Source: Leptothermofonsia sichuanensis E412 (lineage in GTDB: Bacteria > Cyanobacteriota > Cyanobacteriia > Leptolyngbyales > Leptolyngbyaceae). Taken from it: a stretch of DNA of 64,000 nucleotides. Location: the NCBI RefSeq assembly GCF_019891175.1, contig NZ_CP072600.1, forward strand, positions 3,968,001-4,032,000. The letters are read 5' to 3'. The number at the start of each line of letters is the position of its first letter. Within the stretch, counting starts at the first letter, position 1. Below the pieces are notes generated by a model that searched no databases, was not told the DNA's origin, and worked only from the letters and a program-made list of their open reading frames with translations. The translations under genes were made by a program, and so were the position numbers. Below are positions 1 through 64,000 of the stretch, piece by piece.

Positions 1-1
1 C

Positions 2-391
2 TTTTTTGGGATTTCCGCATTTCTGGTATTTGTTCTGCTGGGAATTCCCTATGCGCTGGCATTAGCGGCGATCGCAGGCGTGTTTGATCTGATTCCTGGT
101 ATTGGAGCAACCTTAGGCATCAGCCTGATCTCCATTATTGTTCTGCCTCAGGGCGTATTAACCAGCCTGAAAATACTGGTGAGCTGTATTGTGCTGCAAC
201 AGGTGGAAGAAAACTTGCTGATGCCCCGCATTATGCAGGGTTCAATCAACATGAACCCGGTTGTGATGTTTTTTGCGCTTCTGGTAGGTGCCCGGATTGC
301 CGGACTGGTGGGGGTTTTTCTGTCCATTCCGATCGCAGGTGTGCTGATCAGTTTATTTGATGTAGATGAGATGCGAGGTGAGGGGAATTAG
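2..391 (+). CDS. AI-2E family transporter, C-terminal fragment
   Basis: The frame is open from the window edge, so the gene starts upstream and only about 129 C-terminal residues are seen. The visible part is very hydrophobic. It contains the segment FDLIPGIGATLG and then EENLLMPRIMQGS with NMNPVVMFFALLVG, which are typical of the C-terminal half of AI-2E/PerM/YdiK membrane proteins. This family has about eight membrane helices in the inner membrane and members are linked to export of small molecules or ion antiport; the substrate cannot be told from sequence. An internal GTG at 80 could be mistaken for a start, but the family sequence clearly continues upstream of it. Confidence 0.85.
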   Translation, partial: FFGISAFLVFVLLGIPYALALAAIAGVFDLIPGIGATLGISLISIIVLPQGVLTSLKILVSCIVLQQVEENLLMPRIMQGSINMNPVVMFFALLVGARIAGLVGVFLSIPIAGVLISLFDVDEMRGEGN

Positions 392-540
392 GGAACAGGG
401 GGTCCTTTTTGAGCCAAAGGATTGAGAATGCAATGATCTGTAAAAGTCACCACAAAGGCACAAAGGACACAAAGCCAGTTCCTGATGCTTCTGGTGTGTT
501 TGTTATCTCAGGATGAGATTTTAATTCCCATTCCTAATAC

Positions 541-630
541 ATGAAGGCAGAAGGATGAAGGCTAAATTCCCATAAATTCTAAAGTTGAGCGTCAAGGCAC
601 TGTACGGTTATGTCTGCCAACCTGCACTAA
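541..630 (-). repeat. Repeat family I, copy 2
   Basis: About 90 bp that, read on the minus strand, match positions 9118-9207 with only scattered differences. Both copies start TAGTGCAGGTTGGCAGA and share the run ATAACCGTACAGTGCCTTGA, and both end near CTTCATC(C/T)TTCTGCCTTC. The stretch 392-540 before it holds no gene, only a fragment of the ACCACAAAGGCACAAAGG-type repeat near 447-480. The element ends 27 bp from the kinase stop codon. Confidence 0.85.
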
Positions 631-656
631 TCAGTCAAAACCGTTTCTCCTGGATT

Positions 657-2027
657 CTATGGCGGTGTGTTCCCCCCTTCCCCAGACTCTTTCTGGATGG
701 GTGATGGTTGTTCTGTGGGGGTCTTTTCAGCTTCTTGAGGTTGTTCTAGGACTTTGGAGTCTGGCAATTCTGGTTGGGGAGCTTCCGGGGGTGGAGCCAA
801 TCTATCCGTTTTTGGTGAAGATTCTGGTTCAGGGGAAATTGGAGAAGGGGTTGGAGTCGGGGACTGGGCATCTGGAGCTGGGGACTTCTGGGCTTCCACA
901 GGCCGGGGAGACGCCGTCACCTTCGGAGAAGGCGTTGGAACGGATGGTTCTGAGGGAGGGATGGCAGGTGTCGGAGTCTGATCTGCTGTTGGTGGAGAGG
1001 AGGATGGAATTAGTTGGGGTCTGAATAAGAAGACCCCAACTGCCAGCGCAACCACAAAGCTCATTAGGGCCAGGGGCAACAGCGTCAACCAGCTCAGGGG
1101 ACGAGTCCTGGAGGACACTGGCACGTCTGTTCTGGGCTTGCTGGCATAGCCGGGACTGACTGGAATGGTAACGCTGCGGGTGGTTGATCCGTTTGGGCTG
1201 GGTTCAGTCTCTGATTGGAAATCTGGCAGTCGTTTCAGCCATTCATCCACGCTGGGAGGGCGATCGCCTGGCTCCACTGCCATGCCCCAGAGAACTGCCT
1301 GGTTGGTGGCTGCACTCAAACCAGGGCATAAATCACGAGGGGCGATCAGGGGCTGGCGATCGCGCAGAACAGACGCCACCGGGACCTCTGCTGTGACCAG
1401 GGTGTAAAGGGTGGCAGCCAGTCCATAAACATCGGTTGCAGGGGTTCTCCGCTCCTGAGGCAGGTACTGCTCGATCGGCGCATAACCGGGTGAAACCAGG
1501 CCTGTATGGGTCTGGGTTTCACCAGGCGAAAATTCACGCGCAATCCCAAAGTCAATTAATACAACCTGGTCCGTTCTCTGTCGCAGAATGATGTTTTGGG
1601 GCTTGACATCGCGATGGAGCAACCCATTAAGATGTACCACTTTCAGAGCTGCCCCAATCTGCCGGATGTAGTGAATTGCAGTGGCTTCCGGCAACGGAGA
1701 AGCCGGTAGGACAACCGTATCCAGCGTCGGACCAGGGACATACTCCATCACGATAAATGGTAGTCCATCTTCGGTGAAAAAATCCAGCACCCGCACAATG
1801 TTGGGATGAATACACAGAGCTAGTCGTTTCGCCTCATCCTGGAACTGCCGTTGCGATCGGGCAAAGTTGGGATTCAGGCGAAATGATTCATCCAGTGTTT
1901 TGATCACGACTGTCTGCGCCAGGGCATGCAAGGCGACCCGGTAAGTGACCCCAAAGCCACCCCGTCCCAGCTCTCGATCAACGGTGTATTTTCCGTTCTG
2001 TAAGTGCCTTCCAACCAGTGTTGCCAT
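657..2027 (-). CDS. Membrane-anchored Ser/Thr protein kinase (Hanks type)
   Basis: 456 residues. The kinase domain spans about residues 14-270: glycine loop GRGGFG (21-26), ATP-anchoring lysine VIK (43), catalytic loop HRDVKPQN (138-145) and DFG (159-161), followed by an APIEQY activation-segment element. All catalytic residues are present, so it should be active. A single membrane helix lies at about 312-335. Beyond it is a Pro/Ser/Thr/Glu-rich tail of about 110 residues, which here would lie on the far side of the membrane and has no recognisable sensor domain. Cyanobacterial PknB-like kinases have this layout. It lies 33 bp downstream of the start-side neighbourhood of the PAS/LuxR gene and on the same strand, so co-transcription is possible. 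Targets are unknown. Confidence 0.92.
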
Positions 2028-2060
2028 GAGCTTAAAGTAGCGCGTGAGTCGATCATACCT

Positions 2061-2627
2061 TCACAGCTCTCTTTCTGCAGCTTTCTGTCTTTTAACGTGG
2101 ATGTCCTTAATGTGTTTTTTCACGGTGTTCAAACTGATGTAGAGTTCTCTGGCAATTTCTTGATAGCTGTTGCCCATGCGGTGCAGAAGCCACACCTCTG
2201 CCTGGCGGGGAGTCAGTTCATATTGCTGCACTTCTGCGATCGCCCGACTCTGGAGTGACTTGCTGCAATCCTCCATCATGACAACCAGATGGGGGATGTG
2301 GGCCTCTTGCAGGGGGAGCCAGCGGACTCGCAAGCGAAAGAGTTCAGACTTGTTCAACGCAATTTCTGACTCAATCATGACTGAGCGGTTAGAGTACAGG
2401 CTGAGGCTCTCAATCAACGCCTGACAGACTCGCCAGATTTCTTTTGGAAGACCCGTCTTGCCCTGGTTTAATCGTTGACAAATGCGGTGAGCTGCCTCAT
2501 TGATGTAAACCTGTTCACCCTGGACAGTGAGAATCAGAACACCATCCAGGAAACTTTCAAGTACACCTTGCAACAGAATCGAGTTGGTGTGGGTAGATTG
2601 TTGGAAATAGCTGGATTGAGTAAGCAT
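2061..2627 (-). CDS. PAS-LuxR-type transcriptional regulator (copy 1)
   Basis: 188 residues from the ATG at 2627. An in-frame start at 2813 would add 62 residues without family character, and the paralogue at 42703-43254 begins at the equivalent point, so the shorter form is preferred. The N-terminal part (about 10-110) looks like a small PAS sensor: ILLQGVLESFLDGVLILTVQGE. The C-terminal part (about 125-185) is a GerE/LuxR helix-turn-helix: ELTPRQAEVW, then ELYISLNTVKKHIKDIH. It probably binds DNA in response to an unidentified signal; it has no phospho-receiver domain. A GGGGGCTAGGTAA motif (plus-strand reading) sits just upstream of the start and is nearly repeated upstream of the paralogue. 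Confidence 0.85.
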   Translation of the reverse strand: MLTQSSYFQQSTHTNSILLQGVLESFLDGVLILTVQGEQVYINEAAHRICQRLNQGKTGLPKEIWRVCQALIESLSLYSNRSVMIESEIALNKSELFRLRVRWLPLQEAHIPHLVVMMEDCSKSLQSRAIAEVQQYELTPRQAEVWLLHRMGNSYQEIARELYISLNTVKKHIKDIHVKRQKAAEREL

Positions 2628-2900
2628 AAGTACACGGGGGCTAGGTAACCATTTGCGAACGAGGATGTCAGAGTTTTCATCACGGCTGTCATGCCCTTCA
2701 GGTAAGGATTGGGCGATCGCAGCGTGAGACGGTAAGACGCAAATCCTGATTCGAATAAATGAATACGGAATCTCAGGCATAGAGAAAAGATGCACATTCG
2801 CAGGTGAATTCAACTGAGAGGATGGTGGATGGGGAGACCTTAGTGGTTAATGACTTATCGGGCGATCGCGCCAGTATTATGCGAACCAGTCAAAAAATGG

Positions 2901-2980
2901 GGCATTGCTAAATCTGGGGATGAAAAAGGTGTTGGATGCTTGAAACTTCGTTTCAATTCATCCCGCTTTTCAGCAATGCC
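2901..2980 (-). repeat. Palindromic repeat family H, copy 1
   Basis: About 80 bp with complementary ends: GGCATTGCT at the left pairs with AGCAATGCC at the right. On the minus strand the centre contains TGAATTGAAACGAAGTTTCA, as in copy 3 at 13222-13302. It is flanked by CAAAAAATGG (2891-2900) and CAAAAATGG (2980-2988), a candidate target duplication. No gene lies between 2628 and 3061. Confidence 0.8.
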
Positions 2981-2988
2981 AAAAATGG

Positions 2989-3062
2989 AGGTTGCCAATT
3001 CTGGGGATGCATTGAGCATTGGATGCCTGGCAACCTTTTCATTCATTCCGCTATTCAGGCAC
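2989..3062 (-). repeat. Palindromic repeat family H, degenerate copy 2 in tandem
   Basis: Lies directly after copy 1 in the same orientation. On the minus strand it reads GTGCCTGAATAGCGGAATGA and ends in CCAGAATTGGCAACC, so the ends pair (GGTTGCCA/TGGCAACC-like) although the sequence has diverged. A third CAAAAAAATG follows at 3062-3071. That stretch is also the T-tract of the cpc terminator on the other strand, so it may not be a duplication. Confidence 0.65.
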
Positions 3063-3109
3063 AAAAAAATGCCCTCAAACTTTCAGAAACCTCTAAAAGT
3101 TTGAGGGCA
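3062..3109 (-). terminator. Intrinsic terminator of the cpc operon
   Basis: A perfect 14-bp inverted repeat (3070-3083 and 3096-3109) is followed, in the minus-strand transcript, by seven consecutive T residues (complement of 3063-3069). It sits 155 bp beyond the stop of the lyase-like gene in the correct orientation to end the cpcB-cpcA-cpcE transcript. Confidence 0.8.
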
Positions 3110-3264
3110 CACATGAACATTTAGGTGTCATCCAGACTTATCTCTCCCAGGCGGACGAGTTATGCAAACCTATCCAGTGAGTTTTATAGAAGAGGACAGG
3201 GTTTGAAAGGGGTTTACCAACCTGCAAAATCTGCCTGGCAGCCCACGAGCAGCCCACAGCATAC

Positions 3265-4083
3265 TTACAACAACCCATCCATCAACGCCATCACCCGCAC
3301 AGCACCTTCAGACAGCCGATCAAAGGGAGAGTGGTGGATTTGATGTTCCAAAATTCCCTTCAGGGCTATCAGTTTCAGACTATTTTCAGCATGGGTATCA
3401 AAAATCGCTTCTGCGGCTGGCAGGTAACCTATGGCACCTAAATCCGCCAGGGCAGCCCGCCTCAGTTGCAAGTCTGAGCAGGACAATGCCTGCACCAACC
3501 GTTCCCCATAGGCAAAGTCCTGGGTTAACTGATACAGGGACCGAGCCGCAGCGTATTGTACCCGCTCAATTGGATGATCCAGAAATGGTTGAATCAAGGG
3601 AACCGCATCCGTCGCCTCCAGCGTGCCAAGCGCCTCCATAATGGCATCATAGGGTTGGGAATAGTCAGGCTGTTTCGCAATCAGGCGATCGCCCTCTAAA
3701 CCCAACTTCAACAACTGGATTAAATCAGGAATGCAAACCGGATCCCCCAGCTTTTCCAGGGATTGTGCCGCAGCCTCCCGCACATAAAAATCAGCGCAGG
3801 CTAAACACTGAATCAGGGCTGGCACTGCCTGTCGATCACCCAACTTACCCAATGCCCGGGCTGCATTTCGCCGTAGCGGATACCCTCCATCTTCTGTGCA
3901 GTCGGCTTCATCCGCTAATGCCTGAATCAGCAGGGTAATTACCTCAGGCTCCCGTACTCGAAACCTGCCCAACCACCAAGCCGCATAGACACGCAGCCCC
4001 AGATCCTCTCCCTGGAGATTTGCGATCGCCTGCTGTACGGTCAGAGACTCAGCAGTTTGAACGGTATTCGGTTCATTATCCAT
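3265..4083 (-). CDS. cpcE: HEAT-repeat phycobilin lyase subunit, CpcE type
   Basis: 272 residues built of PBS-lyase HEAT-like repeats: RRNAARALGKLGDRQAVPAL, VREAAAQSLEKLGDPVCIPD and VQYAAARSLYQLT can be seen. CpcE works with CpcF to attach phycocyanobilin to the single alpha-subunit cysteine of phycocyanin. The length (about 270) and the position directly downstream of cpcA fit CpcE. No cpcF-like gene and no linker genes (cpcC/cpcD) are present nearby, so a CpcF partner must be encoded elsewhere. Because related E-type subunits (PecE, other lyases) share the fold, CpcE is an assignment by context plus sequence. An intrinsic terminator (4229-4290) and a palindromic repeat lie between cpcA and this gene, suggesting expression well below that of cpcBA. 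Confidence 0.82.
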   Translation of the reverse strand: MDNEPNTVQTAESLTVQQAIANLQGEDLGLRVYAAWWLGRFRVREPEVITLLIQALADEADCTEDGGYPLRRNAARALGKLGDRQAVPALIQCLACADFYVREAAAQSLEKLGDPVCIPDLIQLLKLGLEGDRLIAKQPDYSQPYDAIMEALGTLEATDAVPLIQPFLDHPIERVQYAAARSLYQLTQDFAYGERLVQALSCSDLQLRRAALADLGAIGYLPAAEAIFDTHAENSLKLIALKGILEHQIHHSPFDRLSEGAVRVMALMDGLL

Positions 4084-4110
4084 AAAATAACGCGAAGTGC
4101 GACAATCTTC

Positions 4111-4176
4111 AGATCCCCGGTGTCTGAAAAGGTTAGCCAGTCAATTCGATTGAAGTCCACAAGACACCGGGGATCT
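4111..4176. repeat. Palindromic repeat family G, copy 1
   Basis: Perfect 15-bp inverted ends, AGATCCCCGGTGTCT (4111-4125) and AGACACCGGGGATCT (4162-4176), with a 36-bp middle. A second copy with a related middle is at 63890-63951. It lies in the 219-bp cpcA-cpcE spacer. Confidence 0.8.
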
Positions 4177-4228
4177 TGGCTTCCAGGCTGCCCATGGCGT
4201 AAATGGAGTCTTTATAAATTCATCCTCT

Positions 4229-4290
4229 TAAAAAGATCTGGAGCGGCATACAGGCACTAACCACTCGCCAGCACCCATCCACCGCTCCAG
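4229..4290 (-). terminator. Intrinsic terminator/attenuator between cpcA and cpcE
   Basis: On the minus strand CTGGAGCGG (4290-4282) pairs with CCGCTCCAG (4246-4238), followed by ATCTTTTT. It lies 13 bp after the cpcA stop. Terminators after cpcA that let only part of the transcripts read on into downstream genes are well known in cpc operons; read-through here is inferred. Confidence 0.75.
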
Positions 4291-4302
4291 GTTAACAAAC
4301 AA

Positions 4303-4791
4303 CTAGCTCAGAGAGTTGATTGCATAGTCAATGTAGGAGTTTGCCTCAACAGCGGGGTCCCCACTCAGACCATGATTGGCTTTGATATACTTCAGCGCTT
4401 CAACGTACCAGCTGGGAGACAACTCAAAGGTGGAGTTAATTTCAGCCAGTCCACCCAGGAGATAGTCATCCATTGGACCTGTGCCACCGACCACCAGGCA
4501 GTAGGTGATCATCCGCAGGTAGTAGCCGATGTCACGAACACACTTGGCCTTACCCGTTGGGGTAGAAGCGTAGTTTGGTCCCTGCATCTGGGTGGTGTAG
4601 GGAAACTTCTGGTATACCGCATTGGCAGCACCTTCAGCCAGAGATTCAGCCTTGGAGGTCAGGGCTTTAGCTGCTTCCAGACTGGCACTGGCTTGACGAA
4701 ACCGACCAAAAGCAACCTGGATTTCAGTGCTGCTCAGAAAGCGACCTTGAGAATCAGCAGCAGCGACAGCTTCAGTTAGAGGGGTCTTCAT
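4303..4791 (-). CDS. cpcA: C-phycocyanin alpha subunit
   Basis: 162 residues, the standard length. It begins [20 protein letters not shown] and contains [13 protein letters not shown], whose cysteine (C83 here, equivalent to alpha-84) carries phycocyanobilin, and ends [12 protein letters not shown]. The IGYYLRM and [13 protein letters not shown] segments are of CpcA rather than PecA type. It pairs with CpcB to form the alpha-beta monomer of phycobilisome rods on the thylakoid surface. It is 146 bp downstream of cpcB with a GGGAGA ribosome site about 9 bases before the ATG. Confidence 0.97.
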
Positions 4792-4937
4792 TGGTTTGGT
4801 ATCTCCCTAGGTTTTACAAAAATTTTGGTTGAAAGAAAATCATCAGTTGCCCTCTGTCATGGCTATCTATCATGAATGGCTACCTATCAATAAGTAGACT
4901 GCCCCATGAGGAGATGACCCGCAGACAGGCACACTGA

Positions 4938-5892
<955 letters not shown>

Positions 5893-6048
5893 GTGGCAAC
5901 GAAGAAACCCAGGTTAAACATTACACTGAACGACATCGAACGGGAGAAGTTGGAAAAGCTGGCTGAAGAGTCAGGGCTTTCCCTATCTCGCACGATCGCC
6001 CAGTTAATTCGTAAAGCAAAACTTAAGGAAAATAATAAGAAAGATTAA
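5893..6048 (+). CDS. Small ribbon-helix-helix (CopG-like) protein
   Basis: From the GTG at 5893 it encodes 51 residues, VATKKPRLNITLNDIERE followed by a KLAEESGLSLSRTIAQLIRKA helix pair, which is the beta-strand-helix-helix pattern of CopG/MetJ-type DNA-binding dimers. An in-frame ATG at 5821 would add 24 residues with no family resemblance, so the short form is preferred. No toxin gene follows, so a role as an antitoxin is not supported. It could be an autonomous regulator. It runs divergently from cpcB. Confidence 0.6.
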   Translation: MATKKPRLNITLNDIEREKLEKLAEESGLSLSRTIAQLIRKAKLKENNKKD

Positions 6049-6098
6049 GAAAAGTGTTAACAATGAAGCTCTGCGCCCAACCAGTCTAGTCCCTGATT

Positions 6099-6338
6099 AT
6101 GAAAACAATCGCCATTTTCTTGACCTCCCTCATCATCGCTGGCTGGATTGGTGCGATCGCCGTTCTCTCTGTTCAAAATTATTCGTCTATCACGCTCCGG
6201 TTTGCTCAGTTTGAGTCGTTCCCAATGCCTCTGGGATTGGTGCTGTCGTTCAGTGTGGCATTGGGGGTCGTAGGGACAGCCATTTTACAACCCCTGTTGA
6301 ATGCACCGGGGTATGAGGAAGAAGATTTCGAGGATTAA
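6099..6338 (+). CDS. LapA/DUF1049-like small membrane protein
   Basis: 79 residues with two predicted membrane helices (about 5-25 and 44-66) separated by SVQNYSSITLRFAQFES, the pattern of LapA-domain (DUF1049) inner-membrane proteins, and a short acidic tail (EEEDFED). In other bacteria the homologues assist lipopolysaccharide assembly; the cyanobacterial role is not settled. It is 42 bp upstream of the FkbM gene and may be co-transcribed. Confidence 0.7.
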   Translation: MKTIAIFLTSLIIAGWIGAIAVLSVQNYSSITLRFAQFESFPMPLGLVLSFSVALGVVGTAILQPLLNAPGYEEEDFED

Positions 6339-6380
6339 CCGTGATGTGCATTATCCTGTGAGCATCGCCATCGAAACACC

Positions 6381-7277
6381 ATGACTCCATTGCTGATGAA
6401 ATTAAGGCGCTACCTCAAGGGAAGCCTATCCAGTATTCGGAGGCTGGCACCAAAGGATTTTTTAAGAGTCATGACTGGCTCAGATGAGGTCATCAAATGG
6501 ATTGAAGAACATCACTTTTCCATTGTGCTCAATATTCACGATCGGGCGATCGGACTACCAATTCTGCTCAAGTCTGGCTATGAGGAAAATGTGGTCCAGG
6601 TGTTCTTAAACCATCTCAAGCCAGACACTCATTTTATAGATATTGGTGCCAATATTGGCTATTACAGTTTGCTGACTGCCAGTCATTGCCCCCAGGGAAA
6701 AGTTTTTAGTTTTGAACCGGATGCAACAAACTTTCGGCGGTTGAAAGCAAGTATTAGTTTCAACGGATTTGATTCCATTGTCCAGGCCTACCAACTGGCC
6801 GTCAGTGATCACAATGGGGCTATCTTAATTTATGATGCTGGCAGTTCTGCCAACTCTGGAGCAAAGGTCACCGCTAAAGATACGGAGTCCCTGAGTCCCT
6901 ATGTAAATGCTCCAAACCCTATATATAAGGCAATCGAAGCCGTTACCCTTGACTCATTTTTGGGACAAACCAACATTGATTTAATTAAGCTCGACATTGA
7001 AGGTCATGAGCCGTTCGCTCTCCAGGGTATGCAACAGTTGTTACGGCAAAATCAACCGACCATCTTCACTGAATTTGCCCCTATTAGCCTGAATCATATC
7101 GGTAAGATTTCACCCGAAGATTTTCTACAGTTTTTTATTGACCTGGATTATCAGATAAGTGCGATCGATGAAACTGGCAATCTCATCTGCTGTCAACAAG
7201 ATATTGCTGTCGTCATTCGCTACTTTCAAACCCAGCGCCAGAATCATATCGATTTGTTGATAAAGCCCCGGCTATAG
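6381..7277 (+). CDS. FkbM family SAM-dependent methyltransferase
   Basis: 298 residues. The SAM-binding glycine motif is THFIDIGANIGYYSLL (about 86-101), followed by the acidic motif VFSFEPDATNFRRL and the FkbM signature IDLIKLDIEGHEPFALQGM. Members methylate hydroxyl groups of sugars, lipids or secondary metabolites; the substrate is not evident here. There is no glycosyltransferase next to it. It uses an ATG at 6381. Confidence 0.85.
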   Translation: MTPLLMKLRRYLKGSLSSIRRLAPKDFLRVMTGSDEVIKWIEEHHFSIVLNIHDRAIGLPILLKSGYEENVVQVFLNHLKPDTHFIDIGANIGYYSLLTASHCPQGKVFSFEPDATNFRRLKASISFNGFDSIVQAYQLAVSDHNGAILIYDAGSSANSGAKVTAKDTESLSPYVNAPNPIYKAIEAVTLDSFLGQTNIDLIKLDIEGHEPFALQGMQQLLRQNQPTIFTEFAPISLNHIGKISPEDFLQFFIDLDYQISAIDETGNLICCQQDIAVVIRYFQTQRQNHIDLLIKPRL

Positions 7278-7617
7278 AAGGCGCACGGCATTTTTCAGCC
7301 CAGCAATCTTTGAAATGAATCAACCACAATGCCGGGTATCAGGTTTCGGGCTTCGATGTGATCGCGGCTCGACGACTCAACTGAGATCCTCAACCGAGAT
7401 CGCCGAAGTCTGCGTGCCCGCCAGACGCCTCAGCCAACCAGTGTAGCGATCGCAAACTTCTGTCGTGCTATCCTTTTGCCCCTGTGCCCTGTCCTCCGTC
7501 TCCTATCCCCTGCTATATGCAGACGACTCCCACTCTGCAAGTGACTGGCAACCGATGGGTACTCTGAGTGAATAGCTGCGTTCAAGATTTTCAACTTCTC
7601 TCATTCTATCCGGGCAA
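7278..7617. other. Intergenic region without a recognisable gene
   Basis: 340 bp between the FkbM gene and recQ. It has HIP1-type GATCGC octamers and a pyrimidine-rich tract around 7470-7520, but no convincing coding frame, terminator or repeat shared with the rest of the window. Confidence 0.5.
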
Positions 7618-9120
7618 ATGCATCTTCCATCACGCACTTCCCAGTGTGCAACCCAGGCATCAATTCGGGCAAAACTCCAGGAAATCTGGGGATATTCAGA
7701 CTTTCGTCCACCCCAGGGAGACATTGTTCAGTGTTTACTGGCGCAGCGAGATTCGCTGATCATCATGCCAACGGGAGGCGGCAAGTCCATCTGTTTCCAA
7801 CTTCCGGCACTGCTGCAACCAGGCTTGACTCTGGTGGTTTCTCCTCTGGTGGCGCTAATGGAAAACCAGGTGCAGGAATTGCGCGAACGGCACCCTTCGC
7901 TTAGATGGTCGGTGGCATCGTTGCACAGTGAACTTTCTAAACAGCAACGCCGACAAACCCTGTGGGCATTGGAAAATCATAAGCTACGGTTGCTCTACCT
8001 TTCGCCAGAAACACTGTTGAGTGCGCCGCTATGGGAAAAACTATGCCATCCAGCCCTGAAAATCAATCATCTGATTTTGGATGAAGCCCATTGCCTGTCC
8101 CAGTGGGGAGACACGTTCAGACCAGCCTATTTTCGATTGGGCACGGTGCGATCGGCGCTACTTCAACCCAAACCAGCGGGAAGTCGAATTGCCATTGCCG
8201 CCTTTACAGCTACGGCAGATCCCCACACTCAACAAACAATCCAGCGGATCCTGCAACTTCAGCAACCAGAAGTTTTTCGGCTCAATCCCTATCGTTCTAA
8301 CCTCAGTCTAAATGTGCAAGTCGTCTGGACTCCCCGTGGACGCCGACAGCAGTTGCTCAGGTTTATTCAGACCCATGGAAACCAGGCGGGACTGGTCTAT
8401 GTCCGGACGCGCCGCGACAGCGAAATATTGGCAGAGTGGCTGAGCCAGCAAGGATATCGAACAGCCGCCTATCATGCCGGGTTAAGCCCCGATGAGCGTC
8501 GTTTGATTGAAAATACCTGGATTAATGATGAGATTCAGTTCGTTGTCTGTACCAATGCTTTTGGCATGGGGATTAACAAACCCAATGTCAGATGGGTAGC
8601 CCATTACCATGCTCCCTCATTGCTATCAGAGTATATCCAGGAGGTGGGACGGGCGGGTAGGGATGGGCGACCAGCCACGGCATTAACTTTAATCAGTGAA
8701 ACCACTGGCTTGCTTGATTCAGAAGATAAACAACGATGGCAATTTTTTGAAAACCAGACGCAAAAGCACCAGCAAATGGCGCAACAGTTGGTAAAGCAGT
8801 TACCCCCTCAAGGAGATGTGGAAACGGTGAGTCGTCAGTTTCAGGGTGGTGCACTGGCACTATCCTGGCTGCATGGGGCAGGTCAACTTCAATGGCAAAC
8901 CCCTTTTCGATACGAACTGCTTCGGTCAGCAAAGACCTCATCCCTGGCTGACGGAAATATCCGGGCATCCCAACAGATGGCTAAATTTCTCAAAACTCGC
9001 AATTGCCGCTGGAAATTTTTGTTGAGTGCCTTTGGTTTTCCAGCGGAAGCGCAAAGCCTCCAGTGCGATCGCTGCGATAATTGCCGCAAACAGGATAAAG
9101 GCAGGGGAACAAATCCCTAG
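7618..9120 (+). CDS. recQ: ATP-dependent DNA helicase, RecQ family
   Basis: 500 residues. Helicase motifs are intact: Walker A PTGGGKS (51-57), DEAH (155-158), FTATAD, and motif VI EVGRAGRDG. The C-terminal zinc site is present as RNCRWK...LQCDRCDNC (four cysteines). It lacks an HRDC domain, so it is a short RecQ with helicase core plus RecQ-Ct zinc region. RecQ enzymes unwind DNA 3'-5' in recombination and fork repair. The ATG at 7618 is the first good start. The stop codon TAG (9118-9120) is formed by the first bases of a repeat element. It neighbours the replication genes on the opposite strand, which may reflect a joint role or chance. Confidence 0.92.
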   Translation: MHLPSRTSQCATQASIRAKLQEIWGYSDFRPPQGDIVQCLLAQRDSLIIMPTGGGKSICFQLPALLQPGLTLVVSPLVALMENQVQELRERHPSLRWSVASLHSELSKQQRRQTLWALENHKLRLLYLSPETLLSAPLWEKLCHPALKINHLILDEAHCLSQWGDTFRPAYFRLGTVRSALLQPKPAGSRIAIAAFTATADPHTQQTIQRILQLQQPEVFRLNPYRSNLSLNVQVVWTPRGRRQQLLRFIQTHGNQAGLVYVRTRRDSEILAEWLSQQGYRTAAYHAGLSPDERRLIENTWINDEIQFVVCTNAFGMGINKPNVRWVAHYHAPSLLSEYIQEVGRAGRDGRPATALTLISETTGLLDSEDKQRWQFFENQTQKHQQMAQQLVKQLPPQGDVETVSRQFQGGALALSWLHGAGQLQWQTPFRYELLRSAKTSSLADGNIRASQQMAKFLKTRNCRWKFLLSAFGFPAEAQSLQCDRCDNCRKQDKGRGTNP

Positions 9121-9207
9121 TGCAGGTTGGCAGAGATAACCGTACAGTGCCTTGATGCTTAACTTTAAGAATTTATCGGGATTTTCGCCTTCATCTTTCT
9201 GCCTTCT
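9118..9207 (+). repeat. Repeat family I, copy 1, overlapping the recQ stop
   Basis: Near-identical to 541-630 on the other strand. Its first bases, TAGTGCAGG, provide the recQ stop codon. The start matches the end of family B elements (TAGTGCAGGTTGCC), so the two families share a terminus. Confidence 0.85.
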
Positions 9208-9556
9208 CACACCAGAAGTCTTATCTACCCATCTATTAACCTGGCAATGATAGAGAGTGTATTTTCTCTGGTTACTAAACTCTGGCTTAGTAACACTTTA
9301 ATTCCACATCTTCCCATGTTGCAGAAATTGCCACTTTGAACTCACACGTACTTTGAGATCCGTACTTTGAGCATCCGTTCATGGCCCATTTCATGGCTCA
9401 TCCATCAAAACAAGATGCAAACTCAATTTGTGGCAGATTGACAGGCAGGAGGTGAGAAGTTATCCATGAGGTAAAACTTTAGCCTCACCTCCATCCCTAG
9501 ATATATCTGGCGTGGAAGTGTTCTGGTGAACATTTATCTGGCAGTTAACGACCAGG
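9208..9556. other. Intergenic region with a short dyad and a repeated 11-mer
   Basis: No gene seen. It contains the 8-bp inverted repeat GTTACTAA/TTAGTAAC (9271-9278 and 9287-9294) and two direct copies of CGTACTTTGAG at 9347-9357 and 9361-9371. Either could be a protein site; nothing proves it. Confidence 0.4.
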
Positions 9557-10117
9557 CTATGCCTCTTTAGATTTCCGGCGTCTCCTGGTTGTTGGAACTT
9601 CGGCTTCCGCTGCTGGAGCCGACTTGCGACTGCGCAACGAGCGCGTGCTGGTACTCCGGTCAGTCTTTGACTCTGTGGCAACCGACTTTCTTCTACCTCT
9701 TCTGGGGCGCGTTTCAGTTGCTTCATATTCTGGCTCTGATGCAGATGCTCCATTAGTGTCCACCATAGATTCTCCATCCAGTGAAGCGGCTTCGCTGGAT
9801 AGGGAGGTATCTGCTGTTTTACGAGGGCGTTTTGCTTTTGCCTTAGCACTCTGCCGGCGACCAGAGGGAGCATAGTTCTTCAGGGTCAACGCACTGATCT
9901 TGATGCCTTTTTCTGAGAGCATCTTGGCAATTTCTTCATAGTTATAGCCTTTATCCAGAGCTGCTTTAATCTGTTCCTGCATTTGTCCTACGGCTTCCCG
10001 CAAGGACAACTCTTCCTTTGTCTTTTCAGGTAAGTCTTCTAAGAACGAGATTGCATGACCAACGGTTTCTTGCTTAACCAGGGATGCTCTGGGGCGCTTG
10101 CGAGTGGATAATGCCAT
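9557..10117 (-). CDS. Helix-turn-helix-like protein with basic tail
   Basis: 186 residues, function not established. Residues about 40-90 (LREAVGQMQEQIKAALDKGY followed by NYEEIAKMLSEKGIKISALT) resemble a short N-terminal module seen in cyanobacterial proteins, often plasmid-linked, and read as a helix-turn-helix that ends in TLKNYAPSGRR. The rest is low-complexity and strongly basic, rich in Arg, Lys, Ser and Ala with RPRRGRRKS and TRRRRKSKEA, so it probably binds nucleic acid non-specifically like a histone-H1-type tail. It is on the same strand as, and downstream of, the primase-like gene, in the replication block. A role in partition, copy control or mobilisation is conjecture. Confidence 0.65.
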   Translation of the reverse strand: MALSTRKRPRASLVKQETVGHAISFLEDLPEKTKEELSLREAVGQMQEQIKAALDKGYNYEEIAKMLSEKGIKISALTLKNYAPSGRRQSAKAKAKRPRKTADTSLSSEAASLDGESMVDTNGASASEPEYEATETRPRRGRRKSVATESKTDRSTSTRSLRSRKSAPAAEAEVPTTRRRRKSKEA

Positions 10118-10283
10118 TGACGTTAAGAGGGTAAATGTATATAGATCTTTTTAATTCTATCCGCTGATTTCCAAAAATGAGTTTATTTTTTTTGATGTAT
10201 TGATGACTGACCTGTAGATAAAAGCCATCCAGAATAGATTTCTATAGAAACAGAAAATGTCGAATCTGTCTTCATTCCTCATA

Positions 10284-10378
10284 TAGCGTTTTTCAATTGA
10301 GTAAAGTACGGAAGTGTGAGGCACAGTGAGGGTGCTCGCACCCTCACTGTGCCTCACACCCTTGAAAAGGGCTGTAAC
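10284..10378. repeat. Palindromic repeat family E, copy 1 (22-bp perfect hairpin)
   Basis: Contains a perfect 22-bp inverted repeat, 10314-10335 and 10338-10359, with a 2-base loop. The outer parts (TTTTTCAATTGAGTAAAGTA on the left, CCTTGAAAAGGGC on the right) match a second copy at 36950-37044, whose inner palindrome is decayed. The right arm contains the TGA stop codon (10354-10356) of the primase-like gene. Confidence 0.85.
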
Positions 10379-12399
10379 ACCATTGGCTGATGCTCTAACC
10401 AGATTCGCCATTGGGCTAACTCCATATCTTCCAGTTCATGCAAGCCTGATTTACCAAATAGGGTGTGTAGACGATCGCAAACCTGCGTCGGGGTTAATCT
10501 CAACCGTGCTATCTGAACTGCGATCGCTGCCAGTAAATCTGACAAATCCCTGACTTCTTCCATGTCAATGGCAGCTAAACCTTGATCTAAGGGAACAGAA
10601 ACAGATTCGATCTGCAAAATACCTGGATTGATCTCTGCCCAGGCAAGTGCTTCAGCCGTCAAAATTGGATCACCCGACTCTAAATACCGTTGCATACGGT
10701 CAATATAAACCTTCTGCCGCGCTTCATTCTGAATCCGCCTGGTCTGTTGATGAGCCAGGCGAGAAGCTTCCTGGCTGGCATCTGTCCAGGCAAAGGCAAA
10801 CGGATGCTGATCCAGATGTCGTGGATGAACAGGATGACTACGATCAGAAATCTCAATCGGTTGCGGCTCCGATCCAGAATTACTCCCTGAAACAGCGACA
10901 GCCTCACAAGTGCAATTGCTCAAAGCCTGATCCAGTAAGGGATTACTACCAACACCTGGTAATAAGCTTGTAGGATTGGGCAGGTTAGATAGGCTGGTGC
11001 CATCTAACCTGCCTTCCTGAATAGACGTGGGGGGGGCTGGGGGGTTTTCCCCAGCAGATGCCAGTGACAGATCTTCTATAGAAAAATACTCGGGATGCCA
11101 GAGATCTCGATGACGATACAAAGAAGCTCCACCAATTCGATATTGAACCAGGGCACGGAACCTTGCCGTTGCACCTCCTGGCAAAGTTCCCTTTTCCAAT
11201 AGATCGGCGATCGCCATCCGAATTCGCTCCCGTGCAGCCTGCAACTGTTGCTGGTTCCAATTCAATCGCTCAGAGGTGTTTTCAGAGACACCTGAATGGG
11301 TTTTCTCCTCTTTTTTTGTTCTGTATTTACCACTTCCCTTTCCATAATGGAAATAATGGCTACTCTCAACACAACGTGCCCACTCTTCTGCCCGGTGCTG
11401 AATTTCATGGCGATGGCGACACCACTCCGAATACCCCGGCAAAGACTGAGCCGTAGCCACAATTTCATCGACCAGAGCCTGCCCTGCTAGAGGTTCTCCC
11501 CCGTGCAAAACATGATGAAATACATAAGCTCGCATTGCAATTCGACCTAAAAGCCGATTCGTTTGTCCCGGACCTGTCCAGCCCAGTTCAATCTCTGCAT
11601 TCAGATCATTAATAAACTTCTCAGCTTTTCCAGAGACTTGATAGTGCTTACGATAAAATTGTCGGCGCAACCGATGGAGTGTCTTTGCTTCCACCTGGTT
11701 ACGCCGCCGGGCAAACTCCCAGGACTGGACAAAAACAACCGGATCAGTCCAGATGGGTTGAAAGTCATCATTTAAAAGATAAGAGCCTGATTGCAAAGGC
11801 AGTCGGTGGGCATTAAACAAACTTAAATTCCCATCTGTGGCATAGGTGCGTGGGTTAGGAAAAAGTTCCAGATGACCGGGCCTCAGCCAAATGCCAGCAT
11901 TTTCCAGCAACGTTGCGATAACAATTGCCAGTTCCCAGGAACTTTGAGCTTCTTCAAACGGGAAGTAGAGGTGAAGTCCACCACTATCACTGGAAGTACA
12001 AAAAACACCACTGACCAATCCCAGAGGTTCCAGAGCAGCCAGGATACGCGCAATCGCCAGGCAATCGCGCCTGGGATGATAAGGACTTCCTATATCAATA
12101 TCCAATAAACAATAGTTGGTGGTTTTGCCAAATCGCACACCAAACAAATAAGCACCCTGACGAATCAGGCGATCGGAAAGGGGATGGCGACTCTCGGTCT
12201 TCCAGACAGGTGATTGCCCGGGTTCAGGGTGGTTTGCATAGATATAGTCATAACGATGGGGAAACAGGGAGAGAAAGGAATCCTCCCATTCCGACACAGA
12301 TTGAAACTGGTTGATTGACGACAGGACAACAGTCATTTCGATTCCATTAGATGTATGGAATCGAGCAGCTTCCTCAACGTGGCTGGCTGAGCACAGCAA
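10354..12399 (-). CDS. Archaeo-eukaryotic primase (AEP)-like replication protein
   Basis: 681 residues (ATG at 12336 is an alternative start, 660 residues). The N-terminal third has the AEP catalytic signature: YCLLDIDIGSPYH (D100 and D102), the sxH motif SDSGGLHLYFPF (H143), and a later acidic position in GHLELFPNPRTY (E178). These suggest a metal-dependent primase/polymerase. Residues about 210-340 are helical and basic, and the remainder, through about 560, has no domain I can name; the last 100 residues include a helix-rich region. It transcribes away from the iteron array and divergently from the Rep-like gene, the arrangement of a plasmid replication module. The C-terminal seven residues and stop codon are encoded by repeat E, so the natural C-terminus may have been altered. 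Confidence 0.75.
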   Translation of the reverse strand: MLCSASHVEEAARFHTSNGIEMTVVLSSINQFQSVSEWEDSFLSLFPHRYDYIYANHPEPGQSPVWKTESRHPLSDRLIRQGAYLFGVRFGKTTNYCLLDIDIGSPYHPRRDCLAIARILAALEPLGLVSGVFCTSSDSGGLHLYFPFEEAQSSWELAIVIATLLENAGIWLRPGHLELFPNPRTYATDGNLSLFNAHRLPLQSGSYLLNDDFQPIWTDPVVFVQSWEFARRRNQVEAKTLHRLRRQFYRKHYQVSGKAEKFINDLNAEIELGWTGPGQTNRLLGRIAMRAYVFHHVLHGGEPLAGQALVDEIVATAQSLPGYSEWCRHRHEIQHRAEEWARCVESSHYFHYGKGSGKYRTKKEEKTHSGVSENTSERLNWNQQQLQAARERIRMAIADLLEKGTLPGGATARFRALVQYRIGGASLYRHRDLWHPEYFSIEDLSLASAGENPPAPPTSIQEGRLDGTSLSNLPNPTSLLPGVGSNPLLDQALSNCTCEAVAVSGSNSGSEPQPIEISDRSHPVHPRHLDQHPFAFAWTDASQEASRLAHQQTRRIQNEARQKVYIDRMQRYLESGDPILTAEALAWAEINPGILQIESVSVPLDQGLAAIDMEEVRDLSDLLAAIAVQIARLRLTPTQVCDRLHTLFGKSGLHELEDMELAQWRIWLEHQPMVLQPFSRV

Positions 12400-12835
12400 T
12401 AAGGCACCCCGAAAAACGCATACAAAAACCCTGCTTGACTTGATTAATCAAATCAAAACCAATCTGACCAGAGTATTAATCTGGTCAAATACTTACTTGA
12501 AAACCTATCAGGCTGCTATCATGCAGACATACAAACCACTTGAAGAAGTTCAGACATCTTCAAGCTCTAAATAAAAGCCGGGAACACAGAGACTTTAGCG
12601 AGGCTCACTCCCGGTTTTCTATTTGCAAAAAGTCCATTTTTTAATAACACCCCTAAATGCAGCAGGTTGTATACATCATTAGGAAATCCCTGAATTGCTG
12701 TACGGAAACCTCCAGGTCTGGAGAGTGAGTAAGCGCCCGATACTTTGCTGCAAAAAAGATCTGAGCAAAGACGAGACTTATTAAACATTTAAAAACTCAA
12801 GGTGCAACATACTCCAGACACACAACCAGTTTCAC
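12400..12835. promoter_or_regulatory. Leader region between primase-like gene and iterons
   Basis: AT-rich DNA with two dyads close together: TTGATTAATCAA (12440-12451) and TGACCAGA/TCTGGTCA (12465-12472 and 12480-12487). Farther on, CCGGGA and TCCCGG around 12572-12603 flank a loop and are followed by TTTTCTATTT, a weak terminator-like structure on the plus strand. This fits a regulated promoter for the divergent primase gene and possibly a short plus-strand RNA. No convincing protein gene is present. Confidence 0.45.
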
Positions 12836-13368
12836 TACGCCGGAGTGATAGACCCAATTTACGCGGGAGTGACAGAAATATTCATACGCCAGAGTGATAG
12901 AACAAATCAGAGAAATTCGCGGGAGTGATAGGGCCGACCATACGCGGAAGTGATAGAACAAATCCTATAATGCTCTCAGGATAAGAAGCTGTTCAGCCAC
13001 AATAACAGGTTCTATACGCGGGAGTGATAGAGTAGGTTATACGCCGGAGTGATAGAGTCAGTTTAGGTTATCCGGCGGAATGATAGAGGAAGCCATACGC
13101 TGGAGTGATAGAACCCGGATTCAAAAACATACGCTGGAATGATAGAGCCAGTTTCATCCATGCGTTCACCAACGCCTTGCCGGACAACAGTTCTATACGC
13201 GGGAGTGATAGAGCCTGAACCGGTGGTGCTGAATAGCAGTATGAATTGGAACGAAGTTTCAATTCATACAACGCTCAATTCATACCCGAAATCAGCAACG
13301 CCTAGAGCCTGAACCAGACTTATACGCGGGAGTGATAGCGTGTCAAAAACATACGCCGGAATGATAGA
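12836..13368 (+). repeat. Iteron array, 13 copies of a 17-bp repeat (candidate replication origin)
   Basis: Consensus TACGCSGGAGTGATAGA. Copies start at 12836, 12860, 12885, 12916, 12941, 13015, 13040, 13071 (degenerate), 13096, 13130, 13196, 13323 and 13352, all in one orientation. Most spacings are 24-34 bp with longer gaps at 12941-13015 and 13130-13196. The 127-bp gap between copies 11 and 12 becomes 33 bp when an inserted repeat and its target duplication are removed. The array lies directly upstream of the Rep-like gene. Direct repeats of this size next to a rep gene are the hallmark of iteron-controlled plasmid origins. Confidence 0.9.
13222..13302 (+). mobile_element. 81-bp family H element inserted in the iteron array
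   Basis: Starts GGTGGTGCTGAATAG and ends ATCAGCAACGCC, with a central TTGGAACGAAGTTTCAATTC hairpin. It is bounded by exact 13-bp direct repeats TAGAGCCTGAACC at 13209-13221 and 13303-13315. That is a strong sign of insertion with target duplication. It encodes nothing, so a transposase must have acted in trans. Confidence 0.85.
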
Positions 13369-13431
13369 GCCAGCGGCGATCGATCCAGAAGGATCATGTA
13401 GAATTCACTCCATTCATTTCAGACCTGACCT

Positions 13432-14529
13432 ATGCCCCCCACAAATAAAGCGCTGACGTTCCCAGTTGATGGGCAATTACTGATGGTGATGCCCAGGGCA
13501 GGGGCATCCGTAAACAACCCTGACGTACGATTACCCATTCTCCGCTCTGATGGGGATGGGTATTATCTGGAATTGAGGGTTGAGAGTGATGCCAGTGACT
13601 CTGGGGAAGTTGCCGTTACCCGGCGGGTTCCCCTGGAAGACCTGACAACCGATGAGTGGGAAGAACTCAAGCAAGAGTACGAAAACCTTGACCTAGCAAC
13701 GCTCGCTGATCAGGGAATCGGGAAAGGATTGGAGAAAATTCAGGATCGCAAAATACAGCGTCTATTTATGGCGCTCTTGACGTTTCTGAACCCCCGCCAG
13801 GTTGGAATTGTGTTATACCTTTACAAACTGGCTGCCGAGCAAAACAACGGTCCAATTGTCACCTTCCGCTCGAATGATTTACTGGAAAGCCTGGGATATT
13901 CCCGCACGAAGGGAGGAAGTTTTCATGCCAAGGTCAGATCCCAATTGAATCGCGATTTAGTCTCACTTCATCGGGTCGAACTGGTGTTGGCCAAGTCTCT
14001 TCGTGAAGGAAACAAGATCGGTGCAGAGGTTGTGATCAAAAGTGTGCTCCGGATTAAGAGCTTTAAAGTCGAAAATCTGTCACGGGAATTTGATCTGGCA
14101 AAAGCTGCCGACTACACTTATGAATTAGCCGATTCTTATACTGTTTCCCTGGAATTCTTTGATGGCCCCAGTCGCACAGGCGACTATGTTTTGTTTGCCA
14201 GTGATATTGATATTACTCAAAAGCTTGGCAGCAATACTAAAAACGACTATAGAACCAAGCTCTTAATCTATCTTGCCAGTCGTTTGAAGTGGGATTCTCC
14301 CCAGGATGGTCAATACCTGGGAATTTCCAAACAATATTTGTTTAAAAACCTTGACCTGTTGGGAAGCAACTCTTCACGGAACAATCAAATCTTCTGGCGA
14401 ACGGTTGAAGAGTTACAGAGAGATGGTTATATTCTTGGTGCTCAGGAATTACCAGGAAAGCGGAAATCACCGACAATCCAATTTCAAATTAATCCAGACA
14501 AGCTGAACTCCAACACTTCAAATCAATGA
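13432..14529 (+). CDS. Rep-like replication initiator protein
   Basis: 365 residues. It sits 63 bp after the last iteron. The central part (about 115-215) and C-terminal part (about 250-360) look like two winged-helix units: RRQ-type helices with FRSNDLLESLGYSRTKGGSF, and GISKQYLFKNLDLLGSNSSR followed by IFWRTVEELQRDGYILG. Two winged helices form the DNA-binding fold of iteron-binding plasmid initiators such as RepE, RepA and pi. Sequence identity to a named family cannot be shown here, so the call rests on the fold-like pattern plus the iterons. It is expected to bind the 17-bp repeats and, by analogy, regulate its own promoter within the array. No clear Shine-Dalgarno sequence precedes the ATG. 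Confidence 0.75.
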   Translation: MPPTNKALTFPVDGQLLMVMPRAGASVNNPDVRLPILRSDGDGYYLELRVESDASDSGEVAVTRRVPLEDLTTDEWEELKQEYENLDLATLADQGIGKGLEKIQDRKIQRLFMALLTFLNPRQVGIVLYLYKLAAEQNNGPIVTFRSNDLLESLGYSRTKGGSFHAKVRSQLNRDLVSLHRVELVLAKSLREGNKIGAEVVIKSVLRIKSFKVENLSREFDLAKAADYTYELADSYTVSLEFFDGPSRTGDYVLFASDIDITQKLGSNTKNDYRTKLLIYLASRLKWDSPQDGQYLGISKQYLFKNLDLLGSNSSRNNQIFWRTVEELQRDGYILGAQELPGKRKSPTIQFQINPDKLNSNTSNQ

Positions 14530-14666
14530 GTTCTCGAAGTTAATCCGTCTTTAATTCCATAAGGAGTCTACCATTGCAGCTGCTTTTTCAGGGGCGATCG
14601 CATTACCATAGCAAATGTTGACTATTCATCGAAATGAGTGAGGTTTAAGGGTTGGGCGATCGTTCA

Positions 14667-16025
14667 ATGGTGGAGCAGGCGTGGGACGCGCTGGAAAAGA
14701 CGATTATTTTTTTCAAAGGAAAGCCAGTTGGAACGGTAGCAGCGCTTGATCCAGATATTCCGGCACTGAATTATGACCAGTGCTTTATTCGGGATTTTGT
14801 TTCTTCAGCGCTGCTGTTCCTGATTAAGGGTAGACCAGACATTGTGCGCAATTTTTTGGAAGAAACCCTGAAACTACAACCTAAAACAGGTCAGCTTGAG
14901 TGTTTGAAGCCCAGCCGGGGGTTAATGCCTGCCAGTTTCAAAATTGCTTCGATTATAGGGGGGGAATACCTGAAGCCAGACTTTGGTGATCATGCGATCG
15001 GACGGGTTGCACCCGCGGATGCCTGTCTATGGTGGATTATTTTACTGCGAGCCTATGTCATTTCAACCGATGACCGGGCACTTGCCCACCGGAGTGACTT
15101 TCAGGAGGGCATTCGGTTAATTCTGGAACTTTGTCTGGTAACTCGATTCGATATGTATCCGATGGTGCTGGTGCCCGACGGTGCCAGTATGATTGACCGT
15201 CGAATGGGGTTATATGGACACCCGCTGGATATTCAGTCCTTGTTTTATGCTGCTTTACGTGCCAGTCTGGAATTGCTGATTCCCAATCAGGAAAATCAGA
15301 TGATCATTCATGCGGTGAATAATCGCCTGGATCCTTTGCTCAAACAGCTTCAGGAGAATTATTGGATTGATCCCGATCGGTTGAATGTAATTTATCGGTT
15401 TCAAGTAGAGGAATACGGGGAAGAAGCCCTCAACCAGTTCAACATCTATTCTGATTCGATTCCGTTCTACCGCCTTGCAAAATGGTTACCTGAAGCGGGG
15501 GGATACCTGGCAGGTAATTTAGGCCCCTCTCAACTGGACTGTCGCTTTTTTGCGATCGGCAATTTAATGGCAATCATTTCCTCTCTGGCAAATGAGTATC
15601 AGTCTCACCGAATTTTGAATCTGATTGAGCTGCGATGGAATGACCTGGTTGGGCATATGCCAATGAAGCTTTGCTACCCAGCTCTGGAAGATGCAGACTG
15701 GCGCACAGTAACGGGGGCTGACCCCAAGAATCGGCCCTGGTCATACCATAACGGCGGTAGCTGGCCTGTTTTACTGTGGATGCTGACGGTGGCGGCACGT
15801 AAAATGAATCGGGCAGAACTGGCGCACCATGCGATCGCCATTGCCGAACGACGATTGCTACACGACCACTGGCCCGAATATTACGACGGACCAGATGGAC
15901 GCTTGATTGGAAAGGAAGCCAGGAAGTTTCAGACCTGGACAATCGCTGGTTATCTATTGGCAAAGGAGTTGCTGGCAAATCCCCATCATTTAAACTTAAT
16001 CACGTTTGATACGGAATGGTGCTGA
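14667..16025 (+). CDS. Alkaline/neutral invertase (GH100)
   Basis: 452 residues from ATG 14667; an in-frame TTG at 14652 is possible. Typical GH100 elements are present: GTVAALDPDIPALNYDQCFIRD cut here as NYDQCFIRDF near residue 35, DFGDHAIGRVAPADACLWW, PDGASMIDRRMGLYGHPLDI and WSYHNGGSWPVLLW. Such enzymes hydrolyse sucrose to glucose and fructose in the cytosol and occur in filamentous cyanobacteria as InvA/InvB. The residues W and C before the stop, and the stop itself, come from a family H repeat beginning at about 16016, so the C-terminal end has probably been changed by insertion. The catalytic domain is complete. Confidence 0.9.
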   Translation: MVEQAWDALEKTIIFFKGKPVGTVAALDPDIPALNYDQCFIRDFVSSALLFLIKGRPDIVRNFLEETLKLQPKTGQLECLKPSRGLMPASFKIASIIGGEYLKPDFGDHAIGRVAPADACLWWIILLRAYVISTDDRALAHRSDFQEGIRLILELCLVTRFDMYPMVLVPDGASMIDRRMGLYGHPLDIQSLFYAALRASLELLIPNQENQMIIHAVNNRLDPLLKQLQENYWIDPDRLNVIYRFQVEEYGEEALNQFNIYSDSIPFYRLAKWLPEAGGYLAGNLGPSQLDCRFFAIGNLMAIISSLANEYQSHRILNLIELRWNDLVGHMPMKLCYPALEDADWRTVTGADPKNRPWSYHNGGSWPVLLWMLTVAARKMNRAELAHHAIAIAERRLLHDHWPEYYDGPDGRLIGKEARKFQTWTIAGYLLAKELLANPHHLNLITFDTEWC

Positions 16026-16091
16026 ATAGCCCTATGAATTGAAAATCTTCAATTCATCCAACACTCAGTTCATACCCAAAATCAGCAATGC
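16016..16091 (+). repeat. Palindromic repeat family H, copy 4, overlapping the invertase stop
   Basis: Contains TGGTGCTGAATAGC at the left and ATCAGCAATGC at the right, with the TATGAATTGAAAATCTTCAA core. The short direct repeat TGATAC flanks it at 16007-16012 and 16092-16097, weaker evidence than for copy 3. Confidence 0.75.
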
Positions 16092-16140
16092 TGATACCCC
16101 GATGTGACCTGGGTTTGCATAGCATCTGAAACTTCCCCAT

Positions 16141-16200
16141 AAAGGCACGAGGAACACAGAGTCATTTCTCTGTGCCCTCTGTGTCTCTGTGGTAAAGTTC
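16141..16200. repeat. ACAGAG-type palindromic repeat (family A), copy 1
   Basis: AAAGGCACGAGGAACACAGAG pairs imperfectly with CTCTGTGTCTCTGTGG. The same palindrome recurs at 22396-22505, 25087-25190, 25205-25300, 28290-28420, 30468-30592 and 31555-31682, with fragments near 447 and 49310. Full copies also share outer sequences GATCGTGAATT-like and TTATAAAATCCTCAT. Confidence 0.75.
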
Positions 16201-16244
16201 TAAAGTTTTCAGCTTATTTTTTCAGCTTATTGCATCCACGATTC

Positions 16245-16772
16245 TCAACTGCGGCTGGGGATCTGGACTCTGGCAGTCCCAACCGGAATCTCGCCCCGGA
16301 TGCCTGTGCGTTCGGCTGTGACACCGTAGAACAGGGTATCTCCGTCAGAGCGACGCATTTGCACCCCAGTAAACAGCACTTCTAAATAGGTGCCTTGAGC
16401 CACGGGTTGGTCAAACACAATCGCAACTCGATTTTTGTCCTTCGAGATTTTGGCAGGAACATCCTGCCCATTCTGGTTAATCACGCGGATGGCATTATAC
16501 TCTTCCATTTGACTGGGAATCGAAATCATCAGATCATTGAGGGACATGCCAACCACGGCCAGTCGAATGAAATGGGCAGTACCGCGCACTCCAGAACTGG
16601 TGATAAATGGAGCTGTGAAGTTGAATGTCATGGACGTTTCACCTGCCATCAGCATGGAGGATGGACTGGGACCACTGGTAATTCCAGGGCGGGCAGAGGC
16701 AGGGGATGCCAGACCAGAAGCCGCGATCGCAACCAGCAATGCAGAAGCGCCAGTAAACACTAAGCCTTTCAT
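16245..16772 (-). CDS. DUF2808-type secreted protein
   Basis: 175 residues from ATG 16772 (MKGLVFTGASALLVAIAASG), which gives a clean signal peptide with an ASARPG cleavage region; the longer frame to 16838 would bury the signal. The mature part has SMTFNFTAPFITSSGVRGTA and an IRGEIPVGTARVQIPS end, as in DUF2808 proteins found across cyanobacteria. The function of the family is unknown; proteins are thought to be periplasmic or cell-surface. No partner gene is obvious beside it. A short tandem GAAGTTAATCC(T/A) duplication precedes the start (about 16787-16808). Confidence 0.7.
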   Translation of the reverse strand: MKGLVFTGASALLVAIAASGLASPASARPGITSGPSPSSMLMAGETSMTFNFTAPFITSSGVRGTAHFIRLAVVGMSLNDLMISIPSQMEEYNAIRVINQNGQDVPAKISKDKNRVAIVFDQPVAQGTYLEVLFTGVQMRRSDGDTLFYGVTAERTGIRGEIPVGTARVQIPSRS

Positions 16773-16984
16773 GGTGTAATCCTTGAAGTTAATCCTGAAG
16801 TTAATCCAGAGTAGTGATTGATGCTTGATGTAAGCCAATCAATGCCTTTAATCGATAGATTGCCAGTCCACCCTGAATCTCTTCTGATTTGAAGATTAAA
16901 GATTTCTCAGGATCGTTTGACGAACCATGTAGTATTTGGTGTATGCGCTCGCAGAGGTTGTTTCTGGCAATTGCAAAAATTCTG

Positions 16985-17014
16985 CCAGTGCCAGTGCCAG
17001 TGCCAGTGCCAGTG
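16985..17014 (+). repeat. Five tandem CCAGTG hexamers
   Basis: A simple-sequence array in the gap between the DUF2808 and S1-like genes. Copy number could vary by replication slippage. It does not code for a supported protein. Confidence 0.9.
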
Positions 17015-17050
17015 GTTTGGAGGAAAGTGATATTATCTGGGCGACCCCGC

Positions 17051-17950
17051 CTACTGAAACATCTTACGTGCCCGTTCCTGGCGGGATCCTGCCTCTGCCA
17101 TGACTGTGGCAGCATTCTCTAACATTTCACCAGGAAAGTTTTCCAGGACTTTTGTAGACAGGGAAATTCTGCCCCTGCCTTCGTCCAGATCGGCGATGAT
17201 GGCTTTAATTGGTTGCCCCACCTGAAACAGAGCTGGCAAGGACTCAATGTAGTTCTTGCTGATCTGATTGATGTGGAGCAAGGCACTGGTGCCGTCCAGG
17301 TCAACAAAAACGCCAAAGGGCCTGATACCCGACACTTTTCCCTCGACCAGTTGCCCTACTTCTAGCTGGCTGAAGGCGACGGACCGGGTTGCCAGACGAT
17401 TTGAAAGCACTAGCTTATTGCGATCGCGATTCAGCTCCAGAATGACGGCGGTCAAAGTGCTGCCTTTCAGGGATTCCAGATCATCTCGCCCGGCAAGGTG
17501 CGATCGCGGAATGAAGCCCTGCAATCCCTGCACATCCACGGTGACTCCCCCTTTGTTCGTTCCGGTTACGCGCACTTGCAAGCTCTGGTTGCTGGACTGC
17601 ATGTCTGCCAGATTGTCCCAGACCTGTTTGATCTCAAACTGGCGCAGGGAAACTGTCACCTGCCCATCGGCATCCTGTTCTTTGATAATTAAGAACTCTC
17701 GTTCCTCATTTAGCGGCAAAATCAAAGAAATATCCGTGATTCGACGCAGGCTGGCTTCCTGCAAAGGTAAAAAAGCAGGGGATTTGGCCCCGATATCCAC
17801 AAATGCTCCGTCTGTTTCATAGCTGATGACCTTACCCTGAACAACCTGCCCCCTCTGAAATTCATAGTCGAATTGTTCCAGGGCTTTTTCAAAGTCTTCC
17901 ATTGAAAAGGAAGAATCGGTAGAGGCAGAACGGGTTGACTTCAATTCCAT
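17051..17950 (-). CDS. 30S ribosomal protein S1 homologue (three S1 domains)
   Basis: 299 residues from ATG 17950; the frame runs further to 18022 but that part lies in a repeat. Three S1 RNA-binding domains can be followed: GQVVQGKVISYETDGAFVDI (about 35-105), a degenerate middle domain with VTGTNKGGVTVDVQGLQGFI (about 120-190), and LVEGKVSGIRPFGVFVDLDG (about 205-275). Cyanobacteria carry two short S1-type proteins (Rps1a and Rps1b) that bind mRNA in translation initiation. The length of about 300 fits the smaller of these, but I would not decide between them. Confidence 0.85.
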   Translation of the reverse strand: MELKSTRSASTDSSFSMEDFEKALEQFDYEFQRGQVVQGKVISYETDGAFVDIGAKSPAFLPLQEASLRRITDISLILPLNEEREFLIIKEQDADGQVTVSLRQFEIKQVWDNLADMQSSNQSLQVRVTGTNKGGVTVDVQGLQGFIPRSHLAGRDDLESLKGSTLTAVILELNRDRNKLVLSNRLATRSVAFSQLEVGQLVEGKVSGIRPFGVFVDLDGTSALLHINQISKNYIESLPALFQVGQPIKAIIADLDEGRGRISLSTKVLENFPGEMLENAATVMAEAGSRQERARKMFQ

Positions 17951-17974
17951 GAGACTGACGAAACTCGATACTTT

Positions 17975-18041
17975 AAAGCCTACCCGAAAACTTCCTGGGT
18001 TAGATATTGAACCTTTGCACAAGCTTTTCGGATAGGCTTTT
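17975..18041. repeat. Palindromic repeat family C, copy 1
   Basis: AAAGCCTACCCGAAAACTTC at the left and TTTTCGGATAGGCTTT at the right are complementary ends. Relatives occur at 23297-23354, 26477-26508 (half), 41855-41912 (half), 49143-49215 and 54700-54740 (half). It covers the promoter region of the S1-like gene. Confidence 0.75.
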
Positions 18042-18138
18042 AATATAACCTCTGGGGTGAGGTCCTGGGGAACCGCCTCCTGACCCTCTAGAATGGATTA
18101 ACCTTATCTAGAAAGTATCTCTCCTGAGGGAGGCAGCC

Positions 18139-19104
18139 ATGCCCCCAGGTTGGGATTGGATAAACCCTCTGATGAAGATGAAAATGATTGATGGCCCGGA
18201 TGGGGCTGAAGCAATGACGGCACTTTCCGATGGATGGCAAGCAAATGGGTGGCAACACCACTTTGTTGAAACCAACCAGATTCGCTTGCATTGCGTGACC
18301 CAGGGAGAGGGCGATCTGGTCATTTTATTACACGGATTCCCTGAATTCTGGTATTCCTGGCGGTTTCAAATTCCGGCGCTGGCTCGCTATTTCAAAGTGG
18401 TTGTACCTGACCTGCGTGGTTACAATGATTCTGATAAACCCGCCAGTGGCTACAATCTGGATACCCTCTGTGCCGATGTTCAAGGATTGATTGACAGTTT
18501 TGGTTATGCGCGTGCTCATATTGTTGGACACGACTGGGGAGGGGCGATCGCCTGGCACCTGGCACAAACATTTCCCCAGTCTCTGAACCGTTTAGCCATC
18601 TTAAATGCAGCTCCAGCCCAGCGGTTGATTCAGGAAATGACCAGCAATTTTGATCAACTTCGACGTAGCTGGTACGTGATTGCCTTTCAGGTTCCTGGCA
18701 TTCCCGAATGGCTGATTCAGCAGAATCTTAAGGAATTTGTCAAAACGCTCTTCCAGGGACAGGCGATTCGCAAAGGAGCCTTTTCGACTGACAATACGGA
18801 AATTTATCGCCGTGCACTGGAAAAACCGGGGGCACTCTCAGCAGCCCTCAACTATTACCGTCAGATGTTTTCTCCCTGGCAATGGTTCAAAGACTTTGGT
18901 CGCCCTCCCACGCCCATCACAGTTCCAACGCTGGTGTTGTGGGGAGAAGAAGATCCCTTTCTGAGCCAGACATTGATTAGGAACCTCGACCAACTGATTC
19001 ACGCTCCCTACGAACTGAAACTCATTGCCCATTGTGGTCACTGGCTGCAACAGGAAGCCCCCCAGACAGTCAATCGAGAACTCCTGGCGTTTCTGAGAAA
19101 TTAA
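18139..19104 (+). CDS. Alpha/beta hydrolase (epoxide hydrolase-like)
   Basis: 321 residues. The oxyanion motif HGFPEFWYSW, the nucleophile elbow GHDWGGAIAW (aspartate nucleophile), the acid in LVLWGEEDPFL and the histidine in HCGHWLQQEAP are all in the expected order. This is the pattern of epoxide hydrolases and haloalkane dehalogenases. The HGFPEFWYSWR form favours epoxide hydrolase, but the substrate cannot be given. The start ATG 18139 follows a GGGAGG ribosome site. It stands alone between the S1-like gene and a glycosyltransferase. Confidence 0.85.
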   Translation: MPPGWDWINPLMKMKMIDGPDGAEAMTALSDGWQANGWQHHFVETNQIRLHCVTQGEGDLVILLHGFPEFWYSWRFQIPALARYFKVVVPDLRGYNDSDKPASGYNLDTLCADVQGLIDSFGYARAHIVGHDWGGAIAWHLAQTFPQSLNRLAILNAAPAQRLIQEMTSNFDQLRRSWYVIAFQVPGIPEWLIQQNLKEFVKTLFQGQAIRKGAFSTDNTEIYRRALEKPGALSAALNYYRQMFSPWQWFKDFGRPPTPITVPTLVLWGEEDPFLSQTLIRNLDQLIHAPYELKLIAHCGHWLQQEAPQTVNRELLAFLRN

Positions 19105-19304
19105 CACTTACTTTATAAACAGGGGATCCCTTCTAAGGTTTATGTTCTAAGTTCCCAGATCTGCTTCAAGACCAAAAAATTCTGTGCTGTACTGAAAGAC
19201 AATGGGCAGATTTGGGGCTGAATAGTCTCAACCCCTTCCATCCCTGGACAATCCCTGCTCCAGAGTAAGGGCTTGTTAATTGAGATGTTTTGAGATATAG
19301 CAAA

Positions 19305-20318
19305 ATGGTTTCTACAGCAAAAATTGGGGTGGTTGTGATTGGACGGAATGAGGGCGATCGCCTGATCCGCAGCCTGGACTCTGTTGTGAACGGTTCCCAT
19401 ACCGTTGTTTATGTTGACTCTGGCTCTACCGATGGCAGTTGTGAAGCGGCTCGCGATCGCGGCGTTGAAGTCGTCAACCTGGACAGGTCTGTCCCCTTTA
19501 CGGCGGCCCGCGCCCGTAATGCCGGGTTCAAGCGGCTACAAAATCTGCAACCGGATATCGAGTATGTTCAATTCATCGATGGGGACTGTGAAGTGGTGCC
19601 TGGATGGATGGAAGCGGCTACCACCGTGCTTGATACCCATCCAGATGTAGTCGCTGTCTGTGGCTGGCGACGAGAGCGTTACCCAGAACGGAGTGTCTTT
19701 AACCGCATTTGCGATGTGGAATGGCGAATTTGCCCCGTAGGGGAAAACCTTGCCTTTGGGGGTGATGTTCTGATTCGGGCTAAATCTCTGGCGGCTGTGG
19801 GGGGATACGACCCGATTGTGATTGCCGGTGAAGAGCATGAGTTAGCTGTGCGCTTGCGCCAGCAGGGGGGAAAAATTCTCCGTATTGATCAGGTAAACAC
19901 CCTGCATGATGCCGATATGCACCACTTCTCCCAGTGGTGGAACCGGGCTAAACGCTGTGGCTATGCCTACTCCCTGGTTGCTTCCATGCATGGAGCGTCC
20001 CCCGAACACAAATTTGTCAGAGAAGTCAGACGTACCTGGCTTTGGGGTTTCGTTATGCCATTGACAGCTCTGGTGCTGATGCCCCTGACCAATGGGTTTT
20101 CCCTTCTGATTCTGGCCCGGTATCCTCTGACCGCTCTTAAAACTACCTACAACACACACCGCCAGGGAATTTCCTGGGGCGATAGCATTGTCTGGGGACT
20201 GTCCTGTAGTATCTCGGCGTTTCCAGAAGTGACTGGGGCAATCAAGTTCCAGCTTAATCGCCTGCAAAATCGTCAGCACGAAATTATCGAGTACAAAGGT
20301 CCCCGTGTAGAGGGGTAG
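19305..20318 (+). CDS. Family 2 glycosyltransferase
   Basis: 337 residues from ATG 19305. The GT2 nucleotide-binding start is KIGVVVIGRNEGDRLIRSLD, with VYVDSGSTDGS and the DXD-like FIDGDCEVVPGW. A hydrophobic stretch near residues 240-270 (LWGFVMPLTALVLMPLTNGF) may anchor it to the membrane. It transfers a sugar from a nucleotide donor to an unknown acceptor, probably for cell-surface polysaccharide. No other polysaccharide genes are adjacent. Confidence 0.85.
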   Translation: MVSTAKIGVVVIGRNEGDRLIRSLDSVVNGSHTVVYVDSGSTDGSCEAARDRGVEVVNLDRSVPFTAARARNAGFKRLQNLQPDIEYVQFIDGDCEVVPGWMEAATTVLDTHPDVVAVCGWRRERYPERSVFNRICDVEWRICPVGENLAFGGDVLIRAKSLAAVGGYDPIVIAGEEHELAVRLRQQGGKILRIDQVNTLHDADMHHFSQWWNRAKRCGYAYSLVASMHGASPEHKFVREVRRTWLWGFVMPLTALVLMPLTNGFSLLILARYPLTALKTTYNTHRQGISWGDSIVWGLSCSISAFPEVTGAIKFQLNRLQNRQHEIIEYKGPRVEG

Positions 20319-20416
20319 CCTCTCCACCCGGATCGGTGTTGCTGAAGAGTGGGACGAATTCCGCCTAGCGGCACTGGTGCGATAATTATTGTTAGAGTCT
20401 TAAGGGCATTGCTGAG

Positions 20417-21085
20417 ATGGATGTTTTTACCATTGGGCATTCCAATCATTCAAGTGAAGCGTTTATGGCTCTGTTGAAACAGCATGGCATCACAGCCCTG
20501 GTTGATGTGCGATCGCACCCCTATAGTCGTTATCTGCCCCACTTCAATCAGGCCCCTCTGAAAGCTTCCCTCAAGGCTGCCCATATCCATTACCTGTTTC
20601 TTGGCCAGGCATTGGGAGCCAGATCCGATAACCCCGACTGCTATCTAAATGGCAAAGCGGTGTACCAGAGGATTGCCGCTACAGCGTGTTTCCAGGAGGG
20701 GATTCAGCGGGTAGTCAAAGGGGCACAGACCTACAGAATTGCCCTCATGTGCGCTGAGAAAGACCCGATTACGTGCCACCGGGCAGTTCTGGTTTGCCCC
20801 CATCTCTCTGCCTGCGGTTTGCAGATCCAGCATATTTTGAGTAATGGGGATCTGGAATCCCATCCCCAACTGGAAGAGCGGTTACTGGAGCTACATAACT
20901 TGAAGCCATCCCAGGCTGCTCCTGCCCAACTCTCGCTGTTTGGTGATGGATTCCTCTCTGAATCGGGAACCCTACGGTCAAAGGAAGAGGCATTGCAGGA
21001 AGCCTACCGACTTCAGGGCGATCGCATTGCCTATGTCGAAAGGACAGCAGAGAAGGCAGAACCCAGCCATGAGCCAACCCATTAA
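20417..21085 (+). CDS. DUF488 family protein (first of two)
   Basis: 222 residues. It starts MDVFTIGHSNHSSEAFMALL and contains VDVRSHPYSRYLPHFNQ, both hallmarks of DUF488. A conserved cysteine cluster follows: CAEKDPITCHRAVLVCPHL. The C-terminal about 70 residues are variable. The biochemical activity of DUF488 is unknown. The stop codon overlaps the next DUF488 gene by 17 bp, so the two are translationally coupled. A half-repeat of family H lies at about 20335-20362 and its GCATTGCTGA-like sequence ends just before the start codon. Confidence 0.85.
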   Translation: MDVFTIGHSNHSSEAFMALLKQHGITALVDVRSHPYSRYLPHFNQAPLKASLKAAHIHYLFLGQALGARSDNPDCYLNGKAVYQRIAATACFQEGIQRVVKGAQTYRIALMCAEKDPITCHRAVLVCPHLSACGLQIQHILSNGDLESHPQLEERLLELHNLKPSQAAPAQLSLFGDGFLSESGTLRSKEEALQEAYRLQGDRIAYVERTAEKAEPSHEPTH

Positions 21086-21515
21086 TCTGTTTACAATTGG
21101 GTTTACCCAGAAAACTGCCCAACAGTTTTTTGAAACACTGGTACAGGCAGGAGTTCAGCGCGTGATTGATACCCGGTTGAACAACGTTTCCCAACTGGCA
21201 GGTTTTGCCAAGCGGGCAGATCTGGAGTATTTTCTGCAAAAAATTGGTGGCATTCAGTATATCCATTGTCTGGATCTGGCTCCTACCCAGGACATGCTGG
21301 ATAACTACAAGAAAAAGAAAGGGGATTGGGCGACCTACGAGCATCAGTTCCTGCAATTGATCCGCGATCGCCAGATTGAAACCAGAGTTTCCCCTGAACT
21401 GATGGATGGGGCATGCCTTTTGTGTAGCGAACCCAAACCGCATCACTGCCACCGCCGCTTGGTGGCTGAATATTTGCATCAACAGTGGGGAACCTTAGAG
21501 ATACACCACCTCTAA
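21069..21515 (+). CDS. DUF488 family protein (second)
   Basis: 148 residues from ATG 21069. It shares the family opening INLFTIGFTQKTAQQFFETL, VIDTRLNNVSQLAGFAKR, and the cysteine/histidine motif CLLCSEPKPHHCHRRLVAEY. It overlaps the previous DUF488 gene by 17 bp and is 6 bp from the next gene. It differs from its partner: the first has the DVRSHPYSRY form and the second the DTRLNNVSQLAGFAK form, so they are ancient paralogues rather than a recent duplicate. Confidence 0.85.
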   Translation: MSQPINLFTIGFTQKTAQQFFETLVQAGVQRVIDTRLNNVSQLAGFAKRADLEYFLQKIGGIQYIHCLDLAPTQDMLDNYKKKKGDWATYEHQFLQLIRDRQIETRVSPELMDGACLLCSEPKPHHCHRRLVAEYLHQQWGTLEIHHL

Positions 21516-21521
21516 TGCTCC

Positions 21522-22346
21522 ATGACTCAAATCATCTGTCTCGCCAACTCCTGGAAGCACGGCGAGCGCTGCATTGCAGGTATTGACCTCATGACTGGCA
21601 ACTGGATTCGCCCTGTGTCTGACTTGAGTGATGGGCGAGTCCCCTGGTTTGTGCGGATGGTGGATGGGCAAGAACCCCAACTCCTGGATATTCTGGACAT
21701 TCCTCTGGCAGACACCGCCTCATCCCACTGGGATTTTGCGCGGGAAAACCATTCTATTCTGCCCGGTGAATGGCGACGGGTAGGCCGGTTGCAAGTCACC
21801 GATTTGCTGCCCTATTGCGATTACAGGAATTCGATCCTGCACAATCCGGATCGTTGTGTAACCGTTCCTTACCTGCGTGCCCTGCCCCCGGGCGATCGCC
21901 AGACGTTACAACTGGTGTATGCAAAAGAACTTTCTGTCCAGGGAATTTTCAAACTCAGTGGCAGACGCAAATGGCAGGCGACGCTGAACGGTGCCAGTGG
22001 GCACAGTCTGGTGAATGTCACGATTACTGACCCCGTATTTGTGGAACGTCTGGAAACAGGTTATCGTCCCCAACATCCCTGCCTGGTTACAGTAAGTTTG
22101 AGCCTGCCGTTTCGACCTGCACAGGAGTGTGAACAGGATGAAGCTTGTTGGAAGCTGATTGCAGGGGTTATCGAACTATCTGAAGCAGACCTGGTCCTGG
22201 TTGAAATGCAACGGTTGGGCTGGACGATTCAGCAGGGGCGAGATTATTTGCAACAGGTCTATGGGAAGCGATCGCGCCAACAACTAACCCCCACTGAACT
22301 CACCGATTTCTTGCAGCACTTGCAATCCCGGTCATTAATCAGCTAA
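21522..22346 (+). CDS. Dual OB-type domain protein of the DUF488 cassette
   Basis: 274 residues. The start QIICLANSWKHGERCIAGID and GNWIRPVSDLSDGRVP match the conserved opening of proteins annotated as dual OB domain-containing; that family identification is from memory. OB folds bind nucleic acid or small ligands, but no enzyme motif is visible. The coupling to two DUF488 genes suggests that the three proteins act together. The C-terminal about 60 residues look helical. Similar cassettes are suspected of roles in genome conflict, which is not shown by this sequence. Confidence 0.7.
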   Translation: MTQIICLANSWKHGERCIAGIDLMTGNWIRPVSDLSDGRVPWFVRMVDGQEPQLLDILDIPLADTASSHWDFARENHSILPGEWRRVGRLQVTDLLPYCDYRNSILHNPDRCVTVPYLRALPPGDRQTLQLVYAKELSVQGIFKLSGRRKWQATLNGASGHSLVNVTITDPVFVERLETGYRPQHPCLVTVSLSLPFRPAQECEQDEACWKLIAGVIELSEADLVLVEMQRLGWTIQQGRDYLQQVYGKRSRQQLTPTELTDFLQHLQSRSLIS

Positions 22347-22395
22347 GGGAGAGGGGTGAGGAGGAGAATGGAGGAGTTAAACGTTAAACGTTAAG

Positions 22396-22505
22396 GATCG
22401 TGGATTAAATCAACTGAAAAGCCTGGCACTTTACCACAGAGACACAGAGGAATGGCTTTGTGTTCTCCGGGCCTCTGGGGTGAAATTTCAGGGCATAAAA
22501 TCCTC
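22396..22505. repeat. ACAGAG-type palindromic repeat (family A), copy 2
   Basis: Outer GATCGTGGATTAAAT and inner TTTACCACAGAGACACAGAGG...CTCTGGGGTGAAATTTCAGG with CATAAAATCCTCATTCC at the end. It lies downstream of the dual-OB gene. Confidence 0.7.
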
Positions 22506-22588
22506 ATTCCTGAGAAGCGTAAGTTGAGGATACCCTTTCTCTCCATATCTCCCTCATTTTTCTCCAAAAACCAACAACTTCTCTTTCT

Positions 22589-23146
22589 TCATCCTCCATC
22601 CTGTCGTTGCAGGTCTTCCAACGTTGCCAGGACTTCTGCGCTATGAATAGCCGGATTCACGCCGGTAAAGCTTGCCCGCAGGATGCCGTCTGGATCCACA
22701 ATATAGGTGTGACGCAGAGAAATTGCCCCCATCCAGGAACCGTATGCTTTGCTGACAGTGCCATCCGTGTCTGCCAAAAGGGGAAACTTCAGCCCTTCTG
22801 AATCGCAAAATTCGGCATGGGAATCAACGGAATCAGCGCTGATGCCCAGGATTTGCGTATTCCGACTCAGGTATTTCGGCTGATCCTGTTGAAATCGACG
22901 AGCTTCTAAGGTACAGCCAGAGGTAAAGTCTTTGGGATAGAAGTAAACCACTACCCATTTCCCCCGGTAATCAGCCAGGGAAATGGTGCCGTCCCCGGTA
23001 TTGGTGGGTAGGGTGAACTGTGGGGCAGGTTGATTCAGTGGTGGTTGCGCCCCACCCAGTGCCCGGGCAGTTGGTATGCCACCAAACAGGACCAGACAAC
23101 TGAGAAAGCTGGCGAGCAGAAACGGGAGAAAACAACGAATAGCCAT
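22589..23146 (-). CDS. Exported peroxiredoxin, BCP/PrxQ type
   Basis: 185 residues. A signal peptide is evident (FLLASFLSCLVLFGGI then TARALGG). The thioredoxin-fold catalytic site is YPKDFTSGCTLEARRF with the peroxidatic cysteine. The usual resolving cysteine five residues later is replaced by arginine-containing sequence, while a cysteine at VDSHAEFCDSEGL is retained. It is thus probably an atypical or 1-Cys type thiol peroxidase. It removes peroxides outside the cytosol, in the periplasm or thylakoid lumen. It is not in an operon. Confidence 0.88.
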   Translation of the reverse strand: MAIRCFLPFLLASFLSCLVLFGGIPTARALGGAQPPLNQPAPQFTLPTNTGDGTISLADYRGKWVVVYFYPKDFTSGCTLEARRFQQDQPKYLSRNTQILGISADSVDSHAEFCDSEGLKFPLLADTDGTVSKAYGSWMGAISLRHTYIVDPDGILRASFTGVNPAIHSAEVLATLEDLQRQDGG

Positions 23147-23212
23147 TTCAGAAACGTGAACCTGTACTTTACATAAGTTTACAACCTGTTGTTGTCAAGA
23201 GTGGCTCTTCCC

Positions 23213-23297
23213 AGCGATTTTCAAATGGGTTAATTACCATTTTGGGTACTGGATACCCGGTATTTGGGTGTGGCAAACCCAACCGGCAAGCGTTGTA
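23213..23297. repeat. Repeat family D, copy 1
   Basis: GCGATTTTCAAATGGGTTAA...TTTGGGTACTGG and GGGTGTGGCAAA match 42473-42563. It abuts a family C element. Confidence 0.7.
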
Positions 23298-23354
23298 AAG
23301 CCTATCTGAAAACTTTCTCAGTCCGGGTTTGGGCTGTTCGGATAGCGTTTAAGC
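23297..23354. repeat. Palindromic repeat family C, copy 2
   Basis: AAAGCCTATCTGAAAACTTT and the complementary TTCGGATAGCGTTTAAGCC end bracket CTCAGTCCGGGTTTGGGC. Confidence 0.75.
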
Positions 23355-23488
23355 CAGGAAATGCAAATTGCAGGGCGATCGCGACTCTCTTTTTTCCTGC
23401 GAGAGTAATCGCTGTCTGAAATGCTACGATGTTGCTCAGAGCCAGTTACCAGAAAGTTTCTACGCCTCTTTGGATCAAGGAGAATCAA

Positions 23489-24166
23489 ATGTTTTTTCAC
23501 TGGTCATACCTGATACTACTTCCAGGTATTATTCTTGTCTTCTGGTCACAGCAACGGGTTCAAGGTACCTACGCCAAATACTCGCGCATTGCCTCCACAA
23601 TGGGTATGACTGGGGCACAGGTTGCTGAGATGATTTTGCACCGGATGGGCGTGACGAATGTGAAGGTCGAGCCAGTTGCGGGGGCACTGACGGATCACTA
23701 CGATCCCAGTGCGAAAGCAGTGCGGTTGTCTGAGTCAGTGTATGGGTCAAACTCGATTGCGGCGGCTGCGGTGGCAGCCCACGAGTGCGGTCACGTCTTG
23801 CAGGATGTGCAGGGCTACAAGTTTATGAATGTGCGGGCATCGCTGGTTCCGGTTGCCAATTTAGGATCCAGATTGGGGCCCATTCTGATTATTGTCGGGA
23901 TTGTCCTGGGCGGCCTAGGTGGAATTTTTATCAATATCGGGATTGCCCTGTTTGCAGCCGTGATTTTGTTTCACATTGTCACACTACCAGTTGAATTTGA
24001 TGCCTCTAGCCATGCCTTGAAGTTGATCAATCAACTGGGTATCTTACAGGGTGAAGAAAATAATGCTGCCCGCAAGGTGCTCAATGCTGCCGCCTTCACC
24101 TACGTTGCAACCGCGCTTTATGCTCTCCTGCAGTTGATTCAATACTTTTTACTGTCAAGAAGATAG
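23489..24166 (+). CDS. Membrane zinc metallopeptidase (YugP-like)
   Basis: 225 residues from ATG 23489, preceded by AAGGAGAA. A longer frame begins at 23429 but is unsupported. It has an N-terminal membrane helix, the zinc motif AAHECGHVLQD (HExxH), two or three hydrophobic helices (about 115-165) and a DASSHALKL segment. The family is YugP-type zinc peptidase (DUF2268-unrelated). Its substrates are unknown. It has all catalytic residues visible. Confidence 0.85.
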   Translation: MFFHWSYLILLPGIILVFWSQQRVQGTYAKYSRIASTMGMTGAQVAEMILHRMGVTNVKVEPVAGALTDHYDPSAKAVRLSESVYGSNSIAAAAVAAHECGHVLQDVQGYKFMNVRASLVPVANLGSRLGPILIIVGIVLGGLGGIFINIGIALFAAVILFHIVTLPVEFDASSHALKLINQLGILQGEENNAARKVLNAAAFTYVATALYALLQLIQYFLLSRR

Positions 24167-24174
24167 GTTACATA

Positions 24175-24312
24175 ATGCAGGTTGCCGAAAATAACCCGCC
24201 AGTTTTAGTTTGAACCACTTTTAGTTTGAACCACAAAGACACAAAGCGCACGAAGAAACTTTGTGTCCCTTCGTGCCTTTATGGTGGAAAAACCTCTGCC
24301 ACAATGCACTAG
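24175..24312 (-). repeat. Repeat family B, copy 1
   Basis: About 138 bp beginning ATAATGCAGGTTGCCGAAAA and ending GCCACAATGCACTAG, with an internal ACCACAAAGACACAAAG/CTTTGTG palindrome. It matches 33024-33147 and 42585-42706 (opposite orientation) and 54861-54984 (same orientation). Confidence 0.8.
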
Positions 24313-24326
24313 CGATAGGAGCAGAT

Positions 24327-24998
24327 TTAACTTTTGCCCACAGGGCTAACTTTTGCCCGATACAGGAGGCGATCGCCCTGCCGGTAGCCAGTATAGCGCA
24401 CCCGGACGCGCTCGCCTGCCTCTGCTGAGCCATCTATCAACTGATGTTGGTGCGGGTCGTAGGGAATTTCAGAACCAACCGTGGCAATGGGTTCAACTCC
24501 CCATTCCTGTAACAGGCGCTCCAATGGTTTCAGCAGGGGCAGGAGCTTGACTGCTGGAGCTTGAGGATTCTGCTGGGCAGCATAGGCGGCTGTCGGAAGT
24601 TGCAGCAGCAGGGATTCCAGCACTTGCAGACTGGACTGTTGAAACTCCTGCTGAAGCTCCAGTTTTTGTTCCTGAAGCTGTTGCTGAAGGCGATCGTACT
24701 CCTGCCTGAGTGCGGTTAACTCCTGCTCAAGTTTTAAGGTATTAGATTCTGACCCCAACTTTTGCATACCCGGCACAGGGAACAGGCTCAACAGGTCAAC
24801 CACAGACACCTCTAATACCTGGCTCAGCTTCAGCAATGCCTCCAGTCGAATTTGACCCACCTCTCCCCGCCGCAACCGCCGGATTTGCTTTTCTGAAACC
24901 CCAGACGCCTGACTGAGCGATCGAAAACTGGAAAGCCCCACCCGTTGCATCAACTGCTGCAACCAATGGGAACTGTTGGGGGGGGAAGCTGGATTCAT
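24327..24998 (-). CDS. XRE helix-turn-helix protein with GrpE-like C-terminus
   Basis: 223 residues. Residues about 10-75 form an XRE helix-turn-helix (FRSLSQASGVSEKQIRRLRR and LEALLKLSQVLEVSVVDLLS). A long coiled coil rich in Leu/Gln/Glu spans about 85-130 (LEQELTALRQEYDRLQQQLQ). The C-terminal part (about 165-215) with VEPIATVGSEIPYDPHQHQL and RVRVRYTGYR resembles the beta-domain of the GrpE nucleotide-exchange factor. This domain mix is known in cyanobacteria but its role is not. It could couple DnaK contact to gene regulation, which is inference. Confidence 0.75.
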   Translation of the reverse strand: MNPASPPNSSHWLQQLMQRVGLSSFRSLSQASGVSEKQIRRLRRGEVGQIRLEALLKLSQVLEVSVVDLLSLFPVPGMQKLGSESNTLKLEQELTALRQEYDRLQQQLQEQKLELQQEFQQSSLQVLESLLLQLPTAAYAAQQNPQAPAVKLLPLLKPLERLLQEWGVEPIATVGSEIPYDPHQHQLIDGSAEAGERVRVRYTGYRQGDRLLYRAKVSPVGKS

Positions 24999-25086
24999 GG
25001 AAGGTGAGAGAACATAAGGAGTCAGGAGGAGCAGAGGGTCAGCCCGATGCTGGTTTTTCTTTGATAGAAATCTCTTTACTCAACAC

Positions 25087-25300
25087 GCTCAAGATCGTGA
25101 ATTTAATAAACCGAAAAATCTAAGATTTACCACAGAGGCACAGAGAACACAGAGGCATTCCTTTGTGCCCTCTGTAATAAAGTTTTAGCTAATAAGGTCT
25201 TTCTTTCCTTAAGAGTGAGAACTTTATAACCTGCGGAACTAACCATAAAAGCACAAAGGACAGAAAGCAAGTTCTTTGTGTCCTTTGTGTCTTTGTGGTT
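25087..25300. repeat. Two family A palindromes side by side
   Basis: 25087-25190 holds the GATCGTGAATTTAATAAACC / ACCACAGAGGCACAGAG form, and 25205-25300 the AACCATAAAAGCACAAAGGA / TCCTTTGTGTCTTTGTGG form. Together they fill most of the 400-bp gap between the XRE gene and dps. Confidence 0.7.
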
Positions 25301-25395
25301 CTATTTCAGTAAAGGATCTTAATTAATGCACATTCCCTGATTCAAAACCCCCTTTCCCACTCTCCCCCCTCCCCTCACTCCTCACTCCTAACGAT

Positions 25396-25893
25396 CTACT
25401 GCTCTAACAGACTTCTTAGCATCCAGGCAGCTTTTTCGTGAACCTGCATCCGCTGAGTCAGCAAATCTGCGGTTGGTTCGTCGTGGGCGGCTTCAACCAC
25501 TGGAAAGACCGATCGCGCTGTCCGCACCACAGCTTCCTGTCCTTCTACCAGTTGGCGGATCATATCTTCAGCCCTGGGCACACCTTCGGCTTCGGGAATG
25601 GAACTGAGGCGGGCAAATTCTGAATAGGTACCCGGTGCAGGGAATCCTAATGCCCGGATGCGTTCTGCAATCAGATCGACGGCTGTTGCCAGCTCGGTGT
25701 ACTGGGTTTCAAACATTAAATGCAGCGTTTGAAACATGGGACCTGTGACATTCCAGTGGAAGTTGTGGGTTTTCAAGTACAGGGTATAGGTATCTGCCAG
25801 CAACTTGGACAGACCTTCGGCAATTTCGCCTCGGGATTTTTCATCAATTCCAATGTCAATGGGCATGGTTACAGGTTGACTCAACATAATCAT
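25396..25893 (-). CDS. dps: Dps-family DNA-protection/ferritin-like protein
   Basis: 165 residues. The ferroxidase-centre segment is [20 protein letters not shown] and continues with [17 protein letters not shown]; both carry the metal-binding histidine, aspartate and glutamate residues of Dps. Dps proteins form 12-subunit cages that oxidise and store iron and, in many species, bind DNA. The N-terminal tail has few positive charges, so DNA binding is less certain than iron storage. It lies 180 bp from the sulfiredoxin gene on the same strand, but no shared promoter was identified. Confidence 0.9.
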
Positions 25894-26073
25894 TCTCCGG
25901 TAATTGAATGTGGTTAATGGACTGGTAAGGAGTGAGGGGAGGAGTGTTCGCCTCTGGCCTTCCCAAAGGGTGGAGTTGTGGTTGGGATAGGGGAGGTGGG
26001 GAGGGAAGTGTCCTCAACTCCGAACTCTCAAGGGTTAATTCCTTCCACTTGTTCTCTCCATTTCCTCTACACG

Positions 26074-26337
26074 CTATGCCAGATGCATGTTCAAAACTGA
26101 TCGCGGGGCGCGACGAACCCGGCAGCGTATTGTTTTGTGACCCAGACGGGTGCAGGCTTCGTAGCGGTGGCAACCAGAAAAACCGTAGTATTCACCATCG
26201 ACTTCCAGAATGTCGATTGGCTCTTGAAGTCCGATTTCCTGGATAGAATCCATCAGAGCAGCGACCTTAGCCTGGTCGTTTTCCCGAAATAGTGGACGAT
26301 GAATTTTGGCAATTGGAATCTCTTCAACCCTGACCAT
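26074..26337 (-). CDS. srx: Sulfiredoxin
   Basis: 87 residues, the usual small size. It contains the catalytic FSGCHRYEAC motif with the cysteine that reduces over-oxidised (sulfinic) 2-Cys peroxiredoxins, and IPIAKIHRPLF and QEIGLQEPIDILEV typical of Srx/ParB-like folds. No 2-Cys peroxiredoxin gene is adjacent; the one at 22589 is of BCP type. It requires ATP. Upstream of dps on the same strand. Confidence 0.92.
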   Translation of the reverse strand: MVRVEEIPIAKIHRPLFRENDQAKVAALMDSIQEIGLQEPIDILEVDGEYYGFSGCHRYEACTRLGHKTIRCRVRRAPRSVLNMHLA

Positions 26338-26612
26338 GAGTGTTCTCTAGTGCTCTACTTTCTAAATCATACTCGTTATGAGTTTATTTTGCAATTGTTG
26401 ATTTGGGTAATGGCTGTCGGATCTCCTGGTGCTTTCGGGACAGCATGACGAAAGTTCCAACGGCCAAAGCTCCAACCCAGACTGAGGAAGTTTTCGGATA
26501 GGCTTTAAGCATTGTTAGCATGTGCGTTTATGATTCTGAAGAGGGAACTCCTGAAAAAATGGTTCGTCCCTGGGGTAGATTGCTGTAGATAGATTGTTGT
26601 AAGAAGTCGGCG

Positions 26613-28286
26613 ATGATGCGTTGGGGATTTTCAGTTCCTATGACCAGTACCTCTCAATGGCTGTCTCGTACTCTGCTGACTACGACGCTCTTTTCAGGTG
26701 TGGCAGTGGAGCCTGGTTTGGCGACTAATCGTCCTGCTAAAGATTCTGCTAAAGATATTGAACTACAGGTGGGCGTGGTTCAGCGGTTTGGCAGGCAACC
26801 ACAGGATAAATTGACGTTACAAGCAGGAGCGGGCGATCGCCTGACCTTACGCTTTCAAACAGCGGGGAAGCCGATTACGGTAACCAGCAATAGTGCCCAG
26901 TTTGATATTGTGATGCAGCCTCTGCCAGAACCCAGGCTGGAAGAACGGGTGGTGTTGAGTTCCCATCGTAGCTTTGAAAGTGCGGAGGACAGTGCCAACC
27001 AGTGGCGAGCAAAGGGGATTCCGGTGGAGATTGCTCAGCCCCAGCGCTGGCAGGTGTGGGCAAAGCGGGAGGTTTATCACACGCCTCTCCTGCGGCGGCT
27101 ATTGCTACAAAGTCTCCAATCCCAGGGATTTCAGGAACCGTTTATCGACTCCAGGCTGGTGGAGCAAGAATCCCGTGCTTCGCTGGTGGTGAATGGCTAT
27201 CGCTACACCCGCGATCGGGTTGAGATTTCAGCGGGCAAGGGGGTGATTCAGGTAGACCGGCAGGGGAGCGAGTCCAGTCGCTTCCGGTATGCAGGCAGCC
27301 TAAAACTGCAACCCAATGCTTATGGCACCTCTACCCTGGTCAACCGGGTGCCAGTGGAAACCTATTTGCGGGGAGTGGTGCCCCACGAAATTGGTAGTTT
27401 TGCTGAACAGCCAGTTCTGGAGGTGCAGGCAATTCTGGCACGCACCTATGCGTTACGAAATCTGCGGCGATTTGCGGTGGATAATTACCAGTTGTGTGCC
27501 GATACTCAGTGCCAGGTTTACTACGGATTGAATGGGACAACGGCGGCCACGGATCGGGCGATCGCCGCCACTAAAGGGATAGTGCTTACCTACAATAATG
27601 AATTGGTAGATGCAGTTTATTCCTCAACCAATGGAGGCATTTCTGCTCCTTTCCATGATGTATGGCATGGAGAAGCCCGTCCCTATCTGACAGCCGTAGT
27701 AGACTCAGTAGGGCAAGCCTGGGATTTATCCCGTAAGAGTCTGTCAGATGAGAAAAACTTCCGTGCTTTTATCAGCCAGAGAAAGGGGTTTAATGAGGAA
27801 GCTCAGTCCAACTGGTTTCGCTGGCGTTCAGAAAGCCAGTTGTCAACCCTGAATGAGGAGTTAAGGCAATATCTGAAGACTCAGAAAAGTCCGCTGGTCA
27901 ACTTCAAATCCATCCAGAAAATGGCTGTCACCAGGCGATCGCACGGAGGACGGGTCCAGGAATTGACGGTCACCCTGGACAATGGAACGGTCAAGCTCTA
28001 CAAGGATGATGTGCTCAAGGTGTTTGAGGCACCCAATAGCACCCTCTTTTACCTGGATCCCCTCTATGGGGCAAACAAAGCGCTGGTGGGGTACCGCTTT
28101 GTGGGGGGAGGACTGGGTCATGGTGTTGGCTTAAGCCAGACAGGATCTTACCACCTGGGCAAATTGGGTTGGTCCAGCGATCGCATCCTCAGCTTTTACT
28201 ATCCGGGGACTCAGCTTCAATCCATCAGTGATCAGATTGTGTTCTGGAGAGATCCCCAGACCTCATCCGTCAGCGATCGCCATTAA
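26613..28286 (+). CDS. SpoIID/LytB-domain cell-wall protein
   Basis: 557 residues. An N-terminal hydrophobic signal (about 10-30) is followed by an unassigned 200-residue region and a SpoIID domain at about 235-520: NRVPVETYLRGVVPHEIG, LEVQAILARTYALR, DTQCQVYYGLN, YSSTNGGISAPFHDVWHGEARPYL cut here as YSSTNGGISA, and GHGVGLSQTGSYHLGK. SpoIID-type proteins cleave peptidoglycan glycan strands (lytic transglycosylase) in sporulating bacteria; cyanobacterial homologues probably act in wall remodelling. The ATG at 26640 could be the true start. A family C half-repeat is at 26477-26508. Confidence 0.88.
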   Translation: MMRWGFSVPMTSTSQWLSRTLLTTTLFSGVAVEPGLATNRPAKDSAKDIELQVGVVQRFGRQPQDKLTLQAGAGDRLTLRFQTAGKPITVTSNSAQFDIVMQPLPEPRLEERVVLSSHRSFESAEDSANQWRAKGIPVEIAQPQRWQVWAKREVYHTPLLRRLLLQSLQSQGFQEPFIDSRLVEQESRASLVVNGYRYTRDRVEISAGKGVIQVDRQGSESSRFRYAGSLKLQPNAYGTSTLVNRVPVETYLRGVVPHEIGSFAEQPVLEVQAILARTYALRNLRRFAVDNYQLCADTQCQVYYGLNGTTAATDRAIAATKGIVLTYNNELVDAVYSSTNGGISAPFHDVWHGEARPYLTAVVDSVGQAWDLSRKSLSDEKNFRAFISQRKGFNEEAQSNWFRWRSESQLSTLNEELRQYLKTQKSPLVNFKSIQKMAVTRRSHGGRVQELTVTLDNGTVKLYKDDVLKVFEAPNSTLFYLDPLYGANKALVGYRFVGGGLGHGVGLSQTGSYHLGKLGWSSDRILSFYYPGTQLQSISDQIVFWRDPQTSSVSDRH

Positions 28287-28289
28287 AGA

Positions 28290-28420
28290 ATAGGATTTTA
28301 TAACCTGAAACTTCACCCTAGAACCACAAGGACCCATTGGCCCAGCCTGTCCAGAGGGCACATGACACCACAAAGAACTCGCTTTGTGTTCTTTGTGCCT
28401 TCGTGGCTAGTTCTAATAGC
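28290..28420. repeat. ACAGAG-type palindromic repeat (family A), copy 4
   Basis: AATAGGATTTTATAACCTGA and ACCACAAAGAACTCGCTTTGTGTTCTTTGTG are recognisable, with a private insertion in the middle (about 28330-28366). Confidence 0.6.
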
Positions 28421-28504
28421 AGTAGCTATCCAGATCAGCACAAATAGAAGGCTCAAAGCCTGATCCTGCCATCCTTCTTTCCCTTTCCCCGGCTATAAAA
28501 CGAA

Positions 28505-28530
28505 CAAAAAACAGGAAGGAAACCTTCCTG
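28505..28530 (-). terminator. Intrinsic terminator of petF
   Basis: On the minus strand CAGGAAGG, TTT loop, CCTTCCTG, then TTTTTTG. Positions 28523-28530 and 28512-28519 form an 8-bp stem and 28506-28511 give the T-tract. It lies 119 bp after the ferredoxin stop. Confidence 0.8.
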
Positions 28531-28648
28531 CTTTACAGCAAAACAATTTAGAGTTCGAGAGATCATCCATTATTGGCTGTTATGTTCTGTGAGTGAGCTG
28601 GTTGTCACTCAAGCTCTAACAACCAACAACCAATAACCCCACAACTCC

Positions 28649-28948
28649 TTAATACAGTTCCTCTTCCTGGTGGGTAATAATAGTGCAGTCAGAGGTGGGG
28701 TATGCCACACAGGTCAGCACAAACCCAGCTTCGATCTGGTCATCATCCAGAAAAGATTGGTCAGACTGGTCAACGGTCCCTTCTTTTAGTTTGCCAGCAC
28801 AGGTAGAGCAAGCACCTGCCCGACAGGAATAAGGAAGGTCGAGACCGGCTTCTTCGGCGGCGTCGAGAATATACTCGTCGTCGGGAACTTCAATCGTAGT
28901 ATTCAGCCCTTCGGCCTCGTTCACTAACGTGACCTTATAAGTTGCCAT
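28649..28948 (-). CDS. petF: Plant-type [2Fe-2S] ferredoxin
   Basis: 99 residues. Cluster ligands are C42, C47, C50 ([10 protein letters not shown]) and C80 (VLTCVAY), the exact C-x4-C-x2-C-x29-C spacing of photosynthetic ferredoxins, and the start [20 protein letters not shown] and end EEELY are canonical. It carries electrons from photosystem I to FNR, FTR, nitrite reductase and others. It has its own terminator and an about 395-bp upstream gap, so it is monocistronic. FTR, one of its partners, is also in the window at 62658-63020. Confidence 0.96.
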
Positions 28949-29343
28949 GCAGTGGTCCTCTCAATAATGGAAACAGCACTTTAAGCTTATTGGAAGCTGG
29001 CTCTGTAGCTTTAATCAAATAAAGTCTGCTTCCGGATCAGCTTTACTCTAGATACTACGGGAAAAAATATCGATTAGAACCGTAGATCCCTGACTGGATG
29101 AATGGGATTCGTAATAAAAGCAGTTGATTTAATCTGCTTATCTTATAGGACGAAGAGTATCTGGCTGCCAACGAGTCGCTTCAACTCCTATCCTGTAAGG
29201 ATTTCAGCTATCTTAAATCCCACAATACAGAATGCAAAAATTGCCATGATTAATTAAATTCAACTCATATCTAACCACAGCTTATATTAGTCAAAGTTGT
29301 TGATTGGATTGAGACAAATTTATTGTTACTATCAATCCTTCTG
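28949..29343. other. Upstream region of petF and bvdR
   Basis: 395 bp with the petF promoter on the minus strand and the bvdR promoter on the plus strand. It is AT-rich (about 29210-29320) and contains no gene or known repeat. Promoter boxes were not resolved. Confidence 0.45.
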
Positions 29344-30423
29344 ATGAATTCTGGATTACACTTCCTGGATTACACTTCATTTCTTCAAAGGGTTAGTAAG
29401 GTCTTGACCGATTCCATTTTGTTGCCGTTGCAAGTCGGGCTGGTGGGTACCGGATACGCTGCCCGGTTACGAGCTGAGGCTTTCCAGAAGGACTCCCGTG
29501 CCCGCCTTGTGGCTGTATCGGGTCACAGTCCAGAGAAAACGCAGGATTTTTGCCAGATCTATGGCGCAACGGCGATATCCACCTGGCAGACTCTGGTGCA
29601 GCAGCCAGCACTTGACCTGATTGTCATTTGTACAGTCAACCGGGATCATGGGGCGATCGCCCGTGCTGCCCTGGAAGCTGGTAAGCATGTTGTGGTTGAG
29701 TATCCCCTGGCTCTGGATGTCTCTGAAGCAGAATCGTTGATTGCCCTGGCAAAGGCTCAAAACCGATTGCTGCATGTGGAGCATATAGAACTACTGGGTG
29801 GGGTCCATCAGGCGTTGAAGGCGTCGCTGCCGGGGATCGGAGAAGTGTTCTATACCCGCTATGCCACGATCAAACCGGAACGACCTGCCCCCCGTCGCTG
29901 GAGCTATCACCGGGAACTGTTTGGTTTTCCGTTAATGGGGGCGCTGTCCCGTCTTCACCGGCTCACGGATCTATTTGGCACGGTGTTTACCATAAGTTGC
30001 CAGGCACGGTTCTGGAGTGGAACGGAGCAATCGTCAGCCGATCCCTATTACTCTGCCTGTCTGTGTGCGGCTCAATTACGCTTCTGTAGTGGCATCATTG
30101 CCGAAGTTATCTATGGCAAGGGAGAAACCCTCTGGCAGGCAGAGCGCAAATTCGAGGTTCATGGTGAGAAAGGGGCCGTGATCCTGGATGGAGAGCAGGG
30201 AACATTAATCCAGGCAAATGGTATTCATGGGTTGGAAGTGGGCAATCGGCGTGGACTCTTTGCCAGGGATACAGCAATGGTTCTGGACTACCTGATCTCA
30301 GGCTCTCCTCTCTACACCACTCCAGAAGAAAGCCTGTACACCCTTAAAGTGGCAGATGCTGCACGGCGATCAGCAGCGGCGGCGGGCAGAAATGTGAGAT
30401 GTGGGGGAGAAGGGAGTTGTTAG
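29344..30423 (+). CDS. bvdR: Biliverdin reductase
   Basis: 359 residues from ATG 29344. Rossmann motif VGLVGTGYAARLRAEAF, the GKHVVVEYPLAL loop, LLHVEHIELLGGVHQAL, GEVFYTRYATI, FGFPLMGALSRLHRLTDLFG and AEVIYGKGE closely match the cyanobacterial BvdR family within the Gfo/Idh/MocA fold. BvdR reduces biliverdin to bilirubin with NAD(P)H and is needed for normal phycobilisome assembly in Synechocystis (known for that family). The N-terminal 35 residues before the Rossmann motif are poorly conserved, so the start is uncertain; TTG 29402 would leave about 10 residues before the motif. Confidence 0.85.
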   Translation: MNSGLHFLDYTSFLQRVSKVLTDSILLPLQVGLVGTGYAARLRAEAFQKDSRARLVAVSGHSPEKTQDFCQIYGATAISTWQTLVQQPALDLIVICTVNRDHGAIARAALEAGKHVVVEYPLALDVSEAESLIALAKAQNRLLHVEHIELLGGVHQALKASLPGIGEVFYTRYATIKPERPAPRRWSYHRELFGFPLMGALSRLHRLTDLFGTVFTISCQARFWSGTEQSSADPYYSACLCAAQLRFCSGIIAEVIYGKGETLWQAERKFEVHGEKGAVILDGEQGTLIQANGIHGLEVGNRRGLFARDTAMVLDYLISGSPLYTTPEESLYTLKVADAARRSAAAAGRNVRCGGEGSC

Positions 30424-30467
30424 TTGTTAGCGCATAGAGGTGTTCTATTGTTGTGCAGATCCTTCAG

Positions 30468-30592
30468 GATTGTGGACTAAATAAACTGAAAAACTCAGCG
30501 TTCTACGACAGAGACACAGAGGGCACAGAGGAAGTCTTCTGGGTTCTCTGGGCCTGAAATTTCAGGTTATAAAATCCTCATGCCTTAGTACG
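30468..30592. repeat. ACAGAG-type palindromic repeat (family A), copy 5
   Basis: GATTGTGGACTAAATAAACTG, ACAGAGACACAGAGGGCACA and TTATAAAATCCTCATGCC can be aligned with copies 2, 3 and 6. Confidence 0.7.
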
Positions 30593-30618
30593 CCTGAATA
30601 CGCCTTACGCTTCCTTTT

Positions 30619-31440
30619 CTACTTAATTTTCTTTGCCTCATCCTGTGCCCGCTTTTGTCCTTCCTTGTCCCCTGCTTTGAGGAACAGGCTGGCAGCTTTA
30701 TTCAAATCTTCCTTTGCCTGTTTATTATTTTTCAGTCGAAGATAGGCAAGTCCCCGATTGTTATGAGCGTTGGCGGAGTCGGGATCAAGCTTGATGGCTT
30801 CGGTATAGTCTGCAATGGCTTGCTTGTCATTGCCAGACAGGGCATGAAGCAATCCTCGATTGGTATAGATCCTGGCATCGTTGGGTTTCAGGCTGATGGC
30901 TTTATCATGGTCCGCGATCGCGTTCTTGTAGTCCTTCATCGCTCCTTTTGCCAGTCCCCGTCCTGCATACGCATCGGCATAGTTGTCATTCAGCTTAATC
31001 GCCTGGTCGTAGTCTGCGATCGCGCCCTTCAGATCCCCCTTTCCAGCACGCAGAGAAGCCCGATTGGTATACGCCTCTGCCAGGTTGGGATCGAGTTTAA
31101 TAGCCTGGTCAAAATCTTCCGCTGCCTTTTTCCACTCTTTCATCCTGGCGTAGGCAAGCCCCCGTCCGTTATAGGCTGGAGCCAGGTTGGGATCCAACTG
31201 AATCGCCCGGTTAAAGTCTGCGATCGCTGCCTGATACTGTCCCAGGGTTGTTTGACTGATAGCCTTTATCACCAGAACGTTTGGGTTATTGGGATCATTC
31301 TGAGCCGCCTGACTGACCCCATTATTCGCTTCAGCAGAGCCATCTGAACCGGTTTGAAAATCTGAAGAGCAGGCTCCAGTTAGCCCACTGAGTAAAACAA
31401 TCAGACTGAAAACCGCAATTTTTCTATAACCAAGATTCAT
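30619..31440 (-). CDS. TPR-repeat lipoprotein
   Basis: 273 residues from ATG 31440. A lipoprotein signal is seen with lipobox LTGAC and acylated C24. Six or seven tetratricopeptide repeats follow (for example AIADFNRAIQLDPNLAPAYN, AAEDFDQAIKLDPNLAEAYT, AIADYTEAIKLDPDSANAHN). TPR scaffolds bind other proteins; here the protein would be membrane-tethered facing the periplasm. The partner is unknown. It is monocistronic between repeat elements. Confidence 0.85.
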   Translation of the reverse strand: MNLGYRKIAVFSLIVLLSGLTGACSSDFQTGSDGSAEANNGVSQAAQNDPNNPNVLVIKAISQTTLGQYQAAIADFNRAIQLDPNLAPAYNGRGLAYARMKEWKKAAEDFDQAIKLDPNLAEAYTNRASLRAGKGDLKGAIADYDQAIKLNDNYADAYAGRGLAKGAMKDYKNAIADHDKAISLKPNDARIYTNRGLLHALSGNDKQAIADYTEAIKLDPDSANAHNNRGLAYLRLKNNKQAKEDLNKAASLFLKAGDKEGQKRAQDEAKKIK

Positions 31441-31554
31441 GACCCGTTCCACGATCGCTCACTCAAAAACTGATAATACCGCTCCCCTTATACGCCAAAT
31501 TCACAAAACTGCGCCCCTTTTGTGTTTAAAGTTATTAGCCTCTCTTTTCCTCTA

Positions 31555-31682
31555 AAGATCGCGAATTGAATAAACCGAAAAGTCCAGAATTCTACCACAA
31601 AGAACATAGAGCAGTTCCTCTGTGCCCTCTGTGCCTCTGTGGTGAAGGTTCAGGTTATAAAATCCTCATTTCTTAATGATGT
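31555..31682. repeat. ACAGAG-type palindromic repeat (family A), copy 6
   Basis: GATCGCGAATTGAATAAACC, ACCACAAAGAACATAGAGCA, CTCTGTGCCCTCTGTGCCTC and TTATAAAATCCTCATTTCTTA-type end. It lies in the 333-bp gap before trpB, in the presumed promoter region. Confidence 0.75.
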
Positions 31683-31773
31683 TGGGGATCCGAGATTGGG
31701 TATAGGATTTCTCCTGTCACTCCCTCTCCCCAACTCTTTATAATGTGGGGAGTCCTTCTATTCAGCCAGTTCC

Positions 31774-33027
31774 GTGACCACAACACCCCTTTCTTCCAAT
31801 CTTTCCTCAACCCTGAATGCCTCTGCTCAGCGTCCCGATGCCCTGGGACGGTTCGGCAAGTTTGGTGGGAAGTATGTGCCCGAAACCCTGATGCCTGCGC
31901 TGACGGAACTGGAAGCTGCCTTTTACCAGTACTGCAATGATCCCGCCTTTCAAACCGAACTTCAGGGGCTGCTACGGGATTATGTGGGGCGACCCAGCCC
32001 GCTCTATTTTGCTGAACGGCTGACAGCCCACTATGCGAGGCCAGACGGTACAGGACCGCAAATTTATCTGAAACGGGAAGACTTGAACCATACGGGGGCG
32101 CACAAAATCAATAACGCGCTGGCACAGGTGTTACTGGCAAAGCGGATGGGTAAGCAGCGAATTATTGCTGAAACTGGAGCTGGTCAGCATGGGGTTGCCA
32201 CAGCAACGGTTTGTGCCCGCTTTGGTTTGAAGTGCATCATCTACATGGGGGTGCACGACATGGAGCGGCAGGCGCTCAATGTGTTTCGAATGCGGCTGAT
32301 GGGGGCAGAGGTGTCTCCGGTTGAGGCGGGTACGGGCACGCTGAAGGATGCTACTTCTGAAGCAATTCGGGACTGGGTAACGAACGTGGAAACCACTCAC
32401 TATATCCTGGGTTCTGTTGCCGGACCCCACCCTTACCCCATGCTGGTGCGGGACTTTCAAGCAATTATCGGGCAGGAAACCCGCGCCCAATGTCTGGAGA
32501 AGTGGGGCAGCCTGCCGGATATTTTGCTGGCCTGTGTGGGGGGTGGTTCTAATGCGATGGGACTGTTCCACGAGTTTATCAATGAGCCGTCTGTTCGGAT
32601 GATTGGAATTGAGGCGGCGGGTGAAGGAATAGATACGGAAAAACATGCTGCCACCCTGACTCGCGGACGGGTAGGGGTGTTACATGGAGCGATGAGTTAC
32701 CTGTTGCAGGACGAGGATGGGCAGGTCATTGAGCCACATTCGATCAGCGCCGGGTTAGACTACCCCGGTGTGGGACCAGAGCACAGCTTCTTAAAAGACA
32801 GTCAGCGGGCTGAATATTACAGCATCACGGATCAGGAAGCCCTTGCGGCTTTCCAGAGACTGTCCCAACTGGAAGGGATTATTCCAGCCCTGGAGACTGC
32901 CCACGCGATCGCCTATCTGGAAACCCTCTGCCCCCAACTGACAGGCAACCCCCGGATTGTAATCAACTGTTCTGGTCGCGGCGACAAAGACGTGCAGACC
33001 GTTGCCAGGTTTTTGAATCCAAACTAG
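31774..33027 (+). CDS. trpB: Tryptophan synthase beta chain
   Basis: 417 residues from GTG 31774. Canonical Trp[37 protein letters not shown] with the PLP lysine K111, [13 protein letters not shown], and the phosphate loop [10 protein letters not shown]. It joins indole (from TrpA) and serine to give tryptophan. TrpA is not adjacent, which is usual in cyanobacteria where trp genes are scattered. The stop TAG (33025-33027) is the first part of a family B repeat. Confidence 0.96.
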
Positions 33028-33147
33028 TGCATTGCGGCAGACGTTTTTCACCACAGAGACACGAAGGGACACAAATTTTCTTCGTGCGCTTTGTGTCTTT
33101 GTGGTTCAACCTAAAATTAGTGGGTTATTTTTGGCAACCTGCACTGG
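33024..33147 (+). repeat. Repeat family B, copy 2, overlapping the trpB stop
   Basis: Starts CTAGTGCATTGCGGCAGA and ends GGCAACCTGCACTGG with an inner ACCACAGAGACACGAAG/CTTTGTGTCTTTGTGG hairpin. The first TAG ends trpB. Downstream, two direct AACTTTAGCCAATCAG copies lie at 33199-33214 and 33216-33231. Confidence 0.85.
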
Positions 33148-33380
33148 AATCAAATCCCTCGTTTTCCAGACGCCCAGGGCCTCCGAGGTTTTTGACTCAA
33201 CTTTAGCCAATCAGAAACTTTAGCCAATCAGAAAAAGGACACGAGCAGATAAATCAACTGTTCGCATTCTGCATCCAGGAGTAAAACCGGCTCCAGTAAG
33301 ATGTGAAACGCATTAAAACGCTCACACCCCTGATTCCATCATCCATCCTTCCCGGTCCCCTGGCTACGCCTGCCAGTCGC

Positions 33381-34778
33381 CTATTGGGACAGCGTAGCTG
33401 ACTCACTATAGGGTCGGGGTTGAACCAGCAGTTGTTTGGCGATCGCTTCATACAACTGGTTTGCCAGCACCGTATTGCCCTCATCAGTCAGGTGAATCGC
33501 ATCCTGAAACGCCTCGCCAGCAAAATTCGAGTAGGTTTCGTTCAGATTCAGAGTGGTCAATCCTTTAGGAAACCCTTGCTTAACCTGCGCGATCGCCTGT
33601 TGAAGCTGAGCATACCCTCCTTTTACCTGCCCAGGGTAGGTTGGTCCCAACTGCGCCAGAATTTCTTTTTCTCTGGGAGATAGGTTCTTCGGATTCCGAC
33701 TGGTAATTTCAGGTTGCAGCGCCAAAATCAGCGGAATGTTGGCAGATGTAGTCAATCGGGCGATTTGTTGCAGGTTGCTGCGATAGCGGTGCGATCTCAG
33801 CTTCAACTCTTCTGCATCTGATGAAAAATGCAGGAGCAACGTTTCTTGATTATCTGCTGGTGGAATAAACTGGTGCAGCGTAGTATGAGGGCGCAATACC
33901 CAGAATTGAAAGCCCCGTACCAGGTAGGATTGATAGACCCAATCCTGAAAAGACTGGCTGAGGTTGGTAAAAAAGTGCTGAGAGGCATTGGTCAGGAAGG
34001 TTTCCTGTCCGGGAATATCTGTTCCTTCCTGGTTGCTGGGCACCAGTAAGTCACCGTAGCCATTCACCAGCACAATGAAGTCGGGTTGGTACGCCAGGAT
34101 TTGAAGGGATAGCTGAACCAGTTCATTGCTCGAAATATAACCCGGTACGGCTGCATTGACCACCCGATAGCGACTTTCCCGAATTCGAGGCGGAAGTGCC
34201 ATTGCCTTAGCCAGTTCGTCGGCATAATAGGGCAACACATCAGGACGAAACTTCTTGGGATTGGTCTTTTGAGTGGAAACCTGCTGGTTGAGTAAATTTT
34301 CAAGTTTACTGGCAAAGGTCGTCTGGTTACTGGAACTTAGTTGTCCAAATGCCGCAGAGCCACCCATGACAAAAATCCGGATTTCGTCCCTGGGTTTTTC
34401 AAGAGAAATCGCCTGTTCTGCTCGAAATCCCTGAGCATTAATCTGCCAGAACTCACTCTGCTGGTTGCCCACCAACCGATAACCCATCAACGGGTTATGT
34501 TTAACTTGCAATCGTCCCCGATTGGGTAAACCATCATAAGGTTCACCAGCAGAATTGAGGAATTTCAGGCGGTAGGCTGTAATATTCAAGGGTTCCCCCT
34601 GATAAGTCTCTAGCTCCGCCGAATTTCCATTTAAGCTGGTAGCAGCCCGCATCAATAATTCTGCACCAATCAGGGTCACTGGAATACCAATTAGAACTGC
34701 CCATAGCCAGGGAAAGGGACGTTTCTTGCGATTTAGCCTGTAGCTAGATTTATACGGTTTGCGGCTAGACCTTAACAT
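33381..34778 (-). CDS. SGNH/GDSL-type hydrolase with membrane anchor
   Basis: 465 residues. An N-terminal basic stretch and membrane helix (about 22-42) are followed by a serine-containing block FVMGGSAAFGQ, an asparagine block VLVNGYGDLL and the DAIHLTDEGNTVLANQLYEA block with the Asp/His pair: the SGNH catalytic order. Family members are esterases or acyltransferases for polysaccharides. The protein is probably periplasmic and anchored. The substrate cannot be named. Divergent from the FAD oxidoreductase, with a 454-bp gap. Confidence 0.75.
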   Translation of the reverse strand: MLRSSRKPYKSSYRLNRKKRPFPWLWAVLIGIPVTLIGAELLMRAATSLNGNSAELETYQGEPLNITAYRLKFLNSAGEPYDGLPNRGRLQVKHNPLMGYRLVGNQQSEFWQINAQGFRAEQAISLEKPRDEIRIFVMGGSAAFGQLSSSNQTTFASKLENLLNQQVSTQKTNPKKFRPDVLPYYADELAKAMALPPRIRESRYRVVNAAVPGYISSNELVQLSLQILAYQPDFIVLVNGYGDLLVPSNQEGTDIPGQETFLTNASQHFFTNLSQSFQDWVYQSYLVRGFQFWVLRPHTTLHQFIPPADNQETLLLHFSSDAEELKLRSHRYRSNLQQIARLTTSANIPLILALQPEITSRNPKNLSPREKEILAQLGPTYPGQVKGGYAQLQQAIAQVKQGFPKGLTTLNLNETYSNFAGEAFQDAIHLTDEGNTVLANQLYEAIAKQLLVQPRPYSESATLSQ

Positions 34779-35232
34779 CGGTAATTCCTCAAATGACTGG
34801 CGTAATCAAATCAATGCTCAAGTTCGACAGGGAGATCAGGGTCTGAGCTTTAACAGACAGAGATTTTGGGCAGGGTTTTCAATAGACTCTTCTCACTAAA
34901 ACAAGCACTTCAGGGTGAAATTAATATTCCAGATAGCCATTCGCCACACCCATATTTCTGTAAAACTGATTTTTATCAGAGGCTGAAAAGATAAGAAGCT
35001 GAAAAGTCTATGCAGGTTCCAATGGTGCACCCAACTATGACTGGTAGAGAAGTGGGTAGTGTGGAAGTATAGCCCCTGTCATACTAGTTCAGACAATTTG
35101 TAAACAGTTCAACGGTTACATTTCAAGATGACTGCCGGTAGGTTCTGAATATTACTACTAAAATGTTCACTTTGAGCAGCCTGAAAAACTTGTATTTTCT
35201 ACAGATCTGAAATTATTTGGAAGTAACATCAC
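34779..35232. other. Intergenic region without recognisable gene
   Basis: 454 bp between two divergent genes, which should contain both promoters. I see no gene, terminator or shared repeat. A 20-codon frame near 35010-35070 is not credible as a gene. Confidence 0.45.
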
Positions 35233-36780
35233 ATGGCACAGGATTCAAAGTGCCCCCGTGTGGTAGTTGTGGGAGCTGGTTGGGCCGGACTGGCGGCAAC
35301 CTATCACCTGGCAAAGCAGGGGTATGAGGTCACTCTTTTAGAGGCGGGTTCCTACCCTGGTGGGCTGGTGGCTGGATGGAAAACTGCCTGGGGACGCTCT
35401 GTGGAAGCTGGAATTCATGGCTTTTGGTACCCCTACCGTAATATCTTCTCTCTCGTGGAGGAACTGGGGTTAAAACCCTTCACGGATTGGACTCGTTCTT
35501 CCCAATACTCCCCAGCAGGTCTGGAAGTGGAGTCCCCTATCTTTCAAAATGAACCCCCATTGCCCACTCCGCTTGGGACCTTTCTCTATACCCGATTTAA
35601 GCGGTTGCCGTTGAGCGATCGCCTCTCTGCCCTGCCTCTCCTCTATTCTCTGATCGATTTCGATAACTCTGATGACGCCTGGCGACGATATGACCCCGTC
35701 ACTGCGCGTGAATTGTTCAAACAGTACGGTGTCTCTGCCCGTCTGTACCGGGAGGCTTTTGAGCCAATGCTGCTGGTAGGGCTGTTTGCACCAGGAGAGC
35801 AGTGTTCGGCGGCGGCGGCGTTGGGAATGCTCTATTACTTCATCCTGGCGCATCAACCCAACTTTGATGTTGTCTGGTGTCGTGGGACAGTGGGGGAAAA
35901 GATTTTCCGTCCCTGGGTTGAGCGAATTGAACAGGCAGGCGGACGGGTGCTTACACAGCAGCGAGTGACGGAGATTTTGCTACGGCAAGGGCAGGCAGGT
36001 GAAGGATCAGGAGGTCTAAGAAATGGGCGATCGCCCGTCCTGACCAGCGGTGTGGTTTGCGGGGATAAGGTATTTGAAGCGGATGCGGTTATTTTTGCGG
36101 TGGGCGTGACAGGGATGCAAAAAATTATCTGCGCCAGTGAAAACCTGCGCCAGTTTCCAGAGTTTTGTAATGTGATGAATTTGGGCGCGATTGATGTCCT
36201 GGCAACCCGGCTATGGTTTGACCGTCTTGTTTCTGTTCCGCTCCCCTCCAATGCGTGCTTTGGGTTTGACCCCACTACTGGCTGGACCTTCTTTGACCTG
36301 AATGCGCTCCATGATGAGTGGAGTGATGCGCCAGGCAGCGTGATAGAAGCAGACTTTTATCATGCCAATCAACTGTTGCCAATGGCGGATGAACAGATTG
36401 TATCCAGGGTACATCGTGACCTGGCAACCTGCATCCCTGCCTTTCGGTCAGCAAACGTAGTAGACAGCAGTGTGGTGCGGCTTCCGAGAGCTGTGACTCA
36501 CTTTGCTCCGGGCAGTTATCCCTTTATGCTGCGCAGTCAGACCAGCATTCCCAACCTGTTCATGAGCGGTGATTGGATTGTCAATCAACATGGTTCCTGG
36601 TCCCAGGAAAAGGCTTACGTCACTGGTCTGGAAGCCGCCAATCATGTCATTGCTCACCTGGGTAAGGGAACGCTTGCAGTTATTCTGCCGGTTGAACCAG
36701 ATGAGGTTCATATTCAGCTCGGGCGATCGCTCAACCAGGTCTGCAAAAGCTGGTTTAACCAGACTTCTTCCTCCCTTTAA
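35233..36780 (+). CDS. FAD-dependent oxidoreductase, carotenoid-desaturase-like
   Basis: 515 residues. The FAD-binding beta-alpha-beta VVVVGAGWAGLAATYHLAKQ and TLLEAGSYPGGLVAGW are at the N-terminus, with the C-terminal MSGDWIVNQHGSWSQEKAYV that closes the FAD site. The GIHGFWYPYRN segment resembles zeta-carotene/phytoene-desaturase relatives and related amine-oxidase-fold enzymes. The substrate (carotenoid, sterol-like or other) is open. The gene stands alone; after its end a half family H repeat lies at 36794-36826. Confidence 0.75.
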   Translation: MAQDSKCPRVVVVGAGWAGLAATYHLAKQGYEVTLLEAGSYPGGLVAGWKTAWGRSVEAGIHGFWYPYRNIFSLVEELGLKPFTDWTRSSQYSPAGLEVESPIFQNEPPLPTPLGTFLYTRFKRLPLSDRLSALPLLYSLIDFDNSDDAWRRYDPVTARELFKQYGVSARLYREAFEPMLLVGLFAPGEQCSAAAALGMLYYFILAHQPNFDVVWCRGTVGEKIFRPWVERIEQAGGRVLTQQRVTEILLRQGQAGEGSGGLRNGRSPVLTSGVVCGDKVFEADAVIFAVGVTGMQKIICASENLRQFPEFCNVMNLGAIDVLATRLWFDRLVSVPLPSNACFGFDPTTGWTFFDLNALHDEWSDAPGSVIEADFYHANQLLPMADEQIVSRVHRDLATCIPAFRSANVVDSSVVRLPRAVTHFAPGSYPFMLRSQTSIPNLFMSGDWIVNQHGSWSQEKAYVTGLEAANHVIAHLGKGTLAVILPVEPDEVHIQLGRSLNQVCKSWFNQTSSSL

Positions 36781-36793
36781 TTTCCCTTCAGAT

Positions 36794-37044
36794 ACCTCCG
36801 TTCATACAGCTATTCAGCACCACATCAGATTTATCCCTCTTCTGTCACTTCTGCTGGAAAAATTTATAACCAGCCCTCGTTCCAGGCAGAGCCGTGGAAA
36901 CGAGGCATTTTCAGAATTTATCTGCTTCAAGCGTGATTAAAGAGGGGTATAGCGTTACTCAATTGAGTGAGGTACGGAAGTGTGAGGTACAGTGAAGGTA
37001 CGGAGCACCCAACTGTGCCTCACATCCTTGAAAAGGGCGATAAC
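36794..37044. repeat. Cluster of three repeat types (H half, F copy 1, E copy 2)
   Basis: 36794-36826 carries GGTGCTGAATAGCTGTATGA on the minus strand (family H end). 36902-36949 carries GAGGCATTTTCAGAATTTAT...GTGATTAAAGAGGGG, repeated at 57214-57260 (family F). 36950-37044 is family E copy 2, matching 10284-10378 but with a decayed inner palindrome. The last ends 9 bp from the stop of the next gene. Confidence 0.75.
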
Positions 37045-37052
37045 TTGACAGA

Positions 37053-38723
37053 TTACGAGGAAACCATTGCAGGGGATTGAAGCAAAGGTTTACCTTCAAA
37101 ATGCTGTGGAATTGAAGCGTCCATTAAGCTCAGGACAGTGGGTGCCAGATCAAGCGAATGTCCATCTGGAAGCTTTGTACCCGCATCAATTCCCGGTCCC
37201 CGAACTACAAGAAAGCCATCCGCACGATGACTCCCTGAGCGGGTGTAAGGCACGGGACCAATGCGGCCAACATCAGGACTATCTACGGTGTCTGTGACAC
37301 ATTCTTCCTGCCAGGTAACCACAATATCTGCATCTGGCAGTTTGGGATCCTGATCAGTCGCAGATTGGCGCGTTTTCAGAATTCCTTTCACCATTGCCTG
37401 CCCTGTCCGGGCGTCTCGGAGTCGATAGAGCTTTTCAATGATCTCATCGCAAAGAGAATTATACTCGGCTGGTGAAACAATGCCATTGGGTTCCCTGCCC
37501 TGGAGGTTAATGCGGATGTAACCCTCAGAAAAGGTGGGAATTGCAAATGCCTTCATCTGAGGCCACAGATGCTTGTACCAGACAGCCGGTTGAAAACACT
37601 GGGGTTGCCCTTGATGGAAGAGTTTGAAGGGAGACATGGGTTCCGGTCCCTGAGCCGTGCCAAACAGGGGTTCAATCCGGTCAAAGTACTTGCTGGGGAG
37701 GTTCTGCCGCAGAAAGGACTTGAGCGGATTTGACTCATACTTGGTATTCCACAGGGCACTGGCCCATCCTTCCTCTCTGGGATGTCTCCCGGTAATGGCA
37801 GGTTTGAGTGGATCACCCACTTTGCCCGGTGCCAGCCCCATTTTTCCCGGAAAATTAAACCGGAAGAGAAATTCTGGTAAAAAGATCATGCTGGGGATGT
37901 CCATGACGTTTGCTCCCATTCCATGGGCAGAGAAAAGCACAACCTGCGCATCGGCTGGCGCTTTTTCCAGGATTCCTGCGATCGCCCGATCCATCGCTTC
38001 AAACACCTCCAGCATCATATCGCCAGGGTATTGAGCGCCCATCTGCTTGTATAGTGGATGGTCCGAGGGGTGCATCATATGCCAGCAGTAGTGCCCCACA
38101 ACATGGGCTTCCCCAAACACGGTCAAAAGCAGATCCCAGGGTTCTCGTTCCAGCAGATCCCGGCAAATTTCAGCACGACGGGCAATCCCAATCTCCATTC
38201 CCTCCTGGAGCCGTTTTAGCTCTGGCAGGTCCAGGATATTTGCCTCATCCCGGCGGAGCAGAGGATGGTCGCCATGACGTTCCACCATTTCCTGAAACAG
38301 GTGCTGGGGAGAAGAACAACTCGGTGTTTGGGGCGAATGTGCACCCCAGGCTGCAATCTGAACGCCATTCACCCCCTCGATCACAGGAGCCTGAGGAACA
38401 TCGACAACGGCAACCCGCCGGTTATCAGCCAGGGCATAGAATGGGCGATACTCCTTAAATTTATAGGATTCAATTTCTTCTACAGAATAATTGTGTCCAT
38501 GATACTTAATCGGTGACCAGTACCCGGTTGTATTGGGAGAGCATCCAGTCAGAAAGGTTGTCCAGGGGGTTTCTGCCCGATAAAAGTCAAAGGTTTTCAA
38601 ACGCCCATAAGCGCCACTTTCCTTTAATTGACGCATGGTCTTGAGGTGTCCCTGCGCCATCCACTTTTCCAGCAAATTTGGATCAGCCGCATCCAGTCCA
38701 ATTGCAATTACAGGCCTGCTCAT
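37053..38723 (-). CDS. Alkaline phosphatase-superfamily phosphodiesterase
   Basis: 556 residues. The opening PVIAIGLDAADPNLLEKWMA with a metal-binding aspartate, the ETPWTTFLTGCSPNTTG nucleophile region (threonine), VVLFSAHGMG and a late HSLDLAPTVLSLMD fit the type I phosphodiesterase/nucleotide pyrophosphatase branch. These enzymes hydrolyse phosphodiesters or pyrophosphates with two metals. There is no signal peptide, so it may be cytosolic. Cyanobacteria carry several such proteins of unknown substrate. Confidence 0.8.
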   Translation of the reverse strand: MSRPVIAIGLDAADPNLLEKWMAQGHLKTMRQLKESGAYGRLKTFDFYRAETPWTTFLTGCSPNTTGYWSPIKYHGHNYSVEEIESYKFKEYRPFYALADNRRVAVVDVPQAPVIEGVNGVQIAAWGAHSPQTPSCSSPQHLFQEMVERHGDHPLLRRDEANILDLPELKRLQEGMEIGIARRAEICRDLLEREPWDLLLTVFGEAHVVGHYCWHMMHPSDHPLYKQMGAQYPGDMMLEVFEAMDRAIAGILEKAPADAQVVLFSAHGMGANVMDIPSMIFLPEFLFRFNFPGKMGLAPGKVGDPLKPAITGRHPREEGWASALWNTKYESNPLKSFLRQNLPSKYFDRIEPLFGTAQGPEPMSPFKLFHQGQPQCFQPAVWYKHLWPQMKAFAIPTFSEGYIRINLQGREPNGIVSPAEYNSLCDEIIEKLYRLRDARTGQAMVKGILKTRQSATDQDPKLPDADIVVTWQEECVTDTVDSPDVGRIGPVPYTRSGSHRADGFLVVRGPGIDAGTKLPDGHSLDLAPTVLSLMDASIPQHFEGKPLLQSPAMVSS

Positions 38724-39184
38724 CTATCGTTTCCTCTCTTCACCCTTTAATGACATCTGAATTGAAAATACTGAATCTTTCTGAAAGGAGTTTGGTGGAC
38801 AATTTAGTCGCTTTAGTCACTGAGATCTCAGGTTTTTCATTGGTTTCTCATTCAACCTGTTGCAATTCACCCAGGCAGTCTGCCAGAACAAAAGGCTAAA
38901 AACTACCGTGTACAGCATGAAATCTGAAAGTTCGCTCGATTTAAGTCAGACAATTATATGCACAGATTATATTCACAGGAGACGTCTTCACAATGGTAAG
39001 AACAAGATTAAGAACAGGGTACATACGGTCAAGAGTATAGCCTTTCCACAGAATGGTCAGAACAAACCTGCCTTAAAGATTGAAGCACCCGGAATAAAGT
39101 TTTAGTAAAGCTGGCTTAATCATCAGGGTCTATCCCTGATTACTTAATCAGTAAAAACCGTGTAAGATTGAGCGGCAGGTTTGC
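38724..39184. other. Intergenic region without recognisable gene
   Basis: Promoter side of the phosphodiesterase gene and spacer up to the next repeat. AT-rich. No gene found; the frames present have no start context or family features. Confidence 0.45.
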
Positions 39185-39283
39185 TCGCCGGTACAGAAAT
39201 TGGATTTCTTCTACCGGATACCCAGATTTCGTTGAATTTCTTCCAAGAAATCCGATTTCTTGAAAGTCTAAACTGATGCACTA
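39185..39283 (-). repeat. Palindromic repeat J, overlapping a stop codon
   Basis: AAGAAATCCGATTTCTTG and GAAATTGGATTTCTTC form overlapping hairpins. Read on the minus strand it begins TAGTGCATCAG, and that TAG is the stop codon of the glycosyltransferase gene. AGAAACCCGGTTTCTC near 57285 is a related short palindrome. Confidence 0.65.
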
Positions 39284-40195
39284 GTAACCCCTCATGGCAC
39301 AGGCAAAGACTTTCCAGGAGTCCAGAGAAATCAGGTTGTTTTTTAGTGCCAGAAAAGCATGTTTTCTGGCAGTCTTAACATTTCCAGAGACTAAAGATTG
39401 CCACGCCCAAACCCGATGAATTTTACTCAAACTGCTGTCGCTCTCATGACTGAGCACTTCATCTAAAAAAGTAATTTGGAAATCAAGGGATCTACGGCTA
39501 TAAGCTTCTTTAAGGGCCTGAAAACCGGATTTCAATTGCTCAATTCGTTTGGTGTGTCCAATGCTATTTTCATGCATTCGATACTTGAGAAGGATATGGG
39601 GAAGATTGGCAACTTTACCCACCTCAGCTAAACGCAGAAACAGATCAAAATCTTCAGCATGTTTCATTTCTGGACGATAGCCACCCACTTTTTGTAAAAC
39701 ATCACGACGAAGCATACTGGCAGGATGGCAAATTGCTCCGCCCTGCCCCTGCATATGAGCAGCATCAATTGCCTCATGCTCGGTCAGGGTAGAGAAGGGA
39801 CAAATAGGCAAACCCTCTGGATCAATCAATAAGACTTTTGAGCCAACTACCACGTAGTTGGGGTGATGTTCCAGGAATTCGACTTGCCTGGAGAACCGCT
39901 CTGGAAGCGCGATATCATCAGCATCCATGCGGGCAATGTACCGTCCTTTGGCACAGTCAATCCCTTCATTCAGCGTGGCAATTAACCCACGATTTTCTCG
40001 ACTGATGATTTTAATTCGCCTGTCGCTGTGCTGGTATTGCCTCAGTATTTGTAGCGAACAATCCGTTGAACCATCATCCAGAATAATAAATTCAAAATCA
40101 CTAAAGGTTTGAGCCAGAACACTCTCTATGGCTTCGCTGACATAAGCCTCGGCGTTATAGACCGGCATCACAACGGATACAAGTGGATGGCTCAT
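39281..40195 (-). CDS. Family 2 glycosyltransferase
   Basis: 304 residues. Canonical GT2 start: PLVSVVMPVYNAEAYVSEAI, FIILDDGSTD, and ARMDADDIALPERF (DXD-type). There is no membrane helix. It follows the flippase gene by 34 bp on the same strand, so the pair forms an operon for making and exporting surface polysaccharide or an O-antigen-like glycan. The stop codon TAG at 39281-39283 is part of repeat J. Confidence 0.88.
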   Translation of the reverse strand: MSHPLVSVVMPVYNAEAYVSEAIESVLAQTFSDFEFIILDDGSTDCSLQILRQYQHSDRRIKIISRENRGLIATLNEGIDCAKGRYIARMDADDIALPERFSRQVEFLEHHPNYVVVGSKVLLIDPEGLPICPFSTLTEHEAIDAAHMQGQGGAICHPASMLRRDVLQKVGGYRPEMKHAEDFDLFLRLAEVGKVANLPHILLKYRMHENSIGHTKRIEQLKSGFQALKEAYSRRSLDFQITFLDEVLSHESDSSLSKIHRVWAWQSLVSGNVKTARKHAFLALKNNLISLDSWKVFACAMRGY

Positions 40196-40229
40196 CCGGA
40201 TTACCTCCTACCCCCCAAAAAAGTATTCA

Positions 40230-41558
40230 CTAAATAAAGGTATTCACTAAGTAAAGACCCGCAGCAATGATAAGGGCTGAAGAGATCATTCCTGCTGCAT
40301 CCAGCCAGGGAATCCAGAGGGAGTACTTTCTGTACACAGCAACCAGAAATGGATAAAAGATGAGGTGGTGGATTGCGACACCACAAATTAACCCGGTTGA
40401 ACCAAAAAGAAGTCCTCCTACGACCATTGAACCAAACAGGGCGATTGAGCGAACGATCAGTAGATATAACAGCGTAAATGAGTCGCCGAATGCAAGGAAA
40501 AAGGGACCAATAATTGAAACCACTGGAACAACCAGTCCGGCAGCCAGAACCTGGAACATCCAGCCAGCGTCGTGATATCTGGAATCAAATAGCCAGTCGA
40601 TGATTAGGGTGCCAAAGATAGCCGAGATCCAGATGGGCGGCAGCAGCACAGCCATCATAGCCAGACGTAACTTTCTGACTCTTTCCCGGAGTTCTTCAAT
40701 GGAAAGATGCTTGAGTTTAGAGTAAACAGGCAACAATATCGCCTGATTCACCCGGCTATGAATATCTTGAATGACGCCTGATAATAGAACAGCAAGCGAA
40801 TAAATCCCCAGATCTCCAATACTCAAAAACTTTCCTAAAACCAATCTGTCTGCGTATTGAAGGAAAAAGCCTAAAGCCGTGCTGAGGAAGATCCATCGCC
40901 CAAATTTTGTTAGAGACTGAACAGCTTTCCAGTCCCAGGCAAATTGATGGCGAATTCCTGGGAGCCATCTGTAGCTCAGGATCATTTTTACCAGCACCCC
41001 AAACATACTGCCTGCGACCAATCCCCAAATGTTGGGATAGCGTAAGACCCAATGCAAAACAACGACCAGGGAAGCTGCCTGGGAAATGAGTTCAATCAGA
41101 GTCAGACGTCCGAGGTCAAGATGGCGGTTAGCTGTAAACAGGGTTGTTGAATTAAACCCCGAAATAACAGCGCTAAAACCAGAGACTATGATCAGTGCAA
41201 ATAGCTCTGGTTGTCCATAAAACTGAGCAAAGGGCCAGGCACCAATACAGGCGCACAACCATAACGCCAGACCTCTGAGAACCTGGATTGTCCAGGCGGT
41301 GTTCAGGAACTCGGGTTCGTCCCCTCGATCATTCTGAATAATGCTTGGACCAATACCAACGTCAGAGAAAAGTTGAAGTCCAATCAGAAACGTGTTGACT
41401 AAAGCCATCAATCCGAAAATTTCTGGCGCTAACAGTCGGGTTAAGATTAGCTGGCTACCAAAACTAAGGATTCTGCTTGCCCCATAGCCAGCGAATGTCC
41501 ATAGAGTTCCACGGATGGCAAGATTCTTGAGGGATGATGTAACGTTGGCAGCAGCCAT
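40230..41558 (-). CDS. Polysaccharide flippase (Wzx/MATE-like)
   Basis: 442 residues with 10-12 hydrophobic helices. The N-terminus SLKNLAIRGTLWTFAGYGAS then RILSFGSQLILTRLLAPEIF fits lipid-linked oligosaccharide flippases of the MOP superfamily (Wzx type), in the inner membrane. It probably flips the glycan lipid that the downstream glycosyltransferase helps assemble. No polymerase (Wzy) or other cluster genes are next to it. Confidence 0.8.
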   Translation of the reverse strand: MAAANVTSSLKNLAIRGTLWTFAGYGASRILSFGSQLILTRLLAPEIFGLMALVNTFLIGLQLFSDVGIGPSIIQNDRGDEPEFLNTAWTIQVLRGLALWLCACIGAWPFAQFYGQPELFALIIVSGFSAVISGFNSTTLFTANRHLDLGRLTLIELISQAASLVVVLHWVLRYPNIWGLVAGSMFGVLVKMILSYRWLPGIRHQFAWDWKAVQSLTKFGRWIFLSTALGFFLQYADRLVLGKFLSIGDLGIYSLAVLLSGVIQDIHSRVNQAILLPVYSKLKHLSIEELRERVRKLRLAMMAVLLPPIWISAIFGTLIIDWLFDSRYHDAGWMFQVLAAGLVVPVVSIIGPFFLAFGDSFTLLYLLIVRSIALFGSMVVGGLLFGSTGLICGVAIHHLIFYPFLVAVYRKYSLWIPWLDAAGMISSALIIAAGLYLVNTFI

Positions 41559-42472
41559 AGTAATGTTCCTGGCAAACAGAATAATTTGAACGGTTGGCGT
41601 TTCGCAGGATGCTTGGGCACTACCTACTTTGACAGCACAAGTTTTGTTCGCGCAAGTACCAGTACACAGAAGCCTTCAAACAGGGTGATTCGTGAAAAAG
41701 CGCTTGTAGCACTCTTGCGAAGAGAGAGGTATTTTCTCTGAATTGCCTGGTAAAACCTGAATTCAAAGTCCTCCTTGAAAGGGGGGATTGAGGAGGATAA
41801 GACGCTTTGCCAGCAACCGTGGGGCTTTTCAACTGCCTCTTAAGAGGGTATCGGAAAGCCCCAACGGGCAACGCTCAGACCCAAACCGAGGAAGTTTTCG
41901 GATAGGCTTTAAGCCTGAATTAATTTCAACAATTCTCCCATGCTTGATCTTCAGTGACTTAGGGTTGACGTTATGACAGGGGACAGGGAAGGAAGGTGGA
42001 GTCAGGGGTTGCGCATTCTAATTTTTCCTGAACTGGATGGCTCCCGAATATATACATGAATGGCGTTGACCTAAGGGGTAGCAGATCTCCAACTTCTGGA
42101 AGAAGTTGCTCGAAGAAGTTGGAGATCTGAGGGATGGCGTTTGGCTCAATTCACTGCAATTCATATATACAGATATCTGTGCTTTTCTAAAGAGTGCCCA
42201 AATTTTGAGGCAGTATTGCTGTCTGCACAAATTCACTTCTCAAAAAGCATAGAACGGTCCTCTAGCGGGGGATAGAAATACGAATCTACAAACACTATGC
42301 TAGTTGCCTCACGGATTCCTTTCCGTAAAGGTATGGTGAGTGATGCTGGCAGTTTATGAAAAAATAAAAAATTATGAGAAAATAAAAAGGTGATGGATAC
42401 GACCGGGTAGGTCTTTTCCCCCTAAGTTGTAGCAACACCAGGAGATTTCTTGGGGATGGAAATTGGATTGCA
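41559..42472. other. Repeat-rich intergenic region
   Basis: No gene is supported here. It holds AAAGTCCTCCTTGAAAGGGG (about 41767), a family C half-copy (41855-41912), and a long hairpin at 42082-42129 whose arms CAGATCTCCAACTTCT and AGAAGTTGGAGATCTG are perfect 16-bp inverted repeats. One related arm, GAAGAAGTTGGGGATTTGAG, recurs near 51450. The other stretches show no recognisable element. Confidence 0.55.
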
Positions 42473-42563
42473 GCGATTTTCAAATGGGTCAACCACCAGT
42501 TGGGGTACTAGGTAGAGGACATAGGGTATCGGGTGTGGCAAAGCTAATTGACAATCGCTGTAG
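42473..42563. repeat. Repeat family D, copy 2
   Basis: GCGATTTTCAAATGGGTCAA, GGGGTACTAGG and GGGTGTGGCAAA match 23213-23297. Confidence 0.7.
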
Positions 42564-42584
42564 GTTCAACAATTAATTTACTCT

Positions 42585-42706
42585 GGTGCATTGCGGCAGA
42601 AGGTTTTCACCACAAAGGCACTAAGGAACACAAAGTTTCTTAGTGCGCTTTGTGTCTTTGTGGTGAAAACTAAAACTGGTGGATTATTTCCAGCAGCCTG
42701 CATTAG
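42585..42706 (+). repeat. Repeat family B, copy 3, overlapping the regulator stop
   Basis: GTGCATTGCGGCAGAAGG at one end and GCAGCCTGCATTAG at the other. The complement of its last bases, CTAATGCAGG, supplies the TAA stop codon (42703-42705) of the PAS/LuxR gene on the minus strand. Confidence 0.85.
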
Positions 42707-43254
42707 TGGGTTTCCAGGGCTAAATGGCGTTTTGCATGAATATTTTTCATGTGTTTCTTAACTGTGTTGTGGCTGATGTATAGCTCAGAGGCAATGTCTC
42801 TATAGGTATAGTTGGCACGGTGGCGAATCCAGACTTCTATTTCACGAGGAGTTAAGCCGTAGCGATGTCCTTCAGCGATCGCCAGGCTCTGGATAGATTG
42901 CAGTCGGTCTTCAAGGGTAACTAGAACATAAGGGTGTGTGGCATCAAGATTCAACCACTGGGCCCGTAATCGGTAGGATACGGATTCTGTATTGATTTCG
43001 TCTTCAATCGGGACTGTCTGGTTTGGATGTAGACTAAGGTTCTCAATCAGACGCTTACAGGTATTCCAGATTTCCTGGGGAACGCGATCGGGCTGAGGGA
43101 TGCCTTTCGATAGCTGACGGCAGATACGACGAGCACAGTCATTGGCGTGAATCCACTCGCCCTGATCACTCAGGACCAGAATACCGTCGATCAACCCTTC
43201 GAGGATGGCTTGTAACAAAGAAGATTGTTTGAGATTCGGGAGGGAGGTGTCCAT
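42703..43254 (-). CDS. PAS-LuxR-type transcriptional regulator (copy 2)
   Basis: 183 residues, clear paralogue of the gene at 2061-2627. Shared order: an AILEGLIDGILVLSDQGEWI PAS-like block (about 15-35), EIWNTCKRLIENLSLHPNQT, and a C-terminal LuxR helix-turn-helix, LTPREIEVWIRHRANYTYRD then IASELYISHNTVKKHMKNIH. The two proteins differ mainly in the PAS part, suggesting different signals but similar DNA targets. It is divergent from ureE with an 84-bp gap. A GGGGGCTAAGTAA motif (plus reading) lies 13 bp upstream of the start, nearly matching that before copy 1. The stop codon lies in a family B repeat. Confidence 0.85.
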   Translation of the reverse strand: MDTSLPNLKQSSLLQAILEGLIDGILVLSDQGEWIHANDCARRICRQLSKGIPQPDRVPQEIWNTCKRLIENLSLHPNQTVPIEDEINTESVSYRLRAQWLNLDATHPYVLVTLEDRLQSIQSLAIAEGHRYGLTPREIEVWIRHRANYTYRDIASELYISHNTVKKHMKNIHAKRHLALETH

Positions 43255-43338
43255 AGGAATTCATCTGGGGGCTAAGTAAATATAGATTCGCCAGTTGTTT
43301 TTGTTTCTCCGGAGAACCCAGGGTGCCAATCTCATGCG

Positions 43339-43839
43339 GTGAGCTTGATTCGTGGGAGGTTTCCTGGTAAACAATTCGTTAAAGATAGTGGATCTAAGCC
43401 TGTGGTGATTACTTTGACACAGCGGTTGGTAGAGGATTCAGATAGGACGGCAAGCTTGACGTTGTCGTTAACCGCAGAGGAGCGGACGCGATCGCGTCAT
43501 CGTTTTGAAACCACTACGGGTCAGCCAATCTACCTCCAGTTGCCCAGAGGAACTGTTTTACGAGATGGTGACTTGCTGCAAGCTGAGGAGGACGTGGTAG
43601 TTCGAGTGATTGCCAGACCAGAACCTGTGCTGACGATAACAGCAGATACACCCCTGGATTTGTTGAAAGCGGCTTATCATTTGGGCAATCGTCATGTGCC
43701 GCTGGAGATTACCGCTGATTACTTACGGCTGTCTCCCGATCCAGTATTGCGAGAAATGCTGGAGCACCGGGGGTTGCATGTGCTGGAGGAAATTCAGCCG
43801 TTTCAGCCGGAGGTGGGGGCGTATGGGCATGGGCATTAG
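43339..43839 (+). CDS. ureE: Urease accessory protein UreE
   Basis: 166 residues from GTG 43339; GTG 43402 is an alternative that would start at the VITLTQRL of the usual N-terminus. It has [20 protein letters not shown], the UreE metallochaperone core, and ends in HGH, a short histidine tail. UreE delivers nickel to urease. UreA-C, UreG and UreD are not in the window, so urease genes are split, as in many cyanobacteria. Confidence 0.9.
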
Positions 43840-43854
43840 GGAGTAGGGGGTAGG

Positions 43855-44547
43855 ATGTCAGGGGGGAATGAGGTGGGGTTGTTGAGGTTGTTGCAGTTGG
43901 TGAGTCCTGGGTTACCTGTAGGCGCTTACAGTTACTCGGAGGGTTTGGAGTTTCTGGTTCAGGTTGGGAAAATTCAGGATGAGGAGGGATTGGAGCAGTG
44001 GTTGATTCAGGAATTGCGCTATGGGGCGGCGCGGCTGGATGCGGCGGTGATGGTGCGGAGTTACCGATCGCTGAAGCTGGGGGATTTTGAGGCAGTTTGC
44101 CGATGGAATCGCTGGTTGTCGGCGACGCGGGAGACGGAGGAGTTGCGATCGCAGAACTGGCAGATGGGGCGATCGCTGCTGCGATTGTTTCTGGATTTGC
44201 AGCCGGGAGACATGGAGGGGCAATGGTTTGGGGTGTTGAAGCGGGAGGGGTGTAATTTTGCGATCGCTTTTGGGGTAGTGGCGGCTGAGTGGGGGATTGA
44301 TCTGCGATCGGCGGTTTTAGGTTATCTGCACAGTTGGGTGACGAATCTGGTGGGTGCAGGGGTAAAGCTGATCCCACTGGGACAAACGACAGGTCAACAA
44401 CTGATCTTGAGCCTGAACCCGGAGTTGGAACGGGCAACAGAGGAAGTTTTGAATCTGGTGGATGGTGATTTGTGTAGCTGTGGCTGGGGGTTAACGCTGG
44501 CGAGTATGTCCCATGAAACCCAGTACAGTCGGCTGTTCAGGAGTTAG
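43855..44547 (+). CDS. ureF: Urease accessory protein UreF
   Basis: 230 residues, 15 bp after ureE, so co-transcribed. It shows [20 protein letters not shown], the UreF signature, and [20 protein letters not shown]. UreF helps build the pre-activation complex that admits nickel and CO2 into apo-urease. The region is very GC-rich in runs of GGGG. Confidence 0.92.
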
Positions 44548-44671
44548 GGATAGAGCCAGTTGGCAATGTTCTAGGTGCGTAGATTGGATCTTGTAGAAAC
44601 TTTCTGCTGGAACATCTCTACAAACAAAAACAACAGGTTTGAAACACTACCCGACGCCCGGTACCCGGCAC

Positions 44672-46177
44672 TTACCCCTCGATCGCCTTCTGATAAAACC
44701 TTTCCATATCCCCAAACCATTGCTGCCGGGACTCATCCCAGGTGTAGAACATATGCCCACCCCGATAATGTTTCAGGGTCAGGTTGGGGCGAATTTCCGG
44801 GTCAAGCCGCATCAGGTCTACCAGGTGATTAGAGGCAAAGTAGGGCGTGACCAGATCAAAAAAGCCGTGGGTGATGTAGACCTGCATATAGGAGTTGAGG
44901 GTCATCCCAATACGCAAATCATCCACTGCACCAATGAACCCCTGCTTCAACTCGCCCTTCATGTCAAATTTCCAGGCTTTGAAGGTTTCCAGATTCAGCA
45001 GGTGGTAGGACAGGTCAGTTTCAACCCCCAATGTATCGCGTAAATGACTGTTGATTGCGCCCGTAAACAGCCGATCCAGTCCATCCAGGGTAGGGTCAAT
45101 GCCCTGGTAAATCGGGCGATCGGGGAAGGGGTCGATCGCTGTAATCGAGGCATCATAGAGTCCCACAATTCGCTGCTGGTCGCGCAGCAACTCCCTGGCG
45201 AACACTTCTATATCAATTCGTCCTCCCTGGCGTTCAACCAGCGACAATGGCAACCCGATGAGATCCGCCAGTTGTTGATACGCGGTTTGTCGCTCCTCCT
45301 GGGAAAGTGCCCCTCCCATCGCTAACAGCGGAATCAGAGTCTTACGAGCAAACTGTTCCGCTGCCGTGATATGGGCCTGTAAATCGCCAGGATCTCCCAG
45401 CCAGCGGGCGCGATTGTGGTGGGCTGCCGCTGCCGAAAAGGAAGGCAATAAGGTTGCCCAGGAAGTCAGATTGTAATCGCTGCCCCATAAAAAGCTGAAT
45501 TCTAATGCCGGAGAAATCAAAATCGCACCGGATAGCCCCACTCCAAACTCCTGCTGAAGTTTGCGAGCTAATTTTGCTACCCGGAAGCCTCCATAACTTT
45601 CCCCCGCAATAAAGATGGGTGACAGCCAGCGATTCCGGCGAGAGAGAAACCGCTGAATGAATTCAGCCAGAGAGGTCAAATCTCGCTCAACCTCCCAAAA
45701 CTCCACCTCTTTGGGTTTCTCCTTTTCCTCAGAATTCCCCTTCTCGCCTGACTTTTCTTTTTTCTCTCTATCCTCTGTCAGACTGCGGCTAAAGCCTGTC
45801 CCAATCGGGTCAATAAATACCAGATCGGTAAAGCTCAACCAGCTTTCCAGATTATCCACTACTTTCAACGGTGGTTTCGGTAGACTTCCCCTGGCACCAA
45901 AGGCAACCCGCCGGGGACCCAATGCCCCCATGTGCAGGTAGGCAGAAGCAGCTCCCGGTCCCCCATTAAACACAAAAGTCAGGGGACGTTGAGTTGCCTG
46001 TTCCCCTTTCACCAGATACCCCACATGAAACATCTCTGCCACTGGCTTCTCCCGTTCAAACAGGGTTTGCCACTCAGCCGAAACCGTATAGTCAATCGAT
46101 CGCCCAGGCAGCGATAGCGTCTGTTCCGTGGTGTTGCCTTTGCGGGTAACGGGAGTTTTTTGGGGGGTGTCGGACAT
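44672..46177 (-). CDS. Peptidase S10 (serine carboxypeptidase) family protein
   Basis: 501 residues. S10 motifs: FVFNGGPGAASAYLHMGALG, FIDPIGTGFS, the catalytic GESYGGFRVAKLA serine, and a late HGFFDLVTPYFAS with the Asp, then KHYRGGHMFY with the His. All three catalytic residues are seen. A low-complexity acidic/basic insert (EDREKKEKSGEKGNSEEKEK, about residue 136) is unusual. No signal peptide is evident, so it may be cytosolic. The substrate is unknown. Confidence 0.85.
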   Translation of the reverse strand: MSDTPQKTPVTRKGNTTEQTLSLPGRSIDYTVSAEWQTLFEREKPVAEMFHVGYLVKGEQATQRPLTFVFNGGPGAASAYLHMGALGPRRVAFGARGSLPKPPLKVVDNLESWLSFTDLVFIDPIGTGFSRSLTEDREKKEKSGEKGNSEEKEKPKEVEFWEVERDLTSLAEFIQRFLSRRNRWLSPIFIAGESYGGFRVAKLARKLQQEFGVGLSGAILISPALEFSFLWGSDYNLTSWATLLPSFSAAAAHHNRARWLGDPGDLQAHITAAEQFARKTLIPLLAMGGALSQEERQTAYQQLADLIGLPLSLVERQGGRIDIEVFARELLRDQQRIVGLYDASITAIDPFPDRPIYQGIDPTLDGLDRLFTGAINSHLRDTLGVETDLSYHLLNLETFKAWKFDMKGELKQGFIGAVDDLRIGMTLNSYMQVYITHGFFDLVTPYFASNHLVDLMRLDPEIRPNLTLKHYRGGHMFYTWDESRQQWFGDMERFYQKAIEG

Positions 46178-46288
46178 GCGGAGTTGTTAGTTGTTAGTTG
46201 TTGGTTCTTAGAAGGGAGAGGCGAGTGAGAAAACCGTCGAGAATTGAAAGTCGGGCGTGAAACCTCAGGGAGTGGGAAAGGGGGGCTG

Positions 46289-46322
46289 AGACCTCGGAGG
46301 TTTCTGAAAACCTCCGAGGTCT
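46289..46322. repeat. Perfect 15-bp hairpin
   Basis: AGACCTCGGAGGTTT (46289-46303) and AAACCTCCGAGGTCT (46308-46322), 4-base loop. It lies between the S10 and unknown genes, both on the minus strand, and could act as a processing or termination structure, but no T-tract follows on either strand. Confidence 0.8.
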
Positions 46323-46369
46323 GGGAGACTTTAATAGGATACCCGATACCCTGTCCTGCGTCCCCTGTC

Positions 46370-47413
46370 TCAAGATTTCCTGCCCTGCTCAAACCCCTGG
46401 TCATAAGCCGGATCCATTCCTGGAGGTATCTGACGACTCCGGTTCAGGCTGGCATCCCAATAACCTGCATCCCACCAGAGGTACTGGGTGCGTTGTTTTT
46501 CAAAAGAGTAGGGATTGTCTATACGGGAGCGAGAATTGAGCCGATTACTCTGCCGGGAAGGTAACTGGGCAATCAGGGGTTGCTGATGGATTGCTAGAAC
46601 GCGGGCGATCGCCAGCATCCGGCGTTGCTGGTCATGGCGAATGCTGGCTTCTGTGTTACCCAGTCCGGGGGCATCCCAGCGGTTGGTCTGGGGATTCCAG
46701 AAGCTCTTTACCCGGGCTTCCAGGATGGCATCCTGTCCTTTCAAACCCTGCTCTTTCGCCTTCAGCAAATGGTCAGGATAACCGGGTGTGTCCAGGGCTG
46801 CCAGGGGTGCCTGGTTAGCCAGGTCGATCGCGTTCAGTTCTTCCTCTAAGGTCATCTGTAAGTCCAGGGTGAGCGATCGCTGACGTAAATCACGGGTCTG
46901 AGCCATTAACCGCTGAAGCTGGAACACATCTGCCTGCTCTGGAGTTGAGCAGTTGTAGCGCAGTTCCCGACAGTGCTGGAAGGAAAAGCTGCCCAGGTTC
47001 CAGACGCCGTTGCCAGGATCCCTATGCCCAAAATAGGCGGGGGTGCGGGTACCATCGGGGGTGCGAGTTCCCTCAGCATGACCCACGGTGCGAGCAACCA
47101 GGGACTCTGCGCCATCTGCAAACAAAATCTCCGGGTCAGGGAGGATTGCTGTAGGTTGAAGGGAGAAAGCAATTGCCCGGTCGTCAGATGTCCCGGAAGT
47201 GACAGAGGGCACCTGGATAGAGGGGTTTGAAGTCCTTAATTTCAGATCAGGAAAGGACGCCACTGCAATCAAGCCGACAGCCAGCCAGCCGAGCTGCATT
47301 AACAGGATCAGGCGCTCGATTTCGGGAACTGGAGTACGTCGTTTGCGTGGCACTGACGGATTGCCGTGACGCCGGATCGACGGGGCTTGACCCACTGTTC
47401 GGAAGGAAGTCAT
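46370..47413 (-). CDS. Uncharacterised membrane-anchored protein
   Basis: 347 residues from ATG 47413; the longer frame to 47518 lacks support. One hydrophobic helix (about 33-52, LILLMQLGWLAVGLIAVASF) follows a basic, proline-rich cytosolic tail. The large outer part contains PDEILFADGAES-like and GTRTPAYFGHRDPGNGVWNL, which resembles muramidase/lytic-domain segments, then DLQMTLEEELNAIDLANQAP and GYPDHLLKAKEQGLKGQDAI. I do not recognise the family. It may be a secreted cell-wall-associated protein of cyanobacteria. Confidence 0.55.
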   Translation of the reverse strand: MTSFRTVGQAPSIRRHGNPSVPRKRRTPVPEIERLILLMQLGWLAVGLIAVASFPDLKLRTSNPSIQVPSVTSGTSDDRAIAFSLQPTAILPDPEILFADGAESLVARTVGHAEGTRTPDGTRTPAYFGHRDPGNGVWNLGSFSFQHCRELRYNCSTPEQADVFQLQRLMAQTRDLRQRSLTLDLQMTLEEELNAIDLANQAPLAALDTPGYPDHLLKAKEQGLKGQDAILEARVKSFWNPQTNRWDAPGLGNTEASIRHDQQRRMLAIARVLAIHQQPLIAQLPSRQSNRLNSRSRIDNPYSFEKQRTQYLWWDAGYWDASLNRSRQIPPGMDPAYDQGFEQGRKS

Positions 47414-47608
47414 GGGCAACTTTTTGGGGATACCTAAAAAGTATACCTGTACTATAGGGATCCTGTTTGGAGTTTGAGAAAGAATTTCTGTGGAATGTTT
47501 TCTCACAAAGTCTCTCACTCCACAACTGACTCAGGACTGCTACACGCCATCCTGCTTCATGGAAAAGGGGATTCCAGGAAAAGCTGGAGCCTACTCGATG
47601 GAGCCTGC

Positions 47609-49054
47609 TCAATATTGGGTCGGTAAAACAAGTTCAAATATGGTTTCTTCTCCTGGTTTCGATCGCACTGTAATCGTGCCGCTCATGCCTTCTACCAGCG
47701 TTTTTACAATTGCCAATCCCAGACCATGCCCTCCGGTTGAACGGGCGCGGGCTTCATCCACGCGGTAAAAGCGTTCAAAAATGCGGCTCTGATCTTGAAG
47801 CGGAATGCCAGCCCCGCGATCGCGTACCTGAATCATTGCCTGTTGAGCCACTCGACCCACAATCAACTCAACCGGCTGATCAAATTCTGAATACTTGACT
47901 GCATTATCGATCAGATTAATCAACACCTGTTTCAAGCGATCGCGGTCTACGACAGCTTCTACCTGCTCTTCTGCTTCAACCCTGATGAACCGATGACTGA
48001 ATTTCTCTGCCATGCCTGCCACTTCAGCCACCAGATCGTTCAGTATGACAGTTTCCAGCCGGTAGTGCATATAGCCACTGTCTGCCCGCGCCAGGTCTAG
48101 CAAATCCTGGAGCAGACGCACGGTGCGTTCCGCTTCTGAAGTGGCGGTTTCCAGTGCTTCCTTCTGATAGTCACTTAAGTTGTGACTGCGGCGCAACAAA
48201 CTTTGCAAATAACCCACAACGACCGTCAACGGGGTGCGTAACTCGTGGGACACATTGCTGACAAATTGACGCTGTTGTTCCCAGGCGTCGGAAAGTCGTG
48301 ACAGCATCCGATTAAACATTTGAGCCAGTTCCTTCAATTCGCTCGGCGCATGGCTCAGGTGCAATTTTGCCTGATCCAGATCCTCGGCTGAAATTGCCCC
48401 TGCCATCTGGCTCATATCCTGTAAGGGTTGGAGCGATCGCCGGATGCGCAGGGCGATCGCGACCAGGGTCATGATTATGGCCAGAACACAAACAATCGCT
48501 AAACTCTGGATAGCGGTGACCAGTTGCCGTTGGTCCCGGGTCACATCCTGGGCAATGTAGACCTTACCCAGCAGTTTCCCCCTGACCGTCACTGAACTTT
48601 TACAGAGAATCAGATAGCGATTACCCACTGGATAAACCTGTGGCTTCAGCGGCATGGCTGCAATTAACATTAGCTTCTCTGTTGTAGAGAATGCTGAATC
48701 CATCCCATCAGACTGAGCCAGCAACGTTTGCTCATCCGTACTTTTGACCCAAATTACCAGGCCTGGTACAGATACCTTATCAATCGTCTTCTGCAACCCG
48801 GTTTCAAGCGGCAACATCTCACTGTACAGTTCCACATCCCGGGAAAAGCGAGTGGCAATATTTTCAACTCCCTGGGTATGAGTCGCAATTAAAATCTGTT
48901 GCATCTTCCAGCTGGTCCAGATGGCAACACTGCTCAGTCCCAGAACCAGCAATAGAGCAATTTCAGCCGTAAGACGAAACTGAAGCGATGCAGGATCGAA
49001 ATGTCGCTGCCTGACCCGACGAATCGCCTCCCTGAATTGATGAATCAGTTGCAT
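47609..49054 (-). CDS. Sensor histidine kinase with HAMP domain
   Basis: 481 residues. Two membrane helices (about 30-50 and 178-198) bracket an extracytoplasmic sensor of about 125 residues without a recognisable fold. A HAMP linker follows (RRSLQPLQDMSQMAGAISAE, about 200-250), then the dimerisation/phosphoacceptor NVSHELRTPLTVVVGYLQS and the ATPase blocks LINLIDNAVKY, DRGAGIPLQDQSRIFERFYR and GGHGLGLAIVKTL. It should autophosphorylate on histidine. No response regulator is next to it; the one at 55447 is 6 kb away and on the other strand. Confidence 0.92.
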   Translation of the reverse strand: MQLIHQFREAIRRVRQRHFDPASLQFRLTAEIALLLVLGLSSVAIWTSWKMQQILIATHTQGVENIATRFSRDVELYSEMLPLETGLQKTIDKVSVPGLVIWVKSTDEQTLLAQSDGMDSAFSTTEKLMLIAAMPLKPQVYPVGNRYLILCKSSVTVRGKLLGKVYIAQDVTRDQRQLVTAIQSLAIVCVLAIIMTLVAIALRIRRSLQPLQDMSQMAGAISAEDLDQAKLHLSHAPSELKELAQMFNRMLSRLSDAWEQQRQFVSNVSHELRTPLTVVVGYLQSLLRRSHNLSDYQKEALETATSEAERTVRLLQDLLDLARADSGYMHYRLETVILNDLVAEVAGMAEKFSHRFIRVEAEEQVEAVVDRDRLKQVLINLIDNAVKYSEFDQPVELIVGRVAQQAMIQVRDRGAGIPLQDQSRIFERFYRVDEARARSTGGHGLGLAIVKTLVEGMSGTITVRSKPGEETIFELVLPTQY

Positions 49055-49655
49055 TAGTACATTCCAGTCAGGGGGGATCGAAGCGTCAGGGAAATCAAAG
49101 CGTCACCATTCAAGGCAAACAGACAGCGATAGCCATCCGGCTGAAAGTCTATCTAACAATTTCCTCAGTCTGAATTTGGGCTTTGTCTGTTGGGGCTTTT
49201 CAGATAGGCTTTTAGACTTCACTATCTAAATGTAATTGAAGGGCTTCCTGGGGAATGATGGTGTTCTGATGAAATGATTAGTTTTTGCTGAGGATCCAGG
49301 ATTTAATAGCCTGTAGAAATAACCACGAAGGCACAAAGGACACAAAGCAAGTTTCAGGCACGGCAACCACGGTTCGGTTCTTGCCCGACTTCTGGCGACT
49401 ACCTTCTTGCTTATGCCAGATTTTCCTGGTTCAAACGACAACTCCCTGGTTTCAAATCAAGAGCAGAACTGGAATGGTTGACTTCCTGACAAATCTGTTC
49501 CAGGACTTTTAGAATGGAGATCTCCTTTTTGGGGGATGGGAAACCAAAAAACCAAATGCTTCTGTGCTCCCCGACTTGGATTCCTTTTATAGTTGAGACA
49601 GTAACGTCAAGGCAGTCCTCTGCTCCGTCGCGATCGCTACTCAGGAAAAACCCCA
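49055..49655. other. Intergenic region with repeat fragments
   Basis: 601 bp upstream of both the histidine kinase and tldD. It includes a family C element (49143-49215, AAAGTCTATCTAACAATTTCC to CAGATAGGCTTTTAGA-type end) and an ACCACGAAGGCACAAAGG family A fragment (about 49310-49360). No gene is supported. Confidence 0.55.
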
Positions 49656-51128
49656 ATGCTTGCAACCCCTCTGCTTCGTACCAAAGAATTACCGACTCTG
49701 CAATACACCTCCACGGCTGACCAGTTTGACCAAACCTGGGAGTCTCCCCTGTCTACTCTACTGGGACTGGGACGGGCTGCCGGAGCAGACTTTGTCGAAT
49801 TCTTTCTAGAGCGTGTGAACTACATTAGCTGTCTGGCAGAAGATGACTCTATTACCAGCATCTCCCCTCGCCTGTCTACAGGGGCAGGGGTGCGTGTCTT
49901 CCGGGGCCATGCCGATTGTTACGTCAGCACCAACGACCTGTCCTTCTCTGGGTTGAAGGCAGCACTGGAAAAAGGGCTGTCAATCCTGGGTTTACAGCTT
50001 CCTACGCCCGGTGCCTTTGTCCCTGAAATTAACCTGGAACCCCTGCGAGACTATGCCACCCTGCGAGGCAAAGAATCCTGGTTAAGCCAGTGCAGTTCCA
50101 TGCGGGAGATGGGAGAAGTGCTGCTGGATGCGAACGCCCACCTGCAACAGAAAGCCAGCCACATCCAGTCCCGCCGTGCCGTCTATTTCCGTGACTGGCA
50201 GGAAGTCATGGTTGCTTCCAGCGACGGCACCTTCGCCAGAGATATTCGCCTCACCCAGTCCGTGGGCTGTAACCTCCTGTGTGCCGATGGTGCCCACCGC
50301 TCTTCCATTTCTGAGCGCTCCGGCAATACAAGCGACCCCAACTTCCTCCGCCGTTGGGACTTCCAATCAGCGGCTGAAGGAATTGCCGAATCTGCCGGTA
50401 AAATGCTCTACGCCGACTATGTGGAATCGGGCACCTACCCGATTGTTATGGCGAACAAGTTTGGTGGGGTCATCTTTCACGAAGCCTGCGGGCACCTGCT
50501 GGAAACAACCCAGATCGAGAAGCGTGTCACCCCATTCCTGGACAAGAAGGGTGAAAAGATTGCCCATGAAAGCCTGACGGCCTGGGATGAAGGGCTGACT
50601 TCAGATGCATTTGGCACGATTGACATGGATGATGAAGGGATGCCCGCCCAGCGTACCCTCCTGATTGAAAGAGGGGTACTGAAGAATTTCCTGGCAGACC
50701 GGGCAGGCTCCGTGCGAACCGGGCACCCCCGCACTGGCAGCGGTCGTCGCCAAAACTACACCTTCGCCGCTGCCTCTCGCATGCGGAATACTTACATTGC
50801 CCCCGGAGAACATTCTCTGGAGGATCTGTTTGCCTCCATCGACAGGGGTATCTATTGCAAGAAGATGGGCGGCGGCAGTGTGGGTGCCACTGGACAGTTC
50901 AACTTTGCGGTGGATGAGGCGTACCTGATTGAAAATGGTAAGCTGACAAAACCCCTCAAGGGCGCAACCCTGATTGGCGAAGCAAAGGAAATCATGAACA
51001 AGATTTCCATGTGCTCCAACGATCTGGATTTAGCTGCCGGGTTCTGTGGTTCGGTCAGCGGTAGCGTCTATGTCACCGTAGGGCAACCTCATATCAAGGT
51101 GGATGCCATCACCGTTGGTGGACGTTAA
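49656..51128 (+). CDS. tldD: TldD/PmbA family metalloprotease, TldD subunit
   Basis: 490 residues. The zinc motif is [14 protein letters not shown] (HExxxH form, typical of TldD), with [19 protein letters not shown] and [13 protein letters not shown] at the C-terminus. TldD with its partner TldE cleaves peptides, for example in antibiotic-peptide maturation in other bacteria. No TldE gene (the partner without the zinc motif) is adjacent. The ATG at 49656 is the plausible start. Confidence 0.9.
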
Positions 51129-51182
51129 TTAGGGTATCGACCTGAGTAGCCGGTAATAGTTGCCGTAGGGCTTCTTCTGCCC

Positions 51183-51350
51183 CTATCCCATCACCTGCAA
51201 CCCTCGACTGACGGTGCGCCGCCCTTGACACAAGATCGCCCCGACCAGCATCGCCTGCGCCTTCTGCCAGTTCCGTTGTTGGGCGAATAAGAGTTGAAAC
51301 GCATTCAGGACTTCCGCGATCTCATTTGGTAGACTCAGCGTTTGTTTTGA
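51183..51350 (-). pseudogene. N-terminal remnant of a DDE transposase
   Basis: Read on the minus strand the frame 51350-51183 gives LSLPNEIAEVLNAFQLLFAQ, then QRNWQKAQAMLVGAILCQGR and RTVSRGLQVMG followed by a stop. This is the start of transposases of the IS701/IS4-like type, whose N-termini have a VLVGAILAPGKRTV-like run; the remaining about 350 residues are missing. It is a decayed insertion sequence. Confidence 0.65.
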
Positions 51351-51358
51351 CTATGACA

Positions 51359-51398
51359 ATGGAGCAAAGCTTACCCTCTGGGTCTGACTTTGCTCCAT
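51359..51398 (+). terminator. Hairpin next to the transposase remnant
   Basis: ATGGAGCAAAG (51359-51369) and CTTTGCTCCAT (51388-51398) form a perfect 11-bp stem, followed by TTCTTTCATATTTTG. It may be an IS end or a terminator for the plus strand (231 bp after the tldD stop). Confidence 0.5.
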
Positions 51399-51551
51399 TT
51401 CTTTCATATTTTGTGGAACAGACTTCTCTTCAAATGGCTAAAGTCGAGTCGAAGAAGTTGGGGATTTGAGCGAGCGTGAATCGCAAATCCAAAATGGTAT
51501 GACAATAGTACAGATTCCCACCTTCTCGATTTATTTCTACTGGCTCAATCG

Positions 51552-52316
51552 ATGTCCAAACTTCAGGCTCTTATCTTCGATGTAGACGGAACGCTGGCAG
51601 ACACAGAACGGGATGCCCATCGGGTGGCATTTAATCGGGCTTTTGCAGAGGCAGGGTTGGACTGGAACTGGTCGGAGGACCGCTATGGGGAGCTGATCAA
51701 AGTCGCGGGGGGCAAGGAGCGAATCCTGTCGTACCTGGACAGCGATCGCCCTGATTTTTCCCCCGCCACTGATCTATGGGCATGGGCGAAGGAACTGCAT
51801 CGGGCCAAAAAACGCCACTATCAGCAGTTGATGCAGGAGGGGTTGATCCCGTTGCGCCCTGGGGTGCGCCGCCTGATTCAGGAAGCCCGGTCACGGGGGC
51901 TGAGATTAGCGATCGCCACCACCAGTGATCCAGAAAATGTTCTGGCTTTGTTAGAAAATGCCCTGGCTCCCGATAGTGCTTCCTGGTTTGCGGCGATCGC
52001 TGCTGGGGATATGGTTGCCACTAAAAAACCAGCTCCGGATGTATACCTCTATGCGCTGGAAAAGCTGGCATTGCCTGCCGATGAATGCCTGGCAATTGAG
52101 GATTCCCATCAGGGCTTACGGGCGGCCACTGGCGCAGGATTACAAACGGTGATTACAGTCAACAGGTATACCCAGGATGAAGATTTTTCCGCGGCGGTGC
52201 TGGTACTGAATCACCTGGGGGAACCGGATCTCCCCTTTGAAGCGATCGCTGGTTCCACCAACGGTGCCACTTATTTTGACCTTGCACTGGCAGAGTACTT
52301 GCTAGAAGCTACATAG
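51552..52316 (+). CDS. HAD-superfamily phosphatase, CbbY-like
   Basis: 254 residues. Nucleophile motif FDVDGTLAD with D10 and D12, LAIATTSDP (motif II), and KKPAPDVYLYAL plus IEDSHQGLRAA (motifs III/IV). The cap fits the CbbY/phosphoglycolate-phosphatase type with the GGKERIL element found in CbbY, which dephosphorylates xylulose-1,5-bisphosphate in relation to Rubisco. That specific substrate is by family analogy. It is 78 bp upstream of the permease and on the same strand. Confidence 0.85.
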   Translation: MSKLQALIFDVDGTLADTERDAHRVAFNRAFAEAGLDWNWSEDRYGELIKVAGGKERILSYLDSDRPDFSPATDLWAWAKELHRAKKRHYQQLMQEGLIPLRPGVRRLIQEARSRGLRLAIATTSDPENVLALLENALAPDSASWFAAIAAGDMVATKKPAPDVYLYALEKLALPADECLAIEDSHQGLRAATGAGLQTVITVNRYTQDEDFSAAVLVLNHLGEPDLPFEAIAGSTNGATYFDLALAEYLLEAT

Positions 52317-52394
52317 AGGCGGTTGCCCTGCCCCCTTTTTTCTTTCCCTTCCCAAACTTCTTCCATTCCTGGACAATCAAGAAGGGTAGTCTGC

Positions 52395-53276
52395 ATGAAG
52401 AGACAAGAAATGGATCCCCAACTGGTTCAACTCTTTCTGAATGGTGTTTCAGTGGGCAGCATTATTGCCCTGGCTGCCGTTGGGCTGACGCTCACCTATG
52501 GCATTTTGCGGCTTTCCAACTTTGCCCATGGGGATTTTATGACGCTGGGAGCCTATTTAACCCTGGTTGCCAATGCAACCGGGTTAGGTATCTGGCTCTC
52601 AATGGCTTTGGGCGTTGTGGGGACGATCGCCGGAGTGCTGCTGAGTGAGAAGCTAATCTGGTTTCCCATGCGAAACCAGCGGGCTTCTTCCACAACGCTG
52701 ATTATTATTTCCATTGGACTAGCGTTATTTATCCGCAATGGCATCATTCTGGTCTGGGGGGGAAGTAACCAACGCTATAACCTGCCAGTGGCTGAAGCAA
52801 TTTCGGTTCTGGGATTGCGGATTCCTTACTATAATCTGGTCGTGATGGGACTGGCTGTGGTGGTAATCGCCGCCCTTCACTATTTGTTACAAAATACCCG
52901 TATTGGCAAAGCAATGCGGGCAGTTGCCGATGATATTGACCTTGCCCGTGTCACGGGAATTAATGTGGAGCAGGTCGTTATCTGGACCTGGGTAATTGCC
53001 GGAGGACTCACTGCCCTTGGCGGGGGAATGCTGGGGCTGGTACAGGCAGTACGTCCCAATATGGGCTGGTTCCTGATCTTACCGATGTTTGCGGCTGTAA
53101 TTCTGGGAGGAATTGGGAATCCCTATGGGGCGATCGCAGGTGCCCTGATCATTGGGATTGTACAGGAAGTGAGCACCTATTGGTTGCCAACAGAGTATAA
53201 GTTGGGGGTTGCCCTGGCAGTCATGGTGCTGATTCTATTAATCCGTCCCCAGGGGCTATTTAGGGGAACTTTGTAG
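52395..53276 (+). CDS. Branched-chain/neutral amino-acid ABC transporter permease (LivH type)
   Basis: 293 residues from ATG 52395, preceded by AAGGG. It is hydrophobic with about eight helices. FLNGVSVGSIIALAAVGLTL, GILRLSNFAHGDFMTLGAYL and a C-terminal RPQGLFRG are signature pieces of LivH permeases. In cyanobacteria this is one permease (NatC/NatD type) of a neutral amino-acid or urea importer. The other permease, ATPases and binding protein are not adjacent, so the operon is split or scattered. Positive at both stated features, substrate uncertain. Confidence 0.85.
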   Translation: MKRQEMDPQLVQLFLNGVSVGSIIALAAVGLTLTYGILRLSNFAHGDFMTLGAYLTLVANATGLGIWLSMALGVVGTIAGVLLSEKLIWFPMRNQRASSTTLIIISIGLALFIRNGIILVWGGSNQRYNLPVAEAISVLGLRIPYYNLVVMGLAVVVIAALHYLLQNTRIGKAMRAVADDIDLARVTGINVEQVVIWTWVIAGGLTALGGGMLGLVQAVRPNMGWFLILPMFAAVILGGIGNPYGAIAGALIIGIVQEVSTYWLPTEYKLGVALAVMVLILLIRPQGLFRGTL

Positions 53277-53452
53277 ATGAACACTTTTCTCTCCACCCTG
53301 CGGGAACGCCAAAGGTGAACGCTCCTCCCTCCTCTCTAACCATTGACCATCTTTCCCTCCTGCCTACGTTTCTTAACCGAAATTTACGAAGGATGGCGAC
53401 ACTGTTTGCTATTTCTTAAGAAGGCCAATCCATTCTTACGAGGAGAGTTTTC

Positions 53453-53560
53453 ATGACTCAAGCTAAAAAACCCACTTATGTGTTCCGTACAAGCTGGGCG
53501 TTGCTTCTGCTGGCGATTAACTTTATTGTCGCCGCCTATTACTACGGCTATTTGAGATAG
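53453..53560 (+). CDS. psaX: Photosystem I subunit PsaX
   Basis: 35 residues, MTQAKKPTYVFRTSWALLLL then AINFIVAAYYYGYLR, matching the PsaX pattern remembered from thermophilic cyanobacteria (KPTYAFRTFWAVLLLAINF). One membrane helix. PsaX binds a chlorophyll at the edge of the PSI trimer and is found in only some cyanobacteria. An AGGAGAG ribosome site lies 7 bases before the ATG. A weak dyad AGTCAGAA/TTCTGACT (53584-53591 and 53609-53616) downstream could be a terminator. It is convergent with lipA. Confidence 0.9.
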   Translation: MTQAKKPTYVFRTSWALLLLAINFIVAAYYYGYLR

Positions 53561-53658
53561 GTTTACGTAGGTAGGAACCCCTAAGTCAGAAGTCAGGATG
53601 GGCAACTGTTCTGACTCCTGGCTTTATTCTTCATCCTTCACCCTTTACCCCCTCTCCT

Positions 53659-54594
53659 TCACTCCTCCCCAGCATGGTAAGAACTTCTTACCAGGGGACC
53701 AGAGCGAACATGGGAAAAGCCCATCTTGCGGGCGATCGCTCCCAGATGGTCAAACTCGGCAGGGGTCCAGTATTTCTGGACGGGGAGATGATCCAGAGAG
53801 GGGCGCATGTATTGTCCAATGGTCAGGCGATCGCATCCAACCGCTCGCAGGTCTGCCATTGCTTCAATCACCTCAACCTCAGTCTCTCCATGTCCCAGCA
53901 TCAGCCCAGATTTAGTGGGAATCGATGGGTCCAGCTCTTTGACTATTTCCAGAACCCGCAGCGATCTCCCATACTTTGCTCCCCGTCGTACAGGATTCTG
54001 TAATCGCTGAACCGTTTCAATGTTGTGGTTGTAACAGGCGGGCTGCATCGATACCACGGTTTCAATTCGTTGCCGTTGCAGATCCTCCAGCGATCGATCC
54101 CGATTGCTCCCGCCCCAGAAATCCGGAGTCAGCACTTCTACCCTGGTGCCAGGGTTAACCTGGCGGATCTGGGCGATCGTCTGGGCAAACCAGCCTGCTC
54201 CGCCGTCGGGTAAGTCATCCCGGGCAACGGACGTTAACACCACATAGCGCAACCCCAGCAGTTTTACGGATTCAGCAATTTTCTCAGGTTCTTTAGGGTC
54301 AAGCGGCATGGGCGCATGCCCCTTATCAACCTGGCAGAAGGCACAGGCGCGGGTGCAGGTTGGTCCCATCAGCAAGAAAGTAGCAGTCCCCTGGGCATAG
54401 CACTCACTCCGGTTGGGACAGCGCCCTTCCTCACAAATCGTGTGAATCTGACGCTGTTTAATAATACGCTGCACACCAGATAATTCACTGGCTTTCCCTA
54501 CTGGGCGACGCAACCATTCAGGCATACTCTCAATTTCCGCTCTAAGACGGGAAGAATTTGAAGAAATTGGAGAGAAATTCGTTTCTGGGGACAT
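53659..54594 (-). CDS. lipA: Lipoyl synthase
   Basis: 311 residues from ATG 54594; a frame extending to 54693 is not needed. Two Fe-S cysteine clusters are present: C54, C59, C65 ([13 protein letters not shown]) for the auxiliary cluster and C80, C84, C87 (CTRACAFC) for the radical-SAM cluster. LipA inserts sulfur into octanoyl groups of pyruvate and glycine-cleavage dehydrogenases. The end RSSYHAGEE is slightly extended but normal. It is convergent with psaX. Confidence 0.93.
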
Positions 54595-54699
54595 AAAGTT
54601 GGGAACAATAACCGTTGAACTGGATAAGAGATAACCAGCGATCGCAAGGCAAACTTTCCGGAAAAGGCAAAGGACAGATGCCAACCAGGGCACTCCATA

Positions 54700-54740
54700 G
54701 CAGCCTATCCGAAAAACCTGAATTGCTAAAGTCCGGAGTT
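54700..54740. repeat. Family C half-copy
   Basis: AGCAGCCTATCCGAAAAACC with GAATTGCTAAAGTCC. It covers part of the intergenic region upstream of lipA. Confidence 0.6.
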
Positions 54741-54860
54741 AACCTCAGGAAGACATCAGATAACCTCAGGAAGACATCAGATCGGTGTTAACACTATTCC
54801 CAGGTTTTAAGGAATGACAACTAATCTATGCCTGAAGGAAGTTTTTCAAAATTCACCACT

Positions 54861-54984
54861 CTAGTGCAGGTTGCCGAAAATAACCTGCCAGTTCTGGCTT
54901 TAACCACAAAGACACAAGGCCCACTAAGAAACTTTGTGTCCCTTTGTGCCTTTGTGGTGAAAAACTTCTGCCGCAATGCACTAG
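54861..54984 (+). repeat. Repeat family B, copy 4
   Basis: CTAGTGCAGGTTGCCGAAAA at one end and TGCCGCAATGCACTAG at the other. It directly abuts a different element at 54981. Confidence 0.85.
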
Positions 54985-55089
54985 TGTTCCGTCAGGAAAA
55001 TTTTGACGGGTCGCAGACCCTCAAAATTTAACTTCAATCAGCCTTTCAGTATTCAGTTACCTGTCAAATTTAATTTGACAGACCACTAG
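54981..55089. mobile_element. Small inverted-repeat element (MITE-like)
   Basis: About 109 bp with ends CTAGTGTTCCGTCA (54981-54994) and, reading inward from the right, CTAGTGGTCTGTCA, so the 14-bp inverted ends match except for 2 bases. Inside are two hairpins, AAATTTTGACGGGTC/GACCCTCAAAATTT and CTGTCAAATTTAATTTGACAG. It encodes nothing. CTAG/TA-flanked ends resemble IS630/Tc1-type elements (ISY100-like), an inference. Confidence 0.7.
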
Positions 55090-55446
55090 AGTCTTATGGG
55101 ATCTTATGGGAATCATTCTGCGCTGTAGAAGCTACACTGGTACAGTAAACATCTAATTTCGGAAGATAAAGGCTTTGGAATGGTTGGGTTTCGCTATCCC
55201 TTTACCCAACCTACGTTGCAGAACTTTTAATTTGCGCTACTGGTTGATACTATGGCAAATTCAATATTTACCCCAGGTTCAACACTTTCGATAAATTGCT
55301 AATATTTACTTTGATTTGTGGAAAAAGCCAGTTTTTCCCACTCAGGGTTTCATCCTCCCTCCGGATTGAACAGCCGTCATGTTGAAAAACTGTGACCTTT
55401 AACCTTACTCATTTGTCTTTGCAGTCACTACCAGAGGAGTTCAGTT
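55090..55446. other. Promoter-side region of the response regulator
   Basis: 357 bp, AT-rich, no gene. Only the region before the GTG start at 55447 is expected to hold its promoter. Confidence 0.4.
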
Positions 55447-55983
55447 GTGGCAAGTCACAAGATCCTGGTCATCGATGACAGCAACGTCATCCGGAATATG
55501 GTTCGCGATATGCTGCCGAAGGGCAATTTTGAGGTTCTGGAAGCCAAAGATGGCGTCCAGGGTCTGAATTTGATCAGACAGGAGCGCCCAAACCTGATTA
55601 TGCTTGATTTTCTGCTGCCCCGGATGAGCGGCTGGGAGGTTTTCCAGCAAATCCAGGCAAGCCAGGAACTTCAAACTATTCCGCTGGTACTGATGTCGGG
55701 TCGGAAAGAAGAAGTAACCGAGAAGCTTCAGGAGCCGTTTGAATTTTTTGAATTCGTTCAGAAGCCGTTTGATCAAAAGGAACTGATTGACGCCATTAAG
55801 ACGGCAATGGCAAAAGCAAAACGCCGTCCTGTGGCTGCGGTTGCTTCGCCTGCTGGGGCGGCTGCACCCAATGGAGATATCCAGGCATTGAATGAAAAAA
55901 TTGCCCGGATGCAGGCTGAGATTGATGGGCTGAAGAAGCAAATGGCTCAGATTCTGGCATTTATCAAACAGAAGCTGAAGTAG
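55447..55983 (+). CDS. Single-domain response regulator with C-terminal coiled coil
   Basis: 178 residues from GTG 55447. Receiver domain residues: KILVIDDSNVIRNMVRDML (acidic pair DD), phospho-acceptor aspartate in LIMLDFLLPRMSGWEVFQ (LDF), the switch serine in LVLMSGRKEE and the lysine in EFVQKPFDQ. After residue 125 comes an Ala/Pro linker and a heptad-type coiled coil (ALNEKIARMQAEIDGLKKQM). There is no output domain, so it probably acts by protein contacts, as in CheY/PatA-like proteins. No kinase lies next to it. Confidence 0.9.
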   Translation: MASHKILVIDDSNVIRNMVRDMLPKGNFEVLEAKDGVQGLNLIRQERPNLIMLDFLLPRMSGWEVFQQIQASQELQTIPLVLMSGRKEEVTEKLQEPFEFFEFVQKPFDQKELIDAIKTAMAKAKRRPVAAVASPAGAAAPNGDIQALNEKIARMQAEIDGLKKQMAQILAFIKQKLK

Positions 55984-56020
55984 ACATCTCTAACCCCCGA
56001 ACCTGCTGTCGAGTAGGGGG

Positions 56021-56623
56021 TTAATCCAACTCACGCCGACCCTCCAGTGCTCTGGCAAGGGTTACTTCGTCTGCATATTCCAGATCGCCCCCCATCGGTA
56101 GCCCAAATGCAATGCGGGTGACGCGGGTAAATGGTTTCAGCAGATGGCCGACGTACAGGGTTGTCGTTTCGCCCTCAACACTGGGGCTGATGGCAATAAT
56201 GACTTCATCAGTCTTTTGCTGGCTGACTCGCCGCACCAGGGGTTGGATATGAAGCTGCTCTGGACCAATGCCGTCCATCGGCGAAATCAATCCCCCCAGG
56301 ACATGATACTTTCCCCGGTACTCACGGGTTTTTTCCAGGGCAATGACATCCCTTGAATCAGCGACGACACAGATCAGGTTGCTGTCCCGGTTAGGGGCAC
56401 GGCAAATCTCGCACACAGGTTCAGCAGACAGGTGAAAACAGACAGAGCAGTAACCGACTTGCTGTTTTGCTTCCACCAGGGCTATTGCCAGGGCTTTCAC
56501 CTCATCCTCTGGACGCTTGAGGATATGCAGTGCCAGCCGCTGGGCTGATTTGGGCCCAATGCCAGGTAAATGTTGAAGTTGCTCGATTAAACGAGCAAGG
56601 GGGCGTGTGTAAACCGTTGTCAT
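56021..56623 (-). CDS. recR: Recombination protein RecR
   Basis: 200 residues from ATG 56623. It has the helix-hairpin-helix [19 protein letters not shown], the zinc-binding C4 motif [20 protein letters not shown], and a Toprim segment ([17 protein letters not shown]). RecR with RecF/RecO loads RecA at gaps. It is next to the HIT gene on the same strand (93 bp between them). Confidence 0.94.
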
Positions 56624-56716
56624 TCCTCCGGTGTTTATAGTGATTGTAGCGAGTGGGGAAGGGAGAGTGAAGATTGAAGCGTGAGGAGTAAAATCGATAC
56701 CCCTCATCCCTCACTT

Positions 56717-57205
<489 letters not shown>

Positions 57206-57213
57206 TTATTAAT

Positions 57214-57260
57214 GAGGCATTCTCAGAATTTATCTTGTTCAAGAGTGATTAAAGAAGGTT
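57214..57260 (+). repeat. Repeat family F, copy 2
   Basis: GAGGCATTCTCAGAATTTAT and GTGATTAAAGAAGG match 36902-36949. The flanking region up to 57330 holds no gene; AGAAACCCGGTTTCTC (about 57285) is a short palindrome. Confidence 0.65.
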
Positions 57261-57330
57261 AACTCAAATCTTGCAGCAGTGTCAGAAACCCGGTTTCTCA
57301 AGGCTTGTTGAGAATGGTGCAAAATCTAAG

Positions 57331-58593
57331 TTAACCAAAGATGCTGCCAAAAAACTCGATCGCTTCCTTCAATGCCTGAATAAACCTATCGATCTCATCA
57401 CAGGTGTTGTAGAAGTAAAGACTTGCCCGTGCAGTGGATTGTGCCCCCAGGTAACGATGCAGAGGTTGGGTGCAGTGGTGTCCTGCCCGAATTGCCACCC
57501 CTGCCTGATCCAGGATGGTGGAAAGGTCATGGGGATGGGTGCTCCCCGCGGTAAAGGCCGCTAAAGCTGCCCGTCCGCTGCCGTCGGCTTTTGGCCTGGG
57601 ACCGCAGGTTCTTACCTCCGGAATTTGCTCAAGCTGGTGGAACAGGTAGGCAGTCAGTTCCTGTTCGTAGGCGTGAATCTTATCCATGCCAATGCCCGTC
57701 AGGTAATCAATGGCAGCACCGAGGGCGATTGCCTCTGCAATAGCCGGAGTGCCTGCCTCAAATTTCTGGGGCAGGTCAGCATAGGTGGCGTGGTCGAGAA
57801 ACACATCGGCAATCATTTCACCTCCCCCCAAGAAAGGCGGCATGGAACGCAGCAGTTCTAATTTGCCGTAGAGGAACCCCACCCCTGTAGGACCACACAT
57901 TTTATGTCCAGAGGCCACCAACCAATCACAATCGATTTCCTGCACATTCAACGGCATGTGGGGCGCACTCTGGCAGGCATCAATTAAGACTTTTGCGCCA
58001 TAACGGTGAGCTAGTTGACCAATTTCCTGGACTGGATTAATGCAGCCCAGTGTATTGGAAACATGCACCACAGAAACCAGCTTTGTTTTGTCTGATAGCA
58101 GAGACTTGAAGTGTTCCAGGTCAAATTCTTCCGTTTCTGTCAGTTCGACGAACTTTAAGACTGCTCCCGTCCTTTGCGCAACCAATTGCCAGGGGATCAG
58201 GTTACTGTGGTGCTCCATCACTGTCAGGATGATTTCGTCTCCCTGTTGCAGGTTAGCCATACCCCAGGAATAGGCGACCAGATTGATCGCCTCGCTGGCA
58301 TTGCGGGTATACACAATCTCCTGCCGGGAAGCTGCATTCACAAAGGCTGCAATTTTGTCCCGTGCTCCCTCATAGGCATCCGTTGCCCGTGAACTCAAGG
58401 TATGCACCCCTCGATGGACATTGGCGTTGTCGTGTTCGTAGTAGTGCTGAAGCGCATTGAGGACGGCGATCGGCTTTTGCGAGGTGGCTGCATTATCCAG
58501 ATACACCAGAGGATGCCCATGAATCTGCTGATGCAGGATGGGAAAGTCGGCACGAACTTTTGCAGCGAGGGATTTTTCTTGGGTAAATGTCAT
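57331..58593 (-). CDS. sufS: Cysteine desulfurase SufS
   Basis: 420 residues. PLP-lysine site [17 protein letters not shown], the catalytic cysteine in [18 protein letters not shown], and the N-terminal [15 protein letters not shown]. Last gene of the minus-strand run ftrC-sufB-C-D-S, 6 bp after sufD. It removes sulfur from cysteine for Fe-S assembly; SufE is not in the window. Confidence 0.95.
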
Positions 58594-58599
58594 TGCAGT

Positions 58600-59946
58600 T
58601 TAGAAATGATTTCTCACGAATTGGGCAAGGGACTCTCGAAGGGATGGAAACGAAATTTCACGAATCACTTCATAGGCAAAAGCATAGGTCAACAGCCTGC
58701 GAGCAGTATCTGCATCGATACCCCGACTTTGCAAATAGAAAACTTCGTCACTTTCCAACTGGCTCACTGTCGCCCCGTGGGAACATTTGACATTATCTGC
58801 CGTAATTTCCAGTTGGGGCTTGGTATCGACACGGGCTTTGGGGGAAAGCAACAGGTTGCGGCTGAGCTGTCCGGCGTTGGTCAGTTGGGCAGGTTTGGGC
58901 ACGAAGATTTTGCCGTTGAATATGGCATGGGCGCGATCGTCCACGATGCATTTATGAACCTGGCTACTGGTGCCGTGGGGTTTGGTCAGGGAGATCAGGC
59001 TGTGGGTGTCTGCCACCTGGTCGCCGCCAATCATTGTCAACCCATTCAGGGTTGTTTCCGTTTGCTCACCTGTCTGGTAAACCTCCAGGTGGTGCCGGGA
59101 AAGTTGCGCCCCATAGCTGATGACGTTGCAGGCGTAGCGGGAATCCCGTGCCTGGGAAACGGCAGTCTTGCCAATATGGAAAGCGTTCTGACTGTCCTGC
59201 TGAATTCTAGTGTGATTCACCTCAGCGTTGGCTGCAATCCAGATTTCCGTCACTGGATTGGTGAAATATGTACCTTCTCCCAGGGAAACATACTGTTCAA
59301 GCAAAGTCAGGCTGCTACCTGATTCAACCACAACCAGGGCACGGGGATGGGAAATGGTTGCCTTTTCAGCCGTAATGGAAATAAACAGTAAATGAATTGG
59401 AGTTTCTGGCAGCTGGTTTTTGGGAACATAGGCGATCGCCCCATCCCTCAAACTGGCGGTGTTGAGGACCGTAAACACCTCCTCCGCTCCCTGCTGCTGT
59501 GCCAGGTAGGTTTGAATCTGGTCTTTCAGGGGACTTTGCTGAATGGCTTCCAAATTCCCTGCAATTAAACTCTCTGAAATAACTGCCTGGGTAGATAGTT
59601 CGGGAGCAAACGCACCATCAATAAATACCAGACGGCAGGGAATCTCCGGCAGAATAAAAGCTTCAATCTCCGACAGGTTAACCGCAGACGAACGCTCTGC
59701 CGCTTGAAAGTCAACTTGCAGCAGGGGTGACAGGTCGGTAAAACGCCACTCCTCATCTTTAGTCGAAGGGATTGCCATCTCCTGAACTCTGGCAGCGGCG
59801 CGATCGCGAATGGGCTGTAACCAGTCCCCTGAGGCATCCAGTTCTGGACGCAAACTCAGCAGTTGTTGCAGATAAGCGACGCGATCGCCCCTCAACTTCC
59901 CGTTCGTTGCCTTCCCATCTGAAACCGTAGAAACCTGAATCGTCAT
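58600..59946 (-). CDS. sufD: Fe-S assembly protein SufD
   Basis: 448 residues. DEEWRFTDLSPLLQVDFQAA near the N-terminus and LTMIGGDQVADTHSLISLTK, KCSHGATVSQLESDEVFYLQ in the C-terminal half are SufD signatures, with the SRGID ending block. It pairs with SufB in the SufBC2D scaffold. It lies 32 bp after sufC and 6 bp before sufS. Confidence 0.93.
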   Translation of the reverse strand: MTIQVSTVSDGKATNGKLRGDRVAYLQQLLSLRPELDASGDWLQPIRDRAAARVQEMAIPSTKDEEWRFTDLSPLLQVDFQAAERSSAVNLSEIEAFILPEIPCRLVFIDGAFAPELSTQAVISESLIAGNLEAIQQSPLKDQIQTYLAQQQGAEEVFTVLNTASLRDGAIAYVPKNQLPETPIHLLFISITAEKATISHPRALVVVESGSSLTLLEQYVSLGEGTYFTNPVTEIWIAANAEVNHTRIQQDSQNAFHIGKTAVSQARDSRYACNVISYGAQLSRHHLEVYQTGEQTETTLNGLTMIGGDQVADTHSLISLTKPHGTSSQVHKCIVDDRAHAIFNGKIFVPKPAQLTNAGQLSRNLLLSPKARVDTKPQLEITADNVKCSHGATVSQLESDEVFYLQSRGIDADTARRLLTYAFAYEVIREISFPSLRESLAQFVRNHF

Positions 59947-59978
59947 CCTATTACCACCTCAACAACCCCTTTCATCCT

Positions 59979-60767
59979 TCACCCCTTCACTCCCACTGCC
60001 TCTTCTTCCAGCACCCAATCGTAGCCGCGATCCTCAAGTTCCAATGCCAGTTCTTTACCACCCGTGGTGACAATCCGCCCGCCTTCCATCACATGCACAT
60101 AATCCGGTTCGATGTAATTCAGCAAGCGCTGGTAGTGGGTAATCAGGACGATGGCATTTTCTGGCGAGGTCAGTTGATTTACCCCATTCGCCACAATCTT
60201 GAGGGCATCAATATCCAGGCCAGAATCCGTTTCATCCAGAATGCCTAACTTTGGCTCCAGCAATGCCATTTGCAGAATCTCGTTCCGCTTTTTCTCGCCA
60301 CCGGAAAATCCCTCGTTGACACTGCGGCTGAGAAATTCAGGCTTCATTTTGACGACATCCAGCTTTTGCTGCACCAGTTCGTCAAAGTCAAAGGCATCCA
60401 GTTCGTCCAACCCTGCGTGCTTGCGTTTGGAGTTGTATGCCACCCGCAGAAAATCCAGGTTGCTGACACCGGGGATTTCGATCGGATACTGGAACGCCAG
60501 GAAAATTCCAGAACGGGCACGATCTTCTGGCTCCATTTCCAGCAAATCCTGCCCCAGGAAAGTAATTTGACCTCCCGTTACGGTGTAGTCAGGATGTCCT
60601 GCCAGTACCTTTGAAAACGTACTTTTGCCGGAACCATTCGGTCCCATAATCGCGTGGATTTCCCCCGCTTTGACTTCCAGATTTAACCCCTTCAAAATCT
60701 GGTTGCCATCAACCTCAGCGGTTAAATCCCGCACTGAAAGAATGACTTCACTCGTTTCGTTAATCAC
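59979..60767 (-). CDS. sufC: Fe-S assembly ATPase SufC
   Basis: 262 residues. Walker [15 protein letters not shown] signature [13 protein letters not shown] and Walker [15 protein letters not shown] are intact. The tail [11 protein letters not shown] is unexceptional. It is separated from sufB by 278 bp (60768-61045), longer than the other suf gaps, which may hold a leader or internal promoter. Confidence 0.95.
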
Positions 60768-61045
60768 TGACTTTTACCTCTTCATTCTTAATTCTCAAAG
60801 CTGCCCAAGCCGCTTCAAAATTCTGAAAACTTCGTACAAATCATTTCCAGCGTTGCAAATTGCAAACTCTCTAGAGCAGGCGTATAAGGGTAACATCCTG
60901 TGCCTGGAGAGTTTGAACCATTGCTTGACCTCACTTCAGCAGCTTTAATGCAAAGGAAAGCCACTCGAATACGGCAAGAATGCTTGCGGTGACGCGATTT
61001 TCTCCCTGGCGATAGCATGAGAAGAGTGGATCAGGCATATCTTCG

Positions 61046-62482
61046 CTACCCTACAGAACCTTCCAGTTTCAGGCTGAGGAGGCGATCGGCTTCCACGGCA
61101 AACTCCATCGGCAACTGGTTAAACACATCCTTACAGAAGCCGCTGATCATTATCGAAATCGCGTCCTCTGCGGAAATGCCCCGCTGAGTAAAGTAAAACA
61201 ACTGGTCTTCCCCAATCTTGGAGGTGGAAGCCTCATGTTCTACTTTGCCCGTATTGTTCTGCACCTGGATGTAGGGGAGGGTATTCGCCTGGGCGTTGTC
61301 ACCAATCAGCATGGAGTCGCACTGGGAGTAGTTGCGTGCGCCCGCTGCCCTGGGACCAATCTTAACCAGACCACGATAGCTATTCTTCGATTGACCGGCA
61401 GAAATGCCCTTAGAAATAATCGTGCTGCGGGTGTTCTTGCCAATGTGAACCATCTTGGTGCCGGTATCCGCCTGCTGATGGTGGTTGGTCAGGGCAACAG
61501 AGTAAAATTCACCCACGGAGTTATCACCCACCAGGACACAACTGGGATACTTCCAGGTGATCGCAGACCCTGTTTCTACCTGTGTCCAGGAGATTTTGGA
61601 GTTCACTCCCTGGCACAAACCCCGCTTGGTCACAAAGTTATAGATTCCACCCTTACCATTGGCATCTCCGGCATACCAGTTCTGCACTGTGGAATACTTG
61701 ATTTCGGCATTATCCAGTGCCACCAGTTCCACTACAGCCGCATGAAGCTGGTTGGTGTCATACATGGGGGCGGTGCAGCCTTCCAGGTAGCTGACGTAGC
61801 TTCCCTCTTCCGCCACAATCAGTGTGCGCTCAAACTGACCTGATTCGCCATTATTAATTCGGAAATAGGTAGACAACTCCATCGGGCAATGAACGCCCCT
61901 GGGAATATAGACAAAGGATCCATCGCTGAATACTGCTGAATTCAGCGCCGCGAAGTAGTTATCAGCAGGTGGCACCACGCTACCGAGGTATTTCTGAACC
62001 AGGTCAGGATATTCCCTTAAGGCCTCGGACATGGAGCAGAAGATAACGCCCTTCTCCGCCAGCTTCTCTTTAAAAGTGGTGGCAACGGAGACGCTATCAA
62101 AGATGGCATCAACGGCCACATTAGTCAGCCGTTTCTGTTCAGACAGGGGAATACCCAGCTTTTCAAAGGTTTCCAATAACTCAGGGTCAACCTCTTTCAG
62201 GCTCTTTTTCTTCTCTCTCTGTTTAGGAGCGGAGTAGTAAATAATGTTCTGGTAGTCGATCGCCGGATAGGTCGCATTCTGCCAGGTTGGTTCAGTCATC
62301 TTGAGCCACTGGCGATAAGCCCGCAGACGAAATTCCAGCATAAATTCCGGCTCTTCTTTCTTTGCCGAAATCAGCCGGATTACATCTTCATTCAGCCCCT
62401 TAGGAATCGTGTCGGACTCAATATTAGTAATAAATCCGTATTTGTAGGGCTGATTAACCAGGTTTTGGACGATCGCACTCAT
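61046..62482 (-). CDS. sufB: Fe-S assembly protein SufB
   Basis: 478 residues from ATG 62482 ([16 protein letters not shown]), the usual length. [39 protein letters not shown] and [20 protein letters not shown] are SufB signatures. It is the scaffold core that receives iron and sulfur. The frame continuing to 62566 is probably not translated. It is 175 bp downstream of ftrC and no SufR-type operator was found in that gap. Confidence 0.95.
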
Positions 62483-62657
62483 GGGTAGTGTCTCTCTCAA
62501 GAAGTATTGAGTATTGGGTATTGAGTTGAGAATTTCAGACCATCTATAACAGGGGACAGGATGCAAAAGACAAGATGCCCGGGGTTTGCGTTTACTAATT
62601 TGTCCTCACCCTCATGGCTATAGCGCTAAAAACTCAAGACTCGAAATCTGGCATAGT

Positions 62658-63020
62658 TTAGTACTGGTTTGTGACACGTCGAATTTCATCAAAGGTAATT
62701 TCTTGTTTATCCCCTGCGAAATCGTTATCGGGTGTCAGGAAGAGCATACAGTGGCATTCTTTGCGCTCACGCATGGGAACGCAGGGGCAGTTCCAGTAGG
62801 CAGCCGCCACTTCGGCTTCCTTATCTTCGTAGTGACGGCAGGGGCAGAGGGGAGAACCCAACTCATCCTTGTGACGGGCAAGCCCTTCAATCACAACGGC
62901 AGTGACTCCAGGATCAACGCAGAAGTAGGTGCCTGAGCGTTTGGCGTAGGTTTCTGAAAAGTGCCTCATGGCTTCGAGGCTTTTTTCACTGGCTTTGGGG
63001 GGAGTAGCTTCTGTATTCAT
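62658..63020 (-). CDS. ftrC: Ferredoxin-thioredoxin reductase catalytic (beta) chain
   Basis: 120 residues from ATG 63020. Cluster and active-site cysteines sit in TYFCVDPGVT, GSPLCPCRHYED, YWNCPCVPMRERKECHCMLF, giving the CPC and CHC motifs of FTR. It carries a [4Fe-4S] cluster plus redox-active disulfide and passes electrons from ferredoxin to thioredoxin. It is the first gene on the minus strand after the SufR operators, so the operators probably control ftrC and then sufBCDS. Confidence 0.94.
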   Translation of the reverse strand: MNTEATPPKASEKSLEAMRHFSETYAKRSGTYFCVDPGVTAVVIEGLARHKDELGSPLCPCRHYEDKEAEVAAAYWNCPCVPMRERKECHCMLFLTPDNDFAGDKQEITFDEIRRVTNQY

Positions 63021-63062
63021 GAGGCAGGGCGACAAGACAACGGATCGATTCTATAATTAAAG

Positions 63063-63076
63063 CAACCTCTTTGTTG
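63063..63076. promoter_or_regulatory. SufR operator 1 (CAAC-N6-GTTG)
   Basis: CAAC CTCTTT GTTG with extended symmetry AGCAAC/GTTGCT. This is the SufR recognition pattern described for Synechocystis. It lies 43 bp before the ftrC start codon. Confidence 0.85.
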
Positions 63077-63102
63077 CTTAACTACATTGTAGGGTACTTT
63101 AG

Positions 63103-63116
63103 CAACATTACTGTTG
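63103..63116. promoter_or_regulatory. SufR operator 2 (CAAC-N6-GTTG)
   Basis: CAAC ATTACT GTTG, 40 bp from the first. It lies 81 bp upstream of the sufR start and so probably mediates autoregulation. Confidence 0.85.
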
Positions 63117-63196
63117 TCAAAGTAGATCCAATGGCTGCGATCGCCTCTAAGATCTGTCTTTTGATGTATGGCACAGGTTCTACTTGTGGAGAAAGA

Positions 63197-63868
63197 ATGA
63201 CAACCACTCAGCAGAACTCTACAAAACAAGATATCCTGCACCTCCTGTTGAAGCAGGGACAGGCCACGGTGCAGGAGCTGGCTGACCATTTGCAGATTAC
63301 CCCCCAGGCGATCCGGCGACACTTAAAAGATTTAGAAACCGAAGGACTGATTCTGCATCAGGTGATCCATGAAGGGATCGGACGCCCTAATTATGTCTAC
63401 GCCCTCAGTCGGGAAGGGCGAAATCAGTTTCCCCACCGCCATGAAGAGTTTGCGGTATCGCTGTTGGATACTCTGACTGAGACGGTGGGACCTGATCAGG
63501 TGGGTTCCATTTTGCGGAAGCAGTGGGAGCGGAAAGCACTGGAGTATCGGCAACGGTTAGGTAATGCTTCTCTGGAAGAACGGGTCAAACATTTAGTCGA
63601 AATTCGTCGAGAAGAAGGATACATGGCGGAGTACTACCCTGTCGATTCCAGTTCAGCAGGCGCTACTGAAGTTCAGGACACGGATGGAACTTCATTTATC
63701 CTGACGGAGTATAACTGTGCCATTTCCCAGATCGCCGAATCTTACCCCAGTGTTTGTGGGCATGAATTAGAGATGTTTGCGATCGCCCTTGACTGTAAAG
63801 TAGAACGGACTCACTGGCTGGTTGATGGCGAACACCGCTGTGGCTATTTAATTCGTCAGACCGATTGA
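63197..63868 (+). CDS. sufR: Iron-sulfur cluster repressor SufR
   Basis: 223 residues from ATG 63197, preceded by GAAAGA; a longer frame to 63071 overlaps the operators and is rejected. N-terminal winged helix-turn-helix ATVQELADHLQITPQAIRRH (about 20-40). C-terminal four cysteines, one each in YNCAIS, PSVCGH, LDCKVE and HRCGYL, with 12-14 residue spacings, coordinate an Fe-S cluster as in the Synechocystis repressor. It represses the suf genes when clusters are adequate. It runs divergently from ftrC. Confidence 0.95.
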   Translation: MTTTQQNSTKQDILHLLLKQGQATVQELADHLQITPQAIRRHLKDLETEGLILHQVIHEGIGRPNYVYALSREGRNQFPHRHEEFAVSLLDTLTETVGPDQVGSILRKQWERKALEYRQRLGNASLEERVKHLVEIRREEGYMAEYYPVDSSSAGATEVQDTDGTSFILTEYNCAISQIAESYPSVCGHELEMFAIALDCKVERTHWLVDGEHRCGYLIRQTD

Positions 63869-63889
63869 TGCATTCTGCACTGACAGCTA

Positions 63890-63951
63890 AGATCCCTGGT
63901 GTCTTGTCAACCAGCCAATCAATCTCGCATCACCTCAGATACCGGGGATCT
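63890..63951. repeat. Palindromic repeat family G, copy 2
   Basis: AGATCCCTGGTGTCT and AGATACCGGGGATCT (63937-63951) with a related middle to 4111-4176, in the same orientation. The rest of 63869-64000 holds no gene visible within the window. Confidence 0.75.
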
Positions 63952-64000
63952 TGGGATTGTTGTGCATCGCGCAAGTAAGGATTTTATGAGCGTAATCCCT

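Follow-up and report, generated by a model that had tools for sequence, protein, structure and literature searches.

Organisation of the locus

What two DUF488 proteins and a dual-OB protein, encoded side by side, may do for a bacterium is the question raised by three genes, hereafter B, C and A, in the window, the 64-kb stretch of DNA analysed here, which derives from a genome of 6.43 Mb, cyanobacterial judging by its relatives, assembled as a single contig. All three are encoded on the + strand in the order B-C-A (Table 1), and their coordinates were confirmed to the base, including the 17-bp overlap of the two DUF488 genes and the 6-bp gap before the third gene that the initial annotation had described. 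The start of C at ATG 21069 is backed by homologues; the mechanical open reading frame opens upstream, at 20940. The neighbours are a glycosyltransferase-like gene upstream (19290-20318) and a convergent peroxiredoxin-like gene downstream (22589-23146). A recent foreign origin of the trio by composition was rejected, given that the GC content around it (0.51-0.52) is similar to that of the flanks. A promoter and terminator scan gave nothing beyond chance expectation, and no tRNA or tmRNA genes were found in the window (1-64000).

Table 1 Coordinates of the three genes and their conserved elements in the window
Feature	Coordinates	Strand	Description	Basis
Gene B	20417..21085	+	DUF488 protein, 222 aa, PDC-M45B	Pfam and PADLOC matches
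Gene C	21069..21515	+	DUF488 protein, 148 aa, PDC-M45C	Pfam and PADLOC matches, homologue-supported start
Gene A	21522..22346	+	dual-OB (DuOB) protein, 274 aa, PDC-M45A	Pfam and PADLOC matches
CxExxPxxCHR motif of B	20750..20782	+	residues 112-122	
CxExxPxxCHR motif of C	21423..21455	+	residues 119-129	strand-loop-helix junction in model
C-terminal helical tail of A	22188..22343	+	about residues 223-274	

Both B (90.3 bits, E 1.9e-25) and C (80.7 bits, E 1.8e-22) score above the cut-off of PF04343 (DUF488; 22.2 bits), and C (34.6 bits) but not B (14.8 bits) exceeds that of PF22751 (DUF488-N3a, the 'active' subclade; 27 bits). The third gene product had been taken for a dual-OB protein, an assignment borne out by PF22557 (DuOB; 136.3 bits, E 1.9e-39, cut-off 27) and by two OB-type folds in its model. 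PADLOC-DB 2.0.0 contains the same three genes as the phage defence candidate PDC-M45, and homologues of M45A, M45B and M45C were found as one adjacent set in the window (model matches of 4e-28, 6e-75 and 3.5e-72 for A, B and C, respectively). The set resembles PDC-M45 in that A is a DuOB protein and B and C are DUF488 proteins with strong model matches, and differs in its order, which in the window and mostly in cyanobacteria is B-C-A instead of A-B-C, and in an extra helical tail on A. Judged by its sequence, the window copy is a further example of PDC-M45, itself a candidate system. This name, and the catalytic-loop-like motif shared by B and C, are two points that the initial annotation missed. 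No published experiments on the trio, phage protection included, were found in the literature searched, and the main text of the DefensePredictor paper does not mention DUF488, DUF4326 or dual OB.

Conservation and spread of the trio

Among 292 cyanobacterial genomes, C was found in 34, B in 41 and the DuOB gene in 35. C adjoins B in all 34 genomes that have it, and the trio is adjacent in 32 of them, the two exceptions (G174 and G159) having a stop codon inside C. Scanning across bacteria yielded 570 relatives of C, and 80 of these loci were read: 46 are trios (25 A-B-C, 16 with a divergent DuOB and five B-C-A), 30 have C alone and three are of other kinds, with one locus that reads A-B-C (L124) standing outside that count. 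Outside cyanobacteria, a DuOB gene nearly always adjoins B-C pairs that have sufficient flanking sequence; where it is missing, the pair sits at a contig edge (L120) or B is truncated (L073). Profile comparison confirmed the divergent DuOB (hhalign 97.1%, E 5e-11), and three of the five divergent proteins tested exceed the cut-off of the Pfam DuOB model.

The trio was found in at least seven phyla, a recurrence that argues against chance. The other phyla of the scan have it as A-B-C and cyanobacteria mostly as B-C-A, the order also of a Rhodothermus plasmid, and the persistence of the grouping through such rearrangement favours a functional link. Near-invariant adjacency, location on one strand and frequent 4-bp stop/start overlaps support the same conclusion, that the three genes are functionally linked. 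It had been reasoned that the link would weaken if the three genes were rarely adjacent in other genomes; the adjacency holds in nearly all cyanobacteria with C and in other phyla besides.

The spread in cyanobacteria is patchy, and G292, the only species sampled from the genus of the window, is without C. In that genome the peroxiredoxin and hydrolase genes of the region are adjacent with no trio, but it was rejected as a clean empty site because the glycosyltransferase gene lies elsewhere and the orientation differs, the region being rearranged. In a tree of C, one cyanobacterial copy (G177) groups with Nitrospira/Competibacteraceae (SH-aLRT 98), a placement indicating horizontal transfer. 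In one cyanobacterial genus (L167-L169), B occurs without C or A, always in the same stretch of housekeeping-type genes.

Motif and predicted folds

B and C are homologous (hhalign 98%). The Cys/His segments already noted in both proteins turned out to be one and the same motif, CxExxPxxCHR, which is present in 112 of 118 C homologues and 85 of 87 B homologues. P alone is altered in the six C exceptions; the two B exceptions have no motif match, and at least one of them (L146) is a broken gene. In alignments of 65 C and 48 B sequences, no variation was seen at the C, E, C, H and R of the motif, nor, among the 48 B sequences, at its P. In the AF2 model of C (pLDDT 90.8), strand 115-119 ends at C119 and the helix starts from 128, with R129 at its beginning. 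The active-site loops of PTP and rhodanese enzymes have a Cys closing a strand, a loop and an Arg opening the next helix, and the predicted Cys/Arg placement in C matches this layout, suggesting that the loop may be catalytic. Likeness to PTP/rhodanese-type enzymes lies in the conserved Cys...CHR motif and in a possible Rossmann-like alpha/beta fold of C of the PTP/diphthine-synthase type, but the canonical CX5R signature of protein tyrosine phosphatases is absent from both B and C, which have a longer C-X9-R spacing instead. CbiL, an archaeal PTP, PRL phosphatases and diphthine synthase rank highest among structural neighbours of the C model, at Z scores (6.5-8.3 over about 100-122 residues) that may reflect a common arrangement. 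A zinc finger as the main reading of the Cys/His segments was rejected because the motif, identically spaced in B and C, lies where strand, loop and helix meet, as is typical of cysteine-based enzymes, although metal binding is formally possible.

Searching solved structures by sequence produced nothing usable for A, B or C, and Foldseek against the PDB gave no match at E<=0.001. Comparison of DUF488 with DUF4326 by hhalign gave a weak 34.7% for C, in the motif region only, and 0.3% for B. Burroughs and Aravind reportedly grouped RapZ-C, DUF488 and DUF4326 in 2023 and predicted DNA-end processing in conflict systems; we know of no demonstrated DUF488 reaction.

The AF2 model of A (pLDDT 92.3) has tandem OB folds and resembles ssDNA-binding OB proteins, among them LEF-3, RPA70, SSB and the telomere end-binding protein, at Z scores of 4-6, values that may reflect a common arrangement. 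The tandem OB arrangement is one that the predicted A has in common with RPA70, SSB, the telomere end-binding protein and the N-terminal OB of BrxL; it differs from such proteins in its low Z and in having no sequence match to a solved structure. The last ~50 residues of A are related to the C-terminus of the slr1353 family; this tail, an add-on of cyanobacteria, occurs in 10 of 37 cyanobacterial A proteins versus none of 47 others. An slr1353-type protein from this genome shares the tail, as do phage GemA-type proteins, if weakly.

Stand-alone relatives of C in formaldehyde-resistance islands

Relatives of C that stand alone, about 55% identical, were found in plasmid islands with frmR, class III alcohol dehydrogenase and fghA. 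Here the lone C adjoins UvrA in IncC and IncX5 records and UvrB in Aeromonas, Acinetobacter and Comamonas, and lies near RarA in Shinella. In the tree, the four plasmid copies included group as a single clade (SH-aLRT 99). Six such loci were noted (L049, L050, L054, L055, L202 and L207), with UvrA or UvrB adjacent in five and RarA near L055. These islands (frmR-adhC-fghA with UvrA/UvrB) share a close relative of C with the window, but B and A, which complete the window trio, were not seen in the islands examined. C alone is also maintained in rhizobial chromosomes. The occurrence of C alone in rhizobia and formaldehyde islands, and of B alone in one cyanobacterial genus, implies that DUF488 enzymes can serve roles other than defence. 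The location of the lone C beside UvrA or UvrB points to damaged DNA or DNA ends as the target of the chemistry, and is the strongest clue in that direction.

Plasmids, prophages and the DUF4326 variant

The trio lies beside CBASS on an Agrobacterium plasmid, within a type III CRISPR locus on an Allochromatium plasmid and on a phage-like plasmid in Rhodovastum, and on the Rhodothermus plasmid pRMAR01 the B-C-A set, with a divergent DuOB, is directly beside cas1-cas2-cas6 and within a type III CRISPR locus. Flanking genes matched 138 PADLOC models at non-cyanobacterial trios, 72 at cyanobacterial trios and 34 at lone-C loci, a rough contrast since models and not genes are counted. Among the matches listed, those of non-cyanobacterial trios include Cas1, RmrA, HerA, type III methyltransferase, capP, AriA and CARF, and those of lone-C loci are mostly UvrD-type helicase models, plus GlgB. 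Housekeeping genes surround most cyanobacterial trios, that of the window included, and only some of the neighbours are of defence type. Many chromosomal copies, in cyanobacteria, Planctomycetota and Acidobacteriota, have no evident prophage setting. A neighbourhood survey had been suggested to see whether the trio occurs near defence islands or mobile DNA. Relatives elsewhere are found on plasmids, in prophages and with CBASS and type III CRISPR genes; cyanobacteria, the window included, mostly carry the trio outside any obvious defence island, a further point that the initial annotation had missed.

All 38 viral contigs that bear C have at least one linked partner, mostly as A-B-C or A-C-DUF4326. 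Several of these copies are beside terminase genes, and 10 of 96 flanking proteins tested match the terminase large-subunit family. A variant, DuOB-DUF488-DUF4326, has a DUF4326 protein instead of B and occurs in Moraxella, Aeromonas, Klebsiella, Leclercia, Citrobacter and E. coli; the replacement is an mSLOG-DUF4326 protein in Moraxella, where tested, and the Moraxella plasmid also encodes a viperin. Loci of this type are found on plasmids, viral contigs and E. coli chromosomes (L200:7004-8702, L204, L205, L206, L246 and L247). A match occurs in 14 of 5426 complete E. coli genomes, and the copies read occupy either the icd/e14 prophage site or an ffs island that has an integrase. PADLOC recognised neither the DUF4326 protein nor the divergent DuOBs tested. 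On the Klebsiella plasmid pH205 (L203), an ISEcp1/blaCMY-36 segment separates DuOB from DUF488-DUF4326, with the DUF488 gene itself broken into two parts. DUF4326 has been assigned to the rhodanese-phosphatase superfamily, and DUF4326/SLOG domains were proposed as processors of ADPr derivatives or phosphates in viruses (PMC9503650). A DUF4326 protein, mSLOG-DUF4326 where tested, takes the place of B in the enterobacterial, Moraxella and phage versions; it is absent from the window.

Proposed function and alternatives

The trio moves as a unit among bacteria, plasmids and prophages, and is probably an anti-virus or DNA-damage module. The suggestion of a repair or defence module made at the outset is favoured by the PDC-M45 match, by the CBASS, type III CRISPR, HerA-type and prophage contexts and, for the lone C, by UvrA/UvrB. 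The plasmid, prophage and island contexts favour defence, and we consider it about an even call that the trio is a mobile module defending against phage or foreign DNA of other kinds, its enzymes acting on DNA ends or lesions. The DuOB protein would bind single-stranded DNA or DNA ends exposed by the invader and, once bound, recruit the two paralogous DUF488 enzymes, whose putative catalytic cysteine, in an enlarged PTP/rhodanese-like loop, would modify a DNA terminus or a damaged or modified nucleotide, such that the invader DNA could not be replicated, repaired or packaged. Co-inheritance, gene order and overlaps, the shared motif, the folds predicted for the proteins, mobility and neighbourhoods of defence type come from the analysis itself; that the loop is catalytic, its substrate DNA and the outcome anti-phage is what we infer.

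Much the same chemistry could serve DNA repair, and the two readings differ mainly in purpose. DUF488 enzymes that remove or process aldehyde- or alkylation-type lesions, or DNA ends that are blocked, with an ssDNA-binding DuOB loader and a defence-island placement incidental to mobility, would suit the supported plasmid clade of C relatives beside UvrA or UvrB and near RarA, as well as the resemblance of DuOB to RPA/SSB. Such a module is nevertheless somewhat doubtful, given that the complete trio was not seen in formaldehyde islands and that its patchy spread, its presence in prophages and its association with CBASS and type III CRISPR genes are unlike those of ordinary repair genes. Viral carriage could equally be compatible with counter-defence, in which a module carried by phages or plasmids would break down ADP-ribose-type signals, or repair DNA damage inflicted by the host, to the benefit of the element itself; the trio or the DUF4326 variant, complete or almost so, on every C-bearing viral contig agrees with this, as does the mSLOG-DUF4326 protein in B's place, of a kind for which the processing of ADPr derivatives in viruses has been proposed (PMC9503650). 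The many chromosomal copies not evidently in prophages, and a DuOB protein without obvious place in a purely small-molecule role, make it decidedly unlikely. Least probable is a housekeeping operon for RNA- or nucleotide-end processing with no conflict role, which the housekeeping surroundings in the window and many cyanobacteria would suggest but which fits poorly with the absence of the trio from most relatives, its mobility and the decay of C by a stop codon in two genomes.

DUF488 is widespread, and the trio members are without a solved-structure match by sequence. The almost obligatory partnership with DuOB, the exchange of B for mSLOG-DUF4326 and the lone C of formaldehyde islands together point the chemistry towards DNA ends or damaged DNA. 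Rather speculatively, and with the chances against it, these proteins might form a class of DNA-directed immune enzymes, in which DuOB-loaded DUF488 pairs, or DUF488 with mSLOG-DUF4326, would modify the ends or bases of invader DNA, one enzyme having been co-opted without its partners for repair of formaldehyde damage on conjugative plasmids. With a natural version in those 14 complete genomes, the chemistry of DUF488 is testable in E. coli.
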